A DNA stretch of 64,000 nucleotides from Candidatus Gastranaerophilales bacterium (GCA_947625305.1 CANQNW010000011.1:1-64000), one strand, 5' to 3'; positions 1-64,000 are shown, counted from the stretch's first letter. Notes: generated from the letters alone by a model not told the origin. Numbers and translations: made by a program.

Positions 1-1
1 A

Positions 2-553
2 AATCTTTCGTTTTTACATAATATATATTATAATTATATATCGACTGACATGAAATATGACTTAAATGCTAATAAATATAATAATTCATCAATTGACTTT
101 AAAATAGGTGATGCAAGAAATACTCTTCAAAATCTTAATACTGTATACGATATTATTTTTCTTGACGGTTTTTCTCCACAAAAGGCACCTCAGTTGTGGA
201 CAATTAATTTTATTAATTTGATTAAAAATAAAATGGATAAAAATTCTGTTCTTGTTTCCTATTCAAAATCAACTCCGTTTAGGAGCGCTTTAATTTATCT
301 TGGTTTTAATGTAGGTAAAACATTTATTGATAATATCGACATGGGAACAGTTGCTTCTTTTGATAAATATAAAATTATAAATCCTCTTTCCAAATTTGAT
401 TATTCATTAATTAATACTCGTGCAGGATTATTTTATGAAGACCCTGATTTTTCTTTTAGCGCTTCTGATATTATTAAAAACCGTAATTATAAAATTTCTC
501 TTTCTGACAGAATTTCTCATACTTCTTTCTTGAAGAATACAAAAATATTATAA
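2..553 (+). CDS. MnmC/MnmD-like methyltransferase, 5' end cut by window
   Basis: A SAM-dependent methyltransferase domain of the MnmC (DUF752) type, which methylates the aminomethyl-uridine at the wobble position of some tRNAs. The reading frame is open to the window edge, so the ATG at 50 is probably internal and the N-terminal SAM-binding loop is missing. About 183 residues are visible. The motif IIFLDGFSPQKAPQLWT matches the family's 'LDxFxPxxxPxxW' signature, followed by the expected strand around VLVSYSK. There is no sign of the C-terminal FAD oxidoreductase half of full MnmC; the tail is short and divergent. The downstream gene is an FAD oxidoreductase of another family, so this is not a split MnmC. 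The specific tRNA substrate is inferred from the family. Confidence 0.7.
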   Translation, partial: NLSFLHNIYYNYISTDMKYDLNANKYNNSSIDFKIGDARNTLQNLNTVYDIIFLDGFSPQKAPQLWTINFINLIKNKMDKNSVLVSYSKSTPFRSALIYLGFNVGKTFIDNIDMGTVASFDKYKIINPLSKFDYSLINTRAGLFYEDPDFSFSASDIIKNRNYKISLSDRISHTSFLKNTKIL

Positions 554-641
554 CTATATATCTATTAGATTTATAATATAAACTTTAATTAAAAAATTTT
601 TAAAATTTAAAAAATATAATAAAATATTTTAGAGGTGATTT

Positions 642-1916
642 ATGAAATACGATTTAATAGTTTTTGGCGGTGGTACTGCAGGAGTATCTGCTGCATATAT
701 TGCAAGTAAATTAGGTATTAAAACATTACTAGTTGAGAAATCTGATGTTTTGGGCGGTTCTATTACTCAAGGGCTTGTCGTTCCTGCTATGAAGGTTAAC
801 AGTTCAAATATTAATACTGAGTTTTATACTGATTTATTGACTTTTGCAAACAAATATTCCGCTCAGCATACTTATATCGATAATAATAGCGGCTGGTTTA
901 ACCCTGAACTCTTAAAAATAGTGTTCGACGACATGCTTAAATCTGTTAATTGCAATGTCCTTTTTTCTTCATGCCCGTCTGAGATTTCTCTTTCTTTTAA
1001 TGACGGCTCTTTTAATGTGGTTTTATCTCATAAATTATTATCATTATATGTCGAAACGAAGTATATTGTCGACACGACATCAAACGGAGAAATTTTTAAA
1101 ATTTTGGATTGTGATTTTCAAAATACTGATGAGAGAACACAGTCTCCATCTTTAAGGTTTAATATTGGCGGTATTAATACAAAAGAATTTGCCTCGTGGC
1201 TTATGGAATTTGATAAAGACAGAAATGTAACTACTGTTGAATTTGCTGAAAATCAGGTCTATTTATCTACTGCCTGCACATGGGATAAAAATAAAAATTG
1301 GGCTTTATCACCTATATTTGCTGAGGCAGTCGAAAAGAAAGTACTTGAATATGAAGATACTGCATATTTTCAGTTGTTTTCAATACCTTCTATGCCTGAT
1401 TGCATTGCAGTTAATGCACCAAGAATTATATTAGATGAGGGCGATGATATTAGAGATCCGTTTGTATATTCAAGGGCTCTAATGAAAGGAAGAGAGCGAA
1501 TTTGCAGGCTTGCTGAATTTTGCAAAAAATATTTTCCGGGTTTTGAAAACTCATACATCTCTCATATATCTGATATGCTTGGTGTAAGAGAATCATATAG
1601 AGTAAAAGGGCTTTATACATTTACCAAAGATGATATTATACATCCTAAAAAGTTTGAAAATGTTGCATTTTGTTCCGATTATCCAATAGATATTCATTCA
1701 AATAGTTCAAATGATGATGAACTGGAATTTTCAAATAATACATATCAAGTCCCGATTGAATGTTTAATATCCGAAAAATATAATAACTTATACTGCGCAG
1801 GGAGAATTATAAGTGCTGATTTTGATGCTCAGGCAGCTTTAAGAACACAAATGAGTTGTTTTTCAATGGGTGAGGCCGCAGCTAAGGACATTTATAAAAA
1901 ATTATTTTCCGTATAA
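642..1916 (+). CDS. FAD-dependent oxidoreductase (FAD_oxidored family)
   Basis: Flavoprotein of 424 residues. The N-terminal Rossmann fold starts at residue 5 with LIVFGGGTAGVSAA (GxGxxG-type dinucleotide site) and has the acidic residue ending strand 2 (LLVEK). Near residue 38 is the GGSITQG loop typical of the pfam12831 FAD_oxidored group. The C-terminal NLYCAGRIISAD followed by AALRTQMSC is the second FAD contact seen in this family. The start has a good Shine-Dalgarno sequence (AGAGGTG, 7 nt upstream). The substrate cannot be read from the sequence. The gene ends 15 bases inside the convergent membrane protein gene. Confidence 0.8.
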   Translation: MKYDLIVFGGGTAGVSAAYIASKLGIKTLLVEKSDVLGGSITQGLVVPAMKVNSSNINTEFYTDLLTFANKYSAQHTYIDNNSGWFNPELLKIVFDDMLKSVNCNVLFSSCPSEISLSFNDGSFNVVLSHKLLSLYVETKYIVDTTSNGEIFKILDCDFQNTDERTQSPSLRFNIGGINTKEFASWLMEFDKDRNVTTVEFAENQVYLSTACTWDKNKNWALSPIFAEAVEKKVLEYEDTAYFQLFSIPSMPDCIAVNAPRIILDEGDDIRDPFVYSRALMKGRERICRLAEFCKKYFPGFENSYISHISDMLGVRESYRVKGLYTFTKDDIIHPKKFENVAFCSDYPIDIHSNSSNDDELEFSNNTYQVPIECLISEKYNNLYCAGRIISADFDAQAALRTQMSCFSMGEAAAKDIYKKLFSV

Positions 1917-3410
1917 TACAAAATTTTTACTTAAAAGTTTATACATTCGCGGGTTTTCCAGTTCCTGTTCGGTAATTTTTCTGCCGCCGTTTTTATAATA
2001 TTCACTAATTGCATTATCAAGAGTATCTGTATATATAATTTTATTTTTCAAGTCATAATTTTTATTATAAATCCGCATATTAAGATAAATTGATGGTTCA
2101 GGGTCTGCAACACTGGGAATTATTATTGGTGATTGATTTATATGCGCATAGTAACTGAGAATTAACTCATATATATACCTTTCTCTATATCGTTCAATAT
2201 TATTAAAATTTAAATATTCAAATGAATAATTATGACATCTTATAAAAGTAATAATATTATTGCAATTTATATATAAAAGCGAAAAAAGAATAACCAATAA
2301 TGAAATATAAAAAGCCTTTTTATTATATAAAATACACGATAGTTCATAATATATCACAAATAAAAACAATATAATCATTTGTATAATAACATCATAATGC
2401 ACTACAGCAGTGTGATTTGCCGGTCTGCCTCCAAATAATAGCATCGTAAAAAAGAAAAATCCGCCCAATAAAAGAGAGTATGCTATACTAATCATTTTAA
2501 ATCTTAAATTTTTATTAGAGAAAAAATAAATTAATAAGGATAATAATATTATTATAATTATGTAGTTCAAAAAATATTTAAAAAATGTTTCTTTATATCC
2601 TGCTAAATACTCCGGAAGAATATTAATTGCTGATTTTATAGTACCTGATATACTGCCTGTCAGTGTGCCATATGAACTTGCATTACTCCAAAAAACAGGA
2701 TGAAGAAAGTAAATTAAATTGCCGAGAATTGTTGATAAAAAAGATATTTTAATTAGCTTTATATCATACTTTTTTATTATACTAATTACTGAAATTATAC
2801 AAAGGCTTGCAAACGTTGAAATGGCTGTTATCTCTGCAGATATACCCGTTAAAATACCATAAATAAATAACTCTATATTATCCTTTTTTTGTGCCGACGT
2901 ATTATTTGTATATAACTTTATAAATTTTTGCCAAAATAGTAAATAAAAAATAAAAGGAAATACAAAGCAGTAAAATGCAGCGTAAATTTCGTTTTGAGCC
3001 TTAGATGTATAGTACAATTGAAGGAAAATATAGGTAAATACATATATTATAGGGAATAAGAAATTCTTTTTATTATATAAATAAATTGCAGATGCCAGCA
3101 GGTATGAAGTTATACACCAGAAGATTCCTTTTATAAGTGCACCGCCCGTTTCCATCCATATTGTAAGATTAATATTGAGCATTTTGGGCAACTCATATCC
3201 AAAAAATATAATAATAAAATTTGATATAAACTTTGCTTTATATATGCTTTTAAAATATTTATTTAATATTGTATCGGGGGATAGTTCACGTATTATGTAT
3301 ATATCATCAAATTCAATAAAATTAAATTGAGAAGTTTTATATACTAAAAAAATAATTATTAATGTAGAAATTAATATAAAAGTTTTTAAATATATACCAG
3401 ATTTATACAT
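1902..3410 (-). CDS. Polytopic membrane protein, GT-C glycosyltransferase-like
   Basis: A 502-residue protein with about eleven hydrophobic helices. The first helix (about residues 8-25) is followed by an acidic loop, IEFDDIYI, in the position of the catalytic D/E motif of GT-C glycosyltransferases that use lipid-linked sugars. A long soluble tail of about 100 residues follows the last helix, also usual for GT-C enzymes. No family could be assigned with certainty; DUF6056-like or PMT-like proteins are the closest in layout. The gene lies 15 bases downstream of the DprA-like gene on the same strand and may be cotranscribed with it. The call rests on topology and one motif. Confidence 0.5.
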   Translation of the reverse strand: MYKSGIYLKTFILISTLIIIFLVYKTSQFNFIEFDDIYIIRELSPDTILNKYFKSIYKAKFISNFIIIFFGYELPKMLNINLTIWMETGGALIKGIFWCITSYLLASAIYLYNKKNFLFPIIYVFTYIFLQLYYTSKAQNEIYAAFYCFVFPFIFYLLFWQKFIKLYTNNTSAQKKDNIELFIYGILTGISAEITAISTFASLCIISVISIIKKYDIKLIKISFLSTILGNLIYFLHPVFWSNASSYGTLTGSISGTIKSAINILPEYLAGYKETFFKYFLNYIIIIILLSLLIYFFSNKNLRFKMISIAYSLLLGGFFFFTMLLFGGRPANHTAVVHYDVIIQMIILFLFVIYYELSCILYNKKAFYISLLVILFSLLYINCNNIITFIRCHNYSFEYLNFNNIERYRERYIYELILSYYAHINQSPIIIPSVADPEPSIYLNMRIYNKNYDLKNKIIYTDTLDNAISEYYKNGGRKITEQELENPRMYKLLSKNFVLYGK

Positions 3411-3425
3411 TAATAAAATATTCTT

Positions 3426-3986
3426 TTAATCTAAGTAAAAAGCTGTAACAACCTTATGTGAATCTTCGGCATGCTGTATTGCTTTATGGAGAGTATTAGA
3501 TGTATGTGATAAGAAACAAATTAACTGCTGGCATTCATCTATAATTTCTCTGTTGCAAATACGGCTTGCATCAGCTAATGTCATCATTGATCTATCTGGA
3601 TGTTCAATAATATTTGGAACACCAATTAATTGATCTTGAACGTCAGAAGGCTGCTGACCTATTGTTTGAGGAAGAATAACCCTTAATTTATCCGGATTTG
3701 CTTTCATTGCCCCGCGAATTGTTGCGGCATTTGTACCTGATGAACCTCCGCTGGTAATAACCGTATTTCCTTGTATTACAAGCGCATAAGATAATATTTC
3801 TATAATTTGCTGATGAGTTATCGGTAGGTTTCTGCTTCCTATTATAGCAACTTTTTTTGCTGATTGCTGAATAGTTGCAAGTTCCATTGCCAGTGCATCT
3901 AACTTATTAGGGTCTGAATCTTCTACTTTATCCAAATCATCAAGCGGAACCATTATCTGTTGTTCATTTTTACTTTCTTCTGACAT
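3426..3986 (-). CDS. DprA/LOG-like Rossmann protein, cyanobacterial type
   Basis: A 186-residue protein with a single DprA/LOG-type Rossmann fold. Residues around 45-52 read VAIIGSRNLP, and about 30 residues later comes NTVITSGGSSGTNAA, the nucleotide- or DNA-binding glycine loop of DprA. Proteins of this length and pattern (QQPSDVQ, ICFLSHTSNTLH, TAFYLD end) are annotated in cyanobacteria as DNA recombination-mediator protein A, but they lack the extra N-terminal SAM-like and C-terminal winged-helix domains of true DprA, so a role in transformation is not established. The start is supported by an AAGGAAA Shine-Dalgarno. It is divergent from the UvrD helicase gene across 78 bases. Confidence 0.75.
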   Translation of the reverse strand: MSEESKNEQQIMVPLDDLDKVEDSDPNKLDALAMELATIQQSAKKVAIIGSRNLPITHQQIIEILSYALVIQGNTVITSGGSSGTNAATIRGAMKANPDKLRVILPQTIGQQPSDVQDQLIGVPNIIEHPDRSMMTLADASRICNREIIDECQQLICFLSHTSNTLHKAIQHAEDSHKVVTAFYLD

Positions 3987-4064
3987 ATATTTCCTTATTT
4001 GTCTTAATTAATTTTATATTTATAATATAATAATAATAACACATTTTTGAAAAAATAAAAGTAC

Positions 4065-6515
4065 ATGTCAAATATTTTAGAGGGATTAAATAGGGAGCAG
4101 CAAGAAGCGGTACTTCATGACAAGGGTACTCTGCTTATTCTTGCAGGTGCCGGGTGCGGTAAGACTAAAGTTTTAACAACAAGAATTGCAAATCTTGTTA
4201 ATTCAGGGGTTTCACCTTATGAAATATTAGCTGTTACATTTACTAATAAAGCTGCAAAAGAAATGGTTCAAAGATTATCCCATATGGTGGGTGAAGAAAA
4301 AGCTAAAAAGATGTGGATTGGTACTTTTCACTCTATTTCAGGAAGAATTTTAAGAACTGATATTCAGGAATATAAGGATGAAAACGGATTAACTTACGAT
4401 AATAAATTTGTTATATATGATGACTCCGATTCAAATTCCATTTTAAAAACGGCAATTAAAAATTGCAGTCTGGATGAGAAAATATATCAGCCGAAATTGT
4501 TAAAAACGGTTATTTCAAATTCTAAAAACAAGATGATTGATGCATATACTTTTGCTACTCGTGCAAGAGATTACAGAACGGAAAAATATGCTCAAATTTA
4601 TATGGAATACCAGAAATTACTTCAGGCAAATAATGCACTGGATTTTGACGATATGCTTGTACTCGCCGTTAAATTACTGGAAAATTCAGAAAGTGTCAGA
4701 ATAAAATATTTTAACAGGTTTAAACACATTCTTGTTGATGAGTTTCAGGATACTAACTTATGCCAGTATAAAATGATTAAAAGTATTTATACGAATAACC
4801 GTCCCGAGGAGGAAATACCCACTGATAAGAGTTTGTGCGTTGTAGGTGATGTTGACCAATCGATTTACAGCTGGCGGGGTGCTGATTACAGGATTATTCT
4901 TAATCTTCAGTCTGAGTTTAAAAAAACAAGACTCATTAAGCTTGAACAGAATTACCGCTCAACGGAAACTATTCTTGATGCGGCTAATTCAGTTATCTGC
5001 AATAATAAACAGAGAATAAGCAAAAATTTATACTCTAACTTTGGCAGGGGGCAAAAAATTCACCTTTATCAGGCAAATGATGAAGCAGATGAAGCCTTAA
5101 ATCTTGTAAAAGAAGTTAAACGGCTGGCTGTTTCTGAGCCGCTGTCAGATATGGCTGTTTTATACAGAACAAACTCGCAATCAAGAGCAATAGAAGAAGC
5201 TTGCATGGCAAATAATCTGCCTTATAAAGTTGTAGGCGGGCTGAAATTCTACGACAGAAAAGAAATTAAGGATATTATTTCTTATTTAAAATTAATATAT
5301 AATCCCTCTGATTCTCAAAGCTTAAAAAGAATAATTAATGTTCCTAAGCGCTCAATAGGCACTGTAACTGTCGATAAGCTTCTTCAATTATCAAATGATG
5401 AAAATCTTAAATTTATGGAAATTCTTGAAAATATTAATGAATACGAGGATTTTTCCTCTGCCGTTAAAACTAAGTTAAGAGCATTTTATGATATGATTAT
5501 TGAATTTCAGCGGGATTTTTATAAATCGGATTTACCTGAATTTATTACAAATGTTCTTGAAAAATCAGGCTACATTCAGGATATTAAAGATAATGAAGAT
5601 GAAACAACCGCAGAAACCAGAATAGATAACCTGCAGGAATTTATAAATGTTGCAAGGGAATTTACTCCGCAGGATGAAGATATTTTAGGTGAATTCTTAT
5701 CACAAGTATCTTTGGTCAGCGATATTGATTCATATGTAGATGATACGCAGGCGCTTACATTAATGACTCTGCATAGTGCAAAAGGTTTGGAATTTGATAC
5801 CGTTTTTCTGTCGGGGCTTGAAGACGGGATATTTCCTCATAATCGCTCGGTTGATTCGCCTTCTGAAATGGAAGAAGAACGCAGGCTTATGTATGTCGGG
5901 ATTACAAGAGCTAAAAAAAATCTTTATTTAAGCTATGCAAAGCGCAGAAAAGTCTGGGGACAAGATAAATACCTTCCTCCAAGCAAGTTTATAAGCGAAA
6001 TTCCCACTGAACTTATTGATTACTCTGAATCAGATTATGTTGTATCCGATAATTCATCTTATACATTTAAAAAAGCTGTTGATACTTTTAAATCAAAAGA
6101 TATAGGTTTAAACCCCGACGGAAGTATTAAGTCTGTTACATCCTTCGGAAAAGGTTTTATAGCGCCAAAGAGAAATTCCGTGCATAATACCTCTTTTGTG
6201 ATTAAAAGTAAAAATCACGATTTAAATAAGGCTCAAAGGGTTAAAACGGAAGAGGAAAATATTAAAGCCTTTTTAGAATCTAATCCAATAAAGCAAAAGC
6301 TTATAGAACAGCAAAAAAATGATTTGGAAATGTCTTCTAAAACTAATAAAAATCTATCATTTTCCGTTGATGACAGGGTCTTTCATTCTAAATTCGGTGT
6401 CGGTAAAGTAAAAAAAATAATGGAGGTAGGTTCATCCTCCATGATAATTGTTGATTTCGGCAATCAGGGAGAAAAAGCTTTAGATGCACAATTTGCACAG
6501 CTAAAGAAATTTTAA
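4065..6515 (+). CDS. pcrA: UvrD/PcrA superfamily 1 DNA helicase
   Basis: ATP-dependent 3'-5' DNA helicase of 816 residues for repair and replication restart. Walker A is GAGCGKT at residues 28-34, motif Ia is AVTFTNKAA, motif II is ILVDEFQDTN, motif III is VVGDVDQSIYSWRGAD, motif IV is LEQNYRST, and motif VI is RRLMYVGITRAKK. All seven SF1A motifs are visible. The C-terminal 60 residues (VDDRVFHSKFGVGKVKKI) form the Tudor-like domain that binds RNA polymerase in PcrA and UvrD. Length is slightly above the usual 720-780. The ATG has no clear Shine-Dalgarno. The next gene starts 3 bases after the stop. Confidence 0.93.
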   Translation: MSNILEGLNREQQEAVLHDKGTLLILAGAGCGKTKVLTTRIANLVNSGVSPYEILAVTFTNKAAKEMVQRLSHMVGEEKAKKMWIGTFHSISGRILRTDIQEYKDENGLTYDNKFVIYDDSDSNSILKTAIKNCSLDEKIYQPKLLKTVISNSKNKMIDAYTFATRARDYRTEKYAQIYMEYQKLLQANNALDFDDMLVLAVKLLENSESVRIKYFNRFKHILVDEFQDTNLCQYKMIKSIYTNNRPEEEIPTDKSLCVVGDVDQSIYSWRGADYRIILNLQSEFKKTRLIKLEQNYRSTETILDAANSVICNNKQRISKNLYSNFGRGQKIHLYQANDEADEALNLVKEVKRLAVSEPLSDMAVLYRTNSQSRAIEEACMANNLPYKVVGGLKFYDRKEIKDIISYLKLIYNPSDSQSLKRIINVPKRSIGTVTVDKLLQLSNDENLKFMEILENINEYEDFSSAVKTKLRAFYDMIIEFQRDFYKSDLPEFITNVLEKSGYIQDIKDNEDETTAETRIDNLQEFINVAREFTPQDEDILGEFLSQVSLVSDIDSYVDDTQALTLMTLHSAKGLEFDTVFLSGLEDGIFPHNRSVDSPSEMEEERRLMYVGITRAKKNLYLSYAKRRKVWGQDKYLPPSKFISEIPTELIDYSESDYVVSDNSSYTFKKAVDTFKSKDIGLNPDGSIKSVTSFGKGFIAPKRNSVHNTSFVIKSKNHDLNKAQRVKTEEENIKAFLESNPIKQKLIEQQKNDLEMSSKTNKNLSFSVDDRVFHSKFGVGKVKKIMEVGSSSMIIVDFGNQGEKALDAQFAQLKKF

Positions 6516-6517
6516 TT

Positions 6518-7510
6518 ATGATTAAAGTATTAGATTGCACTCTCCGTGACGGCGGTTACATAAATAATTGGGAATTCGGGTTTAATAATATTTCATTAAT
6601 TATTAAAAATCTTTCTGATTCAAATTTGGATTTTATTGAATGCGGATTTTTAAAAGATATTAATTATAATCAAGACAAAACAATTTTTTCTGATATTACT
6701 CAGCTTTTAGCTTTAATTCCTGAAAAAACGCACTCAAAATATACTCTTATGATTAACTATGGAAGTTACCCAATCGAAAAAATCCCTGTTTCTCAATCAG
6801 ATAACTTATACTTAAGAATTGCTTTTAAGAAAAAAGATTTAGTGTCTGCAATAAAATACTGTAAATCACTTTCATTAAAAGGTTATAACATAATAATTAA
6901 TCCCATGCACACTAATTTGTATACCGATGATGAACTTGTTTTTCTTATCAATGAAGTAAATAAAATTAGTCCTTATGCTCTTACAATAGTTGATACAATC
7001 GGTTGTATGGAGTTAAGTGATGTAATCAAAATATACAATCTGTACGATAAAAACCTTAATAGCAAAATTAATATTGGTTTTCACTCGCATAACAATCTTC
7101 AGTTATCATTCTCGAATGCTCAAGAACTTATTAAACTCTCTAAAAACAGAAATTTGATAATTGATTCAACAGTTTTCGGCATGGGCAGAGGTGCAGGAAA
7201 CATAAGAACCGAGCATTTGACTAAGTATATTAATGATACATTTAAACAAAAATATAATATAATCCCGATTTTAAAAACAATTAATGATTATATAGAACCT
7301 ATTTACAAAAAAAATCCATGGGGATACTCTCTTGCCTACTATTTCGGGGCAATTAATAAATGCCACCCTGATTATGCTAAATATTTAAATGATAATAAAT
7401 TAATTAAAATAGAAGATATTAATTACCTTTTACAGCAAATTCCCGACGAACAAAAGGCATCATTTGATTTATCGGTTATTGAAAATATATGCAAAAAATT
7501 TGTATGTTAA
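6518..7510 (+). CDS. DRE-TIM metallolyase, HMG-CoA lyase/4-hydroxy-2-oxovalerate aldolase-like
   Basis: A 330-residue TIM-barrel enzyme. The first strand ends in LDCTLRDGGY, the metal-binding Arg-Asp signature of the DRE-TIM family (4-hydroxy-2-oxovalerate aldolase, HMG-CoA lyase, isopropylmalate synthase). GFHSHNNLQ in the second half supplies the two metal-ligand histidines. TIVDTIGC is the strand 6 motif. It lacks the C-terminal communication domain seen in DmpG. The substrate is unknown. Homologues of this small form are often found near surface polysaccharide genes, where they are annotated only as 'aldolase catalytic domain-containing protein'. It starts 3 bases after the helicase stop, so cotranscription is likely. 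Confidence 0.75.
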   Translation: MIKVLDCTLRDGGYINNWEFGFNNISLIIKNLSDSNLDFIECGFLKDINYNQDKTIFSDITQLLALIPEKTHSKYTLMINYGSYPIEKIPVSQSDNLYLRIAFKKKDLVSAIKYCKSLSLKGYNIIINPMHTNLYTDDELVFLINEVNKISPYALTIVDTIGCMELSDVIKIYNLYDKNLNSKINIGFHSHNNLQLSFSNAQELIKLSKNRNLIIDSTVFGMGRGAGNIRTEHLTKYINDTFKQKYNIIPILKTINDYIEPIYKKNPWGYSLAYYFGAINKCHPDYAKYLNDNKLIKIEDINYLLQQIPDEQKASFDLSVIENICKKFVC

Positions 7511-7612
7511 CTTTTATTACAAAATAAATAATTTGTATATAATATTTATGCAATTTTTGCAGTTAGTTTGTTTTTATATATATGTAAATGATAAATATTG
7601 AAAGAGGAAAAA

Positions 7613-7801
7613 ATGGCAAGAGTTTTAATTTCAATGCCTGAAGAATTCTTATCAAGAATTGATGAAGTTGCTGAAGGTGAAAACAGAACAAGAAGCGAAT
7701 TAATTCGTGAAGCACTCAGAACTTATATTCATAAACAAAGGGTTAAAGAAAATGCACTTGCACTAAAAAATGCAAGTATACTGGAATCATTGTTAGATTA
7801 A
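7613..7801 (+). CDS. Ribbon-helix-helix (CopG/MetJ-type) DNA-binding protein
   Basis: A 62-residue protein. ARVLISMPEEFLSRIDEVA is the beta strand plus helix A, and RTRSELIREALRTYI is helix B of a ribbon-helix-helix dimer, which binds palindromic operators. An upstream TTG at 7598 is in frame, but GAGG at 7604-7607 sits just ahead of the ATG at 7613, which favours the ATG. No toxin gene follows: the next feature is a terminator, so this is either a stand-alone regulator or an orphan antitoxin. The upstream intergenic region holds a TATAAT at 7538-7543 that could be its promoter -10. Confidence 0.8.
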   Translation: MARVLISMPEEFLSRIDEVAEGENRTRSELIREALRTYIHKQRVKENALALKNASILESLLD

Positions 7802-7835
7802 CGGCAGACTACAGGCTTATTATTGTGGAGGAATT

Positions 7836-7868
7836 ATAAAAAAGAAGTCATTTGGACTTCTTTTTTAT
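7836..7868. terminator. Bidirectional intrinsic terminator
   Basis: A hairpin with arms AAAAAAGAAGTC and GACTTCTTTTTT around a five-base loop, T-tracts on both strands. It separates the ribbon-helix-helix gene from the convergent RNA methyltransferase gene and can end transcription in both directions. Confidence 0.85.
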
Positions 7869-9232
7869 TGCTTTTTTTCAAATAAAGCTATTGTTTCAAT
7901 GTGATATGTATTTGGAAACATATCAACCGGCTGAATATATACAGGATAATAATTATACTTTTCAAGCAGTTTCATATCTCTTGCAAGTGTAGAAACATTA
8001 CAGCTTACATATACAATATATTTTTTAGTTAATTTAACAAGATTATCAATAGATTTTTCGCTGCAGCCCTTTCTTGGCGGGTCAACTATTGACACATCAA
8101 ACAGAACTTTATTATCAATAAGAGTTTGAAAACTCTTTTCTGCATCACCGTTTATAATTTCAACATTATCAATATCATTTAACCTTATATTTTCTTTTGC
8201 ATCGTTAGAGGATGTTATTGATTCTTCTACAGAGGTTACCTTTGATGCAAAAGGACTTAACCAAATTCCAAAGCTTGAAACCCCGGAATACGCATCAAGT
8301 ATGCTCGGATTATTTATTTTTTCAGTAATTAAGTCTTTTACTTTATTAAAAATTAACTTAGCACACTCGGGATTTACTTGAAAAAAACTGTTTGCACTGA
8401 CTTTATATTTAATTCCGCCGAGATTTTCAACATAATAATCTCTGCCTTCTATAATACTTGTTTTATCAGATAAAATAACATTCGTTTTTTTTGTGTTAAA
8501 GTTAGCACAAACTCCTTTTATTTGAGGAAATTCATCCGTAAGCTTTTTTGCAAGTAATATTATATTTTTATCGGTTTTAGCAGAGTTAATAACTAAAATA
8601 ACCAAAATTTCACTGTTATCAGAAGATTTTCGTATAACAATATGCCTCAATAAGCCTTTGTGAGATTTTTCATTATAACCGCTTATATTAAGTTCTTGAG
8701 CATTTATTTTAATGAATTCAACAATTTTATTTATTAATTCATCATACATTTTGCAATATTTAATATTAATCAGTTCATGTGAGTTTTCCCTGTAATAACC
8801 CGCTAAAATTCTTTTTGAAACCTTGGTTTGAGAAACGGGAAGCTGTATTTTGCACCTGTATTCAAACTGTTTTGGCGATGGGATTACCTCCTTTATTTCA
8901 TAGTCATAACCTGTTATATTTTTTATTGTTTCTTTTACGATATTTCTTTTTTGATTTAATTGTTCTTTGTATTTAATATACTGCCAATTACAGCTACCGC
9001 AGGCATTATGCAAGGAGCATTCGGGGGTTATTCTGCATTTGGAATTTTCAATAATTTTTATTATTCTGCCTTCAGCATAATTTTTATTTACTTTTGTAAT
9101 TTCTACTTCTAAAGTATCATCAGGACAGCCGGATTTTATAAATATGGGAAAACCCTCTAACCTTGCCAGAGAATTCCCGCCATAGAGCATTTTTTCTATT
9201 TTTACAATATATTTATCTTTTATATTCATCAA
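7865..9232 (-). CDS. rlmD: RlmD/TrmA-family RNA (uracil-5-)-methyltransferase
   Basis: A 455-residue SAM-dependent enzyme that makes 5-methyluridine in rRNA (or tRNA). The N-terminal TRAM domain is followed by CRITPECSLHNACGSCNWQ, where the cysteines match the 4Fe-4S ligands of RlmD. The methyltransferase domain has DAYSGVSSFGIWL (SAM motif I variant), VDPPRKGC (motif IV) and IVYVSCNVSTLARD, which contains the catalytic cysteine. Which base of which RNA is modified cannot be settled here, since the RlmCD, RlmD and TrmA subfamilies are alike. The start overlaps the TPR-glycosyltransferase gene by 20 bases, suggesting translational coupling. Confidence 0.88.
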   Translation of the reverse strand: MMNIKDKYIVKIEKMLYGGNSLARLEGFPIFIKSGCPDDTLEVEITKVNKNYAEGRIIKIIENSKCRITPECSLHNACGSCNWQYIKYKEQLNQKRNIVKETIKNITGYDYEIKEVIPSPKQFEYRCKIQLPVSQTKVSKRILAGYYRENSHELINIKYCKMYDELINKIVEFIKINAQELNISGYNEKSHKGLLRHIVIRKSSDNSEILVILVINSAKTDKNIILLAKKLTDEFPQIKGVCANFNTKKTNVILSDKTSIIEGRDYYVENLGGIKYKVSANSFFQVNPECAKLIFNKVKDLITEKINNPSILDAYSGVSSFGIWLSPFASKVTSVEESITSSNDAKENIRLNDIDNVEIINGDAEKSFQTLIDNKVLFDVSIVDPPRKGCSEKSIDNLVKLTKKYIVYVSCNVSTLARDMKLLEKYNYYPVYIQPVDMFPNTYHIETIALFEKKQ

Positions 9233-11264
9233 GTTCTGATTTTATTATTTCAATTTCTTTTGACCAGTCAAAAGATTTTGTCTGTCTTATTATTTCAACA
9301 CTATTGTACCAAGGGGTAGTTTTAGTATCATCAAACCAGCGCCATTCTGCTGTTTGAGGGATTAACAGTTTTGTTTTAACTCCTAATGCACCTGCCATAT
9401 GAACAATGGAGGAATCTATTGTTATAAGAAGGTCTATGCAGTTTAAAAGAGCGGCTGTGTCACTGTAGTCTTTTATATAACTGCTTAGATTAATTATATT
9501 ATCGGTTTCATTTTCATTATTTTCTATTTGGAAGGAATATACTTGAACACCTTTTAATTGCGCAAGTTCCTCAATATATTTATAAGATAATGCTCTGTTT
9601 CTGAATATTCTTTTATTTCCCTGATAGAATACACCTGCTTTTAATTTTTTAGTATTAAATATTTCGAGTTTTTTAAAACTTTTTATTTTATTACTATCAG
9701 CCTTTAAATATCCTTCTGCAAAAGGAATATTATTAAAATCCATATTTAGTGCATATGCTGAATCCATTATTTGTAATATAGTATCAAAATCTTCAATATC
9801 TTTAGACTTTTTATAGACAGGTATATCAGGATAATTAATTTTCAATATATCAATAAGTTCATTATCGGTTTGCAGAGCAATTTCACTGCCTGTTTCTTTT
9901 AAAAATGGAAGATATCTGCAAAACATTATTGTATCGCCAAGCCCGCAATTTGAGTATACCAGTACTTTTTTATCAGAAATTTCTGTCGATTTATTCCATA
10001 TTTTTTCTTTTAAACTTTCTCTCATCTTAGTTTCAAGGTATCTTAACCCGTATAAACTCATGCCTTTTTCAAAATCTTTTTTTTGAAGATATATCATTGC
10101 AAGTGATAATTTTGATTTTAAAGGCACGTTCGGATTTTTTGATATTTCCGTAAATATTTTTTCTGCCTCGTTTATCTTACCCATATATTTAAGAGCAGAT
10201 GCTTTACTATGCTTGTAATTTATGTTATTAGGATTTAACTCCAGAGCTTTCTCATAATACTTGAGAGCTGTTCTGTATTTGCCGTAATCCATATAATTAG
10301 TTCCTATAAGAGCATAGGCTTCTGCACAATCAGCATTATTTTTAACAGTTTTTCTTAGCAGCCTTAAACTTTTGTCATTATAATAAAAGTCTCTATATAC
10401 CTGCGCTAATAACAAACATACAGTTTCATCCTTAGGAGATATTTTATAAGCACTTTCAAGCAGTTTAACACATTCTTCATTATTAGCCTCCTTATATAAA
10501 GATGCTAAATTTATTATTGAAGAAATGTGGCACGGATTTATCCTTAATGCCGCTATATAGTATTTTTGAGCCAGCTCTTTATCATTAATTTTTGAATAAT
10601 ATATTCCTGCATTATAATAATATAAGTAATTCTTATTATTCAGCATAATGCATATTTTTAATTCATTAAGAGCGGATACAAAATCATTTTCATCAGCATA
10701 TATATCAGATAATAATGAATGAACGGTTTCACTATCAGGTTTAAGCTCTACAGCTCTTAATGCATATTTTTTCGATAAATAATTCTTATCAAGTTCTTTA
10801 TATGTATTTGCAAGATTGTACAAAGATGAAAAATGATTTGGGTTTATTTCTATAGCATTTAAATAAGAACTAATTGACTTATTATAATTACCAGCCTTTT
10901 TATATGCAATGCCTAAGGAATATAAAATATCATCGGTAGGCTCTTCTTGCGCAATTTTGCTAAAAATATTAATTGCATTCTCCGTTTGTCCCGCCTCAAA
11001 GTATGCCTTTGCAAGATTTCCCGATATATATGCAGTAGGCTTGAAGATGGCTGCCTTAGACAAATACCTTATTGCATCATTATACCTGCCCTGAACAATA
11101 CATAATAAGCCGTACAAATTTAATATATTTATATCATTTGGATTAATCTGAAGAAGCAGAGTGTATATTTTCTCTGCCTCCTCAAATTCATTATTTTTAT
11201 GAAGTTTAAAAGCTCTATCTGATAATTCTTTGTATCTGCCGTCCATGATTAAATCATAGCACAA
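9213..11264 (-). CDS. TPR protein with C-terminal glycosyltransferase domain
   Basis: A 683-residue protein. Residues of about 8 to 400 are roughly ten tetratricopeptide repeats (repeating units such as AIEINPNHFSSLYNLANTYKEL). Residues of about 430 to 680 resemble the GT9/GT41-like domain that often follows TPRs in bacteria: GLGDTIMFCRYLPFL near the start, and a donor-site segment LLITIDSSIVHMAGALGVKT typical of ADP-heptose-transferase folds. The expected role is transfer of a sugar to a protein or glycan, with the TPRs choosing the partner. The acceptor is unknown. It lies one base from the downstream end of the glycogen synthase gene and is probably in the same transcript. Confidence 0.75.
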   Translation of the reverse strand: MCYDLIMDGRYKELSDRAFKLHKNNEFEEAEKIYTLLLQINPNDINILNLYGLLCIVQGRYNDAIRYLSKAAIFKPTAYISGNLAKAYFEAGQTENAINIFSKIAQEEPTDDILYSLGIAYKKAGNYNKSISSYLNAIEINPNHFSSLYNLANTYKELDKNYLSKKYALRAVELKPDSETVHSLLSDIYADENDFVSALNELKICIMLNNKNYLYYYNAGIYYSKINDKELAQKYYIAALRINPCHISSIINLASLYKEANNEECVKLLESAYKISPKDETVCLLLAQVYRDFYYNDKSLRLLRKTVKNNADCAEAYALIGTNYMDYGKYRTALKYYEKALELNPNNINYKHSKASALKYMGKINEAEKIFTEISKNPNVPLKSKLSLAMIYLQKKDFEKGMSLYGLRYLETKMRESLKEKIWNKSTEISDKKVLVYSNCGLGDTIMFCRYLPFLKETGSEIALQTDNELIDILKINYPDIPVYKKSKDIEDFDTILQIMDSAYALNMDFNNIPFAEGYLKADSNKIKSFKKLEIFNTKKLKAGVFYQGNKRIFRNRALSYKYIEELAQLKGVQVYSFQIENNENETDNIINLSSYIKDYSDTAALLNCIDLLITIDSSIVHMAGALGVKTKLLIPQTAEWRWFDDTKTTPWYNSVEIIRQTKSFDWSKEIEIIKSELDEYKR

Positions 11265-11265
11265 A

Positions 11266-13962
11266 TTATTGATTTACATCAGATAATTTTTCTTTGTTTA
11301 TTCCTGCTTTTTCAAGATAATCAAAACAAGGGCCTTTTTTACCCGGTTGAATCCAGCTGAAATCTTCGTCAATTGAATCTCTTACCATTTGTTTGTATTG
11401 TTCCGGATTATCAAAATATATTTTTAAAGCTTTTTTCATTGCTTCATACAATTGAACAGCATCAAACTTTTTATTTTTATCTGTCAGTATTGCGTTTTGC
11501 TTACCGTCTCTGTTTAATGTATCTACAATACCGCCAACGGCAGATGCTATTACGGGAGTACCGAGTGCTAAAGCTTCACTTTGAGTTAATCCGCATGGTT
11601 CAAATATTGATGACATTATGAAGAAGTCGCTTGAAGATGTCAAAGCCGCCATAGGTGCATAGCCCTTAGCAAAAATTACTCTGTCTGAATCTTCTTTTGA
11701 TAATTTATTATTCTTCAGATCAATGATATGGGGGCTTTGCTTATCATTGGCATTGTCATCACCTGCAAGATAAAAGACCGGTTTATTTTTACCCGGGAAA
11801 TCTTTATCCCAGTTTTTATAAAGCATATCAATTGCCTCAGTCAGAATATTAATACCTTTTTGAGATACTAACCTTCCGCAAGAGGTTATAATAGGTGTTG
11901 TCTTCAGTTCTTCATCAGTTAACTTAGGAAGTGTCATGCCTTGAGTTGTATCAATAAATTTTAAGTCTTTTTTAGCTGAAGTTTTAGATATTGAGAACGG
12001 AATGATGTAATTATTATAGATTTTTATCTTGTTCTTTAATCTTCTTTCCATTATTTCATCAATTGTATTTTCTCTGTTATATGTATCAAGCTCTTGACCT
12101 GTTAATTCTTTTGTTTTTTCTGCCGTAGCTTCAATTGATAATATATTGAAATCATTACCGTTTATAATTCCGACTAAAGATTTTTGCTTATTTTTTTGAG
12201 TTAATGCCCATTGAAGTTCACCCGATAAATCAGCATGGTCTTTTGAAATTAATTCATTTGCATAGTTTTGAGAAACAGGACAGAAATAATCACTTAAACA
12301 TATACCTAAATTCAATAAGTTAACATGATTTTGAGAGTAATCACTTTCATTAAGTAACAGTACATTGTCGAGATTTTTTAATCCCGCATCGGATTTATCC
12401 GTAGCAGATGCTTTGCAATTAGCATTTGATACAATATCATAAGTATATTTATCAAATAATGTATTTAAAATATTTGAAGTTGCTTCACGGCGCTGTTCAT
12501 CGTTATTATTATTTTTGGTTGAACCCTGATACATTGCATTATGACCGATAGTAATGATATTAATATTTTTTAATTTGTTTGCAACCTCTTTAGGAATATT
12601 ACCAAATTCAGCTTCAACAGGAGCTTTATATCTTGCCAATGCAGCAATTGGTGCTGCCTGCCAATCATTTAATAAAAGTGCATCCATTTTTGGTATGCTC
12701 TTAAATGCAGCCTCATCATACAATGAAAGATTTTTAAGGATATTGGGATTTTTCTTGATTACTTCTCCTTTTTCATTATAAAGGACTTTACCGATTTGAA
12801 CATCATCAATACATTCTCTTAATTTTGCAAGTTCATAAACAACTTTTGAGAAAAATGCAAACTTTTCGGGTTCCTCTGTTTTTGCTCCGGTAGAGTATAT
12901 AGAACCGTTGAAATAGTTATCATTTTTAATAAATATTAACGGTTTGCCGTTATTTTCAGCCATATATACTTCGACATCTTCAGTTTTTGACTTTCCTGCT
13001 TGGAATGTATCAACTTGAAAGGAGGCTAATTTTTTAAGATCGTATGCTTTATTATTTTTATATTGATAATTGTAAATACCGTCTTTTTCCGTAAACGCAG
13101 AAATTCCGTTATCCAGATACATTGGAAGAAAAGTAGGAAGTTTAACTCCTATTTTGTCAAAGTTATTTTGAATTGCAACAGGAACACTTCCCAATCCGCC
13201 TTCTTTTATCGGCTGAAATTCTGATGTAACAGACCATAAGCAAGGATGATCAGAATCAATAGGTTTTGCAACAGGCGGTTTCTTTAAATATTGTTCACTT
13301 GTTTTTTGTATTTCATCAGCTAATTTATCATTTATGGGTGTTTCATTTTTTAATAACTGAATGCCGTAATAATTACTTAAATATTTTTTTCCGAGATTAT
13401 TTCCGTTTGTTAAAGAACTGTGCTGAACTGAGGATAGTGCATTTCTCCAGTTGTTTCGTTCATTATTAACTGTTTTTATTACTTCATCAACTTCTTCTTT
13501 ATCTTCTTTCTTAAGAGCAGCAGTTTTATCATCAGCTAATTTACCTGCTTTATATGCGCCTGTCATGCCTGCTATACCAAGTATAGCAGCCCACATTTTT
13601 GCATCTGCGGCTTTACCGGCATTTATTGTTTCCTCCGCAGCTGACTTATATTTGCTAAAATCTGTCTTTACATTTCCTACTTCTTTTGAAAGTGTTGTAA
13701 CAGTATCCTTTAAGCTTTCCATGGAATCTTTTAAAATTTTTGAATTTTTGTTGGTAATTTTATAAGTAATTAAGGCCGTAACAGGGATTGCGACCAGTGG
13801 TAAAACCACAGGCGCCGCTTTTTTAGCCGCATCTATATATTTTTGTTTTTTTGTTTTTTCAACAGCCGTATTTGCTTGATTTTGTAACTCAACCCTTTGT
13901 ACATTCGGTGCCGTCATAGTTACAGCCGGTACTGAAATGTTTGAAAATATCCCTGACGTCAT
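11266..13962 (-). CDS. Glycogen/starch synthase-like GT5 protein with membrane-spanning N-terminal extension
   Basis: An 898-residue protein. From about residue 235 it is a GT5 glucosyltransferase: EGGLGSVP corresponds to the ADP-glucose-binding KxGGL loop, TSCGRLVSQKGINIL starts the C-terminal Rossmann domain, and SIFEPCGLTQSEALALGTPVIA is the donor-site EPxG motif with its conserved glutamate. Ordinary GlgA is about 480 residues. The extra 230 N-terminal residues contain a hydrophobic helix near residues 50-67 (VVLPLVAIPVTALITY) and a predicted coiled-coil stretch, so the enzyme may be tethered to a membrane. Several insertions in the catalytic region make it divergent. AGGGG upstream of the ATG supports the start. 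Confidence 0.75.
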   Translation of the reverse strand: MTSGIFSNISVPAVTMTAPNVQRVELQNQANTAVEKTKKQKYIDAAKKAAPVVLPLVAIPVTALITYKITNKNSKILKDSMESLKDTVTTLSKEVGNVKTDFSKYKSAAEETINAGKAADAKMWAAILGIAGMTGAYKAGKLADDKTAALKKEDKEEVDEVIKTVNNERNNWRNALSSVQHSSLTNGNNLGKKYLSNYYGIQLLKNETPINDKLADEIQKTSEQYLKKPPVAKPIDSDHPCLWSVTSEFQPIKEGGLGSVPVAIQNNFDKIGVKLPTFLPMYLDNGISAFTEKDGIYNYQYKNNKAYDLKKLASFQVDTFQAGKSKTEDVEVYMAENNGKPLIFIKNDNYFNGSIYSTGAKTEEPEKFAFFSKVVYELAKLRECIDDVQIGKVLYNEKGEVIKKNPNILKNLSLYDEAAFKSIPKMDALLLNDWQAAPIAALARYKAPVEAEFGNIPKEVANKLKNINIITIGHNAMYQGSTKNNNNDEQRREATSNILNTLFDKYTYDIVSNANCKASATDKSDAGLKNLDNVLLLNESDYSQNHVNLLNLGICLSDYFCPVSQNYANELISKDHADLSGELQWALTQKNKQKSLVGIINGNDFNILSIEATAEKTKELTGQELDTYNRENTIDEIMERRLKNKIKIYNNYIIPFSISKTSAKKDLKFIDTTQGMTLPKLTDEELKTTPIITSCGRLVSQKGINILTEAIDMLYKNWDKDFPGKNKPVFYLAGDDNANDKQSPHIIDLKNNKLSKEDSDRVIFAKGYAPMAALTSSSDFFIMSSIFEPCGLTQSEALALGTPVIASAVGGIVDTLNRDGKQNAILTDKNKKFDAVQLYEAMKKALKIYFDNPEQYKQMVRDSIDEDFSWIQPGKKGPCFDYLEKAGINKEKLSDVNQ

Positions 13963-14016
13963 ACTTTTATACCCCTATTATAAACACATATGTCTAAAAC
14001 ACGTAAAGCCTTTTTT

Positions 14017-14037
14017 TTTGCTGGTTTTCCAGCTTTT
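14017..14037. other. Short GC-rich hairpin upstream of the GT5 gene
   Basis: GCTGG-TTTT-CCAGC at 14020-14033, followed by TTTTATT on the plus strand and by a run of nine A residues on the minus strand. It lies about 60 bases upstream of the GT5 start codon, in the probable 5' leader of that minus-strand gene. It could stop antisense transcription or simply be leader structure. Confidence 0.35.
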
Positions 14038-14172
14038 ATTAAGAAATTGTTACATTATTTTTGAGACCTTTTTTATAATATACAACATTTTATAAAATTT
14101 GTTAATTTTATTTTATTTAATAAAACTTTCATAATAAAATATTGCTGATAGATTAGTTAACGGAATTAAATT

Positions 14173-15987
14173 ATGAAATTAAAAAATACACAAGCACTTA
14201 CTTCTTTTCAGTACGGGTGGCTTTTAAAAAGAATATTTCCATACATAAAAAAGTTCATGGGAAGGGTTATTCTCGGGTTTTTGGTAGCTATCCCCGTCGG
14301 TTTATTGGACGGAGTTGTTTCATTCTCTTTAAAACCTTATATGGATTATGTTGTTGGAAAACAAAATCTGGTTTTGTTCGGGCATGAAATACCATATATT
14401 GTACTTGCATATTCCATGCCGATTGCAATTGTTCTTTTTGCCGTAATACAAGGTTTGTTAAAATATCTTAATTCTTATCTTACTAATTGGACAAGCCTCA
14501 AAATTACAAACTCAATTAAAACTGATTTATTTGCAAAACTTATTTTTATGGATTCTTCTTTCTTTGTTGAAAATTCTTCGGGTATTATTATCAGCAGATA
14601 CCTGTCTGATTCGGATATTGCCTCAAGAGGTATTGTAGAAGAGATTAAAGTCTTTATAATCAGTGTCTTTGGTGCTGTTTCATTAATAACTGTTATGCTT
14701 TACAGTTCATGGAAACTGGCATTGGTTGGAGTTCTTGTTTTATCTGTTGCATGCCTGCCCGTACTCTTGATAAGAAAAAAAATTAAATCTGTTTCAAATA
14801 AAAATGCCGTAATTTCAGGGGAAATAACAACTATTTTTAACGAAACATACTCGGGTAATAAAGTAATTACCGCATACAATTTACAGGACAGAAGTAAAGA
14901 AATGTTTAAAAATGCAATAAATGACAGTTTTAATGTATCAATTTCACTGACAAAAAGAGTCGGCTGGATGTCACCTATAATGTACTTAATTGCATCGTGC
15001 GGAATTGCATTTGTATTGGCATTTGGTACAAAGTTAATATATGAAGGAAGTATGACCCCTGGGTCTTTTGCTTCTTTTGTTACTTCATTGCTTCTTTTGT
15101 ATAAACCCGTAAAAAATCTCGGTGATACACTTACAAATTTCCAAAATATATTTGTCGCATTAGGAAGAGTTTTTGAGTTATTTGATTATATTCCGACAAT
15201 TGTTGATAAAGACAATACCGTTCCTCTGCCTCCTATTCGTGATGGTATACAATTTGAAAATGTTACTTTTGGATATTCAGACGATATTGATGTATTAAAG
15301 AATATTTCACTTTATGTTAAAAAGGGTGAAACTATTGCTATTGTTGGAAATTCAGGAGGGGGAAAATCTACATTGGTTAATTTGATACCAAGATTTTATG
15401 ATGTAAAATCAGGTGAAATTAAATTTGATGGAATTAACATAAATAATTTTAAATTATCCGATTTAAGAAATAACATTTCGTTTGTATTTCAGGATAACTT
15501 TCTGTTTACCGGTACTATTAAAGAGAATATAATGCTTTCAAATGAAAATGCAACTGAAGATGAATTAAAAGCAGTTCTAACCGCATCACATTTGGATGAC
15601 GTCATAAATTCATTGCCGGACGGACTAAATACAATGCTTGGTGAGAGAGGTCTGACATTATCGGGCGGACAAAGACAAAGAGTTGCCATTGCAAGAGCTA
15701 TGTTAAAAAATACTCCGATAGTAATTCTTGATGAAGCAACATCTGCATTAGATAATGAATCTGAAGCTGTTGTTCAAAAAGCATTGGATAACCTTATGAA
15801 AAATAAAACCGTTTTTGTTATTGCACACAGACTTTCGACAATTAAAAATGCCGACAGAATCGCTGTTATTAATGACGGCTCATTGGTAGAACTTGGAACA
15901 CACGAGGAATTAATGAGTATTGACAACGGAGAATATAAGCATTTGTATGAAATGCAGTTTAACAATTCAAAGGAGGCTGTTGTATAA
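14173..15987 (+). CDS. msbA: MsbA-like lipid/exporter ABC transporter (fused TM and ATPase)
   Basis: A 604-residue half transporter, the usual length for MsbA. Six membrane helices occupy about residues 25-310. The ATPase has Walker [10 protein letters not shown], a Q-loop in FVFQDN, the signature LSGGQRQR, Walker [12 protein letters not shown] and the switch histidine in VIAHRLST. The family flips lipid A core or other lipid-linked molecules across the inner membrane. Its tight linkage (2 bases) to a UDP-glucuronate decarboxylase gene hints at a role in surface glycolipid export. The precise cargo is not readable. Confidence 0.88.
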
Positions 15988-15989
15988 AT

Positions 15990-16925
15990 ATGAAAAGAAT
16001 TCTTGTAACTGGCGGTGCGGGGTTTATCGGTACACATTTATGCGAACGGCTTTTAAATGAAGGAAATGATGTTATTTGTCTTGATAATTTTTTTACGGGG
16101 TCAAAAGACAATATAAGACATCTTATCGGGAATAAAAATTTTGAACTTGTAAGGCATGACGTAATAAAAGAATATTATGCCGAAGTAGACCAAATATATA
16201 ATTTAGCTTGCCCTGCATCACCCGTTCATTATCAGTATAACCCAATAAAAACAGTAAAAACATCTGTAATGGGTGTTATAAATATGCTCGGTCTTGCTAA
16301 AAGATGTAAAGCAAGAATACTTCAGGCAAGTACAAGCGAAGTATACGGCGACCCGAAAGTTCATCCGCAGGTTGAATCATACTGGGGCAATGTTAATCCT
16401 ATCGGAATAAGAAGCTGTTATGATGAAGGAAAGCGCTGCGCCGAAACACTTATGATGGATTATTACAGACAAAATAAAGTTGATATAAGAATTGCCCGTA
16501 TTTTTAATACTTACGGGCCCAAAATGGCTGTTAATGACGGCAGAGTTGTTTCTAATTTTATTATTCAGGCGCTAAGAAATGAACCGATTACTGTTTACGG
16601 AGACGGCAATCAAACCAGAGCTTTTTGTTATGTATCTGATTTAGTTGACGGACTTATTAAACTGATGAATAATGATAAAAAATTCATCGGCCCTGTTAAT
16701 TTGGGAAATCCTTCTGAATTTAAAATTATTGATTTTGCAAAATTGATTATTAAATTAACTAATTCAAATTCTGAAATTGTATTTGAACCGCTACCGTCTG
16801 ATGATCCGATTCAACGTGAACCTGATATTACAATTGCAAAGACTGTACTTGACTGGGTACCTACTGTTAATATAGAAAACGGTTTAATAAAGACAATTGA
16901 GTATTTTTCCCGAATTATTGCGTAA
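15990..16925 (+). CDS. UDP-glucuronate decarboxylase (UDP-xylose synthase)-like epimerase
   Basis: A 311-residue short-chain dehydrogenase of the extended type. NAD-binding [10 protein letters not shown] at residues 8-17, [14 protein letters not shown] (the signature segment of UDP-xylose synthase), TSEVYG with the active-site serine or threonine, and YDEGKRCAE providing the YxxxK catalytic pair. [11 protein letters not shown] is also typical of this branch. The reaction is UDP-glucuronate to UDP-xylose plus CO2. No UDP-glucose dehydrogenase is seen in the window, so the substrate must come from elsewhere. It starts 2 bases after the ABC transporter stop and overlaps its transcript. Confidence 0.88.
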
Positions 16926-16940
16926 TTTTAGCTATTTTGT

Positions 16941-16969
16941 TTGCCACCCTGCTTGATATTTTGTATAAT
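16941..16969 (+). promoter_or_regulatory. Strong sigma-70-type promoter, probably leaderless
   Basis: TTGCCA at 16941-16946, a 17-base spacer, and a consensus TATAAT at 16964-16969. A start site 7 bases after the -10 falls on the A of the ATG at 16976, so the message would have no 5' leader. Confidence 0.65.
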
Positions 16970-16975
16970 ATTGAC

Positions 16976-18046
16976 ATGGACAGTGAAAGTAAAAATTTTA
17001 TTATTAATGAGTTAATTAAAACAATTGTTGAAAATCCTAATAATTCTGACAATTATTTAAGACTTGCAAACATTTATCTTAAAGATAATCAATTTGATAG
17101 AGCAATAAGTGTTTATGACAGTTTATTAAATTTTGAACCTGAAAATTATATTGCGTTAACAAATTTAGGAAGTATTTATTTTTGCAAAAATGATTTTAAA
17201 AAAGCAGTAAATTACTACTTGAGAGCATCTAATCTCGGGATTGAAGATGTAAATGTATATTATAACCTCGGCAATGCTTATGCGGAACTTGGTGAATTTA
17301 AACAATCTATTTCAAATTACATTAAAGCTTTAAATCTTGATAAAAATAATTATAAAGTATATTCTGCTATTGCAATGCTTTACCAGGATAAGGAAAATTA
17401 TGATGAAGCTTTAAGATATTATGAAAAAGCTTTATCGCTTAATCCTAATTTATCCGAAAATTATCTTAATATAGCTTTTGTTTTAATGAAATTAGGAAGA
17501 TATATTGAAGCAGCTGATAATTTTAATTTTGCGTACAATATATCACCCGAGTCTTCAAAATTACTTTTATTCGCTGCTAATGCTTATTCATCTGCATCAG
17601 AATATAATAAAGCTAATGAGTATTTTGATAAAATTATTGAAATTAATCCAAAGTATTATCATTCATATTTATGCTATGCGCTTTCATGTTATGAGCAAAA
17701 AAATATTGAAAAAGCAATTGATTTATATAATATGGCGATTACCCTTAATCCTGAAATGAGTAATGCATATATTCTGCTTGCTAACCTTTATTTTTCGGAA
17801 AAACAATATGAACTTGCGCTTGATTTGTATAAAAAAGTTATTGAACTAAAACCGTCAGATCCCGAGGCATATACTTTGCTGGGCAATACATATGTTATGC
17901 TTAAGGATTTGCGCTCAGCGATTAATATTTATAAACAATGTATTGATATTGATACTGATAATGATGAAATTAAATTAGTTTATACTGAAATTGTTAACGA
18001 GTACATTAAAAACAAGAGTATGGAAGAAAATTCAAATGCAGCCTGA
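16976..18046 (+). CDS. TPR-repeat protein
   Basis: A 356-residue protein built almost entirely of about ten tetratricopeptide repeats (units such as YYEKALSLNPNLSENYLNIAFVL). It has no signal peptide and no catalytic domain, so it is probably a scaffold. An in-frame TTG at 16937 lies upstream of the promoter and is unlikely to be used. The ATG at 16976 has no Shine-Dalgarno, and sits exactly where transcription should begin. The stop overlaps the start of the next gene by 11 bases. Confidence 0.8.
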   Translation: MDSESKNFIINELIKTIVENPNNSDNYLRLANIYLKDNQFDRAISVYDSLLNFEPENYIALTNLGSIYFCKNDFKKAVNYYLRASNLGIEDVNVYYNLGNAYAELGEFKQSISNYIKALNLDKNNYKVYSAIAMLYQDKENYDEALRYYEKALSLNPNLSENYLNIAFVLMKLGRYIEAADNFNFAYNISPESSKLLLFAANAYSSASEYNKANEYFDKIIEINPKYYHSYLCYALSCYEQKNIEKAIDLYNMAITLNPEMSNAYILLANLYFSEKQYELALDLYKKVIELKPSDPEAYTLLGNTYVMLKDLRSAINIYKQCIDIDTDNDEIKLVYTEIVNEYIKNKSMEENSNAA

Positions 18047-18470
18047 GTCATTAAAAATTACACCATTAGAAAAAATTATTTCTATTCTCTCATATGTAAG
18101 TATGGGATTTATTGGATTTATATGGATTATAATTGCTTATTTATGTAAAAGAAAATTAAAATATTTCTTAATGTATAATATTTGCCAATCTATGGTTATA
18201 TCTATATTTTTAGCAATATTAAACCTTCTCCTTGAACTTATTTTCAACATTTTTTCTCATATTCCGATTTTAGATGCAATTGCAGGAATATTAAATTATA
18301 TAATTTCAATAAAAATTGTAAGATTAACTCAAATTGGTTTATCTTTTAACATAATCGAACTGGTTGTATTTTTGTTATTGATTTATTTAATTACGGGTAT
18401 TTGTATGGGAAGATTATTCTATGTTCCCGTTCTTACCAAATTTTTAAATAGAGTAATGAAAAGATTTTAA
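18036..18470 (+). CDS. Small membrane protein, possibly Tic20/DUF4870-like
   Basis: A 144-residue protein with four hydrophobic helices. The first pair flanks a lysine-arginine cluster (CKRKLKYF), followed by YNICQSMVIS, which resembles the 'RFNxxQA' turn of the Tic20/DUF4870 family of cyanobacteria. That match is weak. An upstream in-frame ATG at 17991 is inside the TPR gene, so the ATG at 18036 is preferred. The 11-base overlap with the TPR gene suggests coupled translation. It converges with the RelA/SpoT-like gene, overlapping by 4 bases. Confidence 0.5.
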   Translation: MQPESLKITPLEKIISILSYVSMGFIGFIWIIIAYLCKRKLKYFLMYNICQSMVISIFLAILNLLLELIFNIFSHIPILDAIAGILNYIISIKIVRLTQIGLSFNIIELVVFLLLIYLITGICMGRLFYVPVLTKFLNRVMKRF

Positions 18471-19990
18471 TTTGTATCTAATGCTAAGTCTTTAACACCA
18501 CCGTTTATTACTGATTTTATGACTTTTTTCATTGTGTCAATAGCATAATCATCATTTTTCTTTACATTATATTTTTCTTTTAATTTCTGTTCTTTTTCAT
18601 TTAATTTAATTTTATCATCACATATATCTTTAAACTGTTTTAAATAATTAAAATCCAGTTCGGGCGGAATTTTTCCTTCAAATCCCATATCTTTTATAGA
18701 AGGAAATAAATTCTTTTTACCATTTATCGGATTAGTCATTTGTCTTATGTACAGTTTATATCTGTATTCGTCAAATGCTTTTTGAACCTCAGGAGTAAGT
18801 TTACTTTTAAATAATTCCGCCATGGGTTTATATTCTTTGTCAGCGAGAGGAATACTGTCGCCAAACTTATATAATAAATCTTCAATTTCCTTTAAATCTT
18901 GCACATGAGAACTCATTATTTGTATTTCAGCACTATATCCGTTATAATTATCATTTCCGTTAGCAAAAAGCTTATTTGATAATTCTAAATTTATATGTAT
19001 GGCAGAATATCCGGATTCTGAAGTTCTTTTTATTAATTGCACATCACTATCTGAAAATTTTTCATATAAATCATTAAAGGTGATTGGCATGCATTCATCT
19101 ACATTATGCTCTGATGTAATTTTATTTCTATCAGGCATAATGTATTCTATTGATTTAATTTTCACATTGCCGTCTTTAAGCATGTTTTTAAAAGCATTTA
19201 ATATTTTTTTGGTTAAATTGGGATTATTTTCATTAAGTACAATTCTCCCCCTGACTATATCATGGATGAAATTTTTAACTCTTGCATTTGCATCTGAAGT
19301 TCCCAGTATTTCAAAATTATCATTTGAATAATCGGGAGTTTTTGAACTTAAATATTGAACAATTCTTTTAAATTTTTTCTTATCATTTTTTATATCATTG
19401 TCAAATTTCATTGCCCCTGAATTTGACAGCGCATCAACCGCTATTTGAAGCATTTTAGAAACTGATTGAAATGCACAGAATTCTCTTGCTGCTGCCTTGT
19501 ATTCCGCATTATTTATTACGATATTATATAGTTCACTTTCTTTAATATTTGGTTTGCATTCATATACCTTAATAAGCTGTTTTATTGCCATTCGAGCAAA
19601 CTCATGACCTTCTTTTTCAATTTTTTCAGGAAGTTTATAAATAATTTTTTGTTTAATGCTGTTTGAGGATTTAATGTTTGTTATAATATTAAAAGGTTTT
19701 TTGTCTGCAGGATATTCTGATAGTATAGGTTTAAGATAATATTTCATCATTTCTTCAAGATAGTATCTTGCAGGCTCTGCATTTTTACGTACGGTATTGC
19801 ACACTTGTGTGTTTTGAGGCGAACTGAAAACATTTTTTTTAGCGGAAGTTCTCGCTTGAGGGTTTGTACTGCCGAAAGATATTGTATCATGCGCTAATGG
19901 CGCTAAGTTCGGATATTTTCTTCCACTCGGATTTTGCGCCTGATAAAAATTATTTGGTTTTATTCTATTTAAGTTTATAATCATATTCAC
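18467..19990 (-). CDS. RelA/SpoT-like nucleotide pyrophosphokinase-domain protein
   Basis: A 507-residue protein of no annotated family that shows the pattern of a RelA/SpoT synthetase domain. NIKSSNSIKQKI at residues 105-116 resembles the 'RxKxxxSxxxK' motif, with Asn in place of Arg. HDIVRGRIVL (D244) matches the 'DxxGxRI' metal-binding segment. GYSAIH at 327-332 matches 'GYxSxH', and AEIQIMSSH at 354-362 matches 'EIQIRT' with its catalytic glutamate. The order and spacing agree with this fold, though a 130-residue helical insertion separates the first two motifs. Residues 27-39 (NLAPLAHDTISF) are a short leader-like stretch. The product could be an alarmone, or the protein could be a toxin-type enzyme that modifies RNA. 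Confidence 0.6.
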   Translation of the reverse strand: MNMIINLNRIKPNNFYQAQNPSGRKYPNLAPLAHDTISFGSTNPQARTSAKKNVFSSPQNTQVCNTVRKNAEPARYYLEEMMKYYLKPILSEYPADKKPFNIITNIKSSNSIKQKIIYKLPEKIEKEGHEFARMAIKQLIKVYECKPNIKESELYNIVINNAEYKAAAREFCAFQSVSKMLQIAVDALSNSGAMKFDNDIKNDKKKFKRIVQYLSSKTPDYSNDNFEILGTSDANARVKNFIHDIVRGRIVLNENNPNLTKKILNAFKNMLKDGNVKIKSIEYIMPDRNKITSEHNVDECMPITFNDLYEKFSDSDVQLIKRTSESGYSAIHINLELSNKLFANGNDNYNGYSAEIQIMSSHVQDLKEIEDLLYKFGDSIPLADKEYKPMAELFKSKLTPEVQKAFDEYRYKLYIRQMTNPINGKKNLFPSIKDMGFEGKIPPELDFNYLKQFKDICDDKIKLNEKEQKLKEKYNVKKNDDYAIDTMKKVIKSVINGGVKDLALDTN

Positions 19991-20060
19991 CTAAATTTAT
20001 AAAAAAGTTTTAAAAAATTTTTTTTACTAATCACTTATTAATTGTATACAAATGTAAATA

Positions 20061-21140
20061 TTATTTTACGACTTTTGTAAGTCCGTATGGCTTATCAACA
20101 TCTCTATATAAGCCTTTTGCGGTAATATATGCTAAAATTTGCAGCAATGTAAGCGAGGAGAACATAAAATCTATATCATTATATGTGTCAAGGCATATTG
20201 CTGATTTCTGATTTTTTAAATTAAGCTTAAATGCAGAAATAACAAGAGAATCAGAATTATAATTATCACGAATTCTTTCAAGCACTTTTACCGTAAAATC
20301 AACATTAAAATTATTAACAATAGATATTACGGCACATTTTTTATTTAATATTGCTATATGACCGTGTAAGAATTCGCCGGTCGGATATGCAGTTGTATTT
20401 ATATATGAAGTTTCTTTTATTTTTAATGCACCTTCTTTTGCAAGCGGATAAAACATCCCCGAGGCAAGAACAGCGGCATTATCATATCCGATGAGTTTGT
20501 TTGAAAAGTTTTTTATTGCCTCAATATGCTCAAATGAATTTTTTATTGTTTCAGGTATTTTATAAAGTTCTTCAATTAAATTAGAAACGGGGAGTTCTTT
20601 TTGCTGCATTATTTTTGCGCAAATTAAAAACAGGCAGAATAATTGAGCGCTCATAGCTTTTGTAGAGGCTATTGATTTTTCCGCTCCCGCATATATTAAC
20701 ACCTTGTATTTTGTATTGTCATACAATGTTGAATTTTTAGTATTAGTTACGGCAAGTGTTTTATCGGTTTTAATTCTTACTATATCAAGAGATTTATTAG
20801 TATCTGATGTTTCGCCTGATTGAGAAATAAAAATATAAAGAGTTTGATTATCAATATCCGCATCTTCAACCAGTGAAAATTCACTTGCATAATATGCCTG
20901 TGCGCTGCAATGTACTTTATCTCTTAAATAGCAGGCAATAATCGATGCGCAATGGTATGATGAACCGCATGCAATTAATGCCACATTTTTAATATTTTCA
21001 GGTATATCTATGTTAATTGACTTATCTTTATTAATATATTTTTTTATTAATTTAGATATTATTTCGGGTTGTTCATATATTTCTTTTTCCATATTTGTTT
21101 TAGAGGCAGAAATAAAAATCTTTTTTAAAAAATTCAGCAT
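20061..21140 (-). CDS. GlmS-like isomerase domain (two SIS domains, no glutaminase)
   Basis: A 359-residue protein equal to the C-terminal half of glucosamine-6-phosphate synthase. MEKEIYEQPE at residue 17 is where the isomerase half of GlmS normally begins. CGSSYHCA, SQSGETSDT and EKSIASTKAMSAQ line the sugar-phosphate site, TGEFLHGHIAIL holds the catalytic histidine, and DVDKPYGLTK is the GlmS C-terminal tail. The N-terminal cysteine amidotransferase domain is absent. It may work with free ammonia, with a separate glutaminase, or as an aldose-ketose isomerase or deaminase. It lies 16 bases downstream of the TolC-like gene on the same strand. Confidence 0.8.
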   Translation of the reverse strand: MLNFLKKIFISASKTNMEKEIYEQPEIISKLIKKYINKDKSINIDIPENIKNVALIACGSSYHCASIIACYLRDKVHCSAQAYYASEFSLVEDADIDNQTLYIFISQSGETSDTNKSLDIVRIKTDKTLAVTNTKNSTLYDNTKYKVLIYAGAEKSIASTKAMSAQLFCLFLICAKIMQQKELPVSNLIEELYKIPETIKNSFEHIEAIKNFSNKLIGYDNAAVLASGMFYPLAKEGALKIKETSYINTTAYPTGEFLHGHIAILNKKCAVISIVNNFNVDFTVKVLERIRDNYNSDSLVISAFKLNLKNQKSAICLDTYNDIDFMFSSLTLLQILAYITAKGLYRDVDKPYGLTKVVK

Positions 21141-21155
21141 ATAATCACCTATACT

Positions 21156-22637
21156 CTAGTAAAACTTTGTTTTATAATCTCTTAATACCGTCTTAGGGCT
21201 CATAAGTCCTATTTCAAAAAGCAGATTTGTTTGAGCCTTATTGTATTCTATCATATTTTTTATTAAATTAATATTTGCCTGAACTTTTAGATTTTGCGAG
21301 GCAATGACATCAATAAATGTTGCTTCGCCCGCCTTCATATTTGTTAATGATAAATCCAAGCTGACATTTGCCGCCTCGGTTTCAACTTTTGCTGCTTCTA
21401 CTTTTTTTAGCGCATTTAGCGAATCGTAATATGAAGATAATATGTTTTCTTTTACTTCTCTTTGCAGATTTATAAGTTCAAGCTTTTTTGCACTGACAAG
21501 AGCGCTGTCAGCCTTTATTTGCGTTATTGTACCCATTAGTAAATTTTTACCGACATGCGCCCTTAAATCAAGAGTTAAGCTGTTATGTGCACTCATTCCC
21601 GCTCTTTTAGTACCCACGTATCCGTTTTGATATGACAGTGTCAATTCCGGTATTATATCAGTATAATTTGAACTTCTTTGTGCTTTATATGCCTCAACTT
21701 CTGCCCTTTTAGATCGAATATCTTCCCTTGCCTCAAGCGCTTGCTTATATAATTCCTCTATACTCCTTTGGGGGTTCACAAGCGCTCTTTGGTCTACAGT
21801 TATTTCAAAGGGATAGACGGCATCTAAAATTTCAATACCAAGCACATTTGCAAGTGCAGCTTGTCTTAATCTTAATGTATTTAATGTTTCCGTATAATCC
21901 TGCTGAGCACCCGCAAGTTCCGCTTGCGCTCTTTTAACATCATATAATGTTCCTATTCCCGCCTCAAATCGGCCTTCAGTATATCTCAGCTGTTCTAATC
22001 TGTCATATAAATTAACCTTTTGAACCTCCATCTCCATCTTTGTTTCAAGTGTATCATAGTATGCAAGGACTGTATCTCTTATTTTTTGTTCTTTTGTAAA
22101 TTCAAGATTTGCTCTATATGCTTTAAACATATTTTTTGTTTGTGCAACAAGAAAAAAATACTTGCCTTGGTTTATTGTTGACCATTCAAGTACGGCTAAA
22201 CTCTGTATAGGTACTTCATGCGTAGTAGTTGCAACAATGCCTCCGACCAAATATTGTCCTTCCAAATTTTTTATATCAAAATTGTAGTAAATATCAGGCA
22301 GAAGTTGAAATTGCGAATTTCTATACTGCCAGTATGACTGTCTTTTATACTGGTTTTGAATTTTAATATCGTAGTTATCTTCAAGTGCAATATCTATGCA
22401 GTTTTTTAAATCCGTATATATAAATGTGGAATTAAGTTCATTTGAGATTTCTCTATCCAATATAAATTGTTTATCTATATCAGATATAGTGGCAGTTCCC
22501 TTTATTACACCCGAAAATGCCTTATAACTTTCATTATCAAAATAGTCAACATATGAATCAATATAGTCTGTTACTTCAGATGCAAATGCTCTGATTTGAG
22601 ATATTAATATAACAATAATAATTATTATAATCCGCAT
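21156..22637 (-). CDS. TolC-family outer membrane efflux protein
   Basis: A 493-residue protein with an N-terminal signal peptide (a run of isoleucines, then AFA before the likely cleavage after residue 19). The mature part has the two internally repeated coiled-coil halves of the TolC/OEP family; FEAGIGTLYDVKRAQAELAGA and MKAGEATFIDVIASQNLK are the paired turn motifs. The role is an outer membrane channel for a tripartite exporter. No inner membrane pump or adaptor gene is adjacent. This protein supports a diderm cell envelope. Confidence 0.85.
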   Translation of the reverse strand: MRIIIIIIVILISQIRAFASEVTDYIDSYVDYFDNESYKAFSGVIKGTATISDIDKQFILDREISNELNSTFIYTDLKNCIDIALEDNYDIKIQNQYKRQSYWQYRNSQFQLLPDIYYNFDIKNLEGQYLVGGIVATTTHEVPIQSLAVLEWSTINQGKYFFLVAQTKNMFKAYRANLEFTKEQKIRDTVLAYYDTLETKMEMEVQKVNLYDRLEQLRYTEGRFEAGIGTLYDVKRAQAELAGAQQDYTETLNTLRLRQAALANVLGIEILDAVYPFEITVDQRALVNPQRSIEELYKQALEAREDIRSKRAEVEAYKAQRSSNYTDIIPELTLSYQNGYVGTKRAGMSAHNSLTLDLRAHVGKNLLMGTITQIKADSALVSAKKLELINLQREVKENILSSYYDSLNALKKVEAAKVETEAANVSLDLSLTNMKAGEATFIDVIASQNLKVQANINLIKNMIEYNKAQTNLLFEIGLMSPKTVLRDYKTKFY

Positions 22638-22696
22638 AATAATATTATCTTTAAATTAATAAAAAACTATGTCAGTCAACTATACAATAAAAACGG

Positions 22697-23635
22697 CTAT
22701 TTATTTTCAAGTCTTTTTGTTCTGATTTGAACATCTTCAATAAGTTTTCTGTTTATAGCAAGCAAATCTGCCAAAACTCCGAATACGCATGTTTGAAATC
22801 CCGTAATAAGTAAAATTGAAGATATAATTAATGATTGTATATGACCGTTACCTGAGCCGATAAAATAATAAATTAAAAATCTTCCCATTAAGAATAAACC
22901 CGCAAGTAAAAGTAATCCGCCTATTATTGCAAAAAATCTGAAGGGTCTATATATTATAAACATCCTTAATATCGTAAAAGAATTTTTCTGTATATATGTG
23001 AACAGATTTTTTACCAGCCTTGATTTTCTGTAGCAGGAATTAACTCTGATAGGGACAGATTCTATATGAAGCCCTTTTGTTTTAGATTGAATTACGGTTT
23101 CAATTGTATATGTGTAGTTATCAAAAACATTAATTGCCATAGCCGCATCTCTTGAAAATGCACGAAATCCGCTTGGAACATCATCTGTCGCAGAACCGCT
23201 TAAAAGTCTTACAACTTTTGAACCAAAAAATTGCAGAAATTTTTTTAATTTTGAAAAACCTTCAATATCTTTAATCGGTCTTGCTCCAATTACAATATCG
23301 GCCTTTTTATCCAAAATGGGTTTTATAATTTTTTGTATATCTTCTGCGTTATATTGATTATCCGCATCGGTATTAACAATTATATCTGCACCTTCCGCTA
23401 TTGATTTTTGAATTCCCGCCATAAAAGTTCTGGCAAGCCCTCTATGATGCGTTGAGGTTACTATATGTTTAACATTATAAGACTTTGCAATTTCTACTGT
23501 TCTATCCGTACTCCCATCATCTATAACCAGAACTTCTATTTCATCTATTCCTTCTATTTTTTCAGGTAATTCAGACAAGGTTACGGGCAATGCAATTTCT
23601 TCATTATAACAAGGTATTTGTATTATTAATTTCAT
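22697..23635 (-). CDS. GT2 family glycosyltransferase with C-terminal membrane helices
   Basis: A 312-residue enzyme. IIQIPCYNEE at the N-terminus, VLVIDDGSTDRT, and VNTDADNQYN (DxD metal site) define a GT-A family 2 enzyme of the dolichyl- or polyprenyl-phosphate sugar synthase group. Two hydrophobic helices (about residues 228-256 and 265-295) end the protein, as in polyprenyl-phosphate transferases. It is divergent from a GT-C type gene, which uses that kind of lipid-linked sugar donor, so the pair may act in one pathway. Confidence 0.85.
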   Translation of the reverse strand: MKLIIQIPCYNEEIALPVTLSELPEKIEGIDEIEVLVIDDGSTDRTVEIAKSYNVKHIVTSTHHRGLARTFMAGIQKSIAEGADIIVNTDADNQYNAEDIQKIIKPILDKKADIVIGARPIKDIEGFSKLKKFLQFFGSKVVRLLSGSATDDVPSGFRAFSRDAAMAINVFDNYTYTIETVIQSKTKGLHIESVPIRVNSCYRKSRLVKNLFTYIQKNSFTILRMFIIYRPFRFFAIIGGLLLLAGLFLMGRFLIYYFIGSGNGHIQSLIISSILLITGFQTCVFGVLADLLAINRKLIEDVQIRTKRLENK

Positions 23636-23676
23636 ACTCTCACATCTTATATGCTAAAATTATTATACATGTTAAC

Positions 23677-25383
23677 ATGAATAAAAAAATAGATATGAAA
23701 AAAGATACTTTATTTAAACTATTTATTATAATTATATTTTCTTTATTACTTCGTGTCTGGTTTTTAGATAAGCCTGAAGGGCTTTATTTTGACGAATATT
23801 ACAGCTGGATGATTGCGACAAAAAATAACTTTCATGATTTTTTATATGCTCTTTTGCAAAATTGTCATACCCCGCTGTATTATATATACCTGAAACTATG
23901 GATGTTTTTATTCTCGGATTCTGATATATCACTCAGATTTTCTTCTGTTATTCCTTCCGTTATCAGTGTTTATATTATGTATCTTTTAGGCAGAGAATTT
24001 AAAGACCGTAATTTGGGCATTCTATGTGCATTATTAACCGCTTGTTCCTCCTTTTGTATTTATTTTGCTCAAGAAGTAAGGTTATACTCCATACTTTTTC
24101 TCTTTTCTTCTTTAGCATTTTATTATTTTATTAAGTGCGCAAAAAATCCTAAAAATAAGAATTTTCTATTATTCTTTGTCGCTAATGCTTTTATATGCGC
24201 CTTTCATACACTCGGGATAATTTTTTCTTTCTTTCTCATATTAATACTTTTTATATACTTATATAAGTATTCGGATACGGATTTTAAAGCTAAAATCAGT
24301 TTATATAAATTACTTAAATATATTTCACCTTTAATTTTGGTTATAATAATTTTATTACCTTTTTTTTATAATATTTTATTATCAAAAAACCTATCCCAAT
24401 TTTGGTCAGATTTTTCTATTGTTAAAATTCCCTGTGTATTTATTGATTATTTTTCACCTATCCAAACAAATATTACAAATACATTTGGTTCCTTTCAAAA
24501 TTATACAAGCATAAACGGTAAATTTAATTATTCTTTTATTATATTTGCAATAATTCCCCTTTTAATTGCAATTCTTTCAATAGGGAGAGCCATTATTTCA
24601 AAAAACAAAATTTTAAATTGCATGTTGACTGCCTCAGCACTATTTTTTGCGGTTATTCTTGTATTTGCAATCATCGGGAAATTAATTTTAATTACTAAAT
24701 ATACTACCGAAATTTATCCGATTTTAATCTTAGCTTTGAGTTTTGGTTTTGTGTCATTTCGCTCAAAATTCATCAGAATAGCATTAATTGTTTTATTTTT
24801 GTTTTTAAATATATTTTATTTATTTTATTCTAATGATTCCGCAGCAAAACTTACACGGCCCGAAGGGCATAGAGCCGTTATCGAGTTGCTTAAGAATTCA
24901 AGATTAAGAGCCGGCGACTATGTACTTCTTACTTATTATGATATTGATAAATTTCAAAAATATATGGATGAGAGTATTAAATTTAATTTTTACTCTATTA
25001 ATAAATACAATTTTAATTACTTTTTATTTAACGGAGAAAATTATAACAACATTATAGAGAACGGAAAAACCTTACATAAAGATTATTTTACTCAATATCC
25101 AAACAATTCGGTAAGTAATTATATTAAATATAACTTTATTTATAAAATGAAAAAAGGCAACAGGCTTGGAATTATTGTACTGGATAGTGTTTCCTTTATA
25201 ACAGACAACGAAATGAATGAAATTTTAAATAATGATTATAAATATAATAAAATTCCATTTATATTTTTGATATTTTCATCATTGAAGAACAGCGCAATTT
25301 ATACATGTAAAAAGAATTTAAAACTTGATACTATAACTCACGCAGGCTACTGGACTTTATATGTATATGAGAAAGTCGACTAA
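23677..25383 (+). CDS. GT-C family (GT39/PMT-like) membrane glycosyltransferase
   Basis: A 568-residue polytopic protein. After the first helix comes LDKPEGLYFDEYYSW, with the D-E pair in the position of the catalytic acidic motif of GT39 and ArnT-like enzymes. About ten further helices follow, then a C-terminal periplasmic domain of about 180 residues. Donors for this family are polyprenyl-phosphate sugars, made by GT2 enzymes such as the divergent neighbour. The ATG at 23677 is preferred because the longer frame from 23590 overlaps the neighbour's coding region. It ends 4 bases into the convergent recG gene. Confidence 0.7.
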   Translation: MNKKIDMKKDTLFKLFIIIIFSLLLRVWFLDKPEGLYFDEYYSWMIATKNNFHDFLYALLQNCHTPLYYIYLKLWMFLFSDSDISLRFSSVIPSVISVYIMYLLGREFKDRNLGILCALLTACSSFCIYFAQEVRLYSILFLFSSLAFYYFIKCAKNPKNKNFLLFFVANAFICAFHTLGIIFSFFLILILFIYLYKYSDTDFKAKISLYKLLKYISPLILVIIILLPFFYNILLSKNLSQFWSDFSIVKIPCVFIDYFSPIQTNITNTFGSFQNYTSINGKFNYSFIIFAIIPLLIAILSIGRAIISKNKILNCMLTASALFFAVILVFAIIGKLILITKYTTEIYPILILALSFGFVSFRSKFIRIALIVLFLFLNIFYLFYSNDSAAKLTRPEGHRAVIELLKNSRLRAGDYVLLTYYDIDKFQKYMDESIKFNFYSINKYNFNYFLFNGENYNNIIENGKTLHKDYFTQYPNNSVSNYIKYNFIYKMKKGNRLGIIVLDSVSFITDNEMNEILNNDYKYNKIPFIFLIFSSLKNSAIYTCKKNLKLDTITHAGYWTLYVYEKVD

Positions 25384-27788
25384 TCGGGAGATATTAATTT
25401 ATCAGATAAACTTAATTGAGAAGAAAGATAAGTTTTAAGCGGTAAAGGATATTGCTCTTTATTATGTGTACTTAAATATTCTTTAGCATCTTCTCTTGCC
25501 TTTTCTAAAATAGGTAAATCTCTTGTTAAATCGGCAAGCTTAAGTTCAACAAGCCCGCTTTGCCTTACCCCTAAAAATTCACCGGGGCCTCTTATCTCTA
25601 AATCTTTTTCGGCAATAACAAAACCGTCATTTGTTTGAACCAGAACATTTAGACGGTGAAGTGTTTCTTCGTTTTGAGTTGAAGAAACCAATATACAGTA
25701 TGATTGGCTTTCGCCTCTGCCAACTCTTCCTCTTAATTGGTGAAGCTGAGAAAGCCCAAATCTTTCTGCATTTTCAATAACAATGACCGTTGCATTTGGT
25801 ACATCTACTCCAACTTCAACTACTGTAGTGGATACAAGTACATCATATTTTTTATTTTTAAAGTCCTGCATTACTTTATCTTTTTCATCAGTTTTCATTT
25901 TCCCGTGCAAAAGTCCCACTTTTAAATCTATAAAATATCCGTTTTTAAGTTCCTCTGCCTCTTTTGTTGCAGCTTTAGCTGATAAGGTTTCGGATTCTTC
26001 TATCAGCGGAAAAACAATATATGCCTGATGTCCTTTATTTACTTCTTCTTTTATTAAATTTAATGCCTGTTTTCTTTGTGATTGCCTTAACAAGGCTGTT
26101 TTAACGGGTTTCCTGCCTTTAGGAAGTTCATCTATTATAGTTAAATCCAAATCCCCATGAACTGTCAAAGCAAGAGTTCTGGGGATTGGTGTAGCTGTCA
26201 TTGTAAGCATTTGAGGAATTTCGGCTTTATTTTTCAAAATATTTCTCTGTTTTACCCCAAACCTATGCTGCTCATCTATGACGATTGCACCAAGATTATT
26301 AAATTCAACATTCTCCTGCAAGAGTGCATGAGTTCCTATTGCAATATTTATCTGACCGTTTCTTAAATCCTTTTCCAATTTCGCTCTCTGTCTTTTTGTG
26401 TTTGAGGAGGTAAACAGAGCAACATTAATTCCCAAAGGTGAGAGCCACCTGATAAAATTATTAAAATGCTGCTGGGCAAGAATTTCAGTAGGCGCCATAA
26501 TCGCAGTTTGAAATCCGTTTTCAATGGCAGCTAAAAGCATTATGCAGGCAACAATTGTTTTTCCGCTTCCTACATCACCTTGTAATAATCTCTGCATCGG
26601 TTTATCCGAATTAATATCATTAAGGATTTCATTTATTGCTCTTTTTTGAGCATCAGTAAGTTCAAATGGAAGATTTTTTATAAAAGTTTTTACAAGACCC
26701 TCCTCTTTTACAGAAAGAGAAACAGTTTTATATGAATCCTGCGTTTTTTCTTTTATTGCAAAAAGTTTTATTTGAAGTAAAAATAATTCTTCATATACAA
26801 GAGTAAATCTTGCTTTTTCAAGTTCATCCTCATTATCGGGAAAGTGTATAATTTTCAGCGCATTATTTTTATCGGGCATTTCATACTTTGAAATTATCTC
26901 AGGCGGAAGAAGGTTTTCAATTTTATCATAATAAAGTTCAAGCGCATTATTAATTGCTTTTCTAAGTGCTTTTATATTTAAATTTTCAACAAGCGGATAT
27001 ACAGGAACTATTCTTCCTATATTTAAATTTTCGGTTTCAAAATTTTCCTCGCTGACAATCTGATACTGAGGTTTATCTATTGTGTATTTTCCCGTATAAT
27101 TATCAATCTTAACGGTTCCCGAAACTATTATTCCTGCCTCTTTAGGGAACTGCGCTTTATACCTTTCAAGTGAGTACCTGTTCAGGCTTTTATAGAAAAA
27201 ATTTAACTCCATAGAACCCGTTAAATCCGATATTACAACCTTTATTATTGTTAAATTATTTTTAGTAGTAAAAGCTTTAAGTGATGTTATTTTACCGTAT
27301 ACAGTTACATTAATGCCTTCTTTTAAATTCTTAATCGGGCATTTTGAAGAATAATCAATGTATTTTTTAGGATAATAACTTATTAAATCAAAGATTGAAT
27401 ATATTCCAAGCTTATTTAAAAGATAACCAAACTTAGGCCCCACTCCTTTAAGCATAACAACATCCGAATTATAAATATCAGTATCATCATTTAAATTTTC
27501 AGTTTTATTTGAAGTATTTAAATCCTTTTTTAGAATATTAATAAATCTGTTTATAGTTTTTTTTCTTTGAAAAATATTTTCAACAGGATAATGTTCAAAA
27601 GCTTCAATAACCGGGAGCCATTTTGTATTTTTCCCCGAATACTTGTAAATCAGCTTTATTTGAGAAAGCATGAAACCCGAGAATGATTTTTCTCTGCCGA
27701 CTACATCAATATACTTGTATTTTTCTTCAAGTTCTATTGCTTTTCTTATATGTTCTATATCAATTTTACTTGTGTAATTATCGTTCAT
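25380..27788 (-). CDS. recG: ATP-dependent DNA helicase RecG
   Basis: Branch-migration helicase of 802 residues for rescue of stalled forks. VMLKGVGPKFGYLLNKLGI starts the wedge/OB domain, and the helicase core has LLQGDVGSGKTIVA (motif I), VIDEQHRFGVKQR (II), MTATPIPRTLA (III), and QLRGRVGRGESQSYC (VI). Typical RecG is about 690 residues. The extra 110 residues are at the N-terminus and are helical, as in cyanobacterial and some Gram-positive homologues. Its start overlaps the cyclase gene by 11 bases, so the two are probably cotranscribed. Confidence 0.93.
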   Translation of the reverse strand: MNDNYTSKIDIEHIRKAIELEEKYKYIDVVGREKSFSGFMLSQIKLIYKYSGKNTKWLPVIEAFEHYPVENIFQRKKTINRFINILKKDLNTSNKTENLNDDTDIYNSDVVMLKGVGPKFGYLLNKLGIYSIFDLISYYPKKYIDYSSKCPIKNLKEGINVTVYGKITSLKAFTTKNNLTIIKVVISDLTGSMELNFFYKSLNRYSLERYKAQFPKEAGIIVSGTVKIDNYTGKYTIDKPQYQIVSEENFETENLNIGRIVPVYPLVENLNIKALRKAINNALELYYDKIENLLPPEIISKYEMPDKNNALKIIHFPDNEDELEKARFTLVYEELFLLQIKLFAIKEKTQDSYKTVSLSVKEEGLVKTFIKNLPFELTDAQKRAINEILNDINSDKPMQRLLQGDVGSGKTIVACIMLLAAIENGFQTAIMAPTEILAQQHFNNFIRWLSPLGINVALFTSSNTKRQRAKLEKDLRNGQINIAIGTHALLQENVEFNNLGAIVIDEQHRFGVKQRNILKNKAEIPQMLTMTATPIPRTLALTVHGDLDLTIIDELPKGRKPVKTALLRQSQRKQALNLIKEEVNKGHQAYIVFPLIEESETLSAKAATKEAEELKNGYFIDLKVGLLHGKMKTDEKDKVMQDFKNKKYDVLVSTTVVEVGVDVPNATVIVIENAERFGLSQLHQLRGRVGRGESQSYCILVSSTQNEETLHRLNVLVQTNDGFVIAEKDLEIRGPGEFLGVRQSGLVELKLADLTRDLPILEKAREDAKEYLSTHNKEQYPLPLKTYLSSQLSLSDKLISPD

Positions 27789-29811
27789 TTTTTATCTTTA
27801 ATACTTCATATATATCAATAGGTTTTGATTTGCCTTTTATATTAACCTGACTAAGCTTGACGGTATCAATATAATCTTTTACATATTCATAAGTATATTG
27901 ACTTATTAAAAAAGAGGTCTTAAGTATACTGTTGTATGCTTCAATTCTTGATGCAAGATTTACATTATCACCAATAACCGTATATTCAAGCCGTTCTTCA
28001 GTTCCTATGTTTCCTGCAAAAACCTCTCCCGTATTAATACCAATACCTATTTCAATTCTGGGCTTTCCATCTTTAAGAAGTTTATCTCTAAGTATTTTAA
28101 CTTTTTCAGTCATTTCAAGTCCGCATTTTATGGCATTTAAAGCATGATTATCGTCTTTTATCGGTTCACCAAAGACAGCCAATGCGCCATCTCCCATATA
28201 TTTATTAATTACTCCGTTATACTTAGCTATTATAGGTTCTATTGTAGAAAAATATTCATTTAATATAGATGTTACGATTTGCGGTGAAAGATTTTCAGAC
28301 ATCTGTGTAAAGTTTCTGATATCAACAAATAATACTGTTACAGTGGTTCTGATACCGCCTAAATTAAGTTTATCAAGATTATTCAGAACAGTTTTCATAA
28401 CATCCTTTGAAACATATTTGCCCATGGCTTTTTTTATCATCTCTGAGGCTTTATCTGTCGTTATAATTGAATATAACTGTTTCAATATAGAGGCTGAACA
28501 CATTGTAATTATAGGAGTAAACGGAGGAATATATGTATTCATTAGATATTCAAAAATATAATATATAAAGTAAAGAGCAGAAAGTATCAATGCAAAAATA
28601 AAATTATATTTAAGTCTTTTAAATCCGAATAATATGAAAAGTGTAAATATTGAAGTAATAATTAATGTTGCATCAAATGGAGCCTCCGTTTTATAAGTAT
28701 TTTTGAGCATGTTGCTTAACATAACCGCATGTACATCAATATCAGCCTGTTTTGTAAGTACAGGTGTTTCACTGAGCTGTTCCCACACATTTTTATCGGC
28801 ATTTAATCCGATAATTACAATTTTATCTTTAAATTCATTAGGATTAATTTTTGGATTACCGCCTGATTGCAGGGCATAATATGATTCCAGCACGTCAATA
28901 GCGGAATATTTTTTATGTGAATAATAATTCCCTTGAGGATAGTACCAATTAAGTCTTGTATAAATTCCGACAACAGCATTATCAAGATTGTCAAAAGCTC
29001 TTTTGTATGAAATGGGGACTTTTAAAGTTTTACACTCATCATTACTGCATAAATATTTGTCATATAAAACAAACTCTCTATTTCCCGTATACATGGCATA
29101 AGCACTTAATGCAAGAGATGGATAGAGTTTATCGCCCATCTGAACAACAGGCATATAGCTTCTTAAAATGGTATCTTTGTCTTCAACAAGGATAGATGAT
29201 GCCAAATTATTAACACTATAGAGAAAATCCTTAGGCAGATTTACAACAGCCTTATAATTTGTATTTGGAATTTTAGTTCGATTATCTACAATATTAACAT
29301 TAATTTTGCTGTCAAAGAGCGGAATGTAATCAGAAGGCAATACATCGCCTGCAGCATTTGAATTTACAAATATAAAACTGTTAATCAGATTTTTTTTATC
29401 TTTAATATTATTATAAAAAATATAGTCTTTTTCGGGCTTGTAAGAATCAGGGAAAATAACTAAATTTTGAAAAACAATAGCCTTTGCACCCGCATAATCA
29501 TCAATATAATTAAATATATCGGCAAATAAATCTCTTGACCAAGGCCAATTGATTTTATCAGTTGAAACATCATCAACTGCAATTAATACAACTTTATCGG
29601 AGGAATAATTTTTTGATATTTTTGTAAAAACTTTTGTGCAAAAATCATTTACTCTGTTATCCAAAAAGTTCAGAGAAAAAATATATATTAAAGTTAATAT
29701 GAAAAATAAAAGAATTAGAGACGTTAATTTAGATTTAATATTTTTATACATAATAATAATTTTATCTTTTAAAGCGGAATTTGCAAAATTGTAAATATTC
29801 TCATGTGACAT
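27778..29811 (-). CDS. CHASE2-domain class III adenylate/guanylate cyclase
   Basis: About 677 residues from the ATG at 29811; the longer frame from 29871 would cover the pheT start. The N-terminal helix is followed by an extracytoplasmic CHASE2 sensor (residues about 60-370), three membrane helices, and a cyclase catalytic domain. TVLFVDIRNFTQM and INKYMGDGALAVFGEP carry the two metal-binding aspartates, and the lysine before YMGD is the residue linked to ATP in family members. IGIGINTGEVFAGNIG is also characteristic. It should make cAMP in response to an external signal. There is no clear Shine-Dalgarno, so the start is uncertain. A possible -10 (TATTAT) lies 12 bases upstream. Confidence 0.82.
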   Translation of the reverse strand: MSHENIYNFANSALKDKIIIMYKNIKSKLTSLILLFFILTLIYIFSLNFLDNRVNDFCTKVFTKISKNYSSDKVVLIAVDDVSTDKINWPWSRDLFADIFNYIDDYAGAKAIVFQNLVIFPDSYKPEKDYIFYNNIKDKKNLINSFIFVNSNAAGDVLPSDYIPLFDSKINVNIVDNRTKIPNTNYKAVVNLPKDFLYSVNNLASSILVEDKDTILRSYMPVVQMGDKLYPSLALSAYAMYTGNREFVLYDKYLCSNDECKTLKVPISYKRAFDNLDNAVVGIYTRLNWYYPQGNYYSHKKYSAIDVLESYYALQSGGNPKINPNEFKDKIVIIGLNADKNVWEQLSETPVLTKQADIDVHAVMLSNMLKNTYKTEAPFDATLIITSIFTLFILFGFKRLKYNFIFALILSALYFIYYIFEYLMNTYIPPFTPIITMCSASILKQLYSIITTDKASEMIKKAMGKYVSKDVMKTVLNNLDKLNLGGIRTTVTVLFVDIRNFTQMSENLSPQIVTSILNEYFSTIEPIIAKYNGVINKYMGDGALAVFGEPIKDDNHALNAIKCGLEMTEKVKILRDKLLKDGKPRIEIGIGINTGEVFAGNIGTEERLEYTVIGDNVNLASRIEAYNSILKTSFLISQYTYEYVKDYIDTVKLSQVNIKGKSKPIDIYEVLKIKNER

Positions 29812-29858
29812 TAAATTGTCTTTATAATAGAATAAATATGTATTAAGAGGGAAAAAAG

Positions 29859-32318
29859 ATGAAAATATCATTAGAATGGCTGAACGAATTTGTTGATATA
29901 ACAGATTTAACCGTAGAACAAATTGTACATGAGCTTACAATGAGCGGACTTGAAGTTGAAGATATTGAAAAGACGGGTGCAAAATTTACAAATATAATTA
30001 CCGCAAGAATAACAGCAATAAAAAATCATCCGAATGCAGATAAACTGCATTTAGTTGATGTTGATTTAGGAAATAACATAACAAAAACTGTTGTATGCGG
30101 GGCGCAAAATATTAAGGAAGGTCAAATTATTCCCTATGCCTCAGTAGGTTCTAAAGTGCTTTCAAGAAAAACGGGTGAGCAATATGAACTTACTCCTGCA
30201 ATTATAAGAGGAATAGAATCTCAAGGTATGCTATGTTCCCAAGATGAATTGGGATTAGAAAATATGCAGGAAGAAGACGGCATATTAATATTAAACAGAT
30301 TATTTTCTGATGATATTAAACTTGGAACTGATTTAGAGAAACTCTTAAATATAAAAGAAGATACTATAATAGATGTTTCACCCACCCCGAATAGAGGCGA
30401 TGAAATGTCAGTTATAGGTGTAGCAAGAGAGATTGCGTCATTATTTAATAAAAAGCTTAATTTTAAACATACTGATCTTAATATACAAGATGCAAAAGGA
30501 AAATTTGAAGTAGAAATTATAGATAAAGATACTTGCTGTTATTATTCAGCCGGTCTCTTAAATGATGTAGTTATAAAACCATCTCCCGAGTGGATGAAAA
30601 GAAGGCTTGAAGTATCAGGTATCCGTTCAATAAATAATGTAGTTGATATTACAAACTATGTTTTGCTTGAATACGGTCAGCCGCTGCATGCTTTTGATAA
30701 GGATAAATTAAACGGCTATATATGCGTAAGAAGAGCAAAAGAAGGTGAAAAACTTGTAACCCTTGACGGAATAGAAAGAACACTGACCAATGATACGGTT
30801 CTTTGTGCTACAAGAGAAGAGGGTGTTTGTATAGCGGGTGTTTTCGGCGGAGAAAATTCCGAAATTGATGAAAACACAAAAAATATTGTGCTTGAAAGCG
30901 CATACTTTGTTCCCCATACAAACAGAAAGAGTTCAAGAAGTATTGGCTACAGAAGTGAAGCCTGCGCAAGATTTGAAAGGGGAGTTGATATTGAAGCAAC
31001 AAAACCCGCACTTCTAAGAGCAATAGAACTTTTAAATAAATATGCCGATGCAAAGATTGAAGGTATAGTAGAAACAGGCAATAATAAACTTGATGATGTA
31101 ACAATAACTTTAAGATTTGCTCAGGTTAAAAGATTATTAGGCTGTGAAATAGATTCTGAAAGATGTATAGAAATACTTCAAAATTTAGGCTTTGAACTTC
31201 TCGGTAAAAATGATTCCGCAGCAAGATTTAAAACTCCAAGTTTCAGAATTAATGATGTTAAACAGGAGGTTGACTTAATTGAAGAAATAGCAAGAATATA
31301 CGGCTATGATAAAATTGAACCGTCACTTCCCAATAAAACTCAATCACCTGAAATATTAAAAGAAGCCAGATTACTGAAAAAAGTTAATAATTTGTTTTTA
31401 GGCTACGGATTTAACGAGGCAATGACTTCATCATTGATAGGTGAACCCTTGTTAAACCAATTCGGACTGCCTTACAAAAAAGAAGAGGCGGTATTTGTTC
31501 AAAATCCTCAGTCTGATGAACATACAATGTTAAGACAAACAACTATAGCAAATATTCTTGCAGCCTTGAAATCTAATTTTGATAACGGACAAAAAGATAT
31601 TTGGCTGTATGAACTTGGTAAAACATATTTTATTAAAGCACCCGCCACGCAAAAAGACAGCGGTGTTGAAGAAAATCAAATGATTTCAGGTGTAATTACG
31701 GGAGAAACAAATAATAATTTATGGAAAAAACTTCCAAAAGCAGATTTTTATACTTTAAAAGGCATAATGGAAAGTTTATTTGATTTGTTAAACTTATCCT
31801 CCAGAATAAAACTCTCTCCTGCTGATGACTGCGAATATTTACACCCCGGCAGAAGTGCTAAAGTTGTTATGCTCGGTAAAACTCCCGAAGTAATCGGATA
31901 CTTTGGAGAGATTTACCCGCTTTTAAAAGATAAATTAAAAATTAATCAGGATATATATTTATTTGAACTCAATCTGGGGAAACTTATTAATGCATGTCAG
32001 GTAAATACAGTAAAATATAAACCTCTTGCATTATATCCTGAAGTTCAAAGGGATATTTCATTTGCTATTGAAAAAAATATAACAAACGAACAAATTGTTC
32101 TTGCTATTAAAAAATCTGCCGATTCTAAACTGTTCAAAGGTGCAAATCTTTTTGATATATATGAAGGCGAACACATTCAAGACGGATTTAAGAGCATGGC
32201 ATACAGAATTACCCTTCAGGATGAAGAAAAAACTCTTACGGATGATGTAATTGATTTACAAATCAATACTATTAAATCGGGGTTAATGAAAAAGTTCCCG
32301 ACAATAACCTACAGATAA
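29859..32318 (+). CDS. pheT: Phenylalanine-tRNA ligase beta subunit
   Basis: An 819-residue subunit of the (alpha-beta)2 enzyme, close to the usual 800. The N-terminal EMAP-like tRNA-binding domain contains HPNADKLHLVDVDLG, the B3/4 editing domain follows, then the B5 domain (RFARVKRLLGC region), the catalytic-like fold with EVDLIEEIARIYGYDKI, and the C-terminal FDX-ACB domain (PLALYPEVQRDISF). No pheS is adjacent. The Shine-Dalgarno is AGAGGG. A TATAAT at 29823-29828 lies upstream. The transcript ends in a hairpin at 32321-32347. Confidence 0.95.
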   Translation: MKISLEWLNEFVDITDLTVEQIVHELTMSGLEVEDIEKTGAKFTNIITARITAIKNHPNADKLHLVDVDLGNNITKTVVCGAQNIKEGQIIPYASVGSKVLSRKTGEQYELTPAIIRGIESQGMLCSQDELGLENMQEEDGILILNRLFSDDIKLGTDLEKLLNIKEDTIIDVSPTPNRGDEMSVIGVAREIASLFNKKLNFKHTDLNIQDAKGKFEVEIIDKDTCCYYSAGLLNDVVIKPSPEWMKRRLEVSGIRSINNVVDITNYVLLEYGQPLHAFDKDKLNGYICVRRAKEGEKLVTLDGIERTLTNDTVLCATREEGVCIAGVFGGENSEIDENTKNIVLESAYFVPHTNRKSSRSIGYRSEACARFERGVDIEATKPALLRAIELLNKYADAKIEGIVETGNNKLDDVTITLRFAQVKRLLGCEIDSERCIEILQNLGFELLGKNDSAARFKTPSFRINDVKQEVDLIEEIARIYGYDKIEPSLPNKTQSPEILKEARLLKKVNNLFLGYGFNEAMTSSLIGEPLLNQFGLPYKKEEAVFVQNPQSDEHTMLRQTTIANILAALKSNFDNGQKDIWLYELGKTYFIKAPATQKDSGVEENQMISGVITGETNNNLWKKLPKADFYTLKGIMESLFDLLNLSSRIKLSPADDCEYLHPGRSAKVVMLGKTPEVIGYFGEIYPLLKDKLKINQDIYLFELNLGKLINACQVNTVKYKPLALYPEVQRDISFAIEKNITNEQIVLAIKKSADSKLFKGANLFDIYEGEHIQDGFKSMAYRITLQDEEKTLTDDVIDLQINTIKSGLMKKFPTITYR

Positions 32319-32320
32319 GA

Positions 32321-32347
32321 AAGACGGGGTTTAACCCGTTTTTTTAT
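32321..32347 (+). terminator. Intrinsic terminator after pheT
   Basis: ACGGG/CCCGT stem (32324-32328 and 32335-32339) with a six-base loop and a run of T residues, just after the pheT stop. Confidence 0.8.
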
Positions 32348-32433
32348 GGGAAAATACTCAACAAATAAACATACCATACAAAATAATTTATTAATAAAAA
32401 TTGTATCATAACGTAATAATTGAATAAAAATTC

Positions 32434-32461
32434 TTGAAATCGAAAAGTAAACGAATATAAT
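32434..32461 (+). promoter_or_regulatory. Sigma-70-type promoter for the Cys-rich small gene
   Basis: TTGAAA at 32434-32439, a 16-base spacer, TATAAT at 32456-32461. A start near 32468 would give a leader of about 75 bases before the GTG at 32544. The leader contains a short inverted repeat (TACAT/ATGTA). Confidence 0.6.
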
Positions 32462-32543
32462 AATAAATATATTAGGGAATATACATGCGAAAAAAATGTA
32501 CATTAATTAATATTTTTGGGGATAAATCAAGGAGGAAATTCTA

Positions 32544-32762
32544 GTGCTTAGAAGCAGAGATATGGGCAGATCCATTGCAGTTAGAAGGTGGACTAATACC
32601 GCCTTAGAATGCTACAAAAGAGGATGTGTTTGTGAAGGATGTTTTTATACGGACTTTTTTAACGGTACATCACAAAAATGCCAGATGAAAGCATCCGTGT
32701 TAGAATTGGTGAGAGTATTGGGTAAACCGAATGTAGAAATACAGCAGGTTTTGGTAGATTAA
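32544..32762 (+). CDS. Small cysteine-rich protein of unknown function
   Basis: A 72-residue protein with a GTG start. The perfect AAGGAGG at 32529-32535, 8 bases upstream, supports it. Cysteines lie at residues 23, 28, 30, 33 and 46 (ECYKRGCVCEGCFY), a spacing suited to metal or Fe-S binding, followed by a leucine- and valine-rich helix (SVLELVRVLG). There is no signal peptide. It is flanked by its own promoter and terminator, so it is a separate transcription unit. I do not recognise the family. It could be a zinc-finger-like regulator or a redox protein. Confidence 0.7.
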   Translation: MLRSRDMGRSIAVRRWTNTALECYKRGCVCEGCFYTDFFNGTSQKCQMKASVLELVRVLGKPNVEIQQVLVD

Positions 32763-32778
32763 TTTAATAATGAAAAAT

Positions 32779-32809
32779 TAAAAACTCCCATTTTTCGGGA
32801 GTTTTTCTT
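32779..32809. terminator. Bidirectional intrinsic terminator
   Basis: AAAAACTCCC and GGGAGTTTTT arms around a short loop, with T-tracts on both strands. It lies between the Cys-rich small gene and the convergent symporter gene. Confidence 0.85.
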
Positions 32810-32832
32810 TTACATAGTTATAATATAAATTC

Positions 32833-34164
32833 TTAAATAATTTCTTTATATTGGTCTGTATTATTTAATAAATCATAGTTGATTTCATTTTCGTTATCGG
32901 CAATAACAGCTGCAACAACAGCATCACTTGCAACGTTAACCGTTGTTCTAATCATATCAACAACTCTGTCTATTGCAAATAAGAACGCGAACCCTTCAAC
33001 CAGCTGCTGAGGTGTTAATCCTAAACCGTTTAATACAAGTGCTATTGTAATTAACCCTGCTCCGGGGATTCCTGCAGAAGTTGAAGATGCAATTATAGCT
33101 AATACCATTATTTGTATAATCTGAATAGGATCTAAAGCAACTCCGTATGCTTGAGTTAAGAATATAACGGCAACGGTTTGAAATAGAGCAGTACCATCCA
33201 TATTCAATGTTGCGCCTAACGGAAGAACAAAACTGCAAACCTTATGAGATATACCTCTTTTTTCACAGCATGCAATAGTTAAAGGTAATGTCGCACTGCT
33301 GCTTGCCGTACCGAATGCTACAAGCAAAGCTTCAATAATAGCCGTGTAAAAATTACCGATAGGCACTTTACTAAAGAATTTAAGTATAAGCGGATATATA
33401 ACAAAAAATTGTATACAAAAACCAATAAACACAACACCTAAAAACTTAGATATTGTATTAAATATGCTTAAACCGAATGATGAAACAGCAACCGTAGTTA
33501 AAGCAAAAATACCGGGGGCTGCAAATATCATAATCCAATCTGTAACTTTCATTGTTGCTGCAAATATTGATTCAAAAAATGAAACGATTGGCCTATTAAT
33601 TTCACCTACTTTTGATAAAGCAAGCGAGAAGATTAAAGCAAAGAATATAATAGGAATCATTTCACCTTTAGCTAGTGATTCTAAAGGATTTTGAGGAATC
33701 ATATTTAAAAATAAGTTGCCAAGCTGACCTCTTTGCTCTGACAAAACCGTATCAACCTGATTTTGAATTTCAAGAGCTGAAGTTTGGCTTATAAATTCCT
33801 GAACACCAACCCCGGGTTTAATAGCTAATACTAAGAAACATCCGATTAAAACAGCGGCAATCGTAATTAGTGCATAATAAAATATCATTCTTTTACCGAA
33901 TTTACCGATTTGTTTGCTGTCTCCTATACTTGATATACCTACAACTATTGCAGAGCATACAAGAGGAATAACAATCATTTGTATAACTCTTATAAATGCC
34001 TGACCCACAATATTTAATACTTTAACAAACGGAACAAGAATTCCCGGATTTTCGTGAATATAATTACCGAATATAATACCTGCAATAATTGCTATAAATA
34101 TATGCCAGTTTCTTTTAATACCCAGTCCGACTGCAACAAATAATGTTTGTAAGTGTAATTTCAT
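32833..34164 (-). CDS. Dicarboxylate/amino acid:cation symporter (DAACS family)
   Basis: A 443-residue inner membrane carrier of the GltP/DctA (SLC1-like) family with about eight helices and two re-entrant loops. The loop motif TASSSATLPLTIACCE (SSSS-type hairpin), LGATLNMDGTALFQ (NMDGT, cation and substrate site) and SAGIPGAGLI (hairpin 2) are all present. IDRVVDMIRTTVNVASDAVVA holds the substrate-binding aspartate, arginine and asparagine. It imports glutamate, aspartate or C4-dicarboxylates with Na+ or H+. The Shine-Dalgarno is AAGAGG. Confidence 0.92.
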   Translation of the reverse strand: MKLHLQTLFVAVGLGIKRNWHIFIAIIAGIIFGNYIHENPGILVPFVKVLNIVGQAFIRVIQMIVIPLVCSAIVVGISSIGDSKQIGKFGKRMIFYYALITIAAVLIGCFLVLAIKPGVGVQEFISQTSALEIQNQVDTVLSEQRGQLGNLFLNMIPQNPLESLAKGEMIPIIFFALIFSLALSKVGEINRPIVSFFESIFAATMKVTDWIMIFAAPGIFALTTVAVSSFGLSIFNTISKFLGVVFIGFCIQFFVIYPLILKFFSKVPIGNFYTAIIEALLVAFGTASSSATLPLTIACCEKRGISHKVCSFVLPLGATLNMDGTALFQTVAVIFLTQAYGVALDPIQIIQIMVLAIIASSTSAGIPGAGLITIALVLNGLGLTPQQLVEGFAFLFAIDRVVDMIRTTVNVASDAVVAAVIADNENEINYDLLNNTDQYKEII

Positions 34165-34185
34165 AATAACCTCTTATTCATACTG

Positions 34186-34206
34186 AATTGTACTAATTGT
34201 ACAATT
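34186..34206. repeat. Perfect 8-bp-arm palindrome between symporter and murC
   Basis: AATTGTAC-TAATT-GTACAATT. It lies 22 bases upstream of the symporter start codon, between two divergent genes. The half site ATTGTAC is also directly repeated. It may be an operator for the symporter gene. Confidence 0.5.
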
Positions 34207-34277
34207 ATTTAATAAATAATTCAACAGTTTATATTTTTATAATAAAATGTAAATAAATATATTTCATGGTGGATATT

Positions 34278-35687
34278 ATGGAGATTAGGGATAAGAAATT
34301 TCATTTTATAGCGATTGGCGGTGTGGGAATGAGCGCGCTGGCTAAATATCTGGTCGAATGCGGTGCGACTGTTAGCGGTTCTGATATACAAGAGAGTAAA
34401 TACACTCACTTGCTTGAAAAATTGGGAATAAAAGTTTCAATCGGACATAATGCCGATTTAATTGAAAAAGATATGATTATTACAGCCAGCAGTGCCATTA
34501 AAGAAACTAATCCCGAAATAATAAGAGCAAAAGAACTCGGTCTTAAAATATATCACCGCTCAGATATACTAAAAATGATATCGGATGAATTTTCTGCAAG
34601 GGAAAATGCATTTTTTATTGGGTTTTCAGGAACTCACGGAAAAACAACAACAAGCGGTCTTGCTTCTTATGTATTATATAATGCCGGTTTAAATCCTTCT
34701 TTTGTAACAGGCGGAATAATACCTGATATCAATACAAACGGGAATTATAACGGTGATAAATATTTTATAGCCGAACTTGATGAATCTGACGGAACAATAG
34801 AAAAGTATTCAACTGATGCTGCAGTTATTAACAATATGGATGAAGACCATCTTGACCATTATAAAAACGGTTTTGACGATATAGCGGATACTTTTAACAA
34901 GTATCTTTCAAATAAACCAAATCAAAAGGTTATAATTAATATTGATAATGAAGGCAATCAAAAATTTATAAAAAAATATCCGAAATATAATTATATAACC
35001 TTCGGATTAAGAAATGCCGACTATACTGCTGAAAATATTAAATATGAAGGCTTTGGCTCCGAATTTGAAGTTTATTTTAAGGGCAAATTTGAAACGAAAT
35101 TAAAACTTTCAATAATCGGTGAACATAACATCTATAATGCTTTAGCCGTATATGCCTCATTAAATGAAACAGGAATTAAAGTAAATGAATTGACAAAATA
35201 TTTTGAAAGTTTCAGTGGAATGGGAAGAAGATTTCAAAAAACAGGTGAATTTAACGGAATAAAATTATTTGACGACTATGCACATCATCCGCATGAAATA
35301 ATGACTACACTTGAAGGGATACATAAAGCATCCGAAACTAACAGAGTTGTAGCAATATTTCAACCGCACAGATACACAAGACTTAATGCACTTTGGGAGG
35401 AATTTAAAAATGCTTTTGAAAATGCAGATTTATTAATAGCAACAAATGTATATCCCGCAGGCGAAAGCGAAATACAAGGTGTAAATTCCGAAAACTTTAT
35501 AAAAGAAGTTAATCATTCAAATGCAATATTTATATCGGGTGATATGTGTGAATGTGCAAAAAAAATATATCCCTTGTTAAAAAATAATGATATAGTTATA
35601 ACATTGGGAGCAGGGGATATAACAAAATTAGGCGGTTTAATATCTGAAGAACATAAAAGGGTTTGTCTTGACGCAAATATTAAATAA
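34278..35687 (+). CDS. murC: UDP-N-acetylmuramate--L-alanine ligase
   Basis: Cytoplasmic peptidoglycan ligase of 469 residues. FIAIGGVGMSALA is the N-terminal UDP-binding loop, FSGTHGKTTTSGL the ATP P-loop, and DDYAHHPHEI the conserved motif of MurC. An in-frame ATG at 34266 lacks a Shine-Dalgarno, whereas GGTGG precedes the ATG at 34278 by about 7 bases, so the latter is preferred. It overlaps murB by 20 bases. This begins a murC-murB-ddl-ftsQ cluster, and its usual neighbours murG and ftsA/ftsZ are not in the window. Confidence 0.95.
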   Translation: MEIRDKKFHFIAIGGVGMSALAKYLVECGATVSGSDIQESKYTHLLEKLGIKVSIGHNADLIEKDMIITASSAIKETNPEIIRAKELGLKIYHRSDILKMISDEFSARENAFFIGFSGTHGKTTTSGLASYVLYNAGLNPSFVTGGIIPDINTNGNYNGDKYFIAELDESDGTIEKYSTDAAVINNMDEDHLDHYKNGFDDIADTFNKYLSNKPNQKVIINIDNEGNQKFIKKYPKYNYITFGLRNADYTAENIKYEGFGSEFEVYFKGKFETKLKLSIIGEHNIYNALAVYASLNETGIKVNELTKYFESFSGMGRRFQKTGEFNGIKLFDDYAHHPHEIMTTLEGIHKASETNRVVAIFQPHRYTRLNALWEEFKNAFENADLLIATNVYPAGESEIQGVNSENFIKEVNHSNAIFISGDMCECAKKIYPLLKNNDIVITLGAGDITKLGGLISEEHKRVCLDANIK

Positions 35688-36579
35688 CTATAATGTTAAA
35701 AATGATACAACATTTAAAATCGGAGGATGTATAAAAAAAGCGGCATTCCCTGAAAGTGTTGAGGAATTAATACAGCTTTTACAATCAGGCGAATATGATA
35801 TGGTATTAGGGAGCTGTTCAAATGTTTTATTTTCTTCAGATGGTGTTGATAAAAAAATTATTTTTACAAAGAATTTAAAAAATTACAGTTTTGAAGGAAA
35901 TATTTTAAAAACCGAATGCGGAGTAAAAGGGCCTTTAATATCAAAAGAGTGCCAAAAACTGGGTTTATCAGGGTTTGAATTTTTAATAGGTTTCCCCGGG
36001 AGTTTTGGCGGAATGATATGTATGAATGCCTCCGCTCATAATCAGGCAATATCTGATAAATTTGTAAAATGCAGAGTTTTTGATACTCGTACAAACCGAG
36101 TAATTTCATTAAATAAAGAAGAAATGCAATTTTCATACAGAAATTCCGTTGTTTCAAAAAATAAATATATTGTACTTGATGCCGAATTTAAATTAGATAA
36201 CGGAAATCAAGAAAATATTGATGAAATTATGAAAAGGAACATTGAATTCAGACATGAAAGGCAGCCCTCACTGACATTAGGTAATGCAGGGAGCATATTC
36301 AAAAATCCCTCAAACGATTCAGCCGGCAGACTTCTTGATTTATGCGAAATGAAAGGAGTAAAAGAGGGCGGTGCTATGGTTTTTGAAAAGCACGCAAACT
36401 TTATATTAAATTATAATAATGCAACATCGCTAGATGTTTTAACATTAATGTATAAAATGTTTTCAAAAGTAAGAGAAAAATATACAATAAAATTAACACC
36501 CGAAATTATTTTTATAGGCAGCAAAGAAACGGAAGAACAGAGATTATGGGATATAATGACGGAAGAAAATATTCATTAG
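35668..36579 (+). CDS. murB: UDP-N-acetylenolpyruvoylglucosamine reductase
   Basis: FAD enzyme of 303 residues that reduces UDP-GlcNAc-enolpyruvate to UDP-MurNAc. NDTTFKIGG starts the FAD domain, GSCSNVLFS and GFPGSFGG are FAD-contact loops, FSYRNSV holds the catalytic tyrosine-arginine segment and GNAGSIFKNP contains the serine that donates the proton (type II MurB). The TTG start at 35668 has an AAGGG upstream and overlaps murC by 20 bases. The stop overlaps the ddl start by 34 bases. Confidence 0.93.
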   Translation: MTQILNNYNVKNDTTFKIGGCIKKAAFPESVEELIQLLQSGEYDMVLGSCSNVLFSSDGVDKKIIFTKNLKNYSFEGNILKTECGVKGPLISKECQKLGLSGFEFLIGFPGSFGGMICMNASAHNQAISDKFVKCRVFDTRTNRVISLNKEEMQFSYRNSVVSKNKYIVLDAEFKLDNGNQENIDEIMKRNIEFRHERQPSLTLGNAGSIFKNPSNDSAGRLLDLCEMKGVKEGGAMVFEKHANFILNYNNATSLDVLTLMYKMFSKVREKYTIKLTPEIIFIGSKETEEQRLWDIMTEENIH

Positions 36580-37499
36580 ATTCAAAAATTGCGGTATTAT
36601 GCGCAGGACTTTCAAGCGAAAGGGAAGTATCAATAAGGTCAGGAAGAAATGTTTTTGAAGCATTAAAAAGACTGGGATATAAAAACAGCGAACTTATATA
36701 TGTTGATGAAAATATTGCCCAAACGTTAAAAGAAAAGAAACCTGATGTCGTTTATAATGCACTGCATGGCAAATACGGGGAAGATGGCTGTGTACAGGGA
36801 GTACTTGAAATACTAAAAATCGAATACACGGGCTGCGGAGTAATGTCAAGCGGTATAACAATGAATAAAGAGTATACAAAAAGGATTTTGTCGACGAATA
36901 AAAAAATTATAATGGCTAAATCAGCCTTTATTCAAAAGGGAGAAGACATATACGAAAAAACTAAAGATTTAACATATCCTTTATTCATAAAACCCGTCAG
37001 TGAAGGCTCCAGCTTCGGAATGACTAAAGTTAATACAAAAGATGAATTAAAATCTGCATATGATACAGCAGTAAAATATAATGACGATGTTCTTGCGGAA
37101 GAATTTATAGACGGATTTTTTGTAACGGTCGGGGTTTTAGAAAAGAATAATAAACCGTTTGCCACGGAAATTCTTGAAATCAGACCAAAAACGGAATGGT
37201 ACGATTTTGAGGCAAAATATACAAGCGGAATGTCTGATTTTATACTTCCTGCTAATTTATCTTCAGACTTGACTAAACTTGTTAAGGAAATATCTGTTGA
37301 AGCATTTAATACAGCAGGATGCAGAGGGGTATCAAGAATTGACTTTATGATAAAAGATAATGTTCCGTATTTACTTGAAATAAATACAAGCCCCGGAATG
37401 ACAGATATAAGTGATTTGCCTGCTCAGGCAAAAGCATGCGGAATCAGCTATGATGAACTTGTATTACTAATATTAAACAGTGCGGGATTAAATAAATAA
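36546..37499 (+). CDS. ddl: D-alanine--D-alanine ligase
   Basis: ATP-grasp ligase of 317 residues. LCAGLSSEREVSIRSG is the N-terminal substrate loop, KPVSEGSSFGMTKV the ATP-grasp loop, and YDFEAKYTSG the omega loop. The EAKY there keeps the tyrosine equivalent to E. coli Tyr216, which marks D-Ala-D-Ala rather than D-Ala-D-Lac specificity. LEINTSPGMTDISDLP ends with the Mg-binding acidic pair. It overlaps murB by 34 bases and shares an ATG/TAA overlap with ftsQ. Confidence 0.95.
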   Translation: MGYNDGRKYSLDSKIAVLCAGLSSEREVSIRSGRNVFEALKRLGYKNSELIYVDENIAQTLKEKKPDVVYNALHGKYGEDGCVQGVLEILKIEYTGCGVMSSGITMNKEYTKRILSTNKKIIMAKSAFIQKGEDIYEKTKDLTYPLFIKPVSEGSSFGMTKVNTKDELKSAYDTAVKYNDDVLAEEFIDGFFVTVGVLEKNNKPFATEILEIRPKTEWYDFEAKYTSGMSDFILPANLSSDLTKLVKEISVEAFNTAGCRGVSRIDFMIKDNVPYLLEINTSPGMTDISDLPAQAKACGISYDELVLLILNSAGLNK

Positions 37500-38338
37500 T
37501 GCCATATGATTATACCGTAGAAAGAGCATTAAGACAGCAAAAGCTTCGCAGAAAGGCGAGGAGAGGTGAAATTGCACTCAAACGGCTATACAAGCTTATA
37601 AGATTTTTAATTATATTATTTATTTTTTACTCTGTTTTTAGAATTTTAAATTGCCATTATTGGTATTTGAGCAAGGATTTATACACAAATAAAAATACTC
37701 CCCGTATTGAAATATTGGGAAATAATATAGTATCTAAAGATAAAATAATAAATCAAATAAAAAAATTACCTCTTGAAAAAAAAACAATATATATGATAAA
37801 TCCCGAAAAACTTGTTAAAGAGATTGAAAAACTGCCTCCTGTTAAACGGGCATACATAAGAAGATTTTGGTTTCCCGCAAGATTTGTTATTATGACGGAT
37901 GAAGTTATTCCCGCAATAACAATATCTCCGACGGAAGATTCGCCTGCTGTTTTTGCACTCGGGCATAACGGAGAATTAATAGGTCGTGAATATCTTCCTC
38001 TAAAACAAAATTTTGATGCCGTGAATGTATTAAGCTACGGAACAAACGGTGATGACTATGAAAAATGGGATAAAGAAAAAATATCTGATTTATACAAACT
38101 TGCTAAACTGATTGAGGATTATTCAAGCGAAAAAGTTAAATACATTGATTTAAGAACTCCGCATAATGCATTTGTTCAATTGGAAAGTGTAAAAATTCAG
38201 CTCGGAGAAATAGATAATTCAGTATTTGACCGCATTAAGCAAATTACGGCAATTATACCCGAGGTAAAAAAGCTTAATGAACCTGTAAAATATGTTGATT
38301 TATCCTGGCAGGATTCTGCTTATTTAAAAATGAAATAA
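37499..38338 (+). CDS. ftsQ: Cell division protein FtsQ (POTRA domain)
   Basis: A 279-residue bitopic membrane protein. A basic cytoplasmic tail of about 35 residues precedes one helix (about residues 36-50, LIRFLIILFIFYSVF), followed by a POTRA domain (IEILGNNIVSKDKIINQIK) and the FtsQ beta domain, ending in KYVDLSWQDSAYLKMK, a typical FtsQ tail. It connects early and late divisome proteins. The start codon overlaps the ddl stop (TAATG), so translation is coupled. ftsA and ftsZ, its usual partners, do not follow. Confidence 0.88.
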   Translation: MPYDYTVERALRQQKLRRKARRGEIALKRLYKLIRFLIILFIFYSVFRILNCHYWYLSKDLYTNKNTPRIEILGNNIVSKDKIINQIKKLPLEKKTIYMINPEKLVKEIEKLPPVKRAYIRRFWFPARFVIMTDEVIPAITISPTEDSPAVFALGHNGELIGREYLPLKQNFDAVNVLSYGTNGDDYEKWDKEKISDLYKLAKLIEDYSSEKVKYIDLRTPHNAFVQLESVKIQLGEIDNSVFDRIKQITAIIPEVKKLNEPVKYVDLSWQDSAYLKMK

Positions 38339-38341
38339 TTA

Positions 38342-39229
38342 TTACACGTCTATAAAAGAAATACCCTGCGCATTACTATTAAATACTTTTCTTGAAAGAG
38401 TTATCTCTTCTTCACTGTCATAAGGATTTATAATAATTACATTATCATCATTAATTTCTTTTATAGCAAATAAGTGTGATGAATAAGGAGTAAGTGTAAC
38501 TTTTTCTCCGTTAACATCTCTAACAACAAGCGGGTCATACCCATTATTTTCACCTTGAAATACGCATGTTGCAAGAGTATTACCGTTATTAACATCATCC
38601 GCAATATAACTCATAACATCATCAAAATCATCATATTTAGTTTGATAAACATCAGCTATTTCACCCGTAAATATATATGCTAAGTCTCTGAATGAACCGT
38701 AATCAATTGTATTGTCACTATCAGTGATGTGTTCATAGAGAGAATCAGGCACATCAATATTTTCATTTTTTACTTTTTCAAATGCTTTTTGAATACTAAC
38801 TTCAAGCAGTAAAACATCATCATCTCCGCTGGAGTATTCGTTTGACTTTCTTGCTTTATCTAAATCTTTATCAGAAAGAGTAATATCAAAGCCTAAAGCT
38901 TTAAAAGAAACAGTATATGTACCGTCATCGTTGTTTTTTATTGCATCTTTTAAAATTTTACTGCCCTTTTCGGAATAACTAAATGATTTAATTCCGCCCA
39001 AAAGCCAGCAATCATTAATAACACCTTGTTGAAACTCATCAATCACACCATTAACATTATATTTAGATTTTAGGGAAACTCCTGCTTCCAAATCTTGATT
39101 TTTATCATAAGAATTGTCAAAATCAGACACATTATTAAAAATTGAATTCTTTTCAAATTTATTAAACTTGTTAAACGAATTTAACCTGTGCAAATTTGAA
39201 TAATCACTATTTACATTAATATTAAACAT
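38342..39229 (-). CDS. Calpain-like (C2 family) cysteine protease
   Basis: A 295-residue protein. FQQGVINDCWLLGGIKS around residues 67-82 matches the calpain core motif 'QGxxxDCWLLA', with the catalytic cysteine at 74 and the oxyanion glutamine at 67 or 68. LLLEVSIQKAFEKV (140-153) matches the calpain 'LLEKAYAK' helix. SSHLFAIKEI provides His252 and IINPYDSEEE provides Asn268, in the calpain order Cys-His-Asn. There is no signal peptide, and the first 50 residues are rich in Asn, Phe and Asp. Bacterial calpain-like proteases are uncommon. It converges on ftsQ with 3 bases between. Confidence 0.75.
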   Translation of the reverse strand: MFNINVNSDYSNLHRLNSFNKFNKFEKNSIFNNVSDFDNSYDKNQDLEAGVSLKSKYNVNGVIDEFQQGVINDCWLLGGIKSFSYSEKGSKILKDAIKNNDDGTYTVSFKALGFDITLSDKDLDKARKSNEYSSGDDDVLLLEVSIQKAFEKVKNENIDVPDSLYEHITDSDNTIDYGSFRDLAYIFTGEIADVYQTKYDDFDDVMSYIADDVNNGNTLATCVFQGENNGYDPLVVRDVNGEKVTLTPYSSHLFAIKEINDDNVIIINPYDSEEEITLSRKVFNSNAQGISFIDV

Positions 39230-39314
39230 AAAATATCCTCTAATAAAATAAAAAAAATCTAATATAATAAATTGACTTTTAAAAGAAATATATTAAAAAA
39301 AGTTAAAAAGAGTA

Positions 39315-39342
39315 TTGAAAAAAAATATTTATATTATAAGAT
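39315..39342 (+). promoter_or_regulatory. Possible promoter of the rpsE operon
   Basis: TTGAAA at 39315-39320, a 16-base spacer and TAAGAT at 39337-39342. The leader before the rpsE start codon would be about 105 bases. The rest of the intergenic region is A/T only. Confidence 0.4.
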
Positions 39343-39453
39343 AATTAAGTCAGAAAATTAAAAATTCAACCCGTAACATATTAAAACTTTAATATAGCAG
39401 TTTTAATAGTGTTTTTTTATTTTGGATTGATAAACAAAAGAAAGGCAATTACA

Positions 39454-39996
39454 GTGGAAGAAACTAAGACAAAGTCTAAGAAAAAAAAGATTGAGACAAC
39501 TCAAGAACAACCTGTACAAACAGAATGGAAAGAACAGGTAATACAGGTAAGAAGAGTTACAAAAGTTGTTAAAGGCGGAAAGAAATTAAGTTTTCGTGCA
39601 ATAGTAGTAGTAGGAAATAAAAACGGACAAGTCGGAGTAGGCTGTGCTAAAGCTGCAGAAGTTATAATTGCAATACAAAAAGCAGTAGCAGACGGCAGAA
39701 AAAATTTAATAAATGTTCCTATATTTAAAACAACAATACCTCATCCTATAACAGGCCGCAGCGGTGCAGGCAGTGTAATGTTAAAACCCGCATCACAAGG
39801 TACCGGAGTTATAGCAGGCGGTGCTGTTCGTGCAGTATTAGAACTTGCAGGTATTGAAAATATATTAAGTAAATCCTTAGGTTCAAAATCTCCGTTAAAT
39901 GCGGCAAATGCTACATTAGATGCACTGCAATCATTAAAATCATTTGATGTTGTTGCAAAAAGACGCGGATTATCATTAAAAGATATGCTAAATTAA
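39454..39996 (+). CDS. rpsE: 30S ribosomal protein S5
   Basis: A 180-residue protein from the GTG at 39454, chosen over an upstream ATG at 39409 because AAAGG lies 8 bases ahead of the GTG and the upstream 15 residues ([15 protein letters not shown]) do not resemble S5. [25 protein letters not shown] is the N-terminal RNA-binding domain, and [14 protein letters not shown] is the C-terminal fold. It is the first gene of a cluster that holds only the end of the usual spc operon. rplR, which normally precedes it, is not upstream. Confidence 0.93.
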
Positions 39997-40009
39997 GAGG
40001 TAAACAAAA

Positions 40010-40204
40010 ATGGCAGCAAAAACAAAATCAAAAAAAATTAAAATAACATTAGTAAAAAGTTTAATCGGTTCAAATGATAAACAAATAAGAGTTGCAAAAG
40101 CACTCGGTTTAACAAAAAAAGACCAGACGGTTGAACACGAAAATACTCCAACAATTATGGGTATGGTAAATACGATACCTCATTTATTAAAAGTAACCGA
40201 ATAG
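40010..40204 (+). CDS. rpmD: 50S ribosomal protein L30
   Basis: A 64-residue protein. [27 protein letters not shown] is the typical L30 beginning and the length is standard. It lies between rpsE and rplO as in the spc operon, with AGAGG ahead of the ATG. Confidence 0.93.
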
Positions 40205-40223
40205 AAGAAAGGTAATTAATAAA

Positions 40224-40676
40224 ATGTCAGAAAGAATAAAATTAGAAGATTTAAGACCTGCTGACGGCGCAACCGGAAAAGTAAAAAGAGTTGGCAGAGG
40301 CAGATCATCAGGTATGGGTAAAACATCATGCCGTGGTAATAACGGTGAAGGTCAAAGATCAGGCCGTTCGTCTAAAAGAGGATTTGAAGGCGGACAAATG
40401 CCCGGCTATAGACAAATGCCTAAATTAAAAGGTTTTACTAACTTTAATGCAATAAAATACGGTTCAATAAATGTAAGTGACTTAGCTAATGTTAAAGCTG
40501 AAGATATTACTTTAGAATCTTTGAAGGCAGAAGGTAAAGTATCATCAAAAGCACAAGCTTTAAGAGTACTTGGCAATGGTGAATTAACAAAAGCCGTTAC
40601 CGTAAGTGCAAGATATTTTACACAATCTGCTAAAGAAAAAATTGAAAAAGCAGGCGGAAAGGCACAGTTAGTATAA
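40224..40676 (+). CDS. rplO: 50S ribosomal protein L15
   Basis: A 150-residue protein. KRVGRGRSSGMGKTSCRGNNGEGQRSG is the glycine- and arginine-rich N-terminal region of L15, followed by the globular domain with RVLGNGELTKA. Its stop overlaps the secY start (TAATG), so translation is coupled. Confidence 0.95.
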   Translation: MSERIKLEDLRPADGATGKVKRVGRGRSSGMGKTSCRGNNGEGQRSGRSSKRGFEGGQMPGYRQMPKLKGFTNFNAIKYGSINVSDLANVKAEDITLESLKAEGKVSSKAQALRVLGNGELTKAVTVSARYFTQSAKEKIEKAGGKAQLV

Positions 40677-42019
40677 TGCAGCAATTTACACCAAATCAGC
40701 AGAATTTGCAGACAATGCTGTCAAATTTAAATATTGCGGGATTAAAAAATAAAATACTTTTTACTCTTGCAATGATACTTATATTTAGATTTTGCGCACA
40801 ACTGCCTTTATTTGGAATAAATGCTCAAAATTTTGCAAATTTAGCTGCAACAAATAATTTAATAGGATTTCTTGATATGTTCTCGGGCGGTGCGCTTGGA
40901 AATGTTTCAATTATAGCTTTAGGTATCGGGCCATATATTACCGCTTCAATTATTATGCAGTTATTAGCTGTTGTAATTCCTCAGCTTGAGCAATTACAAA
41001 AAGAAGAGGGCGAAGCAGGCAGAAGAAAACTTTCACAATATACAAGAATATTTACTATTGTTATTGCGGCAGTTCAATCTGTAGTATTTGTACTATATTT
41101 ACTAAAAACTGCAAGAGGGGCGATACTGCCGGATGTAAACATATTTACCTTTGCCATAGGTTCTGTTGTTATATTAACAGCAGGTTCGGCATTTACAATG
41201 TGGATGGCAGAATTAATGACTGAAAGAGGTATCGGAAACGGAGCATCAATGCTTATCTTTTGCGGTATCATTTCAAAAATTCCCTTCTATGGCGGTAAGA
41301 CAGCAGAACTGGTAAGTAAAAATCCATCACTGCAGCCGGGATTATTATTGCTGCTTATTATCTTTTTTGCAACAATGGTATTTATTGTCATTATGCAGGA
41401 ATCAGCAAGAAAAGTAATAATAGTTAACCCGAGACGGCAGGTTGGAAATAAAGTATACGGCGGGACAAATACATATATTCCGTTTAAGCTTAACCCGGGC
41501 GGTGTTATGCCTATTATCTTTGCCATAGCAATATTATTATTCCCTACAACAATATTAGGGCTTGTAGGTCAGGCTAATATTTCAAATGAGACATTGAGAA
41601 ATATTATAATTGCACTGTCTAATTTTTTAAGTCCTTCAGGAATTGCATACAATGTTGTATATTTCGTATTAATTGTTGCGTTAACTTTTTTCTACGCATC
41701 AATTATTCCAAACTTACAACCGAAAGAAATTGCAAATAATTTAAAGAAGTACGGTTCATCGATACCGGGGATAAAACCGGGGAAACCAACAGCCGAAGCA
41801 CTTGATAAAATATTGAGCAAAACTACTTTTATAGGTGCTTTTGGACTGGGTATTGTTGCTCTTATACCTTCTATGGCTTGCCATATTACAGGTATAACAA
41901 CCCTTCAGGGAATTGGAGCGACATCACTTATAATTATGGTAGGTGTTGCACTTGATTTTATAAATCAGGTCAGGACAAACCTTCTGCCAAAAAATTATGA
42001 AAGTTTCTTAAAACAATAA
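40676..42019 (+). CDS. secY: Protein translocase subunit SecY
   Basis: The core of the SecYEG channel, 447 residues with ten membrane helices. GIGPYITASIIMQLL and RGIGNGASMLIFCGI are hallmark motifs, and FYASIIPNLQPKEIANNLKKYG is the cytoplasmic loop near the C-terminus. Ending the ribosomal cluster, it is followed by a terminator at 42033-42060. The overlap of its ATG with the rplO stop gives coupled synthesis. Confidence 0.95.
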   Translation: MQQFTPNQQNLQTMLSNLNIAGLKNKILFTLAMILIFRFCAQLPLFGINAQNFANLAATNNLIGFLDMFSGGALGNVSIIALGIGPYITASIIMQLLAVVIPQLEQLQKEEGEAGRRKLSQYTRIFTIVIAAVQSVVFVLYLLKTARGAILPDVNIFTFAIGSVVILTAGSAFTMWMAELMTERGIGNGASMLIFCGIISKIPFYGGKTAELVSKNPSLQPGLLLLLIIFFATMVFIVIMQESARKVIIVNPRRQVGNKVYGGTNTYIPFKLNPGGVMPIIFAIAILLFPTTILGLVGQANISNETLRNIIIALSNFLSPSGIAYNVVYFVLIVALTFFYASIIPNLQPKEIANNLKKYGSSIPGIKPGKPTAEALDKILSKTTFIGAFGLGIVALIPSMACHITGITTLQGIGATSLIIMVGVALDFINQVRTNLLPKNYESFLKQ

Positions 42020-42032
42020 CGTTAATAAAATA

Positions 42033-42060
42033 GATGAGCCTTTCGGGGCTCATTTTTTTA
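42033..42060 (+). terminator. Intrinsic terminator after secY
   Basis: ATGAGCC/GGCTCAT arms at 42034-42040 and 42046-42052 with a TTTCG loop and a run of seven T residues. Confidence 0.85.
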
Positions 42061-42118
42061 TTCAAAAATTTATATTATGTTATAATTGTTATGTTACAGA
42101 TAAGTTCAGGATTTTGAA

Positions 42119-42790
42119 ATGAAAAAAGAATATATATTTATCGGCCCGCCAGGAAGCGGGAAAGGCACGCAAACAAAAAAACTCTCGGCGGAATATAATC
42201 TACCTCATATAGATACGGGGTCATTACTTCGTGAAGAAGTTGCATCAGGGAGCGATGAAGGTAAACTTGCAAACAGTTTTATGGAAAAAGGAAATCTTGT
42301 TCCGATAGAACTTGTTTCAAAAATCATTAAAAACAGATTATTAAAAAATGACTGCAAGGATGGGTTTATTCTGGATGGTTACCCCAGAAGCATAGAGCAG
42401 GCACAGGCTCTTGATAAAATTCTTGAAGAAATAGACGGTAAAAATACGGTATCTCATAAGGTATTTTATTTTAACGTTGCACAGGAGAAATTAATTGAAC
42501 GACTTGTAAACAGGCGCACCTGCGAAAAATGCGGAGCAATATATAACTTAAAAACTATGCAATTAAAAAATAATGAAGTATGCGAAAAGTGCGGTGGGAA
42601 ACTTACAAGAAGAGATGATGATACAGAAGAAGTTGCACTAAAAAGATTTAAAACATATTTTAATCAAACAGCTCCGTTAATTGAATTATACAAGAATAGA
42701 AATTGGCTGTTTGAAATCGATGCTTCAAAAAATATTGATGAGATTTATAATGATTTAACGGGAGCAATAAAAGAAAATGTCCATTCATAA
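42119..42790 (+). CDS. adk: Adenylate kinase, zinc-finger LID type
   Basis: AMP phosphorylation enzyme of 223 residues. The P-loop GPPGSGKGT is at residues 8-16, HIDTGSLLREE binds AMP, and DGYPRSIEQAQAL completes the AMP site. The LID has two CxxC pairs (CEKCG and CEKCGG) that bind a structural zinc, as in Gram-positive adenylate kinases. map overlaps it by 14 bases. Confidence 0.95.
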   Translation: MKKEYIFIGPPGSGKGTQTKKLSAEYNLPHIDTGSLLREEVASGSDEGKLANSFMEKGNLVPIELVSKIIKNRLLKNDCKDGFILDGYPRSIEQAQALDKILEEIDGKNTVSHKVFYFNVAQEKLIERLVNRRTCEKCGAIYNLKTMQLKNNEVCEKCGGKLTRRDDDTEEVALKRFKTYFNQTAPLIELYKNRNWLFEIDASKNIDEIYNDLTGAIKENVHS

Positions 42791-43529
42791 AAAATCAAAA
42801 CATGATATAAGTTTAATGCGTCAAGCCGGAAATATTGTAGCACTTGTACATGCAGCAATGAAAGATGCAGTAAAAGAAGGTGTTACAACAAAAGAACTTG
42901 ATGAACTTGCATTTAAAATAATAAAAGAAAATAAAGCAGACCCGACATTTTTAGGTTATAACGGATTTCCCGCAACAATTTGTACATCAATAAATGAGCA
43001 GGTGGTACACGGCATTCCCTCACACGATGTAATATTAAGAAACGGTGATATAATCAGTATAGATATAGGGGCAACCTATAAAGGGTTTGTAGGTGACAGT
43101 GCCTGGACATATCCTGTAGGTGTAATTTCCGAAGATAAAAAAATGCTTTTAAAAGCCACGGAGGAATCTCTTTTTGCAGGATTAGAACACATGAAAAGCA
43201 ATGACAGACTTGAAAATGTTGCAGGTGCTATAGAGGATGTTGCAAAAAAATATAATTTGGGAATTGTAAGACAATATGGCGGTCACGGTGTCGGAAGACA
43301 AATGCACGAAGATCCGTTTGTTTTCAATTACAGAACGAATAACAAGCTTGTACTTGAAAGAGGCATGACAATTGCAATCGAGCCTATGTTAAACCTCGGC
43401 GGGGATGATGTTATTGTTCTTGAAGATGATTGGACAGTTGTTACTGCAGATAAAAAGCCGTCCGGGCATTTTGAACACACTGTACATGTAACGGATGACG
43501 GCCCGGATATATTAACAAAACTACTGTAA
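42777..43529 (+). CDS. map: Methionine aminopeptidase type I
   Basis: A 250-residue enzyme that removes initiator methionine. The metal ligands are seen in IISIDIGATYKGFVGDSAW (two Asp), GHGVGRQMHEDP (His), AIEPML (Glu) and FEHTVHVT (Glu). Its start overlaps the adk gene. The length and motifs are those of the short bacterial type I enzyme. Confidence 0.95.
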   Translation: MSIHKKSKHDISLMRQAGNIVALVHAAMKDAVKEGVTTKELDELAFKIIKENKADPTFLGYNGFPATICTSINEQVVHGIPSHDVILRNGDIISIDIGATYKGFVGDSAWTYPVGVISEDKKMLLKATEESLFAGLEHMKSNDRLENVAGAIEDVAKKYNLGIVRQYGGHGVGRQMHEDPFVFNYRTNNKLVLERGMTIAIEPMLNLGGDDVIVLEDDWTVVTADKKPSGHFEHTVHVTDDGPDILTKLL

Positions 43530-43539
43530 AGGAAATAAA

Positions 43540-44049
43540 ATGATTGAAATGAAAGTAATGGGTATCGCAATAGATACAGCGAGCGGTTCACCAATAATAG
43601 TATTAAATGATAAAGAAAACAGAAAGGCGCTTCCTATTTGGATTGGTTCAGCCGAAGCAAGTGCAATTATCAGAAAAATTGAAAATATAAAAGTTATAAG
43701 ACCGATGACGCACGATTTAATTATTGATATTATAGAAAAAACGGGGTATAAAGTTGATCGTGTTGAAATTAATGATGTAGAGCAAGAAACATACTACTCA
43801 ACAATATATCTTATTAATGATAACGGAGATGAAGTAACAATAGATTCAAGACCATCTGATGCTATCGCCGTTGCAATAAGAGTTGAAGCCCCTATATTTG
43901 TATCCGCAAAAGTGTTAGCAGACGGAAGTGTATCTTGTGACAGCGAAAAGGACGAGGCAGAATCGGAAGAATTCAGAAATTTTATACAAAACATAAAGCC
44001 GTCTGATTTTGAAAAACTGCTTAGAGATGACAAGCAATCGGATCAGTAA
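43540..44049 (+). CDS. Bifunctional nuclease (BFN/DUF151) domain protein
   Basis: A 169-residue protein of the DUF151 family. GSPIIVLNDKENRKALPIWIGSAEASAI and TIDSRPSDAIAVAIRVEAPIFV are the conserved beta-sheet and the DSRPSDAIAxA signature. The family is called bifunctional nuclease after the plant proteins, while the prokaryotic function is less clear. It follows map by 10 bases. A terminator lies 33 bases after the stop. Confidence 0.88.
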   Translation: MIEMKVMGIAIDTASGSPIIVLNDKENRKALPIWIGSAEASAIIRKIENIKVIRPMTHDLIIDIIEKTGYKVDRVEINDVEQETYYSTIYLINDNGDEVTIDSRPSDAIAVAIRVEAPIFVSAKVLADGSVSCDSEKDEAESEEFRNFIQNIKPSDFEKLLRDDKQSDQ

Positions 44050-44194
44050 AATTAAATTTTGAAGTTCTGTTATATTGTTTTGAGAACAAGCATTCAAGCT
44101 TGTTCTTTTTAGTATTATCCGCTTTTATATCACTAAATTTTGATAAACCGACAATTGTATCAGCACAAAATACATCTACTAAAAACTTAATCAT
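44021..44194 (-). CDS. Hypothetical 57-residue protein, doubtful
   Basis: A short frame on the minus strand from an ATG at 44194, preceded by AAAGGT 7 bases upstream. The codon choice looks coding-like (A/T-ending codons without rare ones), and the predicted protein has a hydrophobic N-terminus (MIKFLVDVFCADTIVGLS). It overlaps the terminator of the BFN gene and the last bases of that gene. No known family. It could be spurious, and it is kept only because of the ribosome binding site and codon pattern. Confidence 0.25.
   Translation of the reverse strand: MIKFLVDVFCADTIVGLSKFSDIKADNTKKNKLECLFSKQYNRTSKFNFTDPIACHL
44082..44110 (+). terminator. Intrinsic terminator after the BFN gene
   Basis: GAACAAGC/GCTTGTTC arms (44084-44091 and 44098-44105), six-base loop, T-run at 44106-44110. 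Confidence 0.8.
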
Positions 44195-44267
44195 TTGTAT
44201 ACCTTTCATTTTTCTTGATGTATAATTTTTAATAATTTAAAAAATAAAATCAAGAAAGGAAAATAAA

Positions 44268-44465
44268 ATGAGTAAAATTACAAAAGATATGGGACTGTTA
44301 GAAATAGTACAATCATACCCTGAAACAATAGAAGTATTTCAACGTTACGGTTTAGGCTGCATAGGATGTGCCGCTGCAAGATTTGAAAATTTAGAAGCAG
44401 GCGCTAAAGTCCACGGTATTGATGTTGATAAAATGGTTGAAGATTTAAATTCAGCTATTGTATAA
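44268..44465 (+). CDS. DUF1858 hybrid-cluster-associated redox disulfide protein
   Basis: A 65-residue protein. GLLEIVQSYPETIEVFQRYGLGCIGCAAARFENLEAGAKVHGID is the DUF1858 pattern, with the redox-active CIGC at residues 31-34. The family is found alone or fused to hybrid cluster and NADPH enzymes and is thought to act as a disulfide or metal relay. The Shine-Dalgarno AAGGA lies upstream. It is monocistronic with a TATAAT at 44221-44226. Confidence 0.85.
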   Translation: MSKITKDMGLLEIVQSYPETIEVFQRYGLGCIGCAAARFENLEAGAKVHGIDVDKMVEDLNSAIV

Positions 44466-44524
44466 ACTGTATTTTTTTATTATTATTGATTTACTAAGAG
44501 AAAATACAGTTAAGGAGACATAAA

Positions 44525-45031
44525 ATGGAAGTTATTCTAAAAAAAGACGTACAAAACATAGGTGAAGCAGGCGATATAGTATCCGTTAAAGACGGTTATG
44601 CAAGAAATTTCTTACTTCCTCAAAACTTTGCCGAAATTGCAACAAAAGGGGCAAAAGAAAACAGAGAAAAAAATCTTGCAAGAATTAAAGCAAAACAAGA
44701 AAAACTTCATGCTGAAGCTCTTGAATTAGCAAATAAAATTGAAGAACTCTCTGTACTTGAATTTTCTGCAAAAGCAGGTGAAAGCGGTAAGTTATTCGGT
44801 GCTATTACAACAAAGAAACTTGCTGAAGAAATTAAGGCAAAAACAGGTGTTGAAGTTGACAGAAAAACAATTTCACTTGATTCTCCGATTAACAAAATCG
44901 GTAAATTCAATATGACTATAAAATTAACATCAAAAGTAAAAGCAACATTAGGTGTTAATGTTACAGCATCAGAAGTATTAAAAGAAGAAATTGAAGAAAC
45001 TCCTGAAACATCTGAAGAACAAGCAGAATAG
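44525..45031 (+). CDS. rplI: 50S ribosomal protein L9
   Basis: A 168-residue protein. VILKKDVQNIGEAGDIVSVKDGYARNFLLP is the N-terminal L9 domain, followed by the long connecting helix and the C-terminal domain (KLFGAITTKKLAEEIKAKTG). The last 20 residues are an acidic tail of Glu and Thr not found in E. coli L9. The Shine-Dalgarno is AAGGAGA. It is followed by a bidirectional terminator. Confidence 0.95.
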   Translation: MEVILKKDVQNIGEAGDIVSVKDGYARNFLLPQNFAEIATKGAKENREKNLARIKAKQEKLHAEALELANKIEELSVLEFSAKAGESGKLFGAITTKKLAEEIKAKTGVEVDRKTISLDSPINKIGKFNMTIKLTSKVKATLGVNVTASEVLKEEIEETPETSEEQAE

Positions 45032-45049
45032 TTAAATGATTTAATAAAT

Positions 45050-45079
45050 AAAATCCCTCTTAATTTAAGAGGGATTTTT
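45050..45079. terminator. Bidirectional intrinsic terminator
   Basis: AAATCCCTCTTAA and TTAAGAGGGATTT arms with T-tracts on both strands, between rplI and the convergent XRE gene. Confidence 0.85.
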
Positions 45080-45100
45080 ATTATAATTTTTATGTTTAAT

Positions 45101-45358
45101 TTATTTATATATTTCTTCAATATCAAATTTGTATTTGTCTAAATTATCAAATTCAAACAATTTATCCATTGTTATTTTAAGTGCTCTTGAAATTTTAAAT
45201 AACATGCTGACTGTTATATCTCTTTTGCCCAACTCAATCATTGCAATATGAGAACGTGATATCCCGGACTCAAGCGCAAGTATTTCCTGAGTCATCTTTG
45301 CTTTATTTCTCAGCAATTTAATATTTTTTCCGAGTTCTTCTTTAAAAGCATTGCACAT
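45101..45358 (-). CDS. XRE-family helix-turn-helix regulator
   Basis: An 85-residue protein. LGKNIKLLRNKAKMTQEILALESGISRSHIAMIELGKRDITVSMLFKISRAL is a complete five-helix HTH_3 domain. The remaining 20 residues are acidic. It is divergent from a prepilin gene and a perfect palindrome at 45387-45413 lies just upstream of its start, so it may bind that site and regulate itself and the prepilin. No partner toxin is adjacent. Confidence 0.85.
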   Translation of the reverse strand: MCNAFKEELGKNIKLLRNKAKMTQEILALESGISRSHIAMIELGKRDITVSMLFKISRALKITMDKLFEFDNLDKYKFDIEEIYK

Positions 45359-45386
45359 ATTTATATTTTATGCTACGTTATAAACA

Positions 45387-45413
45387 TTAATTGTCGCCCA
45401 GAGCGACAATTAA
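45387..45413. repeat. Perfect 11-bp-arm palindrome between XRE gene and prepilin gene
   Basis: TTAATTGTCGC-CCAGA-GCGACAATTAA. It lies 28 bases upstream of the XRE start codon and 18 bases upstream of the prepilin start codon. Its size and place fit an XRE operator or a hairpin in one of the leaders. Confidence 0.7.
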
Positions 45414-45431
45414 ATAAGGACAAAAATATTT

Positions 45432-46079
45432 ATGAAAAAAAACGGATTTACTTTATCTGAAGTGTTAATAGCACTGGTAATAATAGGAGTGATATCAACA
45501 ATAGGGATATCAATAATTTCTGTAAATGCTGAGTACAAAAAAACAAGGGCTGCACTTGCAAAATCCTTTAGTGTGCTTACACAGGCAAATACAAATATAA
45601 AAAGAGATATAGGTTTATATCCTGCTGAATGCTGTGGAATTAACGATTCAAAATGTTTTGGTGAACTTTTTACACAACGAATGAATGTTATGAAAAGCAA
45701 ATTATACACACCGGATAGTGAAAAAACAGACGATTGCTGGGGGAATGAAACAGAAGGTCTCTCAGATACATCGGAAAACCACTATTGTGCAATAGCTGCA
45801 GACGGTATTATATATGATTTTGATTATGAATATCCGGATGACACTTCTAATTCAAATCCCGATAATCGCATTTACGCATATATACATATTGATATTAACG
45901 GTCAAAGAAAACCAAATCGATGGGGAAAGGACAGATTTACATTTTTTGTGGTTTATAGCAAAATTTATCCTTATGATCCAAGACTTAGTTCATCTCACTC
46001 ATGCAGTTATGGAAAAATAAATGATTATTTTAATAATAGTAATTGTGTACAAGAGTATCTGCTAAATAATGATAATTAA
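45432..46079 (+). CDS. Type IV prepilin/pseudopilin-like protein
   Basis: A 215-residue protein. MKKNG-FTLSEVLIALVIIGVIST is a class III signal sequence: cleavage after Gly5, Phe at +1, Glu at +5, then a hydrophobic helix. The body has five or more cysteines and no known pilin fold beyond the N-terminal helix. The serine before Glu is also seen in pseudopilins of cyanobacterial relatives. It would be processed by a PilD peptidase encoded elsewhere. It ends at an AT-only hairpin (46104-46137). There is no other pilus gene in the window. Confidence 0.8.
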   Translation: MKKNGFTLSEVLIALVIIGVISTIGISIISVNAEYKKTRAALAKSFSVLTQANTNIKRDIGLYPAECCGINDSKCFGELFTQRMNVMKSKLYTPDSEKTDDCWGNETEGLSDTSENHYCAIAADGIIYDFDYEYPDDTSNSNPDNRIYAYIHIDINGQRKPNRWGKDRFTFFVVYSKIYPYDPRLSSSHSCSYGKINDYFNNSNCVQEYLLNNDN

Positions 46080-46127
46080 AATATATTTATAAACAAATAT
46101 TAATAAAAGTAAAAGTAATATATTATT

Positions 46128-46156
46128 TTTACTTTTAAAAATACTCGTGATAAAAT
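46128..46156 (+). promoter_or_regulatory. Promoter of the radical SAM operon
   Basis: TTTACT at 46128-46133, a 17-base spacer, and TAAAAT at 46151-46156, with TGA immediately before it (extended -10). The start would be near 46163, about 17 bases before the TTG at 46180. Confidence 0.55.
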
Positions 46157-46179
46157 TTTTATAACGAGAGGGATAAAAG

Positions 46180-47160
46180 TTGAAATACAAGAGTTGTCAC
46201 TGGATAGAATCGGGAATAAATTTTGATATAGATTCATACAAAGTATGCTGCCTTTATAGTGCTAAAGGCGGTGGGAACACTATTGTTCAGGATGATTACA
46301 AGGGTGAGCCCGTTGATTGGAATAAACTTTTTGAATTCAAAGAAATGATGCGTGAAATGCACAAACGAGGCGAAACTTACCCAAAATGCGAGGGATGTAT
46401 TTATCTCGTTGAGCAAGATTGGGACGATGAACACAATAAAATTAATACAATAAATCTTGATTACTTTACAAAATGCAATTCACGATGTTCATACTGCCAT
46501 ACAATGCTTGATAAAGAAAGATATAATAAATTTAAAAATTATAATTTTCTGCCCATATTAAAAGATATGATAAAAAGAGATATTTTAAGACCTACAGGAC
46601 ACGTAAGCTTTGGCGGCGGAGAAGTTACTCTTTTAAAAGAGTTTGAAACACTTCTGCACATGTTTATAGATGCAGGTTTCCCTTTGACACGAATACATTC
46701 CTCTTGTATTAAGTATTCAAAAGCCGTAGAAAGAGGACTTAAGGAGGGCAAAGTCGATTTAATTGTTTCTGTCGATTCAGGTTCAAAAGAAATGCACAGA
46801 AAAATTAAACAGGTTAATTCATACGATAAAGTATGGAAAAATTTAAAAAGATATGCCTCTCACCAAAAAGACCCGTATGCGGTTAAATCTAAATATATTG
46901 TTATCCCCGGAATAAATGATAATAAAGAAGAACTGTTATTATGGCTAAAAAAATCAAAAGAAAACGGAATAAACTGTGTTTTTCATGAGATAGAATCAAA
47001 ATGGTTTTACGCAAGAAGAGATAATGTTCCTGATGAAATTATAGATTTATTTAATTATACAAAGGAAAAAGCGGAGGAAATGGGCTTAAAATATGTTCTG
47101 TATGAACGGGCTGAACATATGATGGAATACAAACATGAAAAAGAGGTAAGTGTACAATGA
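46180..47160 (+). CDS. Radical SAM protein, first of three tandem paralogues
   Basis: A 326-residue protein with a TTG start and a strong GAGAGGG 7 bases upstream. The radical SAM cluster is C99-NSR-C103-SY-C106, GGGE follows at about residue 144, and the SVDSGS region continues the barrel. Ahead of the barrel are Cys6 (SCHWIESG), Cys23-24 (VCCLY), a C70-x2-C73 pair (CEGC) and the motif WDDE. This layout resembles a SPASM-type extra Fe-S domain placed before, rather than after, the barrel. The substrate is unknown. The ATG of the next gene overlaps its stop by 4 bases. Confidence 0.82.
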   Translation: MKYKSCHWIESGINFDIDSYKVCCLYSAKGGGNTIVQDDYKGEPVDWNKLFEFKEMMREMHKRGETYPKCEGCIYLVEQDWDDEHNKINTINLDYFTKCNSRCSYCHTMLDKERYNKFKNYNFLPILKDMIKRDILRPTGHVSFGGGEVTLLKEFETLLHMFIDAGFPLTRIHSSCIKYSKAVERGLKEGKVDLIVSVDSGSKEMHRKIKQVNSYDKVWKNLKRYASHQKDPYAVKSKYIVIPGINDNKEELLLWLKKSKENGINCVFHEIESKWFYARRDNVPDEIIDLFNYTKEKAEEMGLKYVLYERAEHMMEYKHEKEVSVQ

Positions 47161-48140
47161 GAGAATATACAAGCTGTCATTGGATTCAACACGGATTAAG
47201 TTTTGAAAACGACCATATAGAAATGTGCTGTTTATGCTGTCATAAAGGCGGCGGAAGATTATATGTAAAAGAAAATTACAACGGAAAAGGTGTAAACTGG
47301 GAGGATATTTTTAAATTAAAACAAAAATTCATTGAAGATAATCAAAACGGAATTATAGACCCAAGATGTGAAGGATGCTTTAATCTCGTTCGTAAAGGCT
47401 GGGATGATGATGAAAAATATATAAATTATATTCATTTTAACCACTGGACACATTGTAATTGCAACTGCATATACTGTTATACAAAATATGACAAAGTTAA
47501 CTACAATAAAAGACCGCATTATAAAGCACTGCCTATGGTTAAAGAATTATTTAAAAAGAAATTATTCAGACCTGATGGCGAAATAACTTTTGCTGGCGGT
47601 GAACCTACAATATTGGATGAATTTGAAGATATTATTAATTTTCTTTTAAAAAACGATGTAAAAAGGATTACCGTTCATACTTCGGGTATTAAGTATTCAA
47701 AAGCAATAGAAGCGGGGATACGAGCTCAAAAACTTAATGTTTGTTTATCTGCGGATGCAGGCTCAAGAGATACCTTTATTGCTGCAAAAAAGGTAGATAA
47801 ATTTGATAAATTCTGGCAGAATGTTGAAAAATATGCCAATGCTCAACCCGATGAAAATAAAACTCTTGTGGAAACAAAATTTATTATTATTCCTCAGATA
47901 AACGATAATAAAGAAGAAATTGAAAAGTGGTTCAGTTTAAATCTTGCCTGCGGTGTAAAATCTATTGTTGTTGATATTGAGAATGAATTTTGTATGGCAT
48001 TAAGAAAAGAAAATAAAGAAAGACCTCAATATCTTGTGGAATTATGTAAATACATCGTACAAAGAGCAAAAGAACTTGATTTTAATTTAGTTGATTATAA
48101 TAATTTCAGATATTTAACAACGGAATACAATCTTTTATAG
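47157..48140 (+). CDS. Radical SAM protein, second tandem paralogue
   Basis: A 327-residue protein close to its neighbours. The cluster is C100-NCN-C104-IY-C107. Before it come Cys7 (SCHWIQHG), Cys24, 25, 27 and 28 (MCCLCC), the pair C71-x2-C74, and WDDDE. AGGEPT marks the second SAM-binding element. The 4-base ATGA overlap with the first copy shows translational coupling, and GAGG precedes the ATG. No gene nearby identifies the substrate. Confidence 0.82.
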   Translation: MREYTSCHWIQHGLSFENDHIEMCCLCCHKGGGRLYVKENYNGKGVNWEDIFKLKQKFIEDNQNGIIDPRCEGCFNLVRKGWDDDEKYINYIHFNHWTHCNCNCIYCYTKYDKVNYNKRPHYKALPMVKELFKKKLFRPDGEITFAGGEPTILDEFEDIINFLLKNDVKRITVHTSGIKYSKAIEAGIRAQKLNVCLSADAGSRDTFIAAKKVDKFDKFWQNVEKYANAQPDENKTLVETKFIIIPQINDNKEEIEKWFSLNLACGVKSIVVDIENEFCMALRKENKERPQYLVELCKYIVQRAKELDFNLVDYNNFRYLTTEYNLL

Positions 48141-48150
48141 GAGAAATACT

Positions 48151-49146
48151 TTGGAAGGTTTTGAAAGCTGTGATTATATTGAACACGGAATGGTTTTAGA
48201 CCACTGCAACAGGATAAGAGTATGTAATAATTTTAATCCGAGACACGGCGGAAGACCTGTAATCTATGAAAATTATCACGGTGAAAAAATAGATTGGGAT
48301 GATTTTTTCAAACGCAAATGGGAACTTAGAAAATTTTTCAGAGAAAATAACTGTCCTGAATTATGTATTGACTGCGTTAATAAAGAATTTAAAAATTGGG
48401 ATGATGATAATTACATAGATTACTTACTTTTAACCCCATGGGTGCCTTGTAATTCAAACTGTATATATTGCAGTGCGCCAAGGGATAAAGATGTACTTGA
48501 TAATACAAAAGTATATAAAGTTCTCCCGTTAATAAAAGATATGATAAAAAATAATATACTAAAGAAAGACGGGATTATTGATTTTGCAGGCGGTGAACCA
48601 ACAATATACAGAGAATTCGAGGCTCTTTTAAATGAATTTATTAAAAATGACTTTCAAAAAATCATACTGCACACAAATGCAATTAAAAAGAGCCGTTCTG
48701 TTATAAAGGGCATTAAAAAGGGTGTAATAAGAGTGCTTGTATCTATTGATGCTGGAAGTAAAGAAGTTCATCAAAAAGTGAAACAAGTTAAATCTTATGA
48801 TAAAGTATGGAAGAACTTAGCGGAATATGCTAAACATCAACCAAAGGGAGCTGATAATGTAAAGGCAAAATATATCATAGTCCCGGGGCTAAATGACAGC
48901 GAAGAAGAAATTAATTTATGGCTTGAAAAATGTAAATCAATAAATATTCATTCCGTAGTGCTTAATCTGGATTTCAACTGGATAATGGATAATGTAGACA
49001 ATGATTTAATGCCTTTATATAATTTAATGAAATATACACAAAACAGGGCATTTGAACTTGGTATGAATTGCGAGCTTTACGGGCAGATTTTCCAAATAAA
49101 ATGTGAAGTAGAAAAAAATAGAGAAGAAAATATAGCAGGCTTTTAA
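48151..49146 (+). CDS. Radical SAM protein, third tandem paralogue
   Basis: A 331-residue protein with a TTG start after AGGAGAA. The cluster is C100-NSN-C104-IY-C107. The N-terminal cysteines are partly kept: Cys7 (SCDYIEHG), Cys25 (VCNNF), and the pair C72-x2-C75. This copy has only one Cys where copies 1 and 2 have CC, so the putative extra cluster may differ. AGGEPT and SIDAGSKEVHQKVKQVKSYDKVWKN match copy 1 strongly. The dehydrogenase start follows its stop directly. Confidence 0.82.
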   Translation: MEGFESCDYIEHGMVLDHCNRIRVCNNFNPRHGGRPVIYENYHGEKIDWDDFFKRKWELRKFFRENNCPELCIDCVNKEFKNWDDDNYIDYLLLTPWVPCNSNCIYCSAPRDKDVLDNTKVYKVLPLIKDMIKNNILKKDGIIDFAGGEPTIYREFEALLNEFIKNDFQKIILHTNAIKKSRSVIKGIKKGVIRVLVSIDAGSKEVHQKVKQVKSYDKVWKNLAEYAKHQPKGADNVKAKYIIVPGLNDSEEEINLWLEKCKSINIHSVVLNLDFNWIMDNVDNDLMPLYNLMKYTQNRAFELGMNCELYGQIFQIKCEVEKNREENIAGF

Positions 49147-50127
49147 ATGAAAATAGCAATTTTTGAAAAAAGGTTATATGAAGCTAAAATTATTGAAGAA
49201 TATAAGAAAAGAGCTGATTTAGAAATAGTCGAAACCGATGAAATTCTTGATGATAAAACAATACATTTATGTGAAGGAGCAGATGCAATAACAACACTAG
49301 GGTTTAGCAATTTAGATGCAAAGCTCTTAGACAAAATAAAAGAATATGGTGTAAAATATATTTCTACAAGAACAATCGGCTATAACCATTACGATGTTAA
49401 TTATGCAAAAAAGATAGGCTTAAAAGTAGGGAATGTAAGCTATGCTCCTAACGGGGTTGCTGATTTTACCGTTATGCTTATGCTTGTTGCCCTTAGAAAA
49501 TATAAGCCCGCAATGTGGAGACAGAATGTAAATGACTATACTTTAAACGGTCTTATGGGCAGGGAATTAAGAAAAATGACCGTTGGTGTAATAGGCTCGG
49601 GCAGAATAGGTTATACTGTCATAAAAAATCTTTCGGGATTCGGTTGTAAAATTATTGCATATGATAAATTCCAAAATAACGAAGTAAAAGAATATGCGCA
49701 GTATGTTTCGTTTGATGAACTGCTTAAAAATTCAGATATTATAACAATCCACGTACCATTGACCGAAGAAAATAAGGAATTAATAAATAAAAATACAATA
49801 TCTAAAATGAAAGACGGAGTTGTATTAATAAATACGGCAAGAAGTGAATTAACTAATATCAAAGACTTAATAGATGCCGTTGAATCGGAGAAACTCGGTG
49901 CTTTGGCGATGGATGTATTTGATAATGAAGATGAAATATACCATCATCATTTTTCAACAGAAATTATAAAAAACCGTGATATGGCATATTTAAGACAATT
50001 CCCGAATGTAATACTCACACAGCATATGGCATTTTTCACGGATTCTGCCGTTGAAGAAATGATAACTAACAGTTTAAACAGTCTGATTTCATTTTATGAA
50101 ACAGGGACATGCAAATATGAATTATAA
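49147..50127 (+). CDS. D-2-hydroxyacid dehydrogenase, VanH/D-lactate dehydrogenase-like
   Basis: A 326-residue NAD-dependent enzyme. The cofactor loop is VIGSGRIG (residues 148-155). The catalytic residues are Arg232 (INTARSEL), Glu261 and His293 (TQHMAFFTD), and the aromatic segment after His matches the VanH and LdhA branch. It should reduce a 2-oxoacid such as pyruvate to the D-hydroxyacid. It directly abuts the third radical SAM gene with no gap, so they form one operon of four. Ddl elsewhere in the window has D-Ala specificity, so supply of D-lactate for cell-wall lactate termini is not indicated. Confidence 0.85.
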   Translation: MKIAIFEKRLYEAKIIEEYKKRADLEIVETDEILDDKTIHLCEGADAITTLGFSNLDAKLLDKIKEYGVKYISTRTIGYNHYDVNYAKKIGLKVGNVSYAPNGVADFTVMLMLVALRKYKPAMWRQNVNDYTLNGLMGRELRKMTVGVIGSGRIGYTVIKNLSGFGCKIIAYDKFQNNEVKEYAQYVSFDELLKNSDIITIHVPLTEENKELINKNTISKMKDGVVLINTARSELTNIKDLIDAVESEKLGALAMDVFDNEDEIYHHHFSTEIIKNRDMAYLRQFPNVILTQHMAFFTDSAVEEMITNSLNSLISFYETGTCKYEL

Positions 50128-50158
50128 ATAAAAAAGGAGGATTAAATCCTCCTTTTTG
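50128..50158. terminator. Bidirectional intrinsic terminator
   Basis: AAAAAGGAGGAT and ATCCTCCTTTTT arms (50131-50142 and 50146-50157) with T-tracts on both strands, between the dehydrogenase gene and the convergent Bax-inhibitor gene. Confidence 0.85.
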
Positions 50159-50893
50159 TTATCTGTTTCTCATTCTTGAGAGAATTCTCAATATTTCAAT
50201 ATATAACCAAACAATTGTTACCATAAGCCCGAATGCACCATACCATTCATAAAGAGAAGGAAGCATTCTTCTTGCACCGTTTTCAATAAAATCAAAATCA
50301 ATAATTAAATTAAGTGCCGCAATACCTGCAATAACAATATTAATACCGAGCATTAACGGTGAATTACTTGTAAAATAAGGAATATTAATATGGAAAAACA
50401 TTAATACAAGCGATATCAGATAAAATATACCGATTGCGAGAGTTACGGAAAAAATAACAGCCTTAAACTTTTCCGTTGCTCTTATTATTCCTAATTTATA
50501 CAATACAGCCATTGCAAAAACCACAATAAAAGTCATAGATATTGCTTGAATAACAATACCGGGGTATGCAGCCTCAAAAAAGCAGGAAATACCTGATAAT
50601 GCCGCACCTTCTGCAAATGCATATACAGGAGCAAGATAAGGTGTTGTTTTATGGGCAAACGAAATAATTAATGCAAGAATAAACCCGACAATAACACCGC
50701 CCCAAGTTAGCATGTTTACAAAATCATAATGATGAAGAGAAAATTGATAATAAACAGCACCAGCAGCTATCATCAAAATTAAGCCTAAAAGCATTAATTT
50801 ATTAACACTTCCCGATACAGTCATCGGTCTATCGGTAATAGCATATGTATTTTCAATTACATCATCTCTTAATATAGGATTTGAACTTTTCAT
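50159..50893 (-). CDS. Bax inhibitor-1/YccA-family membrane protein
   Basis: A 244-residue protein with seven hydrophobic helices. The N-terminus MKSSNPILRDDVI is typical of the COG4760 group. AFAEGAALSGISCFFEAAYPGIV is the conserved helix 3 segment and IIDFDFIENGA the acidic signature near the sixth helix. These proteins are pH-sensitive Ca2+ leak channels or regulators of membrane protein turnover. The start is close to AGGTAA in the leader, as expected. Confidence 0.88.
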   Translation of the reverse strand: MKSSNPILRDDVIENTYAITDRPMTVSGSVNKLMLLGLILMIAAGAVYYQFSLHHYDFVNMLTWGGVIVGFILALIISFAHKTTPYLAPVYAFAEGAALSGISCFFEAAYPGIVIQAISMTFIVVFAMAVLYKLGIIRATEKFKAVIFSVTLAIGIFYLISLVLMFFHINIPYFTSNSPLMLGINIVIAGIAALNLIIDFDFIENGARRMLPSLYEWYGAFGLMVTIVWLYIEILRILSRMRNR

Positions 50894-51100
50894 TTTACCT
50901 CCAAAATTTTATAACAAGATTATAACATATTTTTACAAAAAGTGAGAGGAACACAAGGTCAATCTGCACATACAAATATGAATAATCAGGCTACAAAATA
51001 AAATTTGATTTATAGTATGGTTTTTAATATAATTTAAATGCAAATTTATTATTTATAACATAATTTTTATTATATTAGTAGTATATAGGGGCATTTAAAA

Positions 51101-52093
51101 ATGTTAAACGGCAAAACAGTTCTAATTACGGGCGGGACAGGCAGTTTTGGTAAAATGTTTACTAAAACGGTATTAGAAAAATATCCGGATGTAAAAAAAA
51201 TAATTATATATTCAAGAGATGAATTTAAGCAGTTTATGATGTCTAACATGCCCGAATATAAACCTTATTTAAATAAATTAAGATTTTTTATCGGTGATGT
51301 AAGAGATAAAGAAAGAATGATGCGTGCATTTGAAAATGTAGATGTTGTTGTCCATGCAGCAGCACTCAAGCAGGTTCCGGCATGCGAATATAATCCTTTT
51401 GAGGCAATAAAAACAAATGTTCTCGGGGCTCAAAATGTTATAGAATGCGCAATAGATAGAGGTGTTAAAAAAGTTGTAGCACTTTCCACCGACAAAGCAT
51501 GTGCACCTATCAATTTGTACGGAGCAACAAAATTATGTTCCGATAAACTCTTTATTGCTGCCAATGCGTACTCCGGAGGAAAAGAAACTCATTTTGCCGT
51601 TGTTAGATACGGTAATGTAGCAGGTTCAAGGGGAAGTGTTATACCGTTTTTCCAGAAACTCGTAGAAGAAGGAGCAAAAGAACTTCCTATCACAGATATG
51701 AGAATGACAAGATTTTGGCTTAAACTTGAGCAGGCAGTTGAAATGGTATTAGAAACAATAAATCATATGCAGGGCGGGGAATTATACGTTAAGAAAATTC
51801 CTTCTATGAAAATGCCTGATTTAGCTAAAGCTATTGCACCTGACTTAAAAATAAAAGAAGTAGGTATCCGCCCGGGAGAAAAAATCCATGAGCAGATGAT
51901 AACAAAAGAAGATGCTCCTAACACTATTGAGTTTAAAGATTTTTATATAATTCTTCCTCAAATTAAATTCAGCAATATTGAATATAATTATCCGAATGCA
52001 AAAAAAGTTCCTGCTGATTTTGAATATCATTCGGGAAATAATGACAGATGGTTAACCGTTGATGAGATGAAAAAACTAATTGAAAAAATATAA
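51101..52093 (+). CDS. pseB: PseB-type UDP-N-acetylglucosamine 4,6-dehydratase
   Basis: A 330-residue extended short-chain dehydrogenase. LITGGTGSFGKMF is the NADP site at residues 7-19, YSRDEFKQ and AAALKQVPACEYNPFEA match PseB and FlaA1, and YGATKLCSD supplies the Tyr-x3-Lys catalytic pair. This converts UDP-GlcNAc to 4-keto-6-deoxy-L-AltNAc-type intermediates, the first step towards pseudaminic acid. The PseI-like gene at 58828 at the other end of the locus supports this pathway. The AGGGG upstream of the start is 10 bases away. Confidence 0.85.
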   Translation: MLNGKTVLITGGTGSFGKMFTKTVLEKYPDVKKIIIYSRDEFKQFMMSNMPEYKPYLNKLRFFIGDVRDKERMMRAFENVDVVVHAAALKQVPACEYNPFEAIKTNVLGAQNVIECAIDRGVKKVVALSTDKACAPINLYGATKLCSDKLFIAANAYSGGKETHFAVVRYGNVAGSRGSVIPFFQKLVEEGAKELPITDMRMTRFWLKLEQAVEMVLETINHMQGGELYVKKIPSMKMPDLAKAIAPDLKIKEVGIRPGEKIHEQMITKEDAPNTIEFKDFYIILPQIKFSNIEYNYPNAKKVPADFEYHSGNNDRWLTVDEMKKLIEKI

Positions 52094-52125
52094 TTAACAT
52101 ATAAAAAATGAGTGGAGGGAATAAA

Positions 52126-53137
52126 ATGACAATAAGATTTTGTAAAAAATGCGGGTTTATACTTGGGACAAGACCCGGAATGCTCGATCAGGGGGGGGGT
52201 ATGTCAGCCTTGCATAAATGAAGAAAATAAAAAAAATATTGATTTTAAAGCAAGACAAGAATGGTTAACTCAATATATTAAGGATAATAAAACAAACGAT
52301 AAATACGACTGTGTTATTGCTGTTTCAGGAGGAAAAGATTCAACAGCAATTGTAAAAAGGTTAATGGATAATCACGGAGTTAAAAATCCTTTATTAGTTA
52401 CAGTCGCTGACGAATTTACAAGTACGCAGGCAGGTATCCACAATAAGAAAAATTTAGGTGATTATTTTGGGGTGGATCATATAACCTTCAGATGCAATCC
52501 GCAGGAATTTAAAAAACATACTCTTGAAGACTTTGAAAATGAACTTCATCCGCTTAAATGGATTGAAAAAAGATTATATGAAATTCCTTTTGAAATAGCA
52601 AAAGCATATCATATTAAACTTGTGTTTTTTGGTGAAAATTCCGCATACGAATATGGTACATCAGAAAAATTGGAAATTTTCCATCCCACCTTATGCGATG
52701 ATGAAACTCAAGTTATTTTTATGGGAGCTATTTATCCGTACGGCAATTATGATTCCTTAGAAGTTGCAAAAGAATGCGGATTTAGAGATTTAAACTACTA
52801 TAATGAATGGCAGAGGAGCGGAATTATAGATCAATATACTCAAATTGATTCAATCGGTTATCTTGCGCATCATTGGTGTAAATTTGTAAAATTCGGATTT
52901 CAAAGGACAATGGATATGGCTTGCCGTTTTGTTAGAGAAGGAAAACTTACAAAAGAACAAGCGGAGTTATTAATTAAAGAAAATGACTTTAAACTTGATC
53001 AAGCGGCAAAAAGAGATTTTTGCAGAACAATAGGCATAACTGAAGAACATTTTGATGAAGTTGTTGAAAAACACGCAAATAAAGACCTCGTTTATAAAGA
53101 CATTAACGGAAATTGGAAATTACGGATTGACCAATAG
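52126..53137 (+). CDS. PP-loop N-acetyl sugar amidotransferase (PseA-like), out of frame at a G9 tract
   Basis: The true start is the ATG at 52126, with GGAGGG 7 bases upstream. Its frame reads MTIRFCKKCGF...TRPGMLDQGG, then meets the G9 run at 52191-52199 and terminates at TGA 31 codons in. The remainder of the gene is in the next frame (GVCQPCINEENKK to the end at 53137). With one G fewer (G8, or G11) the two join as DQGGVCQPC, matching the family's N-terminal double CxxC zinc site, to give about 336 residues. SGGKDS is the ATP PP-loop and the catalytic core is intact. The family converts a sugar N-acetyl group to acetamidino in pseudaminic or legionaminic acids. The frame as read is OFF, although a TTG at 52163 might give low-level product. 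Confidence 0.85.
52191..52199 (+). repeat. G9 homopolymer in the amidotransferase gene
   Basis: Nine consecutive G residues, 66 bases after the start codon. The gene is in frame only with 8 or 11. It lies in an otherwise AT-rich coding region. Confidence 0.9.
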
Positions 53138-53149
53138 CACTTGCTTATT

Positions 53150-53192
53150 AATGTCACGAAATGAGAATGGAAACTTCTCATTTCGTGACATT
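53150..53192. repeat. Perfect 18-bp inverted repeat, hairpin downstream of the amidotransferase gene
   Basis: Arms AATGTCACGAAATGAGAA (53150-53167) and TTCTCATTTCGTGACATT (53175-53192) with loop TGGAAAC. It is longer than other terminators here and is followed by TTATATTA rather than a clean T-run. It may act as a terminator, a transcript stabiliser or a regulatory hairpin between the two halves of the locus. Confidence 0.75.
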
Positions 53193-53293
53193 TTATATTA
53201 CGTTTATTTCGCAATTTAGATTTAAAAAATTTACATACAGACAAGTTTATCCTAAAATTTTATACAGAGAGTATATTGTAAAAAAGGAAATAA

Positions 53294-54190
53294 ATGGAAG
53301 ATATAAAAACATATTTTAAAGTTTTTACCGTTGAAAAAATGGAAAGACGAATAGCATATAAACTCTTTGGACATACAATATTTAGAAGCGGTGTTAAAAG
53401 ACGCGGACTGTATGATATGTTCACTATACTTGAAAAGTATACAGGGGTTAAAACAAAATTTAAAAAAATCGGACTTCAGCACGGATGGGCACCGCAAAAC
53501 TATTTCGCTAAAGAAGAACTGGAAGAAAAAGTTTTATTTTATCTGCATTGGAACAAAAGAAGAAAAAACATCTGGGATAAAAATTCAAATATTCCTTCTT
53601 ATGTTGTTACTGCTCCATTTGTAATTTACAGAAGAATGAATAACATTACTCAAAGCAAAGATGCAAAAGGCACAATAGCATATCCCTCTCACAGCGTATT
53701 AACCTTAAAAGCGGAATACAACATTGATGAATACTGCCGTCTATTAAAAGAGCTCCCCGAGGAGTTTCAACCCGTTACAATATCACTTCATCATATTGAT
53801 ATTGAAATATTTCATATGGATGTTGAATATGAAAAAAGGGGATTTAAAACTATATGTTCCTCTTTTCATCAAGGGGATAAAACATTTTATGAAGGATTTT
53901 ATGATATTTTAAAAAATTATAAATATGCAACTTCTAATGAACCCGGGACATATGCATTTTATGCAATAGAAATGGGAATACCTTTCTTTGTACTCGGAAA
54001 CCCCTCGGTTAGAGAAAATTCAACAATATTAGAGGATGAATACGGGAAAATCGCCTATGATTTATTCTCAAAAAAACCATTCGGAGTTATAACAAAAGAA
54101 CAATTAGATTTTGTTAACAGTGAAATAGGTGTAACTGATTGTTTGACAAAAGAAGAACTTAGAAATATACTAAAACAGGCTCAAAAGTAA
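53294..54190 (+). CDS. Putative glycosyltransferase-like surface polysaccharide protein
   Basis: A 298-residue protein of no clear family. KKIGLQHGWAP near residues 57-67 resembles the 'QHG' acceptor-site motif of GT-B polysialyltransferase, CDP-glycerol or Kdo-type capsule transferases. SNEPGTYAFYAIEMGIPFFVLGNPSVRE near residue 217 resembles the donor-site 'EPxTxxxEAxxxGxPxxxl' segment. It is placed between phase-variable sugar genes. The function is inferred from these weak motifs and location. AAGGA precedes the ATG. Confidence 0.5.
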   Translation: MEDIKTYFKVFTVEKMERRIAYKLFGHTIFRSGVKRRGLYDMFTILEKYTGVKTKFKKIGLQHGWAPQNYFAKEELEEKVLFYLHWNKRRKNIWDKNSNIPSYVVTAPFVIYRRMNNITQSKDAKGTIAYPSHSVLTLKAEYNIDEYCRLLKELPEEFQPVTISLHHIDIEIFHMDVEYEKRGFKTICSSFHQGDKTFYEGFYDILKNYKYATSNEPGTYAFYAIEMGIPFFVLGNPSVRENSTILEDEYGKIAYDLFSKKPFGVITKEQLDFVNSEIGVTDCLTKEELRNILKQAQK

Positions 54191-54197
54191 TAAATTT

Positions 54198-55471
54198 ATG
54201 ATTAATTTTATAAGAGAAGAAAAACTTAATACTACGGTTGTTGAAGAAGGATATATTTCCCCTCTGAGAGAAATTAATAATAATTCTTTAGACTTTAAAT
54301 GCCATGGCGGAGTATTTGATAAAAATTTAAATTTTATAAAAAATTCCCAGCAAACCTCCTATGACAATTATACAGGTATTTGTAATAACTTGTTATCCCC
54401 AATTACCCCCCCCCATACGATTATAAGCAGAATATAACATATAACAATTATGAAATTTGCTATTGCGGAATAATTTCAGGTGCATTCGGGCATGTTTTAA
54501 CAGAATCAATTTCAAGATTATGGTTTGTTGTTAATGAAAAACCTGATATAAAATGTGCATTTATAACGGAAACTGATAATTACAACTTAATTTATGAGTT
54601 CTGCGAACTGTTAAATATTAAAAAGGAAAACATTGAAATTATAACTAAACCTGCTCAGTATAAAAAAATATATGTTCCCGAGTCAAGTTTTTACTTAAAT
54701 AAAAATGTTACAAAAGAATATCTGAGCATAATAAATAAAATACTTTCAAATGTTCCCATAAAAAAAGATTTTTCCGGAAAACTTTTCTTAAGCAGTAAAT
54801 ATTACAATTCCAACAGAAGAATAGGCGAATATCAGCTTGAAAAAATATTTAATGAAAACGGATATACAAGTTTTTATCCCGAACAACTGCCTCTAAAAGA
54901 ACAGATTTCATACATAAAAAGCTGTTCGGAATTTGTAACGACAGAAGGAACTTCATCTCACATGGGAGTATTTCTGCCCGATAATTCAAAATTAATTATT
55001 CTTAAAAGACATAAAGAATATAATAAAACACAGTTGTGTATAGATAATTTAAAAGATTACAATGTTACATACATAAATACACAGGTGAATTTAATAGATT
55101 TTCAAAGTCTTCAAACACCTGCACTTCTCGGAATTACGGATGAGTTAGAAAAATTTTTTAAAGAAAATAACTTTAAATATAATAAAAATTCAATACAATT
55201 TACAGATATAGTAAGATATATAAGTGCCTGTAAAAAATTCAATAATCAATATAAATGTATAAATGATGAAGTATCTTATAACTTAACTCAGCTTAAAGTC
55301 GCAAATGTGATTTTGTGTAACAAATTATTTAAATTTATACGGCTTTTTATTTGTTTTAACTTAAATAAAAAATTTAATATATGCAAAAAAGCAGAAAAAA
55401 AATATTTCCCTGACGGAGAATTAATACTTCAATATAAATTATGGAAATTTTCGGTTGAATTTATAAGTTAA
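54198..55471 (+). CDS. GT61 (DUF563) glycosyltransferase, out of frame at a C9 tract
   Basis: The ATG at 54198 opens a frame of 79 residues that stops at 54437, just after a run of nine C residues (54406-54414). From there another frame runs to 55471 with a clear GT61 domain: GAFGHVLTESISRLWF, LFLSSKYYNSNRRIGEYQ, and EQISYIKSCSEFVTTEGTSSHMG match the family's R-x-N and final glycine-alanine motifs. One more C (C10, or C7) joins the halves to about 424 residues. The two halves are joined nowhere else, and the downstream part lacks a plausible start. The frame as read is OFF. The start has no strong Shine-Dalgarno. Confidence 0.85.
54406..54414 (+). repeat. C9 homopolymer in the GT61 gene
   Basis: Nine consecutive C residues (G9 on the minus strand). 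The gene is in frame with 7 or 10. It lies about 70 codons after the start. Confidence 0.9.
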
Positions 55472-55514
55472 TTTCAGATATAATAAATACCATAAAAATA
55501 TGTTAGGGATTTAA

Positions 55515-56297
55515 ATGTCAATAAAATTGGGATTAAAGCTTTGGTCTATAAACACCGATTACTACTATGATGAAGCGATAAAGCTGTACAGTGAAAACTA
55601 TTTTGATTATATTGAACTTTATGCTGTTCCTGATACGCTTAATCTGATTGAAAAATGGAAAAAACTTAACATTCCGTTTGCAATTCATGCTCCGCATTTT
55701 GCACACAATTTAAATTTCTCAACAAAAGAACAATATGAATATAACTTTAAACTTGTTGAACAGGTAAAAGAGTATTCGGAAAGTTTAAATGCAATATATA
55801 CAATATTTCATCCCGGAATTGGCGGACAACTGGATGAAACAATAAAACAAATGAAAGAAATTAAAGGATTAAATTTTTTAGTTGAAAATAAACCTTTTGT
55901 TGTTCCCAAAATAAAAAATAATATGGATGATTATTGCATGGGGGCAAGAATTGAAGACATAAAAGAAATATTAAACGAAGTAAATTGCGGTTTCTGCCTT
56001 GATATAGGACATTGTATTTGCACGGCAAATTATTTAAAACAAAATATATATGAATACTTAAGTAAAATGAATTTATTAAACCCGCAAGTTTATCATATCA
56101 GCGACAATTTTTCGGACAATATATATGATGAGCATTTACATTTTGGCTCGGGGAGTCTTGATATAAGAAAAATTGTAAATATTCTAAATGATAATACCTA
56201 TCTTGCAATTGAAACAACAAAAGACAGTAAAACAAATCTGGATGATTTTAAACAAGATTCAACATATCTAAAAAATATTATTAAAAAGGAAATATAA
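55515..56297 (+). CDS. Sugar phosphate isomerase/epimerase, AP endonuclease 2-type TIM barrel
   Basis: A 260-residue TIM barrel of the xylose isomerase-like superfamily. FAIHAPHFAHNLNFS, YTIFHPGIGG, LVENKP (metal-binding Glu) and FCLDIGHCICTA with a following VYHISDN provide the metal-ligand His, Glu and Asp pattern. HFGSGSLDIRKIV fits the final strand. It could isomerise or epimerise a sugar nucleotide precursor in the locus. The substrate is not readable. The ATG has AGGGAT upstream. Confidence 0.8.
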   Translation: MSIKLGLKLWSINTDYYYDEAIKLYSENYFDYIELYAVPDTLNLIEKWKKLNIPFAIHAPHFAHNLNFSTKEQYEYNFKLVEQVKEYSESLNAIYTIFHPGIGGQLDETIKQMKEIKGLNFLVENKPFVVPKIKNNMDDYCMGARIEDIKEILNEVNCGFCLDIGHCICTANYLKQNIYEYLSKMNLLNPQVYHISDNFSDNIYDEHLHFGSGSLDIRKIVNILNDNTYLAIETTKDSKTNLDDFKQDSTYLKNIIKKEI

Positions 56298-58358
56298 ATG
56301 TTAATTGAAGATTTAAAAACAAAATTACTTGAAATAGGTCTGGGGGGGGGTATAAACCTGTTTGTAACCTCAGACATGCTATCATTATTTTATGATGCTT
56401 ATCGAATGGAGGAAAAAATAACCTGTAATGATGTTATTGACACTTTGCAGGAGATAATAACACCTGAAGGTAATTTAATATTTCCTACCTACAATTGGGA
56501 TTTTTGTAAAGGTATAGCATTTGATTATAATAAAACACGCTCATTAACAGGCTCTTTAACCCAAACAGCGCTGGAGAGAGCAGATTTTATAAGAACTAAA
56601 CATCCTATATATTCATTTGCCGTATGGGGAAAAGATGCAGAATATTTAGCAGGTCTTGATTATAAAGACTCCTTCGGAGAAAATTCAATTTTCGGTTGGT
56701 TTGAAAAAACAAATACGAAAAATTTATTTATAGGAATGGAAATAGGTGGTGAAACATATATACATTTTTGTCAGGAGAGAGAAAATGCTCCATATAGGTT
56801 TATAAAAGACTTTACTTCCGAATATATAGACAAGAACGGCAAGAAAGACACTCGTACATACTCAATGTTCGTAAGATATCTTGATAAACTGAGCCAAAAT
56901 AACGACGAATATACAATTGTAGAACAGCTAAAAAGATGCGGCAATTTAAAAGAAACTTATTTACACAGCACTATTCTAAGAATATATGATATGAAAACAG
57001 CATATAAGTTTGTTAAAAATGATGTAATATACAATAACTCAATAAGAACAGCAATATATTGGGATAATGCTAATCTAAACAAAGCCGGAAAAGACATGTA
57101 TGCTTTAATTGAAAAATTATTCCCGATTTGCCGTTCACTAACAGGTAACGGGGTCAGACAAACCTTAAACGAAATTAAAAATATTCTTCCCGAATTAAAA
57201 ATATATGAAGTACCAACAGGTACTAAAGTTCAGGACTGGACTATTCCAAAAGAATGGAATATAAATGACGGCTGGATAAAAAATTCAAAGGGTGAAAAAA
57301 TCATTGATTTTAAAGAAAATAACCTTCATATTATGGGATATTCTCTGCCTGTGCATAAAAAAGTTTCACTAGATGAACTTAAAGAAATTGTATACACACT
57401 TCCCGAACAACCTGACTTAATTCCTTATGTAACTTCTTACTACAAAGAAAGATTTGGATTTTGCATGAGCGATAACCTGTTAAAATCATTAAAAGAAGAT
57501 GAATATGAAATATATATCGATTCAACTCTAAAGGAGGGCTCATTAACATATGCGGATTTGGTAATTCCCGGGGAAACAGATGAAGAAATTATGCTCAGCA
57601 CATATGTGTGCCACCCGTCAATGACAAATAACGAATTATCAGGGCCTGCTCTTGCAGTCTATCTGGCAAAATACTTAAAAGAAAGAAAAAACCATTATAC
57701 ATACAGATTTGTATTTAATCCTGAAACAATAGGTTCAATTACATACATCACAAAAAATATTGAACATTTAAAGGCTAAATTAAAAGCAGGTTTTATATTG
57801 ACTTGCGTAGGAGACTGCGGAGACTTTTCATATATAGCAAGCAGATATGGAGATACTCTTGCTGATAAAGCGGCAAAATGTATTTTATCAACAGAACAGC
57901 CAAGATATAATTCATATTCATATCTTGAAAGAGGTTCTGATGAAAGACAATATTGCTCACCCGGAGTTGATTTACCATTTTGCTCGGTAATCAGGACTAA
58001 ATATGGTGAATATCCCGAATATCACACCTCGGGAGACAATCTTCAATTTGTTTCGTATGCATCACTTGCAGAAACATACAATATATATTTAAAAATCATT
58101 AATGCGCTTGAAAAAAATAACTACTATAAAATTAATTGTCTATGCGAGCCTCAGCTGGGCAAAAGAGGGTTATACCCAAATACCAGTACAAAATCCTCGG
58201 GTGATACGGTAAGAAATATGATGAATATAATTGCTTATCTTGACGGAAAAAATGACTTATTTGATATTTCTAATATAACAAATGTCAAGATATCAGAAGT
58301 TATTGAAACTGTTAAAAAATTGAAAGAAAGCAATTTAATTGATATAATAAAACAATAA
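56298..58358 (+). CDS. AAC(3)-like acetyltransferase fused to a DUF4910 aminopeptidase-like domain, G9 in frame
   Basis: A 686-residue fusion. Residues about 10-260 resemble the aminoglycoside 3-N-acetyltransferase fold: IFPTYNWDF, RTKHPIYSFAVWGKDAEYL and FGWFEKTNTKNLFIG match its acetyl-CoA and His sites, here more likely acylating a sugar amine than an antibiotic. From about residue 275 it is DUF4910, a zinc-peptidase-like domain with CHPSMTNNELSGP, ERGSDERQYCSPGVDLPFCSV and EYHTSGDN carrying the metal ligands. A G9 run at 56342-56350 codes for GGG (residues 16-18), in frame. Either G8 or G10 brings a stop within about 20 codons. Confidence 0.8.
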   Translation: MLIEDLKTKLLEIGLGGGINLFVTSDMLSLFYDAYRMEEKITCNDVIDTLQEIITPEGNLIFPTYNWDFCKGIAFDYNKTRSLTGSLTQTALERADFIRTKHPIYSFAVWGKDAEYLAGLDYKDSFGENSIFGWFEKTNTKNLFIGMEIGGETYIHFCQERENAPYRFIKDFTSEYIDKNGKKDTRTYSMFVRYLDKLSQNNDEYTIVEQLKRCGNLKETYLHSTILRIYDMKTAYKFVKNDVIYNNSIRTAIYWDNANLNKAGKDMYALIEKLFPICRSLTGNGVRQTLNEIKNILPELKIYEVPTGTKVQDWTIPKEWNINDGWIKNSKGEKIIDFKENNLHIMGYSLPVHKKVSLDELKEIVYTLPEQPDLIPYVTSYYKERFGFCMSDNLLKSLKEDEYEIYIDSTLKEGSLTYADLVIPGETDEEIMLSTYVCHPSMTNNELSGPALAVYLAKYLKERKNHYTYRFVFNPETIGSITYITKNIEHLKAKLKAGFILTCVGDCGDFSYIASRYGDTLADKAAKCILSTEQPRYNSYSYLERGSDERQYCSPGVDLPFCSVIRTKYGEYPEYHTSGDNLQFVSYASLAETYNIYLKIINALEKNNYYKINCLCEPQLGKRGLYPNTSTKSSGDTVRNMMNIIAYLDGKNDLFDISNITNVKISEVIETVKKLKESNLIDIIKQ
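56342..56350 (+). repeat. G9 homopolymer in the AAC(3)-DUF4910 gene
   Basis: Nine consecutive G residues, 44 bases after the ATG. The gene is in frame at this length. With 8, a stop (TAA) follows at once; with 10, a TGA follows within about 20 codons. Confidence 0.9.
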
Positions 58359-58378
58359 CATTCAATTAAAAGGTAAAT

Positions 58379-58807
58379 ATGCTTAAATACAGATATGCTT
58401 CAAAAGAAGATATTAAGAAGATTTTTGATTTATCAAATGACCCTGATGTGCGGGAAAAATCAGAAAATAAAAATTTAATTACATGGGAAGAGCACGTTAG
58501 TTGGTTTAATCAAAGAATAGAAAATAAAAAATTTCCTTTTTTCATTGTTGAAAATGAACAAAATCAATTTATAGGTCAGGTAAGATTTGAACCAAAAGGA
58601 AGTGAAACAGTTATTTCCATAAGTCTCACCAAAGAATTTCGCTCTCAGGGATTCGGAACACAAATTATAAAAGAGAGTATAAAAAAAGCAGGCTATACAA
58701 ATGTAATTGCATACATAAACACATCTAATATTCCGTCTGTTAAGTCATTTGAGAAGGCCGGTTTCAAAAATTCAAATTTATTAAAATTTAAATTTGAAGA
58801 TAAATAA
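58379..58807 (+). CDS. GNAT N-acetyltransferase, PseH-like
   Basis: A 142-residue acetyltransferase. ISLTKEFRSQGFGTQIIKES is the acetyl-CoA binding loop (R/QxxGxG/A type), and NIPSVKSFEKAGF the C-terminal GNAT motif. In pseudaminic acid synthesis a GNAT (PseH) acetylates a 4-amino sugar, and this is the only GNAT in the locus, so that role is likely but inferred. AAGG precedes the ATG and it is 20 bases after the upstream stop. Confidence 0.78.
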   Translation: MLKYRYASKEDIKKIFDLSNDPDVREKSENKNLITWEEHVSWFNQRIENKKFPFFIVENEQNQFIGQVRFEPKGSETVISISLTKEFRSQGFGTQIIKESIKKAGYTNVIAYINTSNIPSVKSFEKAGFKNSNLLKFKFEDK

Positions 58808-58827
58808 TAATATTCTAAAGAGGTAAA

Positions 58828-59844
58828 ATGCAAAGAACATATATTATTGCAGAAATGAGCGCAAATCACTGCGGAGATAAAGAACTTGCAAAGAAAATAA
58901 TAAAATCGGCTAAAGAAATCGGGGCTAATGCTGTCAAAATTCAGACCTACACAGCGGATACTTTGACTATTAATTGCAAAAATCCCGAATTTTTAATTAA
59001 GGGAAAAGATAATTTATGGCAAGGCGAATATTTATTTGAATTATACAAAAAAGCCTATACTCCGTGGGAATGGCAGGGAGAATTAAAACAATATGCCGAT
59101 AATATCGGTATAGACTTTTTTTCAACACCTTTTGATTTTAGCGCAGTGGATTTTTTAGAAAGCATAAACGTGCCGATGTACAAAATAGCCAGCTTTGAAG
59201 CAATAGACTATCCGCTAATTAAGTATGCAGCATCTAAAGGAAAACCTATGATAATATCAGTCGGAATATCATCACTTGATGAAATCCAAGAGGCAATAAA
59301 TACTTGCAAAAGTGAAGGAAATAATAATATAACAATACTAAAATGCACCTCCTCATACCCTGCAAAGTTAGAGGATATGAATTTAATAACAATAAAAGAT
59401 ATGATAGAAAAATTTTCACCTCAAGGGGTAAAAGTCGGGCTTTCAGACCATTCAATGAATATAGAACCCGTTATAACAGCTGTTGCACTTGGTGCTGCAG
59501 TTATAGAAAAACATTTTACGATTGACCGTTCTTTGGGCGGTGCAGATAGCGGATTTTCGCTGAATTATGAAGAATTTAAGCAGATGGTTACTGCCGTCAG
59601 AAATACCGAAAAACTTTTAGGCACTGCTGATTATACAGTAAATAAAGAAAACAGAAGGTTTGCAAGGTCATTATATGCGGTTAAAGATATAAAATGCGGT
59701 GAAAAATTCACTCCTGAAAACATTCGTTCCATAAGACCTTCAGACGGACTTCCTCCAAAAGAATACTATAATATTTTAGGCAAGACAGCAAAGTGTGATT
59801 TAAAATTCGGAACTCCGTTAAAGTTAGAATATATAAATTGTTAA
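58828..59844 (+). CDS. pseI: Pseudaminic acid synthase, NeuB family
   Basis: A 338-residue protein with the NeuB barrel and a C-terminal SAF (antifreeze-like) domain. IIAEMSANHCGDKELA, KIQTYTADTLT, CTSSYPAKLEDMNL, VGLSDHSMN, IEKHFTIDRSLGGADSGFSL and FARSLYAVKDIKCGE match pseudaminic acid synthase PseI more closely than sialic acid synthase, where the KTQ and SDH motifs differ. It condenses a 6-deoxy-AltdiNAc with phosphoenolpyruvate to make pseudaminic acid. Remaining steps (PseC, PseG, PseF) are not in the window. It has its own AGAGG. Confidence 0.88.
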   Translation: MQRTYIIAEMSANHCGDKELAKKIIKSAKEIGANAVKIQTYTADTLTINCKNPEFLIKGKDNLWQGEYLFELYKKAYTPWEWQGELKQYADNIGIDFFSTPFDFSAVDFLESINVPMYKIASFEAIDYPLIKYAASKGKPMIISVGISSLDEIQEAINTCKSEGNNNITILKCTSSYPAKLEDMNLITIKDMIEKFSPQGVKVGLSDHSMNIEPVITAVALGAAVIEKHFTIDRSLGGADSGFSLNYEEFKQMVTAVRNTEKLLGTADYTVNKENRRFARSLYAVKDIKCGEKFTPENIRSIRPSDGLPPKEYYNILGKTAKCDLKFGTPLKLEYINC

Positions 59845-59845
59845 T

Positions 59846-59874
59846 TTGAAAAATTAATAATTTTAGTATAAAAT
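59846..59874 (+). promoter_or_regulatory. Promoter of the SRP RNA gene
   Basis: TTGAAA at 59846-59851, a 17-base spacer and TAAAAT at 59869-59874, placing the start at about 59881, the 5' end of the RNA. Confidence 0.6.
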
Positions 59875-59879
59875 AATAA

Positions 59880-60141
59880 AGCCGTGCTCCACGGGGACTT
59901 AGCGAATCTCTTGACCCGAACGCCAAAATGCGGGGTGCAGAGCCTGTTGTGAGGTCTATATACATACGGCGGACAATATTTTTATTGTTGATATAAACGG
60001 TAATTATGGCAAAACCCGTTGAACCGTGTCAGGATGGGAACATAGCAGCACTAAAACGTAAGTTTTGGGTATAGTTATCGCTTAAGGAGATAAGAATATT
60101 GAAAACTTTATTTATGTAGTTCGATAGACAGTGGCACGGCT
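59880..60141 (+). ncRNA. ffs: Large-type signal recognition particle RNA (with Alu domain)
   Basis: About 262 bases. The ends pair perfectly (AGCCGTGC at 59880-59887 with GCACGGCT at 60134-60141). The 5' part has the Alu-domain pattern (GGGGACTTAGCG, TTGTGAGG), and domain IV appears as GTCAGGATGGGAACATAGCAGC with a GGAA tetraloop at 60037-60040 closed by a G-C pair, exactly the Ffh-binding site. The gene is followed by a strong terminator. The shape is that of the B. subtilis scRNA type rather than the ~110-base E. coli type. Confidence 0.9.
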
Positions 60142-60177
60142 AAAATGAGAGTTTATAAAAGAACTCTCATTTTTTTA
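60142..60177. terminator. Intrinsic terminator after SRP RNA
   Basis: ATGAGAGTT (60145-60153) and AACTCTCAT (60162-60170) arms with a T-run at 60171-60176. It overlaps the stop codon of the convergent TPR gene by three bases. Confidence 0.85.
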
Positions 60178-61092
60178 ACCTTCAGATTCTGCAATTTCCT
60201 TTTTTAACAATTCAAGATTACCGTTAAAGGTTGATGATTTTTTTTCCGTTAATTTTAAGTATTTAACATAATTAAGTTTATTTCCTAGAATTTTATAAAC
60301 TTTTGCAAGCAGATATGTAATATCTGCCTCATCAGGCAATACCTGCATAGATTGTTTAAGCATTTTTTCAACCAGAATATATTTTGTTTGTTTTGATAAT
60401 AATTTAGCCAATAGTTTAATTGCCTGTATATCTAAAGGATTAGCTTTTAAAGTATTTTCCAGATATTTTATTGCACTATCTTCATCACCTAATTCTATAT
60501 ATATTGATGCCAAATTAAAATATGCCCAGCTGTACTCAGGATTTATGGCAAGGACTTTATTATACAATTCAATTGCAGTTTTAATTTCACCTGTTTGCTT
60601 ATACTCATATGCAAGATAAAATAAAGCAATAATATCATCAGGATTAAGTTCAACAGCCTTAGTTAAATAAGTAATTGATTTATCATGCTCGCCTGTTTTA
60701 GAATATATTTCCCCAAGATGAAAATAACAATTTTCATCATCATCATCAGTATTTATAACTTTTAGTAAAAGTTGTTCCGCCTCTTTATATTCCTTTTTTT
60801 TAATATAGCAGTTTGCGAGATTATACATAATATCAGTATTATCTGATTCAAGTATATATGCCTTTTTATATGCAAATAAAGCCTCATCAAAATATTTTAA
60901 TTTTTCTAAAATTATTGCAATATTATATAAAATAATAGAATCATCAGGAAATTTTTCTTTAAGAATTTTAAATAATCTTAAAGCTTCTTCATTATCACCG
61001 ACATCAGCCAGCGCAATTGCATATTCTTGCATAACACCATAATCATTTGGAAATTTATTAAATCTATTTTTTAAATCATCAATATTTGCCAT
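60175..61092 (-). CDS. TPR-repeat protein
   Basis: A 305-residue protein of about eight tetratricopeptide repeats (units such as YYNLANCYIKKKEYKEAEQLL and AIELYNKVLAINPEYSWAYFNLASI). There is no signal peptide or catalytic domain. It lies 3 bases downstream of nnrD on the same strand, in the run pgsA-trmL-nnrD-TPR, and is probably cotranscribed. It may act as an adaptor, but the partner is unknown. Confidence 0.8.
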   Translation of the reverse strand: MANIDDLKNRFNKFPNDYGVMQEYAIALADVGDNEEALRLFKILKEKFPDDSIILYNIAIILEKLKYFDEALFAYKKAYILESDNTDIMYNLANCYIKKKEYKEAEQLLLKVINTDDDDENCYFHLGEIYSKTGEHDKSITYLTKAVELNPDDIIALFYLAYEYKQTGEIKTAIELYNKVLAINPEYSWAYFNLASIYIELGDEDSAIKYLENTLKANPLDIQAIKLLAKLLSKQTKYILVEKMLKQSMQVLPDEADITYLLAKVYKILGNKLNYVKYLKLTEKKSSTFNGNLELLKKEIAESEG

Positions 61093-61095
61093 AAG

Positions 61096-61965
61096 TTAAT
61101 CTTCCGTCAATATAAAATTAAAAGCAGCCGCTATATATTCAATTAAATCAGATGCTAGAACACAATATTGTGTTAAATCCTCTGAGGCGATATCACCCGC
61201 AAGACCATGGATATAAACACCAAGTTTTGCGGAATCAAATAATGAAAGATGCTGTGATAGAAGTCCTGATATAATTCCTGTTAAAACATCGCCCGTGCCT
61301 GCTTTAGCAAGAGCGCTATTGCCTGTTGTATTTATATATATTTCATCTCCGTTTGTTACGATTGTATTTTTACCTTTTAATACCGTAATACATTCATAAG
61401 TTTGTGAGGTAATTCTTGCATATTTTTCTCTGTTTTCAATTATATCATTCAGGCTGACATTTAATAATCTTGAAAGTTCCTTTGGATGAGGTGTTATAAC
61501 AGCATTTTTTAAGGACAATCCACCGTTATTATGCGCCAGATTATTAATTCCGTCAGCATCAATAACTATTTTTTGTTCATTATTGAGAGATTTCAAAAGA
61601 TTAATCATAAATGTTTCTGTTTGAAAATCTGTCCCTATCCCGCAGCCAACTGAAACAACTCCATACTCAGAAAGATTTGTAATAGCATTATCTGAAGAAA
61701 TAAAACCCTTATCAGTCGATTTTAAAGGGATATATGTAACTTCCGGCATTACTGAGGATATTCTTTGAATGATAAAATCGGGACAAGCAAGCGAAATAAA
61801 ACCTCCGCCCGATTTTAAAGCGGAAAGGGATGATAAATATGCGGCACCCGAATAATTAGCACATCCCGCTATATTTAATATTTTTAAAAAACTCCCTTTA
61901 TTAGAATCCTCTTTTCTTTGAGGGATAAGTGAATAAGCTGTTTTATTATCAATATATTTAACCAT
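61096..61965 (-). CDS. nnrD: ADP-dependent NAD(P)H-hydrate dehydratase
   Basis: A 289-residue ribokinase-like fold enzyme that repairs hydrated NAD(P)H. PHPKELSRLL near residue 158 and AGTGDVLTGIISGLLSQ at about 223-239 are the conserved YjeF C-terminal (CARKD) signatures. The N-terminal epimerase half (NnrE) present in full-length YjeF is missing. It overlaps trmL by 8 bases. Confidence 0.9.
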   Translation of the reverse strand: MVKYIDNKTAYSLIPQRKEDSNKGSFLKILNIAGCANYSGAAYLSSLSALKSGGGFISLACPDFIIQRISSVMPEVTYIPLKSTDKGFISSDNAITNLSEYGVVSVGCGIGTDFQTETFMINLLKSLNNEQKIVIDADGINNLAHNNGGLSLKNAVITPHPKELSRLLNVSLNDIIENREKYARITSQTYECITVLKGKNTIVTNGDEIYINTTGNSALAKAGTGDVLTGIISGLLSQHLSLFDSAKLGVYIHGLAGDIASEDLTQYCVLASDLIEYIAAAFNFILTED

Positions 61966-62416
61966 TTTGTCTTATTGCCTCATATAAAACTATTGAAACT
62001 GAGTTAGATAAATTTAAACTTCTTTGACCTTCAGCCATTGGTATTGTTATAGCATTATCCGAATACTTTTTTAATAAACTTTCAGGCAGACCTCTTGTTT
62101 CAGGGCCAAAAACAAAAAAATCGCCCTCATGAAATTCTATTGAAGTATAAACCTTTTTTGATTTTGTAGTCAAATAATAAAATGAAGAAGAAGGATATTT
62201 TATCAACAAGTCATCTAAAGTATCATATTTTTTGATATTAACACTGTTCCAATAGTCAAGTCCCGCCCGTTTTAAATATTTATCAGACAGCGAAAACCCT
62301 AATTTTCCGACAAGATGTAAATCTGCACACGTGCAAGCACATAATCTTACAATATTCCCTGTATTTTGAGGGATTTCAGGTTCATATAAAACAATATTAA
62401 ATTTAGTTTTTATCAT
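61958..62416 (-). CDS. trmL: tRNA (cytidine(34)-2'-O)-methyltransferase
   Basis: A 152-residue SPOUT methyltransferase. EPEIPQNTGNIVRLCACT is the N-terminal motif, VFGPETRGLPESLL motif 2 and RSLNLSNSVSIVLYEAIRQ motif 3 with the knot that binds SAM. It methylates the wobble ribose of some leucine tRNAs in known homologues. Its start overlaps pgsA by 14 bases. Confidence 0.92.
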   Translation of the reverse strand: MIKTKFNIVLYEPEIPQNTGNIVRLCACTCADLHLVGKLGFSLSDKYLKRAGLDYWNSVNIKKYDTLDDLLIKYPSSSFYYLTTKSKKVYTSIEFHEGDFFVFGPETRGLPESLLKKYSDNAITIPMAEGQRSLNLSNSVSIVLYEAIRQNG

Positions 62417-63044
62417 CAGTTAAAAATCTTTTACTTTCGAAAATAACGGGCAGCCCCCTAATAATACACATAGCAACAGTAATATATACAAGTATATCAG
62501 CAATAGTAATTAAATAAGGTTTAACAGACAAATAAACGGAAAACGCATATTCGTCAACAGGATTAAAATATGCAAGATTTGGGATATAAGCCGCAATTAA
62601 AAACAAGAATACCAAAGCTTTAGCGGTTCCGTAGACAGCTCTTGAGAATCTTGAAGCTGTAAGAAAATGACAAAATTTATTCTGCATCATAGTAGACGAC
62701 CCAAAAGCTGTATAACCTTTTGATAATGCAATACTTCTTAATCCGTCCGTTATAATACCGCGAGAAACAACCACCATTGGAACCCATACATCAACAGTGC
62801 CAATAACGGCAAAAGCAATCCAATAAAGATTTTCAACAACTCTATCACCTATAATATCAAACACAGAACCAAATTTAGATTCTTCTTTAAGAATTCTCGC
62901 AACAACACCGTCAATCCCGTCTAAAGTAATTACTAAAAATGTTAATATTAAAGCCGTAATATTTAAAGAGGGATTTCCCGTGAATAAAAATTCAATTGCA
63001 ATTACAGCAAGAATCATTCTTAAGATTGTTAATAAATTAGCCAT
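62403..63044 (-). CDS. pgsA: CDP-diacylglycerol--glycerol-3-phosphate 3-phosphatidyltransferase
   Basis: A 213-residue inner membrane enzyme that makes phosphatidylglycerol phosphate. The CDP-alcohol phosphotransferase signature is complete: D42-x2-D45-G-x2-A49-R50, G59, D63 and D67. NLLTILRM at the N-terminus is typical of PgsA. About five hydrophobic helices surround this motif. It overlaps trmL by 14 bases and its ATG lies 13 bases after the stop of the upstream dehydrogenase gene. Confidence 0.88.
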   Translation of the reverse strand: MANLLTILRMILAVIAIEFLFTGNPSLNITALILTFLVITLDGIDGVVARILKEESKFGSVFDIIGDRVVENLYWIAFAVIGTVDVWVPMVVVSRGIITDGLRSIALSKGYTAFGSSTMMQNKFCHFLTASRFSRAVYGTAKALVFLFLIAAYIPNLAYFNPVDEYAFSVYLSVKPYLITIADILVYITVAMCIIRGLPVIFESKRFLTDDKN

Positions 63045-63057
63045 ATCTACCTCATAA

Positions 63058-63999
63058 CTATTTCTTACTTCGTGATAATAAAAAGTTTACATTATCCAGC
63101 CGTTTTACTCTTTCGCCGAGCATAATTTTTTCGGCTTCTTCCAAAACTTTAACCACATTAAACCCGTTATGTCCGTCACTTCTTGCTTGTTTTCCCTGTT
63201 CAATACAATTTAGGAAGTGCTGGCACTCAAGCTTTAAGGGTTCTATTTCAATATAATCAAGCACTTCTGTTTTAGAAACTTTAGGCGAAGTACTTTCAAA
63301 AATCTGCAATTTATTTTCGGCAAGCGTATCATCAAATATTGCGCTTGCTTTTGTTCCTCTTACCAGAAGATTTACTCTTTTTTGCGGGTGAATCCAGCTG
63401 TCTGAAATATGTGCAATTATATTTCCTTCATATTCAATAGTTACATGTGTAATATCCATAATATCATTGTTATCTGAGGATGCACCAACCGCACTGATAA
63501 CTCTTACCGGTTCTTTACCTAAAATATAGCTTGTCATTGATACATCATGCGGAGCCAAATCCCACATAACACTTCTGTCATTTTTAAAATGATTAATATT
63601 CAATCTGTCGCTTTGAACATACCTTATTTCTCCCAAAGCACCTTCTTCAATAAGCATTTTCAACCTGTTAACGGCAGGATGGTACATTAATAAATGACCT
63701 ACCATAAGCACCATGTTATTTTTCTCTGCAAGTTCCGTTAAATCCATTGCTTCTGATGAAACGGTTGAAAGAGGTTTCTCCACGTACGCATGCTTACCTG
63801 ATTCAATAGCCTTTTTAACTATTTTATAGTGCGTATGACTTGGTGTAACAACAGCAACAGCATCTATTTCAGGGTTATTAAATATTTCATTTGAATCAGA
63901 AATGACATTAACATCAGGATATTGTTCTTTTAATGCTTTTCTGTTTTCTTCATCCAAATCACAAATTGTATGCAAAGCATTTAAATTATAAAAATTTCT
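63058..63999 (-). CDS. Gfo/Idh/MocA-family dehydrogenase, 5' end cut by window
   Basis: About 313 visible residues. The frame is open to the end of the window, so the N-terminal NAD-binding GxGxxG loop lies beyond. HTICDLDEENR is the second strand of the Rossmann fold, VVTPSHTHYKIVKKAIESGKHAYVEKPL the classic EKP motif, and WDLAPHDVSMTSYIL provides the catalytic Asp and His. Relatives include WbpB/WlbA, which oxidise UDP-sugars for surface polysaccharide. It probably starts the pgsA-trmL-nnrD run. Confidence 0.85.
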   Translation of the reverse strand, partial: RNFYNLNALHTICDLDEENRKALKEQYPDVNVISDSNEIFNNPEIDAVAVVTPSHTHYKIVKKAIESGKHAYVEKPLSTVSSEAMDLTELAEKNNMVLMVGHLLMYHPAVNRLKMLIEEGALGEIRYVQSDRLNINHFKNDRSVMWDLAPHDVSMTSYILGKEPVRVISAVGASSDNNDIMDITHVTIEYEGNIIAHISDSWIHPQKRVNLLVRGTKASAIFDDTLAENKLQIFESTSPKVSKTEVLDYIEIEPLKLECQHFLNCIEQGKQARSDGHNGFNVVKVLEEAEKIMLGERVKRLDNVNFLLSRSKK

Positions 64000-64000
64000 T

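Follow-up and report, generated by a model that had tools for sequence, protein, structure and literature searches.

Poly-G phase variation has been studied mostly in host-adapted pathogens, such as Campylobacter, Helicobacter, and Neisseria, and both Campylobacter and Helicobacter are without the MutS/MutL system. Homopolymers are also found between the -35 and -10 boxes of phase-variable promoters, as in porA and opc of Neisseria and fim of Bordetella. The Gastranaerophilales, with which the present work is concerned, belong to the non-photosynthetic sister group of the cyanobacteria. The number of phase-variable genes reported per Campylobacter strain ranges from 5 to 81. A survey of that genus with PhasomeIt found 53% of tracts to be 9-mers and 26% to be 10-mers (PMC6321876), and C. 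jejuni NCTC 11168 carries 29 tracts of seven or more bases (PMC4965091). The adjacent C. jejuni poly-G genes Cj1295 and Cj1296/7 are responsible for phase-variable modification of the flagellin glycan (PMC3068675).

A search of the literature on Melainabacteria, Gastranaerophilales, or Vampirovibrio in connection with phase variation or homopolymers, with most subscription journals outside its reach, returned no prior report. The mechanism proposed below is of a known kind. Its occurrence on this scale in this Gastranaerophilales family, together with a repeated promoter cassette, is new to the extent of the literature searched.

A sugar locus with three nine-base tracts

The window is the whole 64-kb stretch of DNA that was analyzed, and its G+C content is 30.9%. 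A preliminary description had reported three G/C tracts of exactly nine bases in a surface-sugar locus of the window, with two of the tract genes OFF and one ON, and the tracts, their positions, and the state of each gene were all confirmed (Table 1). Three-frame translation showed that the gene 1 frame starting at the ATG at 52126 ends shortly past the tract, with the 311-aa body open in another frame, and that the gene 2 frame starting at 54198 stops at 54437, with the 351-aa body likewise open in another frame; the shifted frames are otherwise intact, as had been claimed. Gene 3, on the other hand, is a single open frame of 686 aa. No G/C run of six or more bases was counted elsewhere in the 64 kb, and the housekeeping genes flanking the locus (L9, adenylate kinase, methionyl aminopeptidase, and NAD(P)H-hydrate dehydratase) are without tracts.

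Table 1. Positions of the three tracts, the genes that carry them, and neighboring genes of the locus in the window.
Feature	Position	Strand	Remarks
PseB, UDP-GlcNAc 4,6-dehydratase (inverting)	51101..52093	+	No tract; TIGR03589 528.9 bits, cut-off 407.75
Gene 1, N-acetyl-sugar amidotransferase, WbuX/PseA-like	52126..53137	+	5' piece and 311-aa body in different frames
Poly-G tract, 9 G	52191..52199	+	Codon ~22 of gene 1; OFF in assembly
298-aa protein of the same locus	53294..54190	+	No tract; no NCBIfam match
Gene 2, glycosyltransferase family 61-like	54198..55471	+	5' piece (69 aa) and body (351 aa) in different frames; PF04577 E 9.5e-12
Poly-C tract (sense strand), 9 C	54406..54414	+	~69 codons into gene 2; OFF
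TIM-barrel sugar-isomerase/endonuclease-IV-like protein	55515..56297	+	No tract; weak NCBIfam deoxyribonuclease IV matches, below cut-off
Gene 3, AAC(3)-like N-acetyltransferase fused to DUF4910/DUF2172 aminopeptidase-like domain and HTH_47	56298..58358	+	PF02522, PF16254, PF09940, PF16221
Poly-G tract, 9 G	56342..56350	+	Codons ~15-18 of gene 3; ON
GNAT acetyltransferase resembling PseH	58379..58807	+	No tract; TIGR03585 40.6 bits, below cut-off
PseI, pseudaminic acid synthase	58828..59844	+	No tract; TIGR03586 465 bits, cut-off 340

The 311-aa body of gene 1 alone scored 192.5 bits against TIGR03573 (WbuX; cut-off 203.2), and PseA is a member of the same amidotransferase family. Because PseB and PseI both exceed their curated cut-offs, a result that also upholds the description of the region as a surface-sugar locus, the window locus likely makes a pseudaminic-acid-type sugar. 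The window proteins examined included no PseC, PseF, or PseG, and the PseH-like protein scored below its cut-off. No match to flagellin was found in this genome, and a flagellar glycan was rejected as the target; the sugar therefore presumably decorates some other surface glycan. Switching of the three genes would act on the sugar in three ways, through its amidation, the partner to which it is attached, and its N-acyl decoration.

Tracts across the genome

The tracts are the only ones of their kind within the window, as had been noted; genome-wide they are not. The genome (1.97 Mb in 26 contigs), for which the closest named homolog came from 'Candidatus Gastranaerophilales bacterium Lapin-004 bin44', in keeping with the affinity first suggested, contains 74 runs of at least seven G on either strand and 71 of at least eight, where about one run of eight is predicted by our own estimate from base composition alone, using the G+C of the window. 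A run-length profile was prepared from 350 kb of this genome, one stretch being picked around each tract, and gave 531 G/C runs of length 4, 70 of 5, 1 of 6, 3 of 7, 6 of 8, 40 of 9, 20 of 10, and 5 of 11. The lengths are bimodal, being nearly absent at 6-7 and peaking at 9 (40/74, 54%) and 10 (20/74, 27%), close to the 53% and 26% of Campylobacter, and the runs of 9-11 far exceed any extrapolation from shorter ones. No second length peak was found for A/T runs in the same 350 kb. The counts and the bimodality together rule out a chance origin, and a G-quadruplex reading is unneeded for single runs of 9-11 at scattered coding positions.

The sister genome G005 displayed a length profile of the same shape (18 runs of 9, 32 of 10, and 9 of 11, with lengths up to 16). 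Homopolymer miscounts are possible in short-read metagenome assemblies, and single lengths may be off by one. It could be argued from this that the runs were inserted or mis-sized during sequencing or assembly, through two-colour poly-G errors or homopolymer miscalls, but such an artefact is barely credible, as the runs occur as both G and C and inside contigs, recur at matching sites in the separate genomes G005, G007, and G010, fall in specific functional classes, are absent from some sister genomes, and have no comparable excess of A/T runs beside them.

Tract clusters as dense as that of the window are present elsewhere, for example five tracts within 5.3 kb on contig C8. The preliminary description had envisaged a three-gene locus with up to eight on/off states; the switching reading is supported, but it has to be widened to the genome as a whole, with its roughly 70 tracts, and to an additional class of tracts in promoters.

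Reading frames and targets of intragenic tracts

About 49 of the tracts lie within genes and the remaining 25 outside them. Roughly half of the intragenic tracts are located within the 5' fifth of their gene, and 24 are in frame (ON) while 25 are out of frame (OFF). Note that the ON share of 24/49 somewhat exceeds one third (p 0.02), which was counted against the switching reading.

By Pfam assignment, the tract genes are dominated by glycan and surface enzymes, namely GT2, GT8, GT61, RgpF, WbqC, TupA, UDP-galactopyranose mutase, MBOAT, PIG-L, DegT, radical SAM proteins, and several methyltransferases with an FkbM domain. Glycosyltransferases, sugar-nucleotide enzymes, acyltransferases, and radical SAM enzymes of glycan islands are prominent among them. 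As is typical of contingency loci, the targets are surface or host- or phage-facing functions, and a change of one unit would alter either the reading frame or the promoter spacing with both flanks intact.

Some of the runs are not switches. The tract in a phage-type methyltransferase (L045) was rejected, as its IMG/VR homologs carry seven or eight G at the same alignment length and the run covers conserved Gly-Gly codons, and the run in a D12 methyltransferase (L064), which is only G7 and apparently Gly-rich on inspection, is probably ordinary coding sequence. A PurD-like tract gene (L042:8038) was considered as a switched housekeeping gene and dismissed, being one of two adjacent ATP-grasp paralogs in a glycan region.

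Comparison with related genomes

The homolog of gene 3 in the same-genus genome G010 shares 80% identity with it. Gene 3, this homolog, and a paralog located on contig C10 of the same genome as the window all carry a G9 tract at the same codon and in frame. Synonymous sites between gene 3 and these two sequences are near-saturated (dS 1.5-1.8). Distant homologs usually read K-G-D or similar where the tract encodes G-G-G, and the Gly-Gly-Gly of gene 3 is therefore due to the tract and not to family conservation. Genome G010 carries another G9 tract about 60 nt past its gene 3 homolog (L107, tract at 11058).

A comparison of tract lengths between related genomes, as proposed in the preliminary description, was made at a radical SAM site, where eight C are in frame (contig C10 of the same genome) and nine (its contig C14), ten (G005), and eleven (G007) are all out of frame, and where G004 and G020 have no tract. 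Between species and paralogs, then, tract length differs at one and the same site. Few tract sites common to several species were recovered by a DNA-level search and seven pairs by a protein-level search, and most tracts consequently appear to be species-specific.

Tract-free relatives with uninterrupted frames had been named beforehand as evidence against switching, and such relatives do exist for two of the three genes. The gene 1 homolog in G015 (84% amino acid identity) has ordinary sequence at the tract site and one open frame, both pieces of gene 2 align with one continuous open frame in G190 (L237) and likewise in G113 (L242), and a tract is absent from all gene 2 relatives examined (27-35% identity). 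Yet the idea is not refuted, because these relatives show the working in-frame form and tracts come and go; gene 3 keeps its G9 in a relative. For gene 1 against G015, dN was 0.13 with dS saturated, and for the radical SAM gene dN/dS was 0.13. Judged by these substitution rates, both OFF genes are under purifying selection.

A different interpretation of the OFF genes is ordinary pseudogenization, with glycan genes decaying and the runs being incidental. This would accommodate the roughly one half of intragenic tracts that are out of frame, as well as the tract-free homologs. It is nevertheless very unlikely: both flanks of the tracts stay open, and are under purifying selection where tested; a tract is kept at the same site across species; decay would not put runs into the spacer that separates the -35 and -10 boxes; and the bimodal run lengths, with almost none at 6-7, argue strongly against it. 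Taken together, the data from relatives fit a set of switching genes in which tracts are gained and lost, and they do not fit decay.

Tracts in promoters

Some 8 of the 25 non-intragenic tracts occupy the spacer of a consensus-like promoter, at a TATAAT -10 box before a gene. On the G strand, 11 of 76 tracts are followed by an exact TATAAT at a distance of 0-12 nt, compared with 1.9 expected (the 76 represent the 74 sites, two being counted twice in overlapping stretches). For most of these 11, the gene start follows a further 23-123 nt downstream, and in about eight the gene start is within 130 nt and the tract is outside a long open frame. A promoter scan identified TTGACA-16-TATAAT at L044, a 12/12 match with G10 in the spacer, and two more promoters at L032 with 11/12 and 10/12 matches. 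The arrangement recurs as a cassette consisting of G8-10, then the nine bases TAAAARTGG or TAGAAGTKG, then TATAAT, which is present in five copies in this genome and four in G005, and in several cases precedes kelch-repeat proteins whose N terminus is signal-like. Because known promoters share such a design, a change of tract length in the spacer would be expected to alter transcription.

Programmed slippage on homopolymers occurs in bacteria, in the known cases mostly at A/T runs. It could be, then, that RNA polymerase or ribosome slippage leaves the OFF genes partly expressed and that the runs set an expression level instead of acting as a heritable switch. We regard this as highly improbable, since the runs here are G/C and since slippage of this kind leaves unexplained both the promoter-spacer tracts and the drift from 8 to 11 bases at a single site.

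Distribution in the family and mismatch repair

In a sample of 226 genomes from the family, tracts of at least eight bases numbered 0-179 per genome (median 14), with at least 20 in 93 genomes and two or fewer in 45. In other families of the order, they numbered 0-15 per genome; the family tallies were transcribed by hand from the genome counts, and low counts in relatives, being unadjusted for their GC, may include chance runs. The maximum of ~180 tracts per genome exceeds the published range of 5-81 phase-variable genes for a Campylobacter strain. In the genus to which the window belongs, some species have 50-120 tracts and others none, and the fact that many sister species are nearly tract-free was counted against the switching reading.

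The genome of the window has open frames for both MutS and MutL, and the two proteins also occur in nearly all relatives. Loss of mismatch repair was rejected as the cause of the tracts, as MutS_I and MutL_C domains are found in tract-rich and tract-poor genomes alike. Because MutS and MutL are present, unlike in Campylobacter, switching rates may be lower than in that genus.

A model for surface switching

On the sequence evidence, slipped-strand phase variation is the best explanation of the tracts, which very probably are contingency loci, and the switching of surface-sugar genes first suggested for the window is supported accordingly as the best reading of that locus. Polymerase slippage at replication would add or remove a base in poly-G/C runs of ~8-11. 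Within genes, the change in length would shift the reading frame, giving full protein at about one length in three, and in promoters it would alter the spacing of the -35 and -10 boxes and so, probably, how strongly the gene is transcribed. With ~70 sites switching independently, a clonal population would become mixed in its surface glycans and surface proteins, and immunity, phages, or host binding could select among the variants. In the window, the locus affected would be one for pseudaminic acid, caught with its amidotransferase and GT61 glycosyltransferase OFF and its acetyltransferase-aminopeptidase fusion ON.

Considering all genomes jointly, we lean towards the view that a gut family on the cyanobacterial branch independently evolved large poly-G phasomes, of up to ~180 tracts per genome, while mismatch repair was kept; that these have two outputs, the frames of glycan enzymes and a dispersed promoter cassette before kelch-repeat and other surface proteins; and that close species gain or lose the whole repertoire. 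Genome-wide poly-G tracts in uncultured, probably non-motile commensals suggest random switching of surface sugars to be a general strategy for life in the gut, at which lineages have arrived independently and which acts on enzymes of the same kinds. The existence of tract-rich and tract-poor sister species provides an opening to ask what drives the gain and loss of phasomes.

Comparison with known systems

The likeness to glycan-associated poly-G tracts of Campylobacter, proposed at the outset, was reinforced by the enzymes involved. Gene 3 unites N-acetyltransferase and aminopeptidase-like domains, both activities being assigned to the Cj1295 and Cj1296/7 pair (PMC3068675), and pseudaminic-acid genes adjoin in both cases. 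Note, however, that the likeness is judged by enzyme type, that gene 3 is fused and has one 5' tract, and that no flagellin was found in this genome.

At the level of the phasome, the resemblance to Campylobacter extends to the base composition of the tracts, their length profile (9, then 10), the ON and OFF frames, the surface-glycan targets, the approximately two thirds to three quarters of tracts that are intragenic, and the setting in an AT-rich gut bacterium. The differences are that the phylum is unrelated, that MutS and MutL are present here and flagellin was not found, that sense-strand poly-C makes up 18% (9/49) of intragenic tracts compared with 5% in Campylobacter, and that the number of tracts of at least eight bases reaches 179 in some members of the family. 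The promoter tracts, for their part, resemble those of the porA, opc, and fim type in being placed in a near-consensus spacer upstream of surface-protein genes; unlike them, they form a repeated cassette found at several places in at least two species, several times before kelch-repeat proteins.

Tracts in the sister genome, the genus and other phyla

The number of tracts of at least 8 G was found to range from 0 to 121 among species of the same genus (genomes G127, G018, G021, G006 and G001 vs G146, G007 and G008), and no obvious cause for this spread was found among those genomes.

Within the organism's own genome, a promoter-like cassette recurs in several of the stretches read, and it is also present in the sister genome, G005. 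The copies in stretches L040 and L041 are 91% identical over 418 bp. Kelch-repeat or secreted proteins lie downstream of several copies.

Positions of the features described (L numbers, stretches read)
Feature	Position	Elements
Promoter-like cassette, own genome	L032:3752; L035:3000; L040:4018; L041:2999; L061:1910	poly-G spacer, TATAAT
Promoter-like cassette, G005	L205:135; L228; L229 (two copies)	poly-G spacer, TATAAT
ATP-grasp (PurD-like) paralogs	L042:5222-8748	
Secreted-looking protein	L068:5485-8481	
Tandem unit	L049:2997-3205	
Radical SAM genes	window 46180-49146	

The two adjoining ATP-grasp paralogs are separated by one other glycan-type gene, and a poly-G tract is present in just one of them, as an out-of-frame G10. 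The secreted-looking protein, of at least 999 amino acids and reading on past the end of its stretch, has an out-of-frame G9 near its start and gave no Pfam match over the part within the stretch. The tandem unit is present in two ~ 160-bp copies that share 83% identity; both contain a poly-C tract, 11 bases long in one and 9 in the other, and a 407-amino-acid ORF lies downstream. Ahead of the pseudaminic-acid locus are three successive radical SAM genes of related type (326-331 amino acids).

Long G/C runs are also present in the loci of homologs of gene 3, the N-acetyltransferase/aminopeptidase-like fusion, from Treponema, Fretibacterium and Deferribacterales (L110, L129, L144, L141). The L110 locus has runs of C24, C21 and C14, while in L144 a G11 lies within the homolog itself. 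These runs hint at comparable switches in other phyla.
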